A DNA stretch of 35,442 nt. Source: Peptococcaceae bacterium 1109. Lineage in GTDB: Bacteria > Bacillota > Limnochordia > Darwinibacteriales > Darwinibacteriaceae. The position numbers were made by a program, and so were the translations under genes. The stretch spans positions 75,408 through 110,849 of the forward strand of contig LDJB01000003.1 in assembly GCA_001028815.1 (NCBI GenBank). Reading direction: 5' to 3'. The notes beneath the pieces are model-generated. The model had not been told where the DNA came from and searched no databases. It worked only from the letters and a program-made list of their open reading frames with translations. The first letter of the stretch is position 1; every line of letters begins with the position of its first letter. Of this stretch, positions 1 to 35,442 are shown piece by piece.

Positions 1-187
1 CCTCCTGCGTGAACCTGGGCTTCTTCTGAAATTTCTCGTGCAAATCACCTTTTTCGAGGTACTCATTATACCACCGAATTAGCGTATTGCGGGTAGGATA
101 ACCTAGTTCCCTGATGGTATCAGCAACACTTAGATCATACTTGATGAACAGCTGGACTGCCTTCATTCGTTCCTCGTAGGAATGCAT
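1..187 (-). CDS. IS3-family transposase OrfA, N-terminal part (runs off window)
   Basis: The minus-strand frame starts at an ATG at 187-185, preceded by a strong AGGAGG site (about 194-199), and stays open to the window edge. The 62 visible residues begin MHSYEERMKAVQLFIKYDLS and include an RELGYPTRNTLIRWYNEY stretch. This is the helix-turn-helix layout of IS3/IS150-group OrfA proteins, which bind the element ends and are usually joined to the DDE-domain OrfB by programmed frameshifting. OrfB would lie beyond the window. The family call is from the motif only. Confidence 0.75.
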   Translation of the reverse strand, partial: MHSYEERMKAVQLFIKYDLSVADTIRELGYPTRNTLIRWYNEYLEKGDLHEKFQKKPRFTQE

Positions 188-242
188 GGACTACCTCCTG
201 ACTAATAAGTCCAGGTTTTTGTCCGCACCCCCAATTTATCCA
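1..242 (-). mobile_element. Edge of an IS3-type insertion sequence (partial)
   Basis: The first 187 bases encode the start of an IS3-type transposase OrfA reading out of the window. Upstream of that start, on the minus strand, a sequence beginning TGGATAAATTGGGGG at about position 242 fits the 5'-TG end of an IS3/IS150-group inverted repeat. The outer boundary at 242 is inferred from this TG alone, because the other end is outside the window and no target duplication can be checked. Confidence 0.55.
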
Positions 243-362
243 AAAGTACTTGCCGTTTACATAAGCTTCACGTGGCCCCGTACTCCCACTACGCCATCGC
301 TCATCTACACTGTTTAGCAATAGGAAAAAGCTGCTCCAGGTCAGCAAGATTTACAAGCACAG

Positions 363-393
363 AAAAAAAAGCCCTGCACAGTATAAACAGGGC
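363..393 (-). terminator. Rho-independent terminator for the flagellin transcript
   Basis: On the minus strand a 6-bp stem (GCCCTG at 388-393 pairing with CAGGGC at 371-376) with an 11-base loop is followed at once by eight T residues (363-370). It lies 20 bases past the stop of the 171-residue gene, so it probably ends the flagellin plus downstream-gene transcript. Confidence 0.75.
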
Positions 394-412
394 CTATTTT
401 GGCTATACCATA

Positions 413-928
413 TTATTTAAGCCGGAACAGAGCAATTTCTCTCTCTGAACCGGTTACTGAGGAATTAACCGTTGGATTACCATCATTTACATCGGGATTT
501 ACCGATAATTCTATATCAGTAATATAATCGGTGCCAATGTAATCGATTTCTATGGGATATTCATCCCCATAAACCTCAATCCTTTCGGATAGCTCCCCAG
601 CTAACTTTGAAACAAAGGACTCGTTAACTCCAGCTCCCTTTCCCCCGAATTTTAATCCATTAGTCTGAACTACATGGGGAAACATTTTGGAGATAATTGT
701 AGCCAGCTGATAGCTTGTCACAAAAGGTCTTTTACCCCTTCTGGTTAACCGCCTAGAACTTGGTATAACTACTGTTTTCAATGCTTCGACAACAATCTCG
801 TCTAGGCTTCTCTCAGGATCAAGTAAATCCCAGTCATTTGACCTCTTCCCACTATTCTTCCTATCCACCGGCTTAACCTCCTCAACTGGTAAAATATAAT
901 TGAAGAGCTCCTTATGGAGCCCTTCCAT
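413..928 (-). CDS. Unrecognised protein directly downstream of flagellin
   Basis: A 171-residue protein that I do not recognise. It appears soluble, with no signal peptide or membrane segment. A charged N-terminal third is followed by a basic patch (SSRRLTRRGKRPFVTSYQLA) and a glycine-rich LKFGGKGAG segment; the C-terminus is acidic and rich in Ile/Asp/Asn. The start chosen is the ATG at 928, with AGAGAG just upstream. An in-frame TTG at 952 would instead overlap the flagellin stop (TTGGATAA) and extend the protein by 8 residues. It follows flagellin on the same strand with no terminator between, so it is probably cotranscribed. Its composition looks more AT-rich than that of most other genes here, which together with the nearby insertion sequence hints at acquisition. 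A role linked to flagellin is only inferred from position. Confidence 0.7.
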   Translation of the reverse strand: MEGLHKELFNYILPVEEVKPVDRKNSGKRSNDWDLLDPERSLDEIVVEALKTVVIPSSRRLTRRGKRPFVTSYQLATIISKMFPHVVQTNGLKFGGKGAGVNESFVSKLAGELSERIEVYGDEYPIEIDYIGTDYITDIELSVNPDVNDGNPTVNSSVTGSEREIALFRLK

Positions 929-944
929 TATTCTCTCTAAATTT

Positions 945-2630
945 TTATCCAAGCAACTGCAGTACAGATTGAGGAGCCATATTAGCTTGAGCCAACATAG
1001 CGGTTGCAGCTTGTTGGAGAATGTTGTTCTTGGTGAATGCCATCATCTCTTCAGCCATGTCTAGGTCACGAATACGGGACTCAGCGGCTTGGAGGTTCTC
1101 AGCAGAGGTGCCGAGGTTGCTGATGGTATGCTCTAGACGGTTTTGGTAAGAACCGAGTTTTGAACGTTCGGCGGAAACCTTCCCAATAGCCGCATCGATT
1201 ACTTCAACCGCCTTTGCGGCATCCTCATGGTTTGCCACACTTAGGCCAGCTTCAGCCGGTACATTGTCCGTTCCATTCGTGACGACTTTGTCGGACCATG
1301 CCACCTCGTAGGTCTTACCGTCAATTGTAACGCTGTTGCCTGTTCCAGCCAGACTACTAATTCCCAACGCGTTAGACCGCATATCGAGAATGCTAATGGT
1401 CATACTTTGCCCTTTATTAGCCCCGATCTGGAAGTTAGCAGTATAGGCATTTGTTTGACCTTTAGGGCCTTCCACACTTAAAGCAATAGCGTTCCCTTCC
1501 TCACCAGGGTCCTCTGCTGTCACAGTGAGCATATTGGTAGCAGTCTTCTCTAAGAGAACTCCCTCAGCTCCGATGTTTAGCAGAGCATCAATGATCTCTT
1601 CGTTGCTACTGAACTCTGCAATGTCGATTCCAGCTGTTGCGGCGCCAGAAGCTACTTGACCCTTACTGCTATCAAACAGATGGAATGTATTACTTCCAAT
1701 TGTTATAACTGTTCCCGCTGAGAGAAGGTTATTACCAAAAGATATACTTCCACTAGCAGCTTGAGCGTCTGCCGCATCCCGTCCAGCGGTAGTCAACTTA
1801 AGTGTTGCGCTTGCACCGCCATTAAAGTTGGTAGTTACAGAGATGGCTTCGGCCCCTATTGTACCACCTGCTACCCCTTCAACCTTAGCAGTAATGGTAA
1901 ATCCACCAGACTCAACCTCGTCGCCAATAATCCATTCTTCTGGCACAGTATTAACAGCAGCTAAGGCAGCTCTAATATTAGCAACTACATTCGCACTATC
2001 CTCATCTATAAGGAATTTTCCTTCTCCAACGTCATCTTCAGATGTGACTGCTGTTAGAGTAACATCTGTATCTCCAAAACTGAATGTAATAGTGTCGCCT
2101 TCTTGAATCTGGTCGAAATTTTCTCCCGAAAATGTGTAAACTGCTTTTCGAGCGTCAACAGCTTCAGACCCGCCTGCTAATCTTGGACCACTTGCTTCAG
2201 CTACACCAGCAGATCCACCATCCATTAACTTCATCGTGTTAAACTCGGTAGTATTACCAATTCTATTAATCTCAGAAGTAAGCTGGTTAATCTCTTTTTG
2301 GATCTCGTTACGGTCAATTTCAGTGTTAGTGTCATTTGAAGCCTGAACTGCTAACTCCCGCATTCTTTGCAAAATAGCGTGGGTTTCATTTAACGCACCT
2401 TCAGCGGTCTGAAGCAAAGAAATACCATCCTGTGCATTCCGACTAGCTTGTTTCAATCCCCGAATCTGCCCTCTCATTTTCTCAGAGATAGCAAGACCCG
2501 CAGCATCATCACCAGCACGATTAATGCGAAGACCGGAAGACAGTCTCTCCATGCTCTTTGAGCTGTTAGCTTGATTTACACCCAACTGCCTGTGCGCATT
2601 AAGCGCCATGATGTTGTTGTTGATTCTCAT
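945..2630 (-). CDS. fliC: Flagellin with a long variable central region
   Basis: Flagellin, the filament subunit, exported by the flagellar type III apparatus and polymerised outside the cell. The start at 2630 gives the classic [17 protein letters not shown]-terminus and has AGGAGG 7 bases upstream; the longer frame to 2741 is rejected. Residues 1 to about 145 are the conserved D0/D1 helices, including [16 protein letters not shown], which corresponds to the TLR5-recognised segment of other flagellins. The last 90 or so residues ([17 protein letters not shown] to SVLQLLG) are the matching C-terminal helices. At 561 residues it is about twice the length of minimal Bacillus flagellins. The extra sequence is two successive beta-rich modules (about residues 165-280 and 285-400), each with a T-I-x-F/I-G pattern and an EEGNAIAL-like end, resembling repeats in phage tail and other surface proteins. 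A SigD promoter lies upstream. Confidence 0.96.
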
Positions 2631-2762
2631 TCTGTTACCTCCTTGTGTTTTTGCAAGTTCTTTGGAACATCCTTGTTCCTGGGACTTTCTGGAGTTGATC
2701 AGGCTCCTTCCCGCCCCCTTTGAAGCGACAGCCGTGGCCACTAGACTGCCCCTCTACATGCT

Positions 2763-2789
2763 ATATCGTCACTTCCCCCCTGCACTTTA
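2763..2789 (-). promoter_or_regulatory. SigD (sigma-28) promoter of flagellin
   Basis: On the minus strand, TAAA (2786-2789) is followed after exactly 15 bases by GACGATAT (2763-2770). This differs by one base from the Bacillus SigD consensus TAAA-N15-GCCGATAT. It lies about 130 bases upstream of the flagellin start and after the DeoR-family gene ends. Confidence 0.85.
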
Positions 2790-2841
2790 GCCACATTTTG
2801 CTTTTTTTATGCCGTTGAGGGGTCTGCATTGCGGGCGACCG

Positions 2842-3621
2842 CTAACCTTGCTTTTTCCCCGGATACACCACCTCCACCCCCGCGGATTCTAATGTGTGCA
2901 GCCACACATCTGGGGGGCGCTTGTCCGTAACCAGGCAATCAATTGCATCATAGTCACAGATCACTCTATATGAGGTCTGGTCAAACTTCTTGTGATCGCA
3001 CAAAAAGACCGCTTTCCGGCAGCTCTTCAACATCTGCTGCTTCATAAACACATCTTCTTCATTAACATCAGTGATGCCATCATCTAAAGAGAGGCTGCGG
3101 GCAGAGAAAAACAAGATATCAGGGCGGAACTCTGCGATCCGCTGGCGGGCCGCTTCTCCCGTAAACCCCCGGAGGTAAGAGTTCATCCATCCCCCGGTGC
3201 AGTAAACTTGAGCGGACGTCAACTGGTCAATGCAATCTAGTGCAATCTGAGCACTGGTGGTCATGATCTTAAGGTTCTTCTTGTCGGTGAGATGGCGCAC
3301 CATGTAGGCCGCAGTAGTAGTAGCATCAAGGCAGAGGAACTGGTCGTCCCGGACCATGGCAGCAGCCAACTGCCCGATAGTATTCTTCTCACTGGTACGA
3401 TCATTTCTGCGCACTTGGAAAGGAATTTCCGAGCTCGGGTGTTCGATCAAGGTTGCCCCTCCGTATGTACGGCGCACAATCCCCTCCCGGGCCAGAGTGT
3501 TCAGGTCCCGCCTGATTGTAGACGGGCTTACATAGTACTTTTCCGCGAGTTCATCCACCTTAACAAATTTCCGCTGCCGCAGTTCTTGCATGATGTAATC
3601 CAGCCGCTCAAAGTTCAACAT
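2842..3621 (-). CDS. DeoR-family transcriptional repressor
   Basis: A sugar-responsive DNA-binding regulator of 259 residues, the usual DeoR/GlpR size. Residues 1-57 form the DeoR winged helix, including VDELAEKYYVSPSTIRRDLN and EGIVRRTYGGA. The rest is the DeoRC sensor domain with an ISOCOT fold, containing FLCLDATTTAAYM, YCTGGWMNSYLRGFTG and FLCDHKKFDQ. The start at 3621 is preferred because GGAGGG lies just upstream; an in-frame ATG at 3651 would place that site inside the gene. It is divergent from the dehydrogenase/ABC operon, and repeated GCTCWTT sites lie between them, so it most likely represses that operon and itself. The effector is probably a phosphorylated product of the imported compound; this is inferred from the family. 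Confidence 0.93.
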   Translation of the reverse strand: MLNFERLDYIMQELRQRKFVKVDELAEKYYVSPSTIRRDLNTLAREGIVRRTYGGATLIEHPSSEIPFQVRRNDRTSEKNTIGQLAAAMVRDDQFLCLDATTTAAYMVRHLTDKKNLKIMTTSAQIALDCIDQLTSAQVYCTGGWMNSYLRGFTGEAARQRIAEFRPDILFFSARSLSLDDGITDVNEEDVFMKQQMLKSCRKAVFLCDHKKFDQTSYRVICDYDAIDCLVTDKRPPDVWLHTLESAGVEVVYPGKKQG

Positions 3622-3635
3622 AACTGTCCCTCCGC

Positions 3636-3727
3636 GCTCATTTGTGCTCATTCTTTAGCAATCAACCGCTCTTTGATGCTCTTTTGTTAATCATAACACA
3701 GCGCCTTTTCATATTCAAGCGCTCATT
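3636..3727. promoter_or_regulatory. Repeated GCTCWTT operator array
   Basis: Five plus-strand copies of GCTCATT or GCTCTTT start at 3636, 3646, 3668, 3678 and 3721. The first four form two pairs, each with exactly 10-base spacing, one DNA turn. The pair at 3668/3678 is just downstream of the repressor's -10, and the single copy at 3721-3727 lies inside the spacer of the operon promoter. Tandem direct repeats at helical spacing are typical of DeoR-family operators. A weaker GCTCGTA is at 3757. Binding is inferred. Confidence 0.65.
3690..3718 (-). promoter_or_regulatory. SigA-type promoter of the DeoR-family gene
   Basis: On the minus strand, TTGAAT (3713-3718) and TATGAT (3690-3695) are separated by exactly 17 bases. 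The site faces the repressor gene and overlaps the oppositely directed operon promoter. Confidence 0.7.
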
Positions 3728-3734
3728 GTATAAT
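3706..3734 (+). promoter_or_regulatory. SigA-type promoter of the dehydrogenase/ABC operon
   Basis: A perfect TATAAT at 3729-3734 is preceded after 17 bases by TTTTCA (3706-3711), a weak -35. A GCTCATT operator copy fills part of the spacer, so bound repressor would block polymerase. The start codon of the first gene is about 50 bases downstream. Confidence 0.7.
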
Positions 3735-3783
3735 ACACTCAACAGCGACATAATAGGCTCGTAATAGAAAAGGTGACTTTTTA

Positions 3784-5130
3784 ATGATGAATATCGGCGA
3801 AATGCCCCTCGGCGAACTCCTGCAGCAATCGTTCAAATGCCATTGCGGCAGGGTTCATGAGACCAATCTTGAGAGTGTAATCATTGCCAGTGGCGCCTTA
3901 ACAGAAACCGCAGGTATAATCAAAGATAATGGCTGGAACAATGTCTTTGTTATTGCGGACACAAATACTTGGGAAGCTGCTGGAAAAGATCTCGTTGACC
4001 ACCTGCAGAGTTATGGGCTGAACACTACCCAGCAGGTGTTCGATGATGCGCATTTGGTTCCAGATGAGCACGCGATCGGGCGCGTTCTAATGCGCCTCCA
4101 TCCCGAAGTGGACATCATCGTTGGGGTGGGTGCAGGTACTATCAACGATATGGCAAGGTTTGTCAGTTTTCGCCTCAAGCTGCCATATATTATAGTAGCC
4201 ACTGCCCCGTCCATGGACGGCTATGCCTCTAGCGTGGCACCGCTTATCACCAATAACCTCAAGACCACGTATGAGTGCCATACGCCCGCCGCGGTAATCG
4301 CAGATCTAGACATCATCGCCAAAGCTCCCCAAGCCATGATCGCCGCGGGTTTCGGGGACATCCTAGGCAAGTACACCTGCCTCCTTGATTGGAAGCTCTC
4401 TGCGATTATCAACGATGAGTATTACTGTGAAACAGTAGTCAGTATGATGCGGGCGGCTCTAGAGAAAACAGTCAGCCTGAAACACGGCCTAGCTTCCCGG
4501 GATAAAGAGGCTGTGGGCAAACTCATGGAAGCCCTCATCTTGGCAGGGGTAGCCATGAGCTATGTGGGCAACTCCCGCCCCGCCTCAGGCAGCGAACACC
4601 ACCTCGCCCACTTCTGGGAAATGCACATGCTGTTTGAGGGCCGTCCCCCGGCGCTCCACGGCGCTAAGGTGGGCATCGCCACAGGGCTCGTATTAGAAAT
4701 GTACGAGTGCCTCCAGGAAGCAAACATCGGGCAAGAGTTCCTCCTCTCTGCCAAGCCTGGCGTACAGCCAGATTGGGAAGAAGAAATCAGGAGGGTGTTC
4801 CGCCAGGGCAGCGGTGAGGTGCTCGCCCTTGAACAGCAGGGGGGCAAGAACGACCTAAACGCTCACAAGCTCCGAATGGAGAAAGTCATCGCCCGCTGGG
4901 ATCAAATCCAGGAAGTCTTGCAGCAGGCACCCTCTGCAGGGCAGGTGCGCAAGCTACTCGAGGAAGTGGGCGGGCCCACACAGCCTGAGCAAGTGGAGCT
5001 GTCTCCAGAAACAGTCCTCGACAGCATTAAGTATGCCAAGGAAATCCGAGCACGCTATACAGTCCTCCAGCTCCTTTGGGACCTGGGCCTCTTACAAACT
5101 TACGCAAAGCGAATTGTCGGCCTGGAATAA
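3784..5130 (+). CDS. egsA: sn-Glycerol-1-phosphate dehydrogenase family protein (AraM/EgsA-like)
   Basis: Member of the iron-dependent alcohol dehydrogenase superfamily, AraM/EgsA branch, which reduces dihydroxyacetone phosphate to sn-glycerol 1-phosphate with NAD(P)H. Visible features: N-terminal FKCHCGRVH (residues 17-25), the cofactor loop GVGAGTINDMAR (114-125), ATAPSMDGYASS (139-150), and likely metal ligands at Asp192 (GFGDILGK), a histidine of SGSEHHLAHFWE (268-279) and His292 (LHGAKVG). No signal peptide. At 448 residues it is longer than B. subtilis EgsA. The start has AGGTGA 7 bases upstream. It leads an operon with a ribose-type importer, as B. subtilis araM sits in the arabinose operon, so the true substrate may be a sugar or polyol phosphate rather than a lipid precursor. 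No partner kinase or prenyltransferase is adjacent. Confidence 0.85.
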   Translation: MMNIGEMPLGELLQQSFKCHCGRVHETNLESVIIASGALTETAGIIKDNGWNNVFVIADTNTWEAAGKDLVDHLQSYGLNTTQQVFDDAHLVPDEHAIGRVLMRLHPEVDIIVGVGAGTINDMARFVSFRLKLPYIIVATAPSMDGYASSVAPLITNNLKTTYECHTPAAVIADLDIIAKAPQAMIAAGFGDILGKYTCLLDWKLSAIINDEYYCETVVSMMRAALEKTVSLKHGLASRDKEAVGKLMEALILAGVAMSYVGNSRPASGSEHHLAHFWEMHMLFEGRPPALHGAKVGIATGLVLEMYECLQEANIGQEFLLSAKPGVQPDWEEEIRRVFRQGSGEVLALEQQGGKNDLNAHKLRMEKVIARWDQIQEVLQQAPSAGQVRKLLEEVGGPTQPEQVELSPETVLDSIKYAKEIRARYTVLQLLWDLGLLQTYAKRIVGLE

Positions 5131-5256
5131 AGCCTGGCCGTACAAATAGGTTACGACTCAGCGAAAGAAAGGGGGCAGTTCTGACAGTAGGTTAGCTGGT
5201 AACAGGTTGGTTAGCGTCATCAACTACTAACAAGTCTTTTGGAGGGATCAGTAAGT

Positions 5257-6162
5257 ATGAAGAGATTCTCACTGTTAGTTGCTGTTGTAGTCCTTATGAG
5301 CCTGTTCGCAGGCAGCGCTCTTGCAGCAAACCTCACCATTGGCATGGCTTTCCAGGAAATGGACAACGAGTATTTCATCGTTATGCACGAAGCACTGAAA
5401 GCAGCTGCGGACTCCATCGGTGCTGACGTCTATGTAACCGATGCCCGTCACGACGTTGTGAAGCAAATCAGCGACGTAGAAGACATGATTCAACGTGGTA
5501 TCGACATCCTGCTCCTCAACCCAGCTGACTCTGTTGCAGCAGAAGCAGCTGTAGTAGCAGCTAAAGAAGCTGGCGTAGTGGTTGTAGCAGTTGACGCTCA
5601 AGCTAATGGCCCAATCGACTCTTTCGTAGGCTCCCGCAACTATGATGCTGGTTACCTCGCTGGCGAGTTCATGGCTCAAGAACTGGGCGGCAAAGGCAAA
5701 GTAGCCATCCTTGATGGTATTCCCGTAGTACCTATCCTCGAGCGGGTCCGGGGCTTCCGTGATGCAGTTGCTAACTATCCTGGCATCGAAATCGTTGACA
5801 TTCAAAACGGCCGCCAAGAGAGAATCTATGCCATGACCGTTACCGAAAACATTCTCCAGGCCCATCCTGACCTGGATGCTCTCTTCAGCGTAAACGACAT
5901 CGGCTCCTTGGGCGCACTGGCAGCTATCGAAGGTTCCGGCCTTGATGTATACCTCTACAGCGTAGACGGCCATCCTGATGCCATCGAAGCTATCCTGAAC
6001 GGCAACATCTTCCGGGCAACCTCTGCTCAGTTCCCACGTGACCAAGTCAGAATCGGCCTTGGCATTGCCCTTGCGAAGTACTGGGGCGCCAACGTTCCCG
6101 CTGAGATCCCTGTGGACGTTGAGCTCATCACCAAGGACAACGCAGCAGGCTTCAGCTGGTAA
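5257..6162 (+). CDS. Ribose-type periplasmic sugar-binding protein
   Basis: Substrate-binding component of the downstream ABC importer, periplasmic-binding-protein type I (RbsB-like), 301 residues. The N-terminus is a classic signal peptide (MKRFSLLVAVVVLMSLFAGS) with cleavage probably after ALA at about residue 24. There is no lipobox cysteine, so the protein is expected to be soluble in a periplasm rather than lipid-anchored as in most Gram-positives. The mature part begins NLTIGMAFQEMDNEYF and includes GIDILLLNPADS, VVAVDAQ and DALFSVNDIGSLGALAAI, the usual two-lobe pattern. The ATG at 5257 is preferred over one at 5239 because GGAGG at 5241-5245 precedes it. The ligand cannot be read from sequence. 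Confidence 0.92.
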   Translation: MKRFSLLVAVVVLMSLFAGSALAANLTIGMAFQEMDNEYFIVMHEALKAAADSIGADVYVTDARHDVVKQISDVEDMIQRGIDILLLNPADSVAAEAAVVAAKEAGVVVVAVDAQANGPIDSFVGSRNYDAGYLAGEFMAQELGGKGKVAILDGIPVVPILERVRGFRDAVANYPGIEIVDIQNGRQERIYAMTVTENILQAHPDLDALFSVNDIGSLGALAAIEGSGLDVYLYSVDGHPDAIEAILNGNIFRATSAQFPRDQVRIGLGIALAKYWGANVPAEIPVDVELITKDNAAGFSW

Positions 6163-6173
6163 GGAAAGTCCAT

Positions 6174-6201
6174 GGGGCGCCTTATGGATATAAGGCGCCT
6201 C
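6174..6201 (+). promoter_or_regulatory. Intercistronic stem-loop after the binding-protein gene
   Basis: A perfect 10-bp inverted repeat (GGCGCCTTAT, loop GGAT, ATAAGGCGCC), extendable by a G-T and a G-C pair, sits 11 bases after the binding-protein stop. There is no T-run. Such hairpins commonly protect the upstream mRNA end, or partly stop transcription, so that binding protein exceeds transporter. That role is inferred. Confidence 0.7.
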
Positions 6202-6232
6202 ATTACCAGTCCTAACCAGGAGGTAGAATAGG

Positions 6233-7723
6233 TTGGACAATATCCTCGTATGCCGCAACATTACCAAGCAGTTTCCAGGCGTCCTGGCCCTAGACAACGT
6301 CAGCATCTCTATCCGGCGCGGCGAAATCCATGCGCTGGTGGGGGAAAACGGCGCCGGCAAATCGACGCTGATGAAAATCCTCACCGGAGTTTACCAGCCC
6401 GATTCTGGTGAAGTCATTTTTGAGGGGCAGCCTGTACGCTTTACCAATCCCCGCCAGGCTATGGACCGGGGCATTAGTATCATCCACCAGGAATTCAGTC
6501 TCCTCTCGTACCTGAACGCGTACGAGAATATCTTTTTGGGCAGAGAAGCCAAGAAGCTTGGCGTCTTCTCCGATAAGCAGGCCATGAAAGAAGAGGCCCG
6601 CCGGTACCTGGCCATGCTGGGCATTGAGATCGACCTGGAAGTGCCTATCGAACGGCTCAGCGTTGCCGAGCGGCAGTTTATTGAAATCGCCAAGGCCGTC
6701 GCCCAGGATGCGAAGATCCTGATTTTAGACGAACCGACGGCCACTCTTACTGTGCGGGAAACAGAGCGCCTCTTCAACGTGATGAAAGGCTTAAAAGCAC
6801 AAGGTGTGAGCATGATCTATATCTCCCACCACCTCAATGAAATATTCGAGATGTGCGATCGGGTCACCTGTCTAAGGGACGGCCAAGTGGTATGCACCAA
6901 GGATGTAAACGAGCTCTGCCAGGCAGAACTGGTCCGCCACATGGTTGGCCGGGAGCTGACCAACACCTTCCCCGCTATGCGCCACAAGCCCAGCAGCGAG
7001 CCAGTGCTTGAGGTGAAGCGGCTGGCAAATCCGGGAGAGTTTGACGTGAGCTTCTCCCTCCGCCGGGGCGAGATTCTGGGCATAGCAGGCCTCATCGGCT
7101 CTGGCCGGACCGAAATCTTGCGAGCCCTGTTCGGCGCCGATCGAGCAGCCGTCCATGAAGTGTATATGGAAGGGCGCAAACTGGAGATAAAGTCTCCAGA
7201 GCAAGCGCTGCAGTACGGCATTGGTTTGATTCCCGAAGATCGCAAAGCCCAAGGGCTCATTCTCGGCCACTGCGTACGGCATAATATCAGTCTTACTCAC
7301 ATCAATAAGCTTTCCACCAAGGGATTCATCTCGGCTCGCAAGGAACGACAATCTGTTCTGGAGAAGGTAGAAGCACTCCGCATTAAAGTACCAGATATCG
7401 AACACCTGGTCATGAACTTAAGCGGCGGCAACCAGCAGAAGGTGGTCCTAGCCAAGTGGCTTGCAACAGATTGCCGAGTTCTCATATTTGACGAACCAAC
7501 CAGGGGAATCGACGTGGGCGCCAAGAGTGAGATCTATGAACTCATGGATGCCCTCGCTGAACAAGGGATTTCCATCATTATGATCTCTTCAGAGCTGCCG
7601 GAAGTGATCGGCATGAGCGACCGGATCTTGGTTATCCGGAAGGGCCAAATCAGCGCCGAACTTCCTGCAGGTGCCACACAAGAACAGATTCTTGAGTATG
7701 CAATCGGAGGCGATGTTGGGTGA
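6233..7723 (+). CDS. Sugar ABC transporter, double ATP-binding protein (RbsA/MglA type)
   Basis: Cytoplasmic energising subunit with two fused ABC domains in 496 residues, the normal size for RbsA/MglA. The N-terminal domain has Walker A GENGAGKST (38-46), signature LSVAERQFIEIAKA and Walker B ILILDEPTATL. The C-terminal domain has the degenerate Walker A GLIGSGRTE typical of this family, signature LSGGNQQKVVLAKWLA and VLIFDEPTRGIDVGAK. The start is a TTG at 6233, with AGGAGGT 7 bases upstream and no competing ATG. Its stop overlaps the permease start by four bases (GTGA), so the two are translationally coupled. Confidence 0.96.
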   Translation: MDNILVCRNITKQFPGVLALDNVSISIRRGEIHALVGENGAGKSTLMKILTGVYQPDSGEVIFEGQPVRFTNPRQAMDRGISIIHQEFSLLSYLNAYENIFLGREAKKLGVFSDKQAMKEEARRYLAMLGIEIDLEVPIERLSVAERQFIEIAKAVAQDAKILILDEPTATLTVRETERLFNVMKGLKAQGVSMIYISHHLNEIFEMCDRVTCLRDGQVVCTKDVNELCQAELVRHMVGRELTNTFPAMRHKPSSEPVLEVKRLANPGEFDVSFSLRRGEILGIAGLIGSGRTEILRALFGADRAAVHEVYMEGRKLEIKSPEQALQYGIGLIPEDRKAQGLILGHCVRHNISLTHINKLSTKGFISARKERQSVLEKVEALRIKVPDIEHLVMNLSGGNQQKVVLAKWLATDCRVLIFDEPTRGIDVGAKSEIYELMDALAEQGISIIMISSELPEVIGMSDRILVIRKGQISAELPAGATQEQILEYAIGGDVG

Positions 7724-8703
7724 GCTACCCGATTAGTGTTCCAAAACCAATGAACCGCATTTCGCAGAAAATCATGCGTCGGCCGGAAACAGTGACGTTC
7801 CTCGCGTTTGTCGCGCTGTGCCTCTTCATGTCATTCTTCTCTAACCGGTTTTTGACCGTCAGCAACTTGACAAACGTGGCCCGCCAGATTTCCATCAACG
7901 GCGTGATGGCCGTAGGCATGACCTTTGTGATCCTCACCGGGGGAATCGATCTGTCCGTTGGTTCAGTTATGGCCTTGACTGGCACTATCATGGCAGGGGC
8001 CATGGTTAACCAAGGCTGGCCATCCTTTGTGGCAGTTTTGGCCGGATTGGCCTTAGGAATTGTGCTGGGCCTCATTAACGGGTCCTTGGTTGCCTACGCC
8101 AAGCTGCCTGCCATCATTGTCACGCTGGCCATGATGGAAGCAGCCCGGGGGCTTGCCCTGCTCTACACCGGTGGATATCCTTTAGCAGGCTTGCCTTCGT
8201 CTTTCTCCACCCTTGGGCGTGGGTTCCTCTTTGACATCCAGCTCATCCCCATCCCTGCGGTGGTCATGCTCATCACGTATTTGGCAGCCTACATTCTCCT
8301 CAACCATATCCCCTTCGGCCGTTACTTCTTTGCCGTGGGCGACAATGAGGAAGCAGCGCACCTCTCTGGTGTAAACACCCGCAAGGTTAAGATCCTGGCC
8401 CATGTGATCAGCGGGTTCACTGCTGCCTTGGCAGGCCTGATTATCACATCTCGCTTGATGTCCGGCCAGCCAAATGCAGGGGAAGGCTTTGAACTGGATG
8501 CCATTGCTGCAGTGGTCCTTGGCGGCACCGATATCGCGGGCGGCCGCGGAAGCATTCTGGGAACCCTCATTGGCTCCCTTACCATGGGCGTCCTCAGCAA
8601 CGGCCTCAACCTCATGGGAGTCTCTCCCTACGTGCAGCGGGTCATTAAGGGCCTGATCATCGTAGGCGCTATCTTCATCAGCTCCCGGAGGCGCAATCGC
8701 TAA
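7720..8703 (+). CDS. Sugar ABC transporter permease (RbsC type)
   Basis: Membrane-spanning channel subunit of the importer, 327 residues. Several hydrophobic helices are evident (for example VTFLAFVALCLFMSFF and FVAVLAGLALGIVLGLI), with the family hallmarks GMTFVILTGGIDLSVGSVMA, FAVGDNEEAAHLSGVNTRKVK (as in EAA-loop regions of this class) and AIAAVVLGGTDIAGGRGS. It starts at GTG 7720 overlapping the ATPase stop, with GGAGG upstream. It is the last gene of the operon and is followed 16 bases later by a strong terminator hairpin. Confidence 0.96.
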   Translation: MSYPISVPKPMNRISQKIMRRPETVTFLAFVALCLFMSFFSNRFLTVSNLTNVARQISINGVMAVGMTFVILTGGIDLSVGSVMALTGTIMAGAMVNQGWPSFVAVLAGLALGIVLGLINGSLVAYAKLPAIIVTLAMMEAARGLALLYTGGYPLAGLPSSFSTLGRGFLFDIQLIPIPAVVMLITYLAAYILLNHIPFGRYFFAVGDNEEAAHLSGVNTRKVKILAHVISGFTAALAGLIITSRLMSGQPNAGEGFELDAIAAVVLGGTDIAGGRGSILGTLIGSLTMGVLSNGLNLMGVSPYVQRVIKGLIIVGAIFISSRRRNR

Positions 8704-8719
8704 AGCGCACGTAAACAAA

Positions 8720-8761
8720 GGCTGTTGGAGTGCTGCATAAGCTCTGCCAACAGCCTTTTTT
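8720..8761 (+). terminator. Terminator of the dehydrogenase/ABC operon
   Basis: A 9-bp perfect stem, GGCTGTTGG (8720-8728) with CCAACAGCC (8747-8755), is followed by six T residues. Read on the minus strand, the hairpin is followed by TTTGTTT, so it may also end the converging glycogen operon transcript, whose last gene stops at 8785. Confidence 0.88.
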
Positions 8762-8784
8762 CTTATCCCTACGGCCCGTTCCGC

Positions 8785-11016
8785 TTACTTCCTCACTTTG
8801 ATCTCAACTGTCTCACTCTCAAACCGCGGCGTTCTGCCCCTCAGGGTAATGACCCCTTCTTCCTCAGCTGCCCTCACCCACGTGGCAATAGCCCCGCCAA
8901 TTAAGGCCGTCTGCCTAGGCCCGATGATGGCCCCCGGCCCTTCCAGCTCGAACTCGATGGCATCGGTAAGGTATGGCAGGGGGTTCCCTGCTTGATCAAC
9001 TACCATGAACACCACCCGCGTGGCATCCATGCCATCTGCCTTGAGTTCTAGATCGTCGGGGATAGTGACCAGCTTGGTGGCTACCGGAGCCGCAGCATAC
9101 TTCTTGCTGATTACCTCTTCCCCATCCACGATCCCAATAAACTCCCCATCAAACCACTCCAGGCCCCACTCCCCGATTTCCATCTGATCAATCACTACCG
9201 GCGGGTAAGGCACCCCAGGATAACGGGCCTTGGCCGGGTAGAACTCACCCACATCCCGTCCTTGGAGCTTAATCCGCACTTTATCACAGTTGGTGAAGAT
9301 TACCAGAGGCAAGACTCCCCCGATGCTGCGGTCGCCACGGCTCCAGCGGGTTGCAGGCTCTAGCACGGGCCGTACATGTGGATCCACTTGGCTGCCGTAG
9401 AAGTGGGCCGCGTACTTGGGGATGCGGAACATATCCATCACCCCGTGGTAGCAGATGCGGTCCCCTGAACCAAAGTCGTAGTGGGTGTTGTAGTCAAAGG
9501 CGCACCACCCAAAGGCACCGGCGATGTGGGGATCAAGGCCCGCCTGGTTGTGTACCCTAAGATGCCTTAAGGCATGCTCAACAACGCGCTCTTCTTGGTC
9601 AAAGCGCTTCGTGGGGAACATGTGCCCGTTAAACTCCGTCACCATGTAGGGCACATAGCCTGCGGTCTTAGTCACTTGCTTCGGATCCCTTAAGACCAGC
9701 TCCCCACCGCTGTGGATGAAGTCGTTCATGGTGTAGACGTCTTCCAGGAAATCGCTGCCTTCGATATACCGCACCCCTGCAGTCTGGCGGGTGGGGTCAA
9801 GCTCACGGGCGATGCGGTTCGTTTCTTTATAGAATTCATGGCAGTCTTGGGACTCATTGATGCGCACGCCCCATAGGAAAATGGACGGGTGGTTCCAGTC
9901 CCGCTTGATCATCTCCCGGACGTTTTCGCACGCTACTGCCTGCCAGTCTTTATCTCCAATATGCTGCCAGCCAGGGATCTCTTCAAAGACCAACAGGCCA
10001 ATCTCATCGCACCGGTCAAGGAAATGGGGCGACTGGGGATAGTGGCTGGTCCGCACCGCATTCAGGGAAAGCTCGTACTTTAAGATATCTGCATCCTTGC
10101 GCTGCACTCGGGGAGGCATCGCGTAGCCCACATAGGGGAAGGCCTGGTGGCGGTTGAGGCCCCGGAGCATTACCTTCCTTCCGTTAAGGTAGAACCCATC
10201 TGGCTTAACGACCGCTTCCCGGAATCCGATGCGGGTGAAGCAGCTATCCTTCACCCCCTGGGTATCAGCGATAGACACTTCCACATCATAGAGGTTAGGA
10301 TCGTCAATATCCCACAGCTTGATGCCTGCAAGCTCCGACAGCACAATATCTACAGTGCTCTTCCCCGGCTCTGCCACAGCAATGTGGCTTCCTTCTGCAA
10401 TGAGCTTGCCCTCGTGCAGCAGCTTAACGCCCACCGTAAGGGACTGCTCCTCTGAGGTAGTGTTGGTCAAGAACACAGTGGTTTCCAGTGCCTTCTTCTC
10501 CCCGAGCACAGCTTTCGGTTTGGCGAAGACATTCTCGATATACACCGGGTCCACAATCCGCAGGTATGTATCGCGGTACATCCCCCCGTAGCAGAGGTAG
10601 TCGATGACATAGCCAAAGGGCGGGATGTCCGGCCGCTCCGTGGAATCCACTTTTACCACTAAAGTGTTTTCCCCAGGGGCTAGCCCTGCTGTAAGGTCCA
10701 CCTCAAAGGGAGTATAACCCCCTTTGTGGCTCCCTACGAGCTTGCCGTTGAGGTACACCTCCGCATAAGCCATCACCCCGTCAAAGTCAGCTAAGACACG
10801 TTTCCCTGCCCAGCTGGCCTTGTAGGTAAAGCTTCTGCGGTAACAGGACACAAACTGGTAGTCCCGCTCATCGAAGTAGTTGTATGGGATTTCCTTGTTC
10901 ATATGGGGAAGGTTGACCCGCACAAAACCTTCCGCCCCTACCCCAGGCTGGATGAACTCATCCCGCCACAGAGGCGCAAACTCCCAGCCTTGGTTGAGCA
11001 ATATCTGCTCCCTCAC
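8785..11016 (-). CDS. GH2-family glycosidase (beta-galactosidase/beta-glucuronidase type)
   Basis: Cytoplasmic retaining exo-glycosidase of 743 residues. Layout: jelly-roll sugar-binding domain (1 to about 180), immunoglobulin-like domain (about 185-275), TIM barrel (about 280-580), then C-terminal beta domains. The likely acid/base is Glu388 in GVRINESQD and the nucleophile Glu461 in TEFNGH. GLNRHQ (286-291) and RTSHYPQ (322-328) are family signatures. No signal peptide, so it acts on imported oligosaccharides. It begins at GTG 11016 with AAGGAGG upstream and overlaps the glgA stop by four bases (GTGA), making it the last gene of the glycogen operon, an unusual position for a GH2 enzyme. The exact sugar cannot be assigned; a plain beta-galactosidase is only one possibility. 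Confidence 0.92.
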   Translation of the reverse strand: MREQILLNQGWEFAPLWRDEFIQPGVGAEGFVRVNLPHMNKEIPYNYFDERDYQFVSCYRRSFTYKASWAGKRVLADFDGVMAYAEVYLNGKLVGSHKGGYTPFEVDLTAGLAPGENTLVVKVDSTERPDIPPFGYVIDYLCYGGMYRDTYLRIVDPVYIENVFAKPKAVLGEKKALETTVFLTNTTSEEQSLTVGVKLLHEGKLIAEGSHIAVAEPGKSTVDIVLSELAGIKLWDIDDPNLYDVEVSIADTQGVKDSCFTRIGFREAVVKPDGFYLNGRKVMLRGLNRHQAFPYVGYAMPPRVQRKDADILKYELSLNAVRTSHYPQSPHFLDRCDEIGLLVFEEIPGWQHIGDKDWQAVACENVREMIKRDWNHPSIFLWGVRINESQDCHEFYKETNRIARELDPTRQTAGVRYIEGSDFLEDVYTMNDFIHSGGELVLRDPKQVTKTAGYVPYMVTEFNGHMFPTKRFDQEERVVEHALRHLRVHNQAGLDPHIAGAFGWCAFDYNTHYDFGSGDRICYHGVMDMFRIPKYAAHFYGSQVDPHVRPVLEPATRWSRGDRSIGGVLPLVIFTNCDKVRIKLQGRDVGEFYPAKARYPGVPYPPVVIDQMEIGEWGLEWFDGEFIGIVDGEEVISKKYAAAPVATKLVTIPDDLELKADGMDATRVVFMVVDQAGNPLPYLTDAIEFELEGPGAIIGPRQTALIGGAIATWVRAAEEEGVITLRGRTPRFESETVEIKVRK

Positions 11017-12461
11017 GTCCTGACCTCCTTGGCAAGTACTTGCTCATAGAGCCTAATGTACTCCTCAGCTGATTTATCCCAGCTGAAGTCGGCCTTCATG
11101 GCCCGCTTGACCAGCATGTCCCACACCCCATCAGCCCGGTCGTGGTAAAAACTCACCGCCCGCTCAATGGTGTAGAGCATATCGTGGGCATTGTAGTTTG
11201 CAAAGCTGAAACCATTCCCTTCTCCAGTGGCTTCGTTGTAGGCCACAACTGTATCTTTGAGGCCCCCTGTCTCCCTCACAATGGGGAGAGCGCCGTAGCG
11301 CAGGGCAATCAGCTGGCTTAACCCGCACGGTTCGAAGAGGGAGGGCATGAGAAACAGGTCTGCCGCCGCGTAGACCTGGTGGGCCAGCTCGTTGTTGAAC
11401 ATGATGTTTGCGCTCACCTGCTCAGGATACCTTTCCCCGTAGCGGCGGAAGAAATTCTCATACTGGGCTTCCCCCGTGCCCAAGACCACAAACTGCACCC
11501 CTGTGCGGAGGATTTCCTCCATCACCCGGGCTACAAGGTCCAACCCTTTCTGGGACGCCAGGCGGGTAACCATAGCCAGCAAGGGAACGCTCCCATCCTC
11601 CGGGAGGCCTAGGCGCTCTTGGAGATGCTGTTTATTCCGCATCTTCCGCTTGATGGAGCGGAACGTATAGTTCTCCTTGAGATATGGGTCTGTGTGAGGG
11701 TCCCACTCTTCGTAATCCAGGCCGTTTAAGATCCCGCTCAGCTGGCCTTGGCGCCGGCGGAGCACCCCTTCTAGGTTTGCCCCGTAGAAAGGATCCTGGA
11801 TTTCCTGGGCATAGGTGGGGCTGACGGTGGTGATCCAGTCGGAGTAGTTCAGCCCGCCCTTCATAAAGCTTACCTGGTCGTGGAACTCGATCCCATCGGG
11901 GTGGAAGTGCTCCCACCCTATATCCAGCACGTCTCCAAGCATGCTCTTGGAGAAGACCCCTTGGTACTGGAGGTTGTGGATGGTGAAGACGGTTTTGATC
12001 CAATCGTAAAAGGGCTGATTGCGGTACTGCTTCAGCATGACAGGGATCATGCCTGTGTGCCAATCGTGGCAGTGGATAATATCCGGTTTCAGCCCCACTG
12101 CAGGCAGGCACTCAAGCACTGCCCGGCAGAAGAACGCGTAGCGCTCCCCATCATCGAAGAAGCCGTAGGTGCCTGGGCGTTTGAAGTAGCCTTCGTTATC
12201 TACGAAGTAGAAATCTACCCCTTGGTGCTCCAGCTTCAAAATGCCGCAGTATTGGTTTCGCCAGCCAAGGTGGACCGAGAAGCGGTAAACCAGCTCCATC
12301 TGCTGTTTGTACATTTCGGGAACATCGCTGTAGAGGGGCAGGAACACAGCGGTCTCCACGCCCTGCTTCACCAAGTACTTGGGCAGTGCTCCAATGACGT
12401 CCGCGAGCCCGCCCGTTTTGGCAAAGGGCACCCCCTCTGCAGCTGCAAATAGCACTTTCAA
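11013..12461 (-). CDS. glgA: Glycogen synthase (ADP-glucose)
   Basis: GT5 glycosyltransferase that extends alpha-1,4-glucan from ADP-glucose. The 482-residue product starts MKVLFAAAEGVPFAKTGGLA, with the ADP-glucose-binding KTGGL at Lys15, and carries IIHCHDWHTG and, near the C-terminus, FEPCGLSQLIALRYGALPIV with the conserved catalytic-loop glutamate. The start is a TTG at 12461, 8 bases after AGGAGG and in line with the usual GlgA N-terminus. A GTG at 12470 overlaps the ribosome-binding site and is rejected. It lies 12 bases after glgD and overlaps the GH2 gene. Confidence 0.97.
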   Translation of the reverse strand: MKVLFAAAEGVPFAKTGGLADVIGALPKYLVKQGVETAVFLPLYSDVPEMYKQQMELVYRFSVHLGWRNQYCGILKLEHQGVDFYFVDNEGYFKRPGTYGFFDDGERYAFFCRAVLECLPAVGLKPDIIHCHDWHTGMIPVMLKQYRNQPFYDWIKTVFTIHNLQYQGVFSKSMLGDVLDIGWEHFHPDGIEFHDQVSFMKGGLNYSDWITTVSPTYAQEIQDPFYGANLEGVLRRRQGQLSGILNGLDYEEWDPHTDPYLKENYTFRSIKRKMRNKQHLQERLGLPEDGSVPLLAMVTRLASQKGLDLVARVMEEILRTGVQFVVLGTGEAQYENFFRRYGERYPEQVSANIMFNNELAHQVYAAADLFLMPSLFEPCGLSQLIALRYGALPIVRETGGLKDTVVAYNEATGEGNGFSFANYNAHDMLYTIERAVSFYHDRADGVWDMLVKRAMKADFSWDKSAEEYIRLYEQVLAKEVRT

Positions 12462-12473
12462 TCTGTCCACCTC

Positions 12474-13592
12474 CTACAGCCTGGCCCGCTTGTGGATGAC
12501 GATGGGGTAGTTGCTGTCCCCGATGAGGTGCTTGCCCTCAGACACCTGCACATCCTTGTCTAAGATTGCGTTTTGGAGGAGCACACCGGGCCCGATCTGG
12601 GACTTCTGCATCACGATGGAGTCCCGCACAACCGCGCCCTTCTGCACATGCACTCCCCGGAAGAGGATACTGTTTTCCACTGTGCCTTCGATAATACAGC
12701 CGTTCGCGATGATGGAGTTGCGCACTTGCGATCCTTCCAGGTAGCGTACGGGGGCTTCATGCTTCACTTTGGTATGAATAAGGCCCGATTTAAAGAACAG
12801 CTCTTGCCAGACTGCTGGGTTCAATAGTTCCATGCTGTGCTTGAAGTAGTTCTGCAAGGAGTTTATTTCCCCCACGTATCCCCGGTATGAGTACCCGTAA
12901 ACCCGCAGCTCATCTAGCTTGGGAATGATCCCGTCCCTGAGGAAGTCTTCCTTGCCCCTGGAGGCACAGTAATCGATGATGTCGATGAGCAGCTCTTTGG
13001 ACACGATGTACATGTTCAGGGATGCCTTATCCCCTTTAGGTGTCCGGGGATTGACGGCCATATCCACCACCCGGCTGTCCTCATCGGTGACTACGTTGGT
13101 GTAAGGCGGGGATTTGGCAAGGCCTGCCGTCTCGCTGTACACCACGGTAATATCTGCCTCTTTTGCAAGGTGGTAGTCTAAGACGTCCCGGTAGTTCATG
13201 TTGCAGATCATGTTGCTCCCAGAAATGAGCACATAATCCTGCCTGCTCTTGTAGATGTAGTCCAGGTTGTGGGAGAAGTTAGGGATATCCCCCACCACTC
13301 CGTGCCCCGCTGGGCCGTGGTGGCTTGCTGGTGGAAGCAAGAACAGCCCGTCCCGGCGCCTGTCAAGGTCCCACTCTTTCCCGTTTTTCAAGTGATCCAA
13401 GAGCGCGCCGTACTTATCCGATAAGAGAATACCCACATTGCGGATGCCCGCGTTCACCATATTGGAAAGCGTAAAGTCGATCAAGCGATAACGCCCGCCA
13501 AAGGGAACCGCCGCCAAGGACCGGTGCCGCGTGAGTTCCCGAATCCGTTCGTCCGGCTCATGCAAATTGATGATACCTGCTAAACTGGCCAC
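12474..13592 (-). CDS. glgD: GlgD, regulatory subunit of ADP-glucose pyrophosphorylase
   Basis: Non-catalytic partner of GlgC in Firmicutes. The 372-residue protein keeps the nucleotidyltransferase plus left-handed-helix architecture but lacks catalytic motifs. The GGxGxRL loop of GlgC is replaced by AGIINLHEPDERIREL, and GlgC's [10 protein letters not shown] corresponds here to SGSNMICNMNY, losing the metal-binding Asp. The C-terminal hexapeptide repeats (GSQVRNSIIANGCIIEGTV onward) form the beta-helix. It starts at GTG 13592 with AAGGGGGG upstream and follows glgC by 12 bases. In other Firmicutes the GlgC/GlgD heterotetramer is more active than GlgC alone. Confidence 0.95.
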   Translation of the reverse strand: MASLAGIINLHEPDERIRELTRHRSLAAVPFGGRYRLIDFTLSNMVNAGIRNVGILLSDKYGALLDHLKNGKEWDLDRRRDGLFLLPPASHHGPAGHGVVGDIPNFSHNLDYIYKSRQDYVLISGSNMICNMNYRDVLDYHLAKEADITVVYSETAGLAKSPPYTNVVTDEDSRVVDMAVNPRTPKGDKASLNMYIVSKELLIDIIDYCASRGKEDFLRDGIIPKLDELRVYGYSYRGYVGEINSLQNYFKHSMELLNPAVWQELFFKSGLIHTKVKHEAPVRYLEGSQVRNSIIANGCIIEGTVENSILFRGVHVQKGAVVRDSIVMQKSQIGPGVLLQNAILDKDVQVSEGKHLIGDSNYPIVIHKRARL

Positions 13593-13604
13593 GGCTTACC
13601 CCCC

Positions 13605-14843
13605 TTATGAAATCCGTTCTTCTGGAAACTCCTGCCACCTAGTGACACTTACCACAGCGCCCCTAGCCAGGCGCAGGTTGGCAGGGACTACAATGTTCCC
13701 CTCTACCACAGTGATTCCTGACTCAGTCCGGTCGATCATCATCCAGCCTTCCCCGTCCCTGCAGCCCACATGGGCACCGGCCTTGATCACCGTGTTTTCC
13801 CCGATGATGGCCTTCTCCACCACTGCATTTTCTTCAATGCGGGCGCCAGGCATCACAACCGAGTCCACTACCCGGGCCCCTGGTGCCACATGGGCTCCGA
13901 GGAAGAGCACAGAGTGTTCCACTTCTCCAAACACCGCGCAGCCTTCTGTGACGATGGAGCGGTGCACGTGCGCGGTAGGGCTGATGTACTGCGGCGGGTA
14001 ACTGGGGTTTAAGGCAAAGATCTTCCAGTCCGGATCGTTTAGCTTCAGCGGCGGGTCTTCCTCCAAGAGGTCCATATTGGCCTCCCAGAGGCTGTCAATG
14101 GTGCCCACATCCTTCCAGTAACCGGTGAAGGGGTAGGCGTACATCTTCTCCCCCTGCGCCAGCATGGCAGGAATAACGTTCTTGCCAAAGTCGTGGCTGG
14201 AATCTGGATCCTTTTCATCTGCTTCCAGGTAGCACTTGAGCTTAGCCCAACTGAAAACGTACACTCCCATGGAAGCGAGGTTGTTCTTCGCGTGCTTGGG
14301 CTTTTCCTGGAACTCTGTGATGCGGTTTTCTTCGTCAGTATTCATGATCCCGAAGCGGTGCGTTTCTTCCCAGGGCACCTCAATCACCGCGATTGTCACC
14401 GCGGCCCCCTTCTCTTTGTGAAACCGCAGCATCTGGCTGTAGTCCATCTTGTAGATGTGATCACCGGAGAGGACCAGGACGTACTCTGGATCGTACTGCG
14501 AGATGAAGTCGAAGTTCTGGTAGATGGCGTTGGCTGTCCCTTTATACCAGTCGCCCCCATCTTGGCGGACATAGGGCGGCAGGACAGATACGCCGCCGTG
14601 GTGGCGGTCCAAGTCCCAGGGATTGCCGATCCCGATATACGAGTTGAGCGTCATTGGCTGATACTGCGTGAGTACCCCAACGGTGTCGATGCCCGAATTG
14701 GAGCAGTTGCTGAGCGTGAAGTCGATAATGCGGTACTTACCCCCGAAGGGTACTGCGGGCTTCGCCAGTTTCTTGGTGAGTATCCCTAGCCGGCTGCCTT
14801 GCCCACCAGCAAGGAGCATGGCAATGCATTCTTTCTTAGGCAC
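13605..14843 (-). CDS. glgC: Glucose-1-phosphate adenylyltransferase, catalytic subunit
   Basis: Makes ADP-glucose from glucose 1-phosphate and ATP, the committed step of glycogen synthesis. Visible: [20 protein letters not shown] nucleotide-binding loop, [44 protein letters not shown] with the metal-binding Asp, and C-terminal hexapeptide repeats. The start chosen is GTG 14843 ([14 protein letters not shown]), 7 bases after an AAAGGGGG site; a longer frame to 14876 would put that site within the gene. The product is 412 residues, slightly longer than B. subtilis GlgC. It lies 55 bases after glgB. Confidence 0.96.
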
Positions 14844-14898
14844 ACTCTCCCCCCCTTTGTCCAAATTGCCCGACACTTTCCTACATGGAAGTATTCTC

Positions 14899-16827
14899 CT
14901 ACTTGCTGCTCGGTTCCTGCCGAACCCCCTTCTCCAGGCGGAAGAACACCGCCGCCAAGGGGGGCAGGGTAACCGCGATGCTCTGCCCTTCTTGGTGCCA
15001 GGGGATATCCTCCGCGCCGATGAGCCCGGGGTTTGTTACACCGGAGCCGCCCCACTCTTCCCGGTCACTGTTAAACACCTCTCGGTACGTGCCTAAGGCG
15101 GGCACCCCAATGCGGTAGCCGTGGCGCACCACTGGGGTGAAGTTGACCACCACCACCAAAAGGTCGTCCGTGCTCTTCCCAAGGCGCGCAAAGGCGATGA
15201 CGCTCTGCTCGTTATCGTTGGGATCGATCCACTCAAAGCCTTCCCAGCTGTGATCCTGCTCCCAGAGTGCGGGGCTGTTGCGGTAGAACCAGTTAAGCGC
15301 CTTGGTGTATTCCCACAGGCTCTTGTGCATGGGATAGTCCAGTAGATGCCAGTCCAAGCCCTTTTTGTAATCCCACTCGATGAACTGGCCAAACTCCGCC
15401 CCCATAAAGAGGAGTTTCTTCCCTGGGTGGGCCATCATGTACCCTAGGAAAGCCCTGGTGTTGGCAAACTTCTGCCAATAATCCCCGGGCATTTTATCTA
15501 GAAGAGACTTCTTCCCGTGGACCACCTCATCATGGGAGATAGGCAAGACAAAGTTTTCGCTGAACGCGTACATAAAGGAGAAGGTAACGAGGTTATGGTG
15601 GTGCTTGCGGTAGATGGGGTCTAGCTCCATGTACTCGAGCATGTCATTCATCCAGCCCATGTTCCACTTGTAGTTAAACCCTAGGCCGCCAAGGTACGGG
15701 GGCATAGTGACCATGGGCCAGTCGGTGCTTTCTTCCGCGATCATCAGCGTACCAGGGAAACGGGTTAAGGCCTGTTCGTTTAGCTTCCTGAGGAATGATA
15801 TAGCCTCTAGGTTCTCCCGGCCCCCGTAGGCGTTTGGGTTCCATTCCCCTGGGCGGCGGTCGTAGTCCAGGTAGAGCATGGATGCCACCGCATCGACCCT
15901 GAGCCCGTCGATGTGGTACACATCCAGCCAGAAGAGGGCGTTGGAGATCAGGAAGCTCTGGACTTCAGTTTTCCCCAGATCGAAGTTGCTCGTCCCCCAG
16001 CCCCGGTTATCTGCCCGGCGGGGGTCCGCATACTCGTAGCAGGGCGTCCCGTCAAACATTCGCAGCCCATGATCATCCCGGCAAAAGTGCCCAGGCACCC
16101 AGTCCAAGATCACCCCAATACCCCGCTGGTGGCAGCGATCCACAAAGGCCATGAACTCTTGGGGCGTCCCATAGCGGCTGGTAGCCGCGTAGTAGCCTGT
16201 TACCTGGTACCCCCATGACCCATCAAAGGGGTGCTCCATCACTGGCAAGAGCTCAATGTGGGTATAGCCCAGCTCCGCGACATAATCGATGAGCTCTTCC
16301 GTAAGCTCAGCATAGGTGTAGTACTGCTCAAAGCCCCGGCTTTTCCAGGAACCAAGGTGCACTTCGTAGATGAGGATGGGTTTCTCAAAGGGATTGGTGG
16401 TACGCTTCCTTTCCTGCCACTCATGGTCATTCCAGCGGTACTCCCTCAGGTTGGCCACTTTGGAAGCGGTCTGGGGCTTCACCTCCGCCCAAAAGGCGTA
16501 TGGGTCAGCCTTTAAGAGGAGATCGCCCCGGCCGGTCCTGATCTCATACTTGTAGATGGCCCCTTCTGTGAGGCCGGGAATGAACAGGGCCCAAATGCCC
16601 GACTTAGGCTGCCTCACCATGGGGTGGGCGTCCCCGTTCCAACTGTTGAAATCCCCCACCACCGAAACCCGCTCCGCGTGGGGCGCCCACACTGCAAATC
16701 TTACCCCCGCCTCCCCGTTTTCCTCCACAAGGTGCGCGCCTAGCATGGCATAGCTTTGGTAGTGGGTCCCTTGGTGGAACAGGTAGCGGTCATACTCGCT
16801 GTAAGGGCATGCGATCCAGTTCGGCAT
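14899..16827 (-). CDS. glgB: 1,4-alpha-glucan branching enzyme
   Basis: GH13 subfamily 9 enzyme that introduces alpha-1,6 branches into glycogen. Layout in 642 residues: CBM48-type beta-sandwich (about 35-125, [20 protein letters not shown]), GH13 barrel (about 150-530) and a C-terminal all-beta domain. Catalytic residues visible: nucleophile Asp312 in [12 protein letters not shown], acid/base Glu365 in MIAEEST, transition-state Asp433 in [23 protein letters not shown] is also conserved. It starts at ATG 16827 with AAGGAGG upstream and sits 11 bases after the pullulanase reading frame. The short N-terminus, with no extra CBM48 (N1) domain, is the Bacillus-like type. Confidence 0.97.
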
Positions 16828-16838
16828 AGGGTCCCTCC

Positions 16839-17546
16839 TTAGACATCTGAAATGCTGTTTAGGTCAACCAAAATGCGGCAGCTCCTTCCTGCCACCACCA
16901 CAATTTGCTCTAAGACTTCCCCAAAGGGTTCAAGGGCAGCCCGGGAATCATCTACCACCGTTCCCCACCGCCCTGGGCAAAGCCTCACTGGGACGGGTTT
17001 GGGGTTGGCGTTTAGGATAACAACGATTAGGCCCCAAGGGTCTCCCCCTGCATGGGGGCCCAAGAAATACCCAACCATATTCGGGACAGGCATGGGCAAG
17101 AAGGTAAGCTTGGCTTGAATCTCTGATGCGGACTGGAGGCGAAAGGCAGGGTGAGCCCGTCTCAGGGAAATGAGGCCCTGGGTGTAGTCAAAGATCTCCC
17201 GGTAGCGCACCTTCCTGGGCCAGTCCATGCGGTTGATTCTGTCTGGCGACTGGTAGCTGTTATCTTCGCCGTACTTGGTGCGGGCGAAGTCTTGCCCTCC
17301 GTGGAGAAAAGGGATCCCTTGGCTGGTGAGGACGATGGCGTTGGCAAGCTTCTGCATCTTGATCCGTTCTCCCTCGGGAGCCTCCGGGCAGCTTGCCGCA
17401 AGTTTATCCCACAAGGTGAGGTTGTCGTGGGCTTCTGCGTAGTTAACGCATTGGCTGGGTTCCAATGCCCACGGCCCCCTGCCGTGGTTCGCTTGGCCAT
17501 AGTCTATTTGGGGGTGGTATATCGCGCCCACGATCCCAAACTTCAC
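16839..17546 (-). CDS. pulA: Type I pullulanase, C-terminal fragment (after frameshift)
   Basis: This frame holds the end of the GH13 barrel and the C-terminal beta domain of the pullulanase whose first 717 residues are encoded at 17543-19696. It opens KFGIVGAIYHPQIDYGQ, the continuation expected after the CDDFRDAVKGHVF segment, and includes NYAEAHDNLTLWDKL with the third catalytic aspartate at residue 41. The only start is a GTG overlapping the upstream stop (GTGA at 17543-17546). Coupled reinitiation is possible, but a half-barrel without the other two catalytic residues would not be an enzyme. The break lies in a G-rich tract, so one base is probably missing, in the genome or in the assembly. 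Confidence 0.85.
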   Translation of the reverse strand: MKFGIVGAIYHPQIDYGQANHGRGPWALEPSQCVNYAEAHDNLTLWDKLAASCPEAPEGERIKMQKLANAIVLTSQGIPFLHGGQDFARTKYGEDNSYQSPDRINRMDWPRKVRYREIFDYTQGLISLRRAHPAFRLQSASEIQAKLTFLPMPVPNMVGYFLGPHAGGDPWGLIVVILNANPKPVPVRLCPGRWGTVVDDSRAALEPFGEVLEQIVVVAGRSCRILVDLNSISDV

Positions 17547-19696
17547 CCCTTCCCCCCGCCCCCGCCTTGCACGAAGCCAGGGAGGTGCTGATGGAAGACA
17601 TGCCCCTTCACTGCATCACGGAAGTCATCACAAAAGGAAGCAACGCCTGGGAGTTGGGGCGTATTCTCCTTCACCGCCCTCACGTTCCCCGGCAGGGTGC
17701 TCTCTGCCGCGGCCCACCCTTCTCCGTAGACAATGATGGAAGGGTCGATTTCGTTCAGGGCTTCTCTGACCGCCTGCATGGTGTGAATGTGGTGCAGGCC
17801 CATAAGGTCGAAGCGAAAGCCATCGATTTTATACTCCCTTGCCCAGTAGGTAACGGAATCTACAATAAACTTCCGCACCATGGGCCGCTCATCTGCAAGT
17901 TCGTTCCCGCAGCCGGAGCCGTTGGAAAACAGGCCATCTGGGCGTATGCGGTAGTAGTACCCTGGGACAATATGATTGAAGTTAGAATCCATCCCCTTAG
18001 CGGTGTGGTTGTAGACCACATCCATAATTACCCGGATCCCTGCTTGGTGAAGCCCTTGCACCATCTCCTTAAACTCCCGGATGCGCACAGCGCCGTTGTA
18101 TGGGTCGGTGGCGTAGGACCCTTCGGGGATGTTGTAGTGTAGGGGGTCGTAGCCCCAGTTATACCCCGCCTCAGGCCTGGCCTCATCCACAGTGGCGAAG
18201 TCGAAGACGGGCAAGAGGTGGAGGTGGGTAATCCCAAGCTCCTTCAGGTGAGAAAGGCCCGTCAACACCCCATCGGGCCCCCGGGTATTAGGTTCCACCA
18301 CACCGAGGTACTTGCCTTTATTGGTGATCCCGGAAGCAGGATGGATGGAAAAGTCCCTAACGTGGAGCTCGTAGATGACCGCATCAGTGGGGGAACACTC
18401 AGGGGGCCGCTGGCCCTTCTCCCAGCCTGGCGGATTGGTGCGAGACAGGTCCACCACCATCCCCCGCTCTCCGTTTACACCGCAGGCCCTGGCGTAAGGG
18501 TCCACCACTTCGTATTCGCCGCTGTGGTGCTTAACTACATAGGTGTAGTACCTGCCGTGGAGGTCTCCCCTGATCTTCCCAAGCCAAGTACCTTGCACGT
18601 CCTTGTGCATAGGGTACAGCCTGCCTTCCCCGCCCTGGCCCTGGTCGTAGAGCTTGACGCTCACCTGTTGAGCAGTGGGGGCCCACAAACGGAACGCAGT
18701 GGATTGGGGGGTGTACACAGCACCTAGATCAGAGCCGGTGTATGTAAACAGCCGGGCAAAAGCAGGGCTGTCAAAAACCCGGCCCAGGCCCACCTGGGCC
18801 CGTCCGTGGGTAGGGTGGGTAAGCTCATAGCTGGCCTCAAGATCAAGTGGCCTAAGGGCCACCAGGCGCAGCTTCGTTAAATCCCCGATAGCCATCGCTT
18901 CTCCAAGGGGCTCTTCCTCCCCGTCCCGGAAAAGCCGGAAACCTCCGCCCTTCTGTGAAGACAGCTTCACGGGGATGTTCACTTCCACGGAGATAACCTG
19001 CTCTTCATCGATCTGAGCACGGACGATCTTCGGGGTCTTGTCCACGTCCCGCGGGGATAAGTACACCCGGGCATCGTCCTGCATGAGCCATATGTGGAGG
19101 TTTCCCTCACCATCCAGATGATAGAGGGAAACGAAGCGGTCCCCTTCTCCATCCTTTTCCGCCCAGGGATTACCGCCAACGCTCCGGCGAATGACAAAGC
19201 CCACTTCCTCGGCATCGGTGATCTGGCTGAACTCCACTCTGCCTACAACGCCAAAGGCGTCTGCAGCGGTAAACCCCACTTCCCGCCCGGGCTCATTCCC
19301 ATGCCATACCCACAGGTTCCATCCAGAGTAGTCCTGATCATAGCGATAATAGTGCACCGTCAAGGTGGCTTTGTCAAAAGCGCGCACCTTTGCCCTGAGT
19401 TCTGGGGGTGGCGCAGTGTACACCTTGGGGTCTCCATCCCGGAGCCAGACCTCCCCTTCCCCCTCTACGAAATGCTCAATGTAACGGTCGTGGGGGACAT
19501 CTTTTTGCCATGTATGGGACCGGATGACAAACCCGATGCGCCGGTGTTCCCCAGGGATCTCAGCAGTGGCGATCACGCCAAAATCGTCGCTTTCGGAAAA
19601 TTTTACTACTTGTCCTGCATAGTTCTCCGGCCAGAGCCATACATTCCAATGGGCGTAGTTTTTGTCCCTGCGATGGTAATGAATTCGGATTCGCAT
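17543..19696 (-). CDS. pulA: Type I pullulanase, N-terminal part with two CBM41 domains
   Basis: Debranching enzyme (GH13_14) that hydrolyses alpha-1,6 links in glycogen or pullulan. Layout: two tandem CBM41 glucan-binding domains (about 1-97 and 105-214, both with a WNVWLW / WNLWVW core), a beta linker domain, CBM48 (about 325-400), then the GH13 barrel. The type I signature YNWGYDP is at 512-518, nucleophile Asp630 (DGFRFDLMG), acid/base Glu659 (VYGEGW). The frame ends in GFVQGGGGGKG-stop before the barrel is complete; the rest is in the -1 frame at 16839-17546. No signal peptide, so it acts in the cytoplasm, whereas CBM41 pullulanases are often secreted. It starts at ATG 19696 with GGGGGAGG upstream and is the first gene of the glycogen operon. 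Intact length would be about 950 residues. Confidence 0.92.
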   Translation of the reverse strand: MRIRIHYHRRDKNYAHWNVWLWPENYAGQVVKFSESDDFGVIATAEIPGEHRRIGFVIRSHTWQKDVPHDRYIEHFVEGEGEVWLRDGDPKVYTAPPPELRAKVRAFDKATLTVHYYRYDQDYSGWNLWVWHGNEPGREVGFTAADAFGVVGRVEFSQITDAEEVGFVIRRSVGGNPWAEKDGEGDRFVSLYHLDGEGNLHIWLMQDDARVYLSPRDVDKTPKIVRAQIDEEQVISVEVNIPVKLSSQKGGGFRLFRDGEEEPLGEAMAIGDLTKLRLVALRPLDLEASYELTHPTHGRAQVGLGRVFDSPAFARLFTYTGSDLGAVYTPQSTAFRLWAPTAQQVSVKLYDQGQGGEGRLYPMHKDVQGTWLGKIRGDLHGRYYTYVVKHHSGEYEVVDPYARACGVNGERGMVVDLSRTNPPGWEKGQRPPECSPTDAVIYELHVRDFSIHPASGITNKGKYLGVVEPNTRGPDGVLTGLSHLKELGITHLHLLPVFDFATVDEARPEAGYNWGYDPLHYNIPEGSYATDPYNGAVRIREFKEMVQGLHQAGIRVIMDVVYNHTAKGMDSNFNHIVPGYYYRIRPDGLFSNGSGCGNELADERPMVRKFIVDSVTYWAREYKIDGFRFDLMGLHHIHTMQAVREALNEIDPSIIVYGEGWAAAESTLPGNVRAVKENTPQLPGVASFCDDFRDAVKGHVFHQHLPGFVQGGGGGKG

Positions 19697-19828
19697 GCGG
19701 TGCCTCCCCCACGGTCTTAGTGGTAGATTTCTTCTTCGGGCGGTGCCTTCCTGCCTAGTCTTCCCAGTCCCCGGAAGAGTAAAACCGCTGCCAGGGAAGA
19801 TGGGGCAGATGCTAGTCGGTATAGGAAC

Positions 19829-19870
19829 TTTTTGCTAGGGCTTGCATATTTTGCTTTTTGCTGGCAAAAA
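19829..19870. promoter_or_regulatory. TTTTTGC repeats and palindrome between divergent operons
   Basis: In the 212-base gap between the pullulanase and secretin operons, TTTTTGC occurs at 19829-19835, ATTTTGC at 19848-19854, and the perfect 16-base palindrome TTTTTGCTGGCAAAAA at 19855-19870. I could not fix a convincing -35/-10 pair on either strand. A regulator binding site is the likeliest explanation, but no regulator gene is adjacent. Confidence 0.4.
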
Positions 19871-19908
19871 CTACGAGTGCACGAAAAGGCCAAGGGGAGG
19901 ATTACATC

Positions 19909-20370
19909 ATGAAAAGCAGGGCTTTTGCCCTCAGCGTGGCACTGTTCTTGGTTTTGCTCAGCATTCCAGCTGCTGTCTCCGCCCATGGACTCGGGATCAC
20001 CCACGTCCGTTCCCTCAACTTCGGTTACATGCGGGGCGCGCCGGGGACGTACAGCCCTTGGAAAACCGGGTTGGTTATCTTCAAAGCAGACCGCCCTGTA
20101 AAGGTGACGTTCACCGCTGAACCCTTCAGGTATGTGGGCGAAGACTCCACAGAAGGCGGCACTCTAGACGTTACCTATTGGGTCGGGCATAAGCGCAACG
20201 CCTTTAAGCCAGGGACCGCCCTAAAACTTCAGTTTAGCCAGGAACAGCTGGAGAAAGCCAAGGGAGCCATGACACTGGAGGTTTCTGGAGAGGTGAAGAT
20301 TCACGAGATTCACGGCCAACCCGCCGGCCCTTATGAAGGCAGCATCACCGTAACCATCACCGCTGCCTGA
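19909..20370 (+). CDS. Small secreted pilin-like beta-sandwich protein
   Basis: A 153-residue exported protein of unknown function. Signal peptide MKSRAFALSVALFLVLLSIP, cleavage probably after VSA at about residue 26. The mature protein is beta-rich: it has SLNFGYM near its start and ends PYEGSITVTITAA. A G-x-I-T-V-T-I-T-A last strand is common in fimbrial and spore-coat-U-like subunits, so a pilin-like or structural subunit is my reading, not a firm match. No cysteine is visible. The ATG at 19909 is chosen because GGGGAGG lies 8 bases upstream and it begins the signal peptide; the open frame extends back to 19858. First gene of the five-gene secretin locus. Confidence 0.8.
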   Translation: MKSRAFALSVALFLVLLSIPAAVSAHGLGITHVRSLNFGYMRGAPGTYSPWKTGLVIFKADRPVKVTFTAEPFRYVGEDSTEGGTLDVTYWVGHKRNAFKPGTALKLQFSQEQLEKAKGAMTLEVSGEVKIHEIHGQPAGPYEGSITVTITAA

Positions 20371-20454
20371 GGAGGTGATTTCTCGTTAAGGGTCAGGGTG
20401 GAATAAAGCAACAACTAACTCAATCACACCAAAACAGCAAAGGAGGAATAAAAG

Positions 20455-21054
20455 GTGAAGAAGTTTAGCGTGCTATTGCTTATTCTAGCAGCACTCTTGG
20501 CCCTTAATGGCCTGGTGTTTGCGGGAGACGTGGAACCTCAGTTCATGTGGCCGTCCAGGCCGCTCAACGGGATGTACTTTCCTCCGTTCGGGAAGGGCCC
20601 AGAACGCCTGAGAGGCACCTTCCAGGTCATCGGTGATGTTGGGCCCTATGCGGCCATCGACATCAAGAACGATAAGCTCTTCCTCGGTTTCACCGGATAC
20701 GAGAACGAAAGGGAAGAAGCTTACGGGTTCTTCGACATTAAGTCGAACACGAATGTAGGGCTGAGGATGGACTTTCTTCCCCTACGGCAAGGTTTGTTTG
20801 GGGACACGATTAAGACTGATGTGACGGTTTATCGGAGTAGATTGCCACTGTTACCATACTTCCCGCCAATATGGGATGAGGTCCTAAAGGACGATGCACA
20901 TTTGTGGAACATCGGCTTTGACGCAAACAGTTACGTACAAGGCAAGGAACACCGACAGTACATGCTGGTGGTCGGGGGCACCCTCGGCGACATCCACCAT
21001 CAAGCTGAAGGTTCTTACGGCACCAGCATCGTTCTCACCGTCTTTAAGCCGTAG
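20455..21054 (+). CDS. Secreted protein of unknown function, second in the secretin locus
   Basis: A 199-residue exported protein that I do not recognise. The signal peptide MKKFSVLLLILAALLALNGL ends near VFA (about residue 23). The mature chain is rich in Pro, Gly, Phe and Tyr (WPSRPLNGMYFPPFGKGP near the N-terminus) and ends in a hydrophobic strand SYGTSIVLTVFKP, resembling the last strand of the preceding protein and of fimbrial subunits. No cysteines are visible in the mature part. It starts at GTG 20455 with AAAGGAGG upstream. The 84-base gap before it contains a GGAGGTGAT motif right after the previous stop, but no gene that I can support. A second structural subunit is plausible from context only. 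Confidence 0.75.
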   Translation: MKKFSVLLLILAALLALNGLVFAGDVEPQFMWPSRPLNGMYFPPFGKGPERLRGTFQVIGDVGPYAAIDIKNDKLFLGFTGYENEREEAYGFFDIKSNTNVGLRMDFLPLRQGLFGDTIKTDVTVYRSRLPLLPYFPPIWDEVLKDDAHLWNIGFDANSYVQGKEHRQYMLVVGGTLGDIHHQAEGSYGTSIVLTVFKP

Positions 21055-21084
21055 TTGAGTGGCCGGGCCATGCCCGTACACTGA

Positions 21085-21113
21085 GCGGGGCGGGGGCTCT
21101 AGCCCTCCGCCCT
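21085..21113 (+). other. GC-rich hairpin in the secretin-locus leader
   Basis: Between the second and third genes of the locus, GGCGGGGGCT and AGCCCTCCGCC can form a stem of about 11 bp with one bulge and a G-T pair. There is no T-run, so it is not a standard terminator. It might reduce read-through or stabilise the upstream message, separating expression of the two small proteins from the larger components. Confidence 0.4.
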
Positions 21114-21157
21114 CGCACATCGCATAGGGAGTTCCACATTGCGGGGAGGTTGATGAC

Positions 21158-22693
21158 ATGAAACGGGCTCGAAGCTGCATCTGGACGCTATTGCCCGCAA
21201 TACTCTTTTTATTTTTAACCTTCGGACATGTACAAGCCATCGGCGTGCAGCCTCTTGTCTTTGAACTTGATCTGAAACCAGGGGATATTGCACCTTTTGA
21301 GATTATTGCCGGGGCAGATGATACCCAGGAAATCGTGGACGTTACCTTATTCAGCATCGCGCAGGAACGGGATGGCAGCTTAGTCTTTCCGGAAGAAAGC
21401 GATAACCCAGCCCTGGGCTGGGTACGCTTGGACTCTACGCAAGTACTCATTCCCCCTGGGGAACAGAGGCCCATCAAAGGTGAGGTGCACGTCCCCCTTG
21501 ATGCCGCGGGGACGTATGTTGTAGCCGTCATGGTAGAACCACAGTCAGAAGAAACAGTGGGGCAGATAACCTTGCGGGTACGTTACGCTATCCGCATGGT
21601 TATCAACGTCGACCGGCCGGGCCTGCGCCCAGAACTTGTGGTTGACAGTCTCAGCGTTGAAAAAGATGAAACGGGGCTGCCCTATGCCCGGGCAGTGCTG
21701 CGCAACACATCCAATCTACTTTATCCGTTGGCCGCGGAAATGACCATTCGCGACGACAAGCGCGCCTTGCTGGAACGAGTTGTCTTCGGTAACCAAGAAG
21801 AGACCCTTGGGGAAACACCAAGTATGGACGTGTATCCCGGCAGTGAGCTGTGGCTGGATGCCCCCATTACCAGGCCCCTCTTCCCCGGTACCTACGAGTT
21901 GCGCCTCTTCTTGCGCTATGCAGATGGCCGGCAGAAAGTCCACACCGAACAGCTGACCGTCGCTGCGGGGGACTTTGCCTACGCAGCGGACGACCTGTAC
22001 ATCACTCTCGAACCGGAAGTACTCAGTGCAGCGATGCACCTGGGCGGAGCGGACAGCCAAGTCCTTCAGATCACCAACAACTCCAACGAAGCGATCACCG
22101 TATCGCTAAGTGGCCAGGACATCGCACCAGAGTACCCCCGTTCCATCTTCAGTAACCTGACAGTAGCACTTCGAACACCGGAGGCCATGGAGATAGCCCC
22201 CCGCCGCTCAGGCAGGGCAGTGTTCGTAGTACAGGCTCCCCGGGAAGGGGTATCGGGCGGATACTACGGATACGTCACCGCCACTGCCTATTCGCCCGAG
22301 GGCGAATACTTAGGGGAGAAAACCGTGGAGCTGCACGGATTGGTGGGCGAAATCCAGTACAGTGCTGAAATCTTGAGCGTTGTGGTCACTGAGGGGGAAC
22401 CCCTCCTCCTCAGCGCAGTGGTGGAGAATTCTGGTGATGCACATATCACGCCACGGGGCATTGTGTACCTCAAAGACCTGGCGAGTGGGGAGATTATGCG
22501 GAGCATTCAGCTGGAGCTTCAGGAAGGCGTGGATCACATCCTTCCCGGCCAGGCCGGATACCTCATGGCAGATGGGTGGCAGGTACAACCAGGAGAGTAT
22601 GTGGCGGAAATCCATGTCCTGCAAGATAGTGAAGAGATCGGTTTTGCGGAAGAAACTGTATTAGTTCCACAAATACAAGAGGAGGAACGCTAG
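21158..22693 (+). CDS. Exported protein with chaperone-like (PapD/DUF916-like) beta-sandwich domain
   Basis: A 511-residue exported protein. The signal peptide (positively charged MKRARSC, then ILFLFLTF) probably ends after VQA near residue 27. The mature N-terminus (IGVQPLVFELDLKPGD, WVRLDSTQVLIPPGEQRPIK, LRVRYAIRMVINV) has the arrangement of PapD-like periplasmic pilus chaperones and of the DUF916 domain of WxL-interacting proteins: a P-x-x-x-E-L-x-L-x-P-G strand, a W-x-x-L/V-P-P-G segment, then strands leading to an R-x-x-x-x-I-x-V edge. The rest looks like further immunoglobulin-like domains (VLQITNNSNEAITVSL, LLSAVVENSGDAHITP). No C-terminal membrane anchor or sorting signal. ATG 21158 follows GGGGAGG. 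The stop lies 2 bases before the secretin start. A chaperone or scaffold for the small secreted proteins is inferred. Confidence 0.82.
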   Translation: MKRARSCIWTLLPAILFLFLTFGHVQAIGVQPLVFELDLKPGDIAPFEIIAGADDTQEIVDVTLFSIAQERDGSLVFPEESDNPALGWVRLDSTQVLIPPGEQRPIKGEVHVPLDAAGTYVVAVMVEPQSEETVGQITLRVRYAIRMVINVDRPGLRPELVVDSLSVEKDETGLPYARAVLRNTSNLLYPLAAEMTIRDDKRALLERVVFGNQEETLGETPSMDVYPGSELWLDAPITRPLFPGTYELRLFLRYADGRQKVHTEQLTVAAGDFAYAADDLYITLEPEVLSAAMHLGGADSQVLQITNNSNEAITVSLSGQDIAPEYPRSIFSNLTVALRTPEAMEIAPRRSGRAVFVVQAPREGVSGGYYGYVTATAYSPEGEYLGEKTVELHGLVGEIQYSAEILSVVVTEGEPLLLSAVVENSGDAHITPRGIVYLKDLASGEIMRSIQLELQEGVDHILPGQAGYLMADGWQVQPGEYVAEIHVLQDSEEIGFAEETVLVPQIQEEER

Positions 22694-22695
22694 AA

Positions 22696-23898
22696 ATGAG
22701 AAGAAAGCTTGCCGTTTCGGCAAAGGCATTTGCTCTGTTTTTGCTCCTCTGCTGCATCGCTGCTGTTCCAGCCGCAGCAGAGGAACCTACCGTATCGATT
22801 ATGTTTGTGCAAGACGATTTGCGGGATGCGGTTACAGAGCTCATCCTGCAGACAGGGGTCAACATCCTGCTCGACGACTCAGTCTACGGAGTAGTTACCC
22901 TTGACTTGGTGGACGTCCCGCTAGAACAGGCCCTGCGCATGATGGCTTTACCCGGCGGGTATGAAGTGTACAAACTGGACGGCTTCTACTTCATCGGGTC
23001 TGCAAATCCGGAGAGCCTGTCGTTCCGGAGCTTCGTCAAGACGGAAACGTATCACCTGAAGTATGTGTCCCCGGAACAAGTGATGGACGTCATTCCTACT
23101 GTATACCAGCAATACGTGAGAACCGGGCTGTACACCAATGCAGTAACCATCACCGCCCCCCCATCGGTCACAGCCCAAATCCTGGCCATGCTGAAAGAGC
23201 TTGACCAACCCGCTCCCCAGGTCCTGATTCAGGCAGTGGTCACGGAAATCTCCCAGTCTGAGCTGGAAGAATGGGGCGCAGGGTTGTTAAGCTACGACTC
23301 CGCAGGGACGGAGGGCAGCTCTTGGCTTGACAACATCACCTACGAGAGCAGTGTGTTTAACTTCGGCCTGTTTGGCAAGGTGCTCGCCTCTCTCCGCGCC
23401 CTAGAGGCGGAGCAGAAGGCTGAAATCAAAGCCAACCCCAGAGTGATTGCCTCAAGCGGGCAAACCGTTGACCTGTTCTCTGGGGAGACCCACTTCCTCG
23501 CTTTATCCTCGGGAACATCGGAGCGGTTGGAGGAGATTAACGTGGGAGTGTCCCTAAACGTCACTCCCAGGGTTGTGGAGGGCAACCTCCTGCGGCTCAC
23601 CATCGCTCCAGAAGTGAGCCACCTATCTGGGCTGCTCAGGGACAGTAACGGCTTAAGCGTGCGGCGAAGCACCGTGAGCACCGATGTCTATGCAGAGAGT
23701 GGACAAGCCTTACTCCTGGCTGGTATGACGCTGCAAAACGCATCCAGTGTGGACAGCCACGTGCCCATTTTGGGGAAACTGCCCCTCATTCGGTGGTTCT
23801 TCACAGAGAAGTCCGACTCTGACGAGGAGCGAGAACTCCTGATCTTCGTCACCGCTGAGATCTTGCCGGCCGAAGCTGGGGCTGCCGCCCAAAACTAG
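22696..23898 (+). CDS. Small secretin (outer-membrane channel of the type II/IV pilus secretin family)
   Basis: A 400-residue secretin, short for the family (PilQ and GspD are usually 600-700). A signal peptide ends near PAAA-EEP (about residue 28). Domains: STN/N0-like (about 33-101, SIMFVQDDLRDAVTELI and DVPLEQALRMMA), one N1/N3-like ring domain (about 118-172, TYHLKYVSPEQVMDVIP), then the secretin beta-domain (about 172-390), with QVLIQAVVTEIS, IKANPRVIASSGQTVDLFSG, VGVSLNVTPRVVEGNLLRL and the hallmark end VPILGKLPLIRWFF plus ELLIFVTAEILP. Secretins form multimeric outer-membrane gates, so this gene implies an outer membrane. No pilus ATPase, inner-membrane platform or prepilin peptidase is nearby. 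The start follows GAGGAGG and is tightly coupled to the chaperone-like gene. Confidence 0.93.
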   Translation: MRRKLAVSAKAFALFLLLCCIAAVPAAAEEPTVSIMFVQDDLRDAVTELILQTGVNILLDDSVYGVVTLDLVDVPLEQALRMMALPGGYEVYKLDGFYFIGSANPESLSFRSFVKTETYHLKYVSPEQVMDVIPTVYQQYVRTGLYTNAVTITAPPSVTAQILAMLKELDQPAPQVLIQAVVTEISQSELEEWGAGLLSYDSAGTEGSSWLDNITYESSVFNFGLFGKVLASLRALEAEQKAEIKANPRVIASSGQTVDLFSGETHFLALSSGTSERLEEINVGVSLNVTPRVVEGNLLRLTIAPEVSHLSGLLRDSNGLSVRRSTVSTDVYAESGQALLLAGMTLQNASSVDSHVPILGKLPLIRWFFTEKSDSDEERELLIFVTAEILPAEAGAAAQN

Positions 23899-23909
23899 GG
23901 GGTATTGTA

Positions 23910-25127
23910 ATGCTTAGACTTAAGGCAGGTGTGTTGGCCCTCATCTTGGCACTTAGTCTTTCTGCCGTGAGCTGGGCCCAAGGCTTGCCTCCACAAGTGA
24001 AGTATGAACTGGACATGATCGAATTGAAGAGCGCAGAGGCACAGGCTGTGTTCTTGGAATCCTTCGAGTTCCGCGGCTCTGTGGATGCGGCAGAGTACGC
24101 CTTCCAGATGCTGGCTGGGGGAAATCTCAGCGGCATCCTCGGGGGGCTGCCTTTCCGCTTGAGCGCAGAGTCCCGTGAGGAACACAACATGCGCCTCGCG
24201 GCCCCTGCGGTCATTGTCTCCCTGGGAAAAACCGCCTCCCTCAGGGTAGTGGAAGAAACGTTTGTGCCGGAACTGGCCGCGAGCGGAACAGTGTTCCGCA
24301 CCAGCGGGGTGGAAATTAAGGTAACACCCCTGAGCGTGGATCCAGCTGCAAGGGAAATCACTTCCGCATTTGTGATCCAAACCTATGGAGGGGAAAATGC
24401 CCTACGTACAACGGCCGTTCTGCAAAACGGGGAAAGCCTACCCCTCGCGATTGTGCGTTTCACAGAAACAGGGCAAGATAAAGCAGAAGAACGTTATTTT
24501 GCCGTGTTTGTAAGAGCAGAAATCATCCACGAGCCGCCAGATAGCGCCGCTTTTGCCGTGGGCGGATTAGGCGGCCTTGCGGGGCTGTTGTGGCCAGAGG
24601 AAGTAGTGCTGGACCGGGATAACTACCTTTGGTTTGCCCTTCCTGTAGGGCCTGTAGCCCTGCCTGAGGCAGGGTTTCAGCTGGGGCAGCGCTTCTACGT
24701 ACGGGGCAATCTGCAGCACACGAGCTATTACCCAGCCTCAGTTGCAGGGGGATTCTCCCTCTTGCCGGAAGGCCTAGACCTGGAGATGCAGATTCTCTGG
24801 CGGGACGGTAAAGCCTATGCCGCCCTGGGACTGGGGGATTCCATTGAGGCTCTCCCCGGGATCACCCTCTCTGGAGGATGGCTACCCGCGGTGTTTGAGC
24901 TCGGGGAGTTCCAGCGTCAAAAGTCCCTTTACTGGTTCAATGCCTACTTCGATGGAACACCCTTTAACTTCCGCTTCCGCCTTCTCTCGGGCCTTGAGGA
25001 GGATGCCCCAACCGTGCAGTCGGAAGTGGGGTACGAAATCAAGGAGGATCTAAGCGTGTTTCTAAAACTCTCCATGCATAAAGACCGGGGAAATCGAGTT
25101 TCTGCCGGGCTGCGTTGGAGCTTCTAA
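23910..25127 (+). CDS. Secretin-like segment fused to a putative outer-membrane beta-barrel
   Basis: A 405-residue exported protein (signal peptide to about SWA, residue 23). Residues about 30-205 resemble a secretin beta-domain without its N-terminal ring domains: MRLAAPAVIVSLGKTASLRV, VEIKVTPLSVDPAAREITSA and LQNGESLPLAIVRF echo the NPRV.., V.L.VTP.. and ..GQALLLAG.. blocks of the preceding gene, and YFAVFVRAEII echoes LLIFVTAEIL. Residues about 235-405 alternate in beta-strand fashion with many aromatics (YWFNAYFDGTPFNFRFRLL) and end VSAGLRWSF. A C-terminal Phe with alternating hydrophobic residues is the signal recognised by the BAM machinery. It lies 11 bases after the secretin gene. I know of no named family with this layout; it may partner or cap the secretin. 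Confidence 0.78.
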   Translation: MLRLKAGVLALILALSLSAVSWAQGLPPQVKYELDMIELKSAEAQAVFLESFEFRGSVDAAEYAFQMLAGGNLSGILGGLPFRLSAESREEHNMRLAAPAVIVSLGKTASLRVVEETFVPELAASGTVFRTSGVEIKVTPLSVDPAAREITSAFVIQTYGGENALRTTAVLQNGESLPLAIVRFTETGQDKAEERYFAVFVRAEIIHEPPDSAAFAVGGLGGLAGLLWPEEVVLDRDNYLWFALPVGPVALPEAGFQLGQRFYVRGNLQHTSYYPASVAGGFSLLPEGLDLEMQILWRDGKAYAALGLGDSIEALPGITLSGGWLPAVFELGEFQRQKSLYWFNAYFDGTPFNFRFRLLSGLEEDAPTVQSEVGYEIKEDLSVFLKLSMHKDRGNRVSAGLRWSF

Positions 25128-25143
25128 AACCTAACTTCCCCCA

Positions 25144-25178
25144 CACAAAGCCCAACGGTGCCGCCGTTGGGCTTTGTG
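25144..25178 (+). terminator. Hairpin terminator at the end of the secretin locus
   Basis: A perfect 15-bp inverted repeat (25144-25158 with 25164-25178, core GCCCAACGG/CCGTTGGGC) lies 16 bases after the last gene. The T-rich element is short (CTTTGTG, partly within the stem), so termination may be incomplete. Its right arm abuts the promoter of the methyltransferase gene. Confidence 0.65.
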
Positions 25179-25185
25179 GTATAAT
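25177..25185 (+). promoter_or_regulatory. Extended -10 promoter of the methyltransferase gene
   Basis: TGGTATAAT: a perfect TATAAT at 25180-25185 preceded by TG one base upstream, i.e. an extended -10. No good -35 is present, because that position falls in the terminator hairpin. Transcription would start about 30 bases before the GTG at 25221. Confidence 0.6.
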
Positions 25186-25220
25186 AGCTTATCATGAACC
25201 CTAGGGAAGGATGAATCTCC

Positions 25221-26372
25221 GTGTCCAAACTGGACCTGATCGCAACTGCCACCTTCGGCCTGGAATCAGTGGTGGCGGAAGAAGTAAAGCAGCTCGGCTA
25301 TGAGGATGTACGCATAGAAAACGGCAGGGTAGAATTCTCCGGTGATGAGCTTGCCATCTGCCGCAGCAACCTCTGGCTGAGAGTTGCGGACCGCGTCCGC
25401 CTCAAAGTGGGCGAGTTTAAAGCTACCACCTTCGATGAACTCTTCGAAAAGACCAAAGCCCTCCCATGGACAGATTTCCTCCCTGGGAATGCTGAGTTTC
25501 CGGTGGAGGGAAAATCGGTGAAGTCCACCCTCTTCAGCGTCTCCGACTGCCAAGCCATTGTGAAAAAAGCGGTAGTGGAAAGCATGAAAAAGAAGCACAA
25601 GGTCACATGGTTCCCAGAAGACGGGCCCCTCTTTAAGATCGAAGTTGCCCTCCTTAAGGATGTGGCTACCCTCACCATTGACACTTCTGGCCCGGGTTTA
25701 CATAAGCGAGGCTACCGCACCTTAATCGGGGACGCTCCACTCAAAGAAACCTTGGCTGCGGCCATGCTCATGCTGGCCAAGTGGTACCCCGATGTGGCCC
25801 TCATCGATCCTTTTTGTGGTTCGGGAACTATCCCCATTGAGGCAGCCCTCATGGGCAGGAACATTGCCCCCGGGCTAAACCGTGACTTCAGCTGCAGTAA
25901 TTGGCCGTGGATCTCCCCCGCCACCTGGGCTAAGGCCCGGGAAGAGGCTCGGGATGCTGTAAGGCAGGACAAGCCAGAGTATATCATGGGGACAGATATT
26001 GACGAGCGCGTGCTCAAGGTTGCCCGCCGCAACGCTGAGCAGGCAGGGGTGAGCGATGACATCCACTTCCAATGCCTGCCCGTGAGCGAAATCAGCACTA
26101 AGCGCAAGTACGGCAAGATTATCTGCAATCCCCCATATGGAGAGCGGATCGGTGAACGGGACGACGTTGCCAAGCTGTATAAGGAAATGGCAAAGACTTT
26201 CCGCCAGCTTGATACCTGGTCCTACTACATCCTCACCGCCCACCCAGCATTCGAGAAGCTGTTTGGCAAGCCAGCTTCCAAGCGGCGCAAACTTTACAAC
26301 GGCCGTATGGAAGTCCAGTACTACCAGTACTACGGCCCCCGGCCGCCCCGGATCAATCGTCCAACAGAGTAA
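25221..26372 (+). CDS. THUMP-domain 23S rRNA guanine-N2 methyltransferase (RlmL/YpsC-like)
   Basis: Class I SAM-dependent RNA methyltransferase of 383 residues. The N-terminal ferredoxin-like/THUMP region (1 to about 155) binds RNA. The Rossmann domain carries motif I DPFCGSGTIPIEAA (196-209), motif II GTDIDERVLKVARRNAEQAG and the catalytic motif IV NPPYGER (303-309) used by base amino-group methylases. B. subtilis YpsC and the N-terminal half of E. coli RlmL share this arrangement, and the RlmL activity is m2G in 23S rRNA. The GTG start at 25221 has AAGGA 9 bases upstream. It is monocistronic between two hairpins. The exact target base is inferred. Confidence 0.93.
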   Translation: MSKLDLIATATFGLESVVAEEVKQLGYEDVRIENGRVEFSGDELAICRSNLWLRVADRVRLKVGEFKATTFDELFEKTKALPWTDFLPGNAEFPVEGKSVKSTLFSVSDCQAIVKKAVVESMKKKHKVTWFPEDGPLFKIEVALLKDVATLTIDTSGPGLHKRGYRTLIGDAPLKETLAAAMLMLAKWYPDVALIDPFCGSGTIPIEAALMGRNIAPGLNRDFSCSNWPWISPATWAKAREEARDAVRQDKPEYIMGTDIDERVLKVARRNAEQAGVSDDIHFQCLPVSEISTKRKYGKIICNPPYGERIGERDDVAKLYKEMAKTFRQLDTWSYYILTAHPAFEKLFGKPASKRRKLYNGRMEVQYYQYYGPRPPRINRPTE

Positions 26373-26393
26373 ATGCTTCGTAGGAAACGTACA

Positions 26394-26432
26394 AAGTGCC
26401 GTATCGTGTTGTCGATACGGCACTTGTTTTTT
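26394..26432 (+). terminator. Terminator of the methyltransferase gene
   Basis: A perfect 13-bp stem (AAGTGCCGTATCG at 26394-26406 with CGATACGGCACTT at 26413-26425) and a six-base loop are followed by GTTTTTT. It begins 21 bases after the stop and is a strong Rho-independent terminator. Confidence 0.93.
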
Positions 26433-26445
26433 CAGAGATGTGGGG

Positions 26446-27816
26446 TTACTGATTTAGATAGCGCTCATATGCAGCTTGGTAGGCCTTCATGTACTGCTTT
26501 ATGCCCATTCTCTCCAGAGTACTGACGTAACGATCCCAGTCATCTAGAGAGGCGTTGCCAGTGAGGAAAGCCGCCCGCATTTCCTTCACGTAGCTGTCAA
26601 TGTCCGCACCAATGGAAGACATGATATCCATCTCAGCCTCGGTGAAGCTGAACGGAGGCCAGATCACCTCTGGGAAGTAAGGCTCGAGGGGCACAGTAGC
26701 AGCGATGGAATCGGGCTGGCCTTCAGAACCCTTAAAGTAAGCCTCTTTTACAATCGCGGGATAGTCCCCGTTCCTGTAAGGGACATAGGTGCTGACGGCC
26801 TCAGTGAAGCTCATCCCGTTGGGATTGTTGTAGATCAGATCGGTGTAATCCACGCTGCCATCTTCCAGAGTGGTGTAGGTAATGCCCTCAACACCCATGA
26901 AGAACAACCTGGCACCTTCATCGCTGTAGAAGTGGTCAATCCAGCGCACCGTCGCCTCAGGATGAGGGTTCTTGTCGGTAATCACGAATGCGCCAACGCT
27001 GACCAGCGGCGAGTTCACATAGGTGTAGAGCTTGTCGCCGTATGGTCCCTCCAGGGCAGGTGCGCCAACGTAGCCTTCTACCCCATAGCCCGTCCGGGGG
27101 TTAGTGGTAATCATGGCTCCCAAGAGCCCATCTCTGGCCCGAGCGGTGATCTCAGCTGAGGATAGGGTGTACATATCCTGAGTGATTAGCCCTTCTGTAT
27201 ACAGCTTGTTGAGGTACTGCAAGAAGGCCTTGTACTCTTCCGATGTGGGGATAAACCGGAGTTCGCCGGTCTTGGGATCCACATCCACATGCTGGTGAGC
27301 CATACCCCGGTTGCCTAATCCGAATGCACCCCGCAGGGTGTCAAAGAGGTAGCTGTCGTTGCTGACTAAGATGGGAATCTCATCTGCCATACCGTTGCCG
27401 TTGGGGTCGTTTTCCTTCACACCCTTGAGGTACGCATAGAAGTCGTCCAGGGTTTCGATGCTGTCTATGCCCAGCGCCTCAACGAAGCCCTTGCTGATCC
27501 ACAGTTTTCTAGCCGCAAGCACAGAGGCAAACTCTGGATCATAGATGAGCGGGAAGGAATAGATGTTGCCATCGGGCATGGTCAAGCCGCTCTTGATTTC
27601 CGGATGTTTATCCAGCAGCTTCTTGAGGTTAGGAGCATACTCGTCAATTAGATCGTTTAGGGGGATAAAGATACCCTGGGAACCGTAGAGCATCAAATCC
27701 TGTGCTGTAAAGCGGGAGCTGTGGAACGCATCAGGATACTCGCCGCTTACAATCAACAGATTGCATGGCGGATTCCCAGTTTCAACCAGCCACAGGAGAA
27801 CTCCTCCTCGGTCCAT
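26446..27816 (-). pseudogene. Carbohydrate ABC substrate-binding protein, 5'-truncated
   Basis: From about 27764 onward this frame encodes an LplA/type-1 extracellular solute-binding protein: NLLIVSGEYPDAFHSS, LMLYGSQGIFIPLNDLIDEY, FVEALGIDSIETLDDFYAYL and many more residues to the end ERYLNQ. The first 18 residues of the open frame (MDRGGVLLWLVETGNPPC) are the out-of-frame end of the neighbouring HAD gene. The signal peptide and roughly the first 60-80 residues of a normal protein are absent, so it could not be exported. No transporter permeases lie beside it. The frame itself is otherwise intact over about 440 residues, suggesting a recent deletion or an assembly join. Confidence 0.82.
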
Positions 27817-28169
27817 TCCTCCAAGTGCACCAGTCGATCTTCGGTGTACCCCCAGAACCAGGCACCGTTCTCTGTAGCCAGGCGGTAGAGCCTGAGGGCT
27901 CCATCGCCACTAATGAAACGCCGGGGTTCTAAAAGCTCCCCTGGACGAATCCAGATCTCGGCCCCGTTTACCAGGGCCATGGGGATATCTAAACCCAGCT
28001 GCCTCCGGTAAGGCTCTGTATTGACAAAACCCCTTCCCGTGGCAAATACTACAATGACTCCCCTTTCGATGGTGCGGTTGATCCAGCAGCGAGTGGCCGG
28101 CGAGATTTCCTTAGTTTCCGTCAAGAGTGTCCCATCCAAATCAACGGCGAGGAGTTTGATTCTTCCCAT
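27753..28169 (-). pseudogene. Cof-type HAD phosphatase, 3'-truncated
   Basis: The N-terminal half of a Cof/HAD-IIB sugar-phosphate phosphatase: motif I VDLDGTLL (residues 9-16) with the nucleophile Asp, then VVFATGRGF (motif II). The family would run about 260-280 residues, but this frame stops at 138, just after GWLKLGIR, so motifs III and IV (the conserved Lys and metal-binding acidic residues) are missing. The loss coincides within about 10 bases with the point where binding-protein homology begins in another frame (about 27764-27770). It starts at ATG 28169 with a GGAAGGGAAG site upstream. Probably inactive. Confidence 0.85.
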
Positions 28170-28206
28170 ATGTCTTCCCTTCCACCATACCTGCGGCCTA
28201 TGCTTT

Positions 28207-28236
28207 TGGTATACTCTGGTATACTATGGTACCTAT
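28207..28236 (+). promoter_or_regulatory. Triple 10-base repeat; probable operator and extended -10 sites
   Basis: TGGTATACTC, TGGTATACTA and TGGTACCTAT follow one another with exact 10-base spacing. The first two also read TGN-TATACT, an extended -10 form facing the GntR-LacI gene. GTATAC is palindromic, so the array could serve as an operator in either direction. It lies between the divergent HAD and regulator genes. No other gene is supported in the 237-base gap (28170-28406). Confidence 0.5.
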
Positions 28237-28406
28237 GACTCTAAGTTCCACGCGGCCTCTAAAACTCCTCCTTGCCAAAACACATCTTTGGATTTTTTTG
28301 ACGAGTTGTTAGGGGACGCTGGATTTTTGGGGTTTGATCAAGAAGGAGCTTGCCAATTTGAGGCGAATAAGTAGTCAGCAAACTCTGTCCGGGAGGGGCC
28401 TACAGC

Positions 28407-29525
28407 ATGGAACCCAATCTTGCCTGGTTGACAACGGCATGTACCAAGATAGACCGCATGTCGCCGCGGCCGGTGTACCTGCAGATCTCCGATTACATCC
28501 ATCAGGAAATATTAACAAAGGAACTGGAAGGGCGCCTTCCCTCAGAGAGAGTCTTGGCAGAGGCTTTCGCAGTGGAGCGGGGAACCATCCGGAAGGCGTT
28601 AGGGGAACTTGTGAGGTACCAAGCGGTGGTGAAGTTTCCCAAGACGGGATACTTCGTCAACGCCAACCTGCCTGGCATGCAGAAAAGGCCAGTCATCGGA
28701 TGCCTTGTGAGCAACGTCAGGAGCCCCCACTTTGCCAAGCTGGCCGGAGAGGCGCAGCGAGAAGCGGCAAGGCTGGGAGTTGACCTGCTCATCGGCACCA
28801 CCGACCGCAGGCATGCGAATGAGGTGGAGTACTTGCGGCTGTTCCGGGAGCTTAAGGTGGCGGGGGTGATTATCTCCCCAACCTCCGGGGAATCGGAAGA
28901 GGCAGACCGGGCTCTGGAGGAGCTGGTGGCGGCGAATATACCAGTGGTATATGTATCGCGGGACAAGGAGATGCCCGTGCTGGATGCAGTGGTAGCGGAC
29001 AGCTTCCGTGGCACAAAAATGATGGTAGAATACTTGGCCAGCATTGGCCACAAGCGCATCGGCTACGTTGGCCGGAGCCTGACATTGGCGGAGGACCCCC
29101 GCCTGAGAGGTTATCAGCAGGCAGTGCACGACCTGGGGCTCGATTCTGATCCGCAGCTCATCTTAACTGGCCCTGGATTCGGCCAGGAAGCGGGCTACCA
29201 CGCGATTGACCGGCTGTTGAAGCTGGAAAAGCACCCCACAGCGGTCATTGCCTTCGACGATTTGGTGGCCTTAGGAGCTATGCAGCGGTTGCAAGAATGT
29301 GGCTTTCGCATTCCTGAAGATATGGCAGTAGCCGGTTTTGATAACCTGGACATGAGTGCCCACTGGTCACCGCCGCTCACTACCATTGATTGCTCTGTCT
29401 CAGAAATGGCTCAAGCTGCCATCAATCTCCTCTTCAGGCGGATCAGAGGGGACCACAGCAATTTCCCCCAGAAGATCCTAATCCCACCGTCCCTGGTGAT
29501 CCGGGCATCGAGTACGAAGGACTAA
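28407..29525 (+). CDS. GntR-LacI hybrid transcriptional regulator (AraR-like layout)
   Basis: A 372-residue sugar-responsive repressor with an N-terminal GntR winged helix (about 19-87: RPVYLQISDYIHQEIL, LPSERVLAEAFAVERGTIRK, GYFV) and a C-terminal LacI-type periplasmic-binding-like sensor (about 95-370: PVIGCLVSNVRSPHFAKLA, GVIISPTSG, IGHKRIGYVG, AVIAFDDLVALGAM, VAGFDNLDMS). This combination is that of B. subtilis AraR. ATG 28407 has GGGAGGGG upstream. It faces away from the HAD gene and converges on the glycosidase/ABC operon; either that operon or the lost HAD/binding-protein operon could be its target. The ligand is unknown. Confidence 0.93.
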   Translation: MEPNLAWLTTACTKIDRMSPRPVYLQISDYIHQEILTKELEGRLPSERVLAEAFAVERGTIRKALGELVRYQAVVKFPKTGYFVNANLPGMQKRPVIGCLVSNVRSPHFAKLAGEAQREAARLGVDLLIGTTDRRHANEVEYLRLFRELKVAGVIISPTSGESEEADRALEELVAANIPVVYVSRDKEMPVLDAVVADSFRGTKMMVEYLASIGHKRIGYVGRSLTLAEDPRLRGYQQAVHDLGLDSDPQLILTGPGFGQEAGYHAIDRLLKLEKHPTAVIAFDDLVALGAMQRLQECGFRIPEDMAVAGFDNLDMSAHWSPPLTTIDCSVSEMAQAAINLLFRRIRGDHSNFPQKILIPPSLVIRASSTKD

Positions 29526-29572
29526 AAAGCGCCTCTCTGAAGCCAGGCCAGGCCAAGGCTTTGGAGAGGCGC
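29524..29572 (-). terminator. Terminator between converging regulator and glycosidase genes
   Basis: GCGCCTCTC (29529-29537) pairs with GAGAGGCGC (29564-29572). Read on the minus strand, the hairpin is followed by TTTTT (29524-29528), a good terminator for the glycosidase operon. On the plus strand only CTTATTATT follows, so it may also weakly end the regulator transcript. Confidence 0.75.
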
Positions 29573-29576
29573 CTTA

Positions 29577-31958
29577 TTATTCCAATACTGCCCCATACAC
29601 CGCCATCAAGGGAACGTGGAAATCCCCGCCAAATGCTCCGGCCCTTGCTGGGGAATGCTCGCTGGCCGGGGCAAGGCGGAACTCGTATGCAATTCGCTCA
29701 ACGCCAGGTTCTTGCGCAATCTTCGTCGGCCCTAGGTCCCTAGTTCCCGCTTCATCAAAATGGCGCAGGAGCTCAAACAAGATGTGAGGGCGTTCCCGGG
29801 GTTCTAGGCCTGTGTAGGCAGGGGTTTCCAATGTGGCAGCAAAGGCTTGCCGGGGAGAGATGATGACCCCATGCTCAGAGCCAATGAGCTCCACAGAGCG
29901 CCGCATCACAAGGCTCCCTCGGTTTGCTCCTGGCAGATAGTCTTCTGGGCCCACAAAGCTCGCCGGCCCTTCCACAAACACCTCTACGGGCCCGCGGCCC
30001 AAGTCAAAGGGCATAGCTGCGAAGTAGAGGCTAGAGTGGAGTTCATAGGGGACATATTCCATCTGCTCCTGGTCCAGCACCACCCGCCATTCCACGAAAC
30101 TTCCTCGCCGGGGGAGCCACAGCCACATTTCCGAGACTGCTGATTCCCCACCATAGGCCAAGCGCAGCGTACTTCCTAGCTCGTTCTCTACTACCAGTAC
30201 CCCATCGGGAACGGGGTCAAGTATGTCCGTAATCTTGCCAGCGAAGGCATCCTCGTGGGTGCTGCGGAGCACCGCGAAGAATGGATACGGGGCCTGGTGG
30301 TCGATGAGCTCCTTCCCCGTGTCCTTGTCCACCAAACTTGTGAAACGCCTCTCTGCCGGATCGTATACCACCCTAAAGGCGGTGTTTTCCAAGATCACCA
30401 ACTGGCCTGGCTCCGCTGGGCGAACCTCTTCCCTGATTGGCTCATCCGCGATGGGACGAAGCTCATACTTCTGCCAGCCCCCTGGGGGCACCTGTTCAGC
30501 CCAAAACTGCACCCCAGCTGTCCCCTCGGAGTGCGCGGTGTGCCACGGATTCAGGGCCCTGTGATCCACAGGGAGAGCCTTCGTAAGAGGCACCCGCTCC
30601 CCATTGGGCCCGAAGAGTCCCAGCCTTCCATCCCTCAGCCCTTCCCACACCACTTCAGGGATAGATGCGGTGACCGGGCCTGACCTTGGGGCGAGAGCCA
30701 TGTTCAACACCGTTATATGTTCCCCTTGCCCTCCAGGGACGAGCTGCGCCAAGAGGCCTTTGAGGCGCCCCTCTGCTTCTTCCATCCATTCCACAACAGT
30801 GGCGTTGCTGATATCTGTCTGTGCCTTGGTGAGGTTCCCTGGCCAGCCAGCTCCAGCAGCCCCGGTGTGCTCAGCAAAGAGCAGTACGAGGTCTTGAACC
30901 CTTTCCAGCTCCGCACGGGCTTCTGGGGTATCCTTACCCAGCAAGGCTGCGAGGGCTTCCACCGCAGGTAGCTGTTCCTGCACCCAGCGAAAACGGGCAG
31001 TTGAACCCGGTGCGCTGGCTTTATTCCGTTCCCAGAGGCCGCCCCATTCCCCAGAGTACACAGGAAACACTTCCCCGTAGCGCTCCTCCATGTACTGAAA
31101 GAACGTGCTGGGGGTGGCCATGTATACCTCTGGATCCGATTCGCCGCGCTCCCCGTTCCACACCCGCACCACGTCCAGGAGGGTCCCTAAAGCGGCACTG
31201 GCATCCCGGTTATCCATAGCACTGATAAACAGCACAGCATCGTAAGGGTAGCCCTGCTCCTCAAGGTTTTCGATCATGCTGCGGAGTTTGGGCAGGGTCA
31301 GGGAGTAAGCCTCGACGTATGAGTCCCTGCTCACCCATGTTAAAATGCGCTGCCCATCTGGCCCTTCCCAGTAGAAGGGATTGCCCCCGATAGGAAGATC
31401 AAACCCGCCGAACCCTAGGGAAGTATTGATCCCAGTGAGGAAATAGCGGATACCCGCACTTGCCAGAATACTGGGGAGGTCCTGGGTGTAGCCAGGGACA
31501 TCGTTTTGAATCACGGTGGTAACGGGAACGTTCCACTCCTCTCCAAAAGCAAGGGAGGGGTATAGCATTCGCGCAAGGGATAAGCTGGTCATCACCCCTG
31601 TGTGCATGCTCCCATAGGAACCGCCCAGCTCCAAACGGCCCTCCAGCATGAACTGTGCCAAGGATTCCCTCTTCTCCAGCTCAGGAGTGTCCCTGAGCCA
31701 TTGCTCCAGCTGCCAGAACTCCTCAATGGTCCAGGCAAAATCCTCCAGGGCGCCTAAGTAGAAGAGGGCTTCGTCCATGTAGGGCTTTTGGGCCTTGGCC
31801 ACCTCTGCCTGGGTTGCGGTAAACCCAATGTCCAAGTGGCTCATGGGCACAATGTAGACCCTCTCAATCCTCGCGGCCGCGGGAGAGGAAAGGCCAGCAA
31901 TGCCCAGCACAAGGATGAGCAAAACTGCGGCGAACCTCGTCAACTCACTCACCACCAA
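29577..31958 (-). CDS. Secreted GH38-like glycosidase (alpha-mannosidase family)
   Basis: A 793-residue exported enzyme. The signal peptide spans about the first 29 residues (AVLLILVLGIAGLSS, then PAAA). The mature protein opens with VYIVPMSHLDIGFTATQ, the GH38 zinc-site strand with His41 and Asp43. A second conserved Asp is probably D153 in IQNDVPGYTQD, where classic alpha-mannosidases have a nucleophile Asp. The remainder (three-helix region, then large beta domains) fits GH38 and the related DUF5054 group; the latter may be the closer match, so the substrate is open. The GTG start lies within the last codons of the upstream gene (14-base overlap), so translation is coupled; the next codon is also GTG, and I cannot choose firmly. 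Confidence 0.8.
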   Translation of the reverse strand: MVVSELTRFAAVLLILVLGIAGLSSPAAARIERVYIVPMSHLDIGFTATQAEVAKAQKPYMDEALFYLGALEDFAWTIEEFWQLEQWLRDTPELEKRESLAQFMLEGRLELGGSYGSMHTGVMTSLSLARMLYPSLAFGEEWNVPVTTVIQNDVPGYTQDLPSILASAGIRYFLTGINTSLGFGGFDLPIGGNPFYWEGPDGQRILTWVSRDSYVEAYSLTLPKLRSMIENLEEQGYPYDAVLFISAMDNRDASAALGTLLDVVRVWNGERGESDPEVYMATPSTFFQYMEERYGEVFPVYSGEWGGLWERNKASAPGSTARFRWVQEQLPAVEALAALLGKDTPEARAELERVQDLVLLFAEHTGAAGAGWPGNLTKAQTDISNATVVEWMEEAEGRLKGLLAQLVPGGQGEHITVLNMALAPRSGPVTASIPEVVWEGLRDGRLGLFGPNGERVPLTKALPVDHRALNPWHTAHSEGTAGVQFWAEQVPPGGWQKYELRPIADEPIREEVRPAEPGQLVILENTAFRVVYDPAERRFTSLVDKDTGKELIDHQAPYPFFAVLRSTHEDAFAGKITDILDPVPDGVLVVENELGSTLRLAYGGESAVSEMWLWLPRRGSFVEWRVVLDQEQMEYVPYELHSSLYFAAMPFDLGRGPVEVFVEGPASFVGPEDYLPGANRGSLVMRRSVELIGSEHGVIISPRQAFAATLETPAYTGLEPRERPHILFELLRHFDEAGTRDLGPTKIAQEPGVERIAYEFRLAPASEHSPARAGAFGGDFHVPLMAVYGAVLE

Positions 31959-34059
31959 TGCCTTTCAGCACGTAGTTTTCCCCTCGCAAGTTGAGGTTAG
32001 TAAGTTCTACCGTGAAGGGGAGTTCCCGCGGCTTAAGGGACAATTCCTCGTAAAGCACCGGATCAATGCCTAATATGGCCTCTAGAATCACTTGGGCGTA
32101 CTTGCCCCCGGAAATGAGGACAGGTTTCTCAATTTCCGGCCACTCCATGGGCGCCTTGGCCGCGGCTCCCGCGACGCGGGGGCTGTCCCCGTCGCCGTGG
32201 AAGTATGCCTGCCCAAAGGGGCCTTGGCGGGTTACATCTGCCAGCCCTGCTTCCTGGCCGATCCCGATCCACTCGAAGGCTTCCCCGAAGTATCCCTCCT
32301 GGATGAGCACTTCCAAGGAGTAGGCAGGCCAAGTGGTGTAGGCCCCATCATCCTGGTGGTCAGTCCGGGTACTGAAAGCCGTATCTGGATCTAGGGGCGA
32401 TAGGGCATGCATCCAGGTAGTGGTCTTAAGCTCCTCCAGGAAGAACTGGATCATTTCCTGCCGCTGCTTTGCTGTCAGGTCTTCCCCCATGCACTGCAGC
32501 ACGGTGAAGAAATCTAGGCAATGGCGCACTGGGACTAGGCTCCCATCAGGCTGTTTGCAGGCGAAGAAGCCTTTCCCGTCCAGGTAAAGAGTGTTCACAG
32601 CCTGAGCCAGTCTCTCTGCTTGCCTCTGCAAGCGCTCCCCTTCTTCCCGTTCCCCAAGGCGGGCAGCGAACCTAGCCACGGTGCGAGCGTTCCAGACGTT
32701 CGCCGCGTTAAAGGACGCCACTTTATGAGTATAAGTGCTCACGCATTCTAAGAGGTTTTCCTTCTCTCCGTAATCTGCTAAGCCATCTCCATCGGCAATG
32801 TGCTTCCAGTAATCCGCACTCTCCACCAGATGCTCAAACACAGGCTTGCCCTTAATCTTCTTGGTAAGCCACTCCTCATCCCCCGTGTAGCGCACGTACT
32901 GGTACGCCATGTGGATGAGCGCGTAGTCGTTTACCGCGTACCAAAAGCCTAGCGGCTTGCCAGAGAGGAAGTCAATGCCGTAGCCTTGATGGATATCGCT
33001 TTCTAACCAGTCCTCCAGCTGATGGCGCATAACCACCGGGTCGAGCAGGGAGAGAATCCCCGAAACCATCATGGCATCCCACAAAAAAGAGGACGTTACA
33101 GCAAAGGTCAACTGTGAGCTTGGCATTCCCGTGGCGTACACTAGCGCAGGGGTGCCGAAGGTGCGGGTGCGCTTGCAGTACAGTAGGTTCATGATGGACA
33201 TGTAATAAAGCCGATTAAGCTTTGGCTCGCTGGTTTCCAAAACGGGCAAATAACCGGAGAAGCTGCCGCTGTTAGGGGTGAAGGCCGACCGCCATTCCTT
33301 CTCCCACGCCCTCTGCACTTCCTCAAACCGTGGGGCAAAGTCCGCAAGATGGCCCCGAAGTACATGCCGGGCTTCCCCATAGCTTCCTGCCAAGACATGC
33401 ACCAGCTGCAGCCGCCAACACTTCCCCGGAGCGATCTGGGCGGCAAAGGTGAAGAGCAGCCTTCCTTCCTCAGGGCGGTGTTCCACCGCTGCGCACTGGT
33501 TGGTTCCGACAGCCGCGCAGGCACCGGTCTTTTCCTCTACTAGGTAAACCCTGTTCCCATCGTGATCAACTGACACCGCAGGTTCAGGAGTTCCCATCCA
33601 ATCGGTGCGAAGGTCGGGGGTAAACCTCACCTCGACTTCCACGTCCCTAGCCTCATCCCCAGGGTTTTCCAGGATCAGTTCGCTAAGCACCGCATCTGCC
33701 TGCACGGACAGAGCGGTCCTTGTGCTTGCGGAAAGCCCCAGCCACGTGCACTGCCGCTCAATCCGCCCAGGGTACCACGTATAGGTAAGAGGTGCGGCCA
33801 TATCCCTGCCCTCTTCCCGCACCCCGTTCACAGTTAAGGCAATTTCCCCCTGGGTACCGTCTTGATAGATAGGGGGTGCGGCAAAGCCGCTGTAAGATAA
33901 AACGTCCCGCCCCGCGACAAGCGCGGACCACTGGTTAGTCAAGGCCGGCGGTGCGTAGTACCTATCCTTGAGCTCCACTGTGATGGCATCACTTCTCAGG
34001 GATTCTGCTGAGGGGAGCTTGTGCAATCTGTCTTGATACTCCGTCCTTGTCACATGCAT
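31945..34059 (-). CDS. GH63/MGH1-like (alpha/alpha)6-barrel glycosidase
   Basis: A 704-residue cytoplasmic protein with an N-terminal beta-sandwich (about 20-240) and a helical-barrel catalytic domain (about 270-690). The barrel shows TSSFLWDAMMVSGIL (W-D at 326-327), YAVNDYALIHMAYQYVRYTG, YWKHIADGDGLADYGE and DDGAYTTWPAYSLEVLI, which match the trehalase/GH63/mannosylglycerate-hydrolase clan rather than any one family. It probably removes glucose or mannose units from imported oligosaccharides. ATG 34059 has AAAGGTGG upstream. It follows the permease gene by 15 bases and overlaps the GH38-like gene. No signal peptide, in contrast to its exported neighbour. Confidence 0.8.
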   Translation of the reverse strand: MHVTRTEYQDRLHKLPSAESLRSDAITVELKDRYYAPPALTNQWSALVAGRDVLSYSGFAAPPIYQDGTQGEIALTVNGVREEGRDMAAPLTYTWYPGRIERQCTWLGLSASTRTALSVQADAVLSELILENPGDEARDVEVEVRFTPDLRTDWMGTPEPAVSVDHDGNRVYLVEEKTGACAAVGTNQCAAVEHRPEEGRLLFTFAAQIAPGKCWRLQLVHVLAGSYGEARHVLRGHLADFAPRFEEVQRAWEKEWRSAFTPNSGSFSGYLPVLETSEPKLNRLYYMSIMNLLYCKRTRTFGTPALVYATGMPSSQLTFAVTSSFLWDAMMVSGILSLLDPVVMRHQLEDWLESDIHQGYGIDFLSGKPLGFWYAVNDYALIHMAYQYVRYTGDEEWLTKKIKGKPVFEHLVESADYWKHIADGDGLADYGEKENLLECVSTYTHKVASFNAANVWNARTVARFAARLGEREEGERLQRQAERLAQAVNTLYLDGKGFFACKQPDGSLVPVRHCLDFFTVLQCMGEDLTAKQRQEMIQFFLEELKTTTWMHALSPLDPDTAFSTRTDHQDDGAYTTWPAYSLEVLIQEGYFGEAFEWIGIGQEAGLADVTRQGPFGQAYFHGDGDSPRVAGAAAKAPMEWPEIEKPVLISGGKYAQVILEAILGIDPVLYEELSLKPRELPFTVELTNLNLRGENYVLKGIGGE

Positions 34060-34074
34060 TGCGTATCCACCTTT

Positions 34075-34908
34075 CTAGCCTTTTAGACCGCTCATGGCCA
34101 TGCCCTCAACGAAGTAGCGTTGGAGCAAGAAGAACAGCACGATGATGGGCAGCATGACAATCAGCGATCCAGCCATGAGCAGGTTCCACTCAGTGCTGCT
34201 GTACTGCTGGAAGGCCCTCAGCCCCAGGGCCAAGGTATACTTCTCCGCGCTGTGGAGGTAGATCAAGGGGCCGATGAAGTCATTCCAAGTCCAGAGAAAG
34301 GCAAAGATGCTCACTGTAGCCACCACAGGCTTAGCTAAGGGGAAGATAATCTGGGCGAAGATGCGCGCCTCAGAACACCCATCAATCCGGGCTGCTGCGG
34401 AGAGCTCATTGGGTATGGTGCGGAAATACTGCCGGAACAGGAAGATGTTGAAGGCCCCTCCCCCAAACCAGCTGGGTACGATGAGAGGCAGCCACGTGTT
34501 GATCCACCCCATGCGCTGAAAGAGCACAAACAAGGGGATCATGGTCACCTGGGAAGGAAGCATCATGGTTGCCAGGACGAAGACAAACACCACATCTCGC
34601 CCAGGCCATTCGATTTTAGCAAAACCGTAGGCCACTAAGGCCGCGGTGACCACCTGCCCCACCACTACAGAAACGGTGATAATCATTGTGTTGCGGGCAT
34701 AAAGCCAGAAGGGGAAGTAATCTATGGCCCGCTTGAAGTTCTCCCACACCACCGGGTTAGGCATCCACTGGGGTGGATAGGCAAAGATCTGGAAATCTGC
34801 CTTGAGGGCTGTGGAGATCATCCAAAAGAGGGGCAGCAGAAAGCTCACTGCTCCCAAAGACAAAGTGCCGTAGACCAAAGCTGCGTAAAAAGTGCGCCGC
34901 ATCCTCAT
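34075..34908 (-). CDS. Carbohydrate ABC transporter permease (MalG/AraQ type)
   Basis: An inner-membrane subunit of an oligosaccharide (CUT1) importer, 277 residues with six hydrophobic segments. The EAA loop that docks the ATPase is clear: ELSAAARIDGCSEARIFAQI followed by IFPLAKP. It also has the family's NTMIITVSVVVGQ and WNDFIGPLIYL motifs. ATG 34908 has GGAGGG upstream, 3 bases after the partner permease stop. The binding protein is not in the window; the ATPase is probably a shared MsmX-type protein encoded elsewhere, as is usual for CUT1 systems in Firmicutes. Confidence 0.95.
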   Translation of the reverse strand: MRMRRTFYAALVYGTLSLGAVSFLLPLFWMISTALKADFQIFAYPPQWMPNPVVWENFKRAIDYFPFWLYARNTMIITVSVVVGQVVTAALVAYGFAKIEWPGRDVVFVFVLATMMLPSQVTMIPLFVLFQRMGWINTWLPLIVPSWFGGGAFNIFLFRQYFRTIPNELSAAARIDGCSEARIFAQIIFPLAKPVVATVSIFAFLWTWNDFIGPLIYLHSAEKYTLALGLRAFQQYSSTEWNLLMAGSLIVMLPIIVLFFLLQRYFVEGMAMSGLKG

Positions 34909-34911
34909 GTG

Positions 34912-35442
34912 CTAACCCTCCTGATAGTACACCCAACGTTTGGACAGCCGCAGTTGAATGAGGGTAAAGACCATAATGATGGCAAACAGGATCCAAGCCA
35001 ACGCGGAAGCATAGCCCATACGCAGGTTTTCAAAGGCCATCCGATACAGGTAAAACACATAAAACAGCGTGGAGTTCACCGGCCCACCGCTGGTCATGAC
35101 GTACGCTTGGGTGAACACCTGGAAGGAACCGATGCTCAGCGTGATCAAGTTGAAGAACAACGTGGGGGAAATCATGGGCAGAGTAATGCTCCAGAACTTC
35201 CGCCACGCACTGGCCCCATCGATGGTGGCTACTTCATAGAGCTCGGTGGGAATAGCCTGGAGCCCAGCGAGGTTGATCACCATCACGCCCCCCAGCCCCC
35301 AGTAGCTCATGATCACTAAAGCAGGCTTGGACCAGTAGGGTGAGTTCAGCCACAGCGGCCCCTCAATCCCCAGATAGCTCAAGAGGAGGTTTATCAGCCC
35401 AGAATCAGGGTTAAAGAGCCACATCCAAAGTAAGGACACGGC
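34912..35442 (-). CDS. Carbohydrate ABC transporter permease (MalF/UgpA type), C-terminal part
   Basis: Partner permease of the CUT1 importer, cut by the window end, so only the last 176 residues are seen. The EAA loop is ELYEVATIDGASAWRKFWSI followed by TLPMISPTLFF, and a last membrane helix (ALAWILFAIIMVFTLIQLRL) is followed by the usual LSKRWVYYQEG-type end. It precedes the MalG-type gene by 3 bases, the standard order in such operons. Confidence 0.93.
   Translation of the reverse strand, partial: AVSLLWMWLFNPDSGLINLLLSYLGIEGPLWLNSPYWSKPALVIMSYWGLGGVMVINLAGLQAIPTELYEVATIDGASAWRKFWSITLPMISPTLFFNLITLSIGSFQVFTQAYVMTSGGPVNSTLFYVFYLYRMAFENLRMGYASALAWILFAIIMVFTLIQLRLSKRWVYYQEG

Follow-up and report, generated by a model that had tools for sequence, protein, structure and literature searches.

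A five-gene locus for exported proteins, in which a short secretin follows a chaperone-like protein, was characterized in Peptococcaceae bacterium 1109 and probably assembles a surface fibre or surface complex in diderm Firmicutes, much as chaperone-usher systems do but with the secretin at the usher's place. That it represents a distinct 'chaperone-secretin' pathway of Limnochordia and Halanaerobiales, in which fibres formed by donor-strand exchange would be threaded through a secretin without usher or ATPase and with a secretin-derived barrel as partner, is a broader proposal to which we give an even chance. The window, meaning the whole stretch of 35,442 nucleotides that was analysed, belongs to a genome of 2.7 Mb in 11 contigs (genome G000, contig C3). 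Judging from the taxonomic titles of the sequence relatives, which come from Limnochordia, Halanaerobiales/Halobacteroidaceae and unclassified Bacillota/Clostridia and include the cultured strain Halanaerobacter jeridensis DSM 23230, this genome most likely belongs to a diderm Firmicute.

All five reading frames, here called A to E, are open at the positions given in Table 1, and each product carries a signal peptide, as the preliminary description had proposed. The N-termini open with one or more basic residues, continue into a hydrophobic stretch and close with a signal-peptidase site resembling A-x-A; they were read as Sec-type. The close packing claimed for the last three genes was also recovered, with C and D separated by 2 bases, D and E by 11 bases, and the hairpin standing at the end of the set. 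A promoter scan found nothing. In Pfam, D is composed of STN, Secretin_N and Secretin (PF00263, 2.1e-33) domains and A shows a weak match to DUF4402 (E 0.016-0.03), while B, C and E as single proteins have no significant match; Pfam and NCBIfam together, searched with the single window proteins, returned nothing beyond the secretin matches and the weak DUF4402.

Table 1. Features of the locus, in positions of the window
Feature	Position	Strand	Description
Gene A	19909..20370	+	153 aa, ORF; exported Ig-like small protein
Gene B	20455..21054	+	199 aa, GTG start; exported pilin-like subunit with N-terminal extension
Gene C	21158..22693	+	511 aa; periplasmic chaperone-like protein, tandem PapD/WxLIP-like modules
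Gene D	22696..23898	+	400 aa; short secretin (N0/STN, N1, secretin core)
Gene E	23910..25127	+	405 aa; degenerate secretin core and C-terminal part read as outer-membrane beta-barrel
Perfect hairpin	25144..25178	+	stem 15 bp, loop 5 bases, seen in the sequence; possible terminator, without T-tract

Dozens of genomes carry the set, which is more than chance. C is present in 19 of the 23 genomes of the same family. Of the 73 genomes in the class 55 have it (E<1e-100 in 39), and it was detected in 47 of 299 genomes sampled across the phylum, many of these matches being weak or partial; it also occurs in Halanaerobiales. On genome contigs a single-protein query gave no matches, and an alignment query succeeded. 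Comparison of 57 loci (one contig being counted twice) gave two main gene orders, [small]n-C-D-E and small-D-E-[small]n-C. A second group, which has a longer C, shows the order small-C-D, and in those of its loci that were inspected an exported protein of 230-310 aa with the look of a small barrel comes next. A short secretin adjoins C or lies near it at every locus with enough contig, and the loci lacking D all end at contig ends. Small exported Ig-like proteins are the usual companions and E is often present, C and D forming the most constant pair over all loci. The genes thus stay together across genera and orders rather than being scattered in relatives, and the retention of membership while order is permuted argues for a joint function.

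To describe the fold of C, an AlphaFold2 model was built with 36 homologues (pLDDT 92.7). The closest structural match to its first half (C residues 1-249) is an Enterococcus WxLIP protein (9i1y_B, Z 18.8 over 234 residues), followed by the pilus chaperones CfaA, CsuC and FimC at Z 11-13; CfaA (4y2o) aligned with C over 190 residues (Z 13.2, rmsd 3.9). The second half also resembles chaperones, namely YadV (Z 13.0), CupB2 and Caf1M, at Z 12-13. The model thereby bears out the PapD/DUF916-like front end claimed for this protein, and places the known families that it resembles as pilus chaperones and WxLIP. Pfam matches to WxLIP_PGBD occur in nine of the 36 C homologues, the best at 9.4e-5. The leading Foldseek E-values for C belonged to long Ig arrays of ciliary proteins and were discounted with an rmsd over 20, and a PDB sequence search with C gave a chance match only.

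In PapD chaperones the donor strand sits after the F strand. At the equivalent place in C, mature residues 102-115, which follow the F strand and are the least certain stretch of the first domain, run into a strand of alternating hydrophobic residues. Positions 110, 112, 114, 116, 118, 120, 122 and 124 are hydrophobic in all 36 homologues, and Y116, A117 and R119 are invariant among them. This strand (mature residues 110-124) is donor-like and may pair with subunits.

The preliminary description had taken the small proteins as possible cargo. Of the two subunits in the window B alone was modelled, with AlphaFold2 and 32 sequences including B itself (pLDDT 78.6). The PapG pilin domain ranks first among its Foldseek matches, and chaperone-usher pilins fill most of the best 50 rows in VIA-align, CfaE being the best (Z 9.1). 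These VIA-align matches (CfaE, CfaB, PapG and Csu, Z 9.1-7) span B residues ~40-176, so that a pilin fold is predicted for B. Model confidence is low over the first 30 residues, as for a free N-terminal extension, and the extension carries a candidate donor strand, 'RGTFQVIGDVGPYA'. An N-terminal alternating-strand pattern was present in 78% of the B-, P1- and S-type small proteins of the loci against 27% of shuffled segments, a difference that is suggestive only, because the pattern was devised after viewing the sequences. Among F-type proteins, whose median length is 282 aa, it reaches only 7%, and among A-type proteins 9%; A itself belongs to the small-protein superfamily of the loci. The tip adhesin of classical pili is a two-domain protein without an N-terminal strand, and by analogy the A- and F-type proteins, which likewise lack it, are candidate tip or terminal subunits.

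Profile comparison gave no usable homology by hhalign between C and 13 E. coli K-12 chaperones of the PapD family (2.8%), or between the small proteins and 22 pilins, with B reaching 0.2% against FimA-type pilins. A value of 42% obtained in the chaperone and pilin comparisons was not used, the alignment being mostly signal peptide and first strand. With no profile link to E. coli chaperones or pilins, what the locus has in common with them is fold and arrangement, not demonstrated descent.

The WxLIP resemblance admits another reading, which we consider unlikely, that the locus encodes a diderm, static complex of WxL/WxLIP type in which Ig-like proteins bound by C would be exported or anchored on the outer membrane by the secretin together with E, with no polymerisation into a fibre. 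The best structural match of C and the WxLIP_PGBD matches among its homologues both agree with this, and WxLIP and WxL genes are clustered in Gram-positives (PMC10599100). However, the WxL domain (PF13731) was absent from all 73 class genomes, just 10 of the 135 small proteins contain two WxL motifs, and hydropathy shows no C-terminal transmembrane helix in C, the maximum over 19 residues within the last 60 aa being 1.44 in the 36 C proteins. Furthermore, the model of B matches pilins rather than WxL, and many of the small proteins bear an N-terminal strand suited to exchange.

The relatives of D in the PDB are PilQ, GspD and a phage virion export protein of 414 residues. Phylogenetic analysis of 75 secretins placed the 53 whose locus contains C fully apart from the 22 without it; for most of those 22 the locus covers only 1.5 kb per side. 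Support is 1.0 at an inner node uniting 52 of the C-linked secretins and 0.47 at the node where the most divergent one joins them. Judged by sequence, D-type secretins form a clade distinct from the secretins of type IV pili and type II secretion. By hhalign, the family of E aligns with the secretin family over 182 columns (95.5%, E 1.3e-8), the aligned part of D being its C-terminal portion, and E has a weak match to PilQ. This bears out the secretin half of the hybrid that E had been taken for. The rest of E is probably an outer-membrane barrel, as its C-terminus suggests; 19 of 39 E homologues end in Phe, and E of the window ends in LRWSF. No usher-like catalytic docking domain was identified in D or E.

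A wide range of substrates can pass through secretins. This breadth would allow the secretin to export some other cargo, while C and the small proteins play structural roles in the periplasm or outer membrane and have only the operon in common with it, an explanation that we hold to be improbable. Against it stand the constancy of the C and D pair, the membership kept despite permuted order, and the co-occurrence of pilin and chaperone folds. In the preferred reading, assembly takes place at a secretin instead of an usher. Known partners are missing, as the preliminary description had stated. The usher (PF00577) was found in none of the 73 class genomes, with a positive E. coli control, and genes for an ATPase, a platform protein or a prepilin peptidase are absent from the locus. 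The locus is also found in genomes without T2SSF (PF00482). Closed genome G065 has a single secretin, which adjoins C, T2SSF is absent and T2SSE (PF00437) is matched below the cut-off only; closed genome G066 carries the locus with no T2SSF and only sub-cut-off matches to T2SSE. In G001 (98% complete) and G010 (97%) neither T2SSF nor T2SSE is matched and the only secretin match is D.

The genome of the window does hold an operon of type IV pilus/type II-like type on another contig. This operon has its own, phylogenetically distinct secretin and so does not lack the parts found here; the idea that D is its missing secretin was dropped for this reason. That D and C are accessories of a type IV pilus or type II machine encoded elsewhere is highly improbable, for although such an operon exists in this genome, one locus (L128) converges on such an operon and another (L124) has a prepilin-peptidase-like gene nearby, the operon's own secretin falls in another clade, G001, G010, G065 and G066 have no T2SSF and no T2SSE above the cut-off, and the N-termini of the small proteins are Sec-type, not of type IV prepilin type.

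A mechanism can be proposed in which the pilin-like subunits (A, B and their relatives) would cross the inner membrane through Sec, as the signal peptides indicate. Soluble, periplasmic C would then capture them by lending its hydrophobic strand, from I110-x-L112-x-V114 onward, to an incomplete Ig fold; the folds and the conservation of the strand are the observed basis for this step, and from them we infer the pairing of C with subunits. The complex of C and subunit may dock at the outer-membrane secretin D, aided by the secretin-derived E, a role for both that the co-conservation of the genes suggests. The N-terminal strand of one subunit would displace the chaperone strand in its neighbour, thus releasing C, and subunit folding, not ATP, would power polymerisation and outward movement through D. 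The resulting fibre may be capped or tipped by the A- and F-type proteins that lack an N-terminal strand. The preliminary description had suggested that the locus could be a minimal chaperone-secretin system for surface assembly or outer-membrane export, and the gene set, the predicted folds of B and C, the separate secretin clade and the absence of usher and motor support this as a hypothesis.

The component folds are known and the system itself appears to be new: a search of open-access literature turned up neither a prior description of it nor any account of these genes producing fibres. Type IV filaments of diderm Firmicutes have been surveyed, with discussion of the secretins of those systems (PMC6668835), and Antunes et al. 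reported that all Negativicutes and Halanaerobiales have a PilQ homologue (PMC5007114); some of these PilQ homologues could be D-type secretins. If the proposal is true, secretins of diderm Firmicutes that have been counted as PilQ may be part of this system. It would also join donor-strand pili, which use an usher, with secretin pores, which serve the ATP-driven machines of type II, type III and IV pilus systems, two worlds so far kept apart, and would mean that a secretin can work with no cytoplasmic motor except Sec. At the level of fold, it would bridge the pilus chaperones of Gram-negatives and the WxLIP proteins of Gram-positives, with a bearing on the diderm-monoderm transition in Firmicutes.

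When compared with known systems, the locus fails a defining feature of each that it resembles: the usher, the WxL domain with the transmembrane helix, or the motor. With chaperone-usher systems (CS1/CFA-I, archaic Csu and Fim/Pap) it shares a PapD-like chaperone fold, an Ig-like pilin fold with an N-terminal extension and a donor-like strand of alternating hydrophobic residues; each locus likewise encodes several different subunits and no ATPase. Unlike them, it has a secretin and a secretin-barrel hybrid instead of an usher, and its chaperone is a tandem four-domain protein with no detectable sequence homology to the E. coli members. The WxL/WxLIP (DUF916-DUF3324) clusters of Lactobacillales and Bacillales share the WxLIP fold, the weak WxLIP_PGBD matches and clustered beta-rich partners, and there a hairpin strand of WxLIP has been predicted to complete the WxL sandwich by insertion into the partner (PMC10599100). 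The locus differs from these clusters by having no WxL domain, a C that lacks the C-terminal transmembrane helix and is longer by a second two-domain module, a secretin and barrel, and diderm hosts. An outer-membrane secretin pore is common to the locus and to type IV pilus and type II secretion systems; however, the locus lacks ATPase, platform and prepilin peptidase, its subunits are Sec-exported and Ig-like, and T2SSF is missing from whole genomes that carry it. The pIV protein of filamentous phages works with the inner-membrane pI/pXI to export the virion. D is alike in its short N0-N1-secretin architecture, seen there in a chain of 414 residues, and pIV too passes a filament; in contrast to pIV, the locus pairs its secretin with a periplasmic chaperone and pilin-like proteins.

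The genome that carries the window (G000) holds another copy of the trio composed of the 511-aa chaperone-like protein C, the secretin and the barrel-like gene, located at 40110-42800 of contig C2 (L026 8105-10787). This copy is decaying, and transposase-like fragments are present close to it.

Within the window, the A-E locus is adjoined by a gene run (8785-19696) that, when read from the sequence, appears to encode glycogen metabolism. The pullulanase-like gene is split at 16839-19696 into two frames of 717 and 235 aa with a 4-base overlap, and is a single 952-aa frame in the sister genome (L031). A gene for a BTAD-domain transcriptional activator (PF03704, 5.9e-17) was a recurrent neighbour of the system, found at 16 loci, and may regulate it.

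Genes of the second trio copy and neighbours of the system (L, compared loci)
Feature	Location	Strand	Remark
C copy	G000 contig C2, within 40110-42800		TAA in frame
Secretin copy	G000 contig C2, within 40110-42800		only 127 aa left
Small barrel-like gene	G000 contig C2, within 40110-42800		after 127-aa secretin remnant
Branching enzyme	window 8785-19696	minus	name from sequence reading alone
ADP-glucose pyrophosphorylase-like	window 8785-19696	minus	as above
Glycogen synthase-like	window 8785-19696	minus	as above
Pullulanase	window 8785-19696	minus	as above
BTAD-domain transcriptional activator	L032 6460-7650		adjoins system locus
BTAD-domain transcriptional activator	L136 4876-6129		adjoins system locus
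BTAD-domain transcriptional activator	L078 11589-12755		adjoins system locus

L128-L135, L138-L139 and L183 carry a second form of this system: C is longer there, at about 540-600 aa, and E, the secretin-derived hybrid with an apparent barrel, is replaced by a barrel-like protein of smaller size. A prepilin-peptidase-like gene adjoins the system locus in L124, and in L128 a type IV pilus operon and the system locus are convergent.
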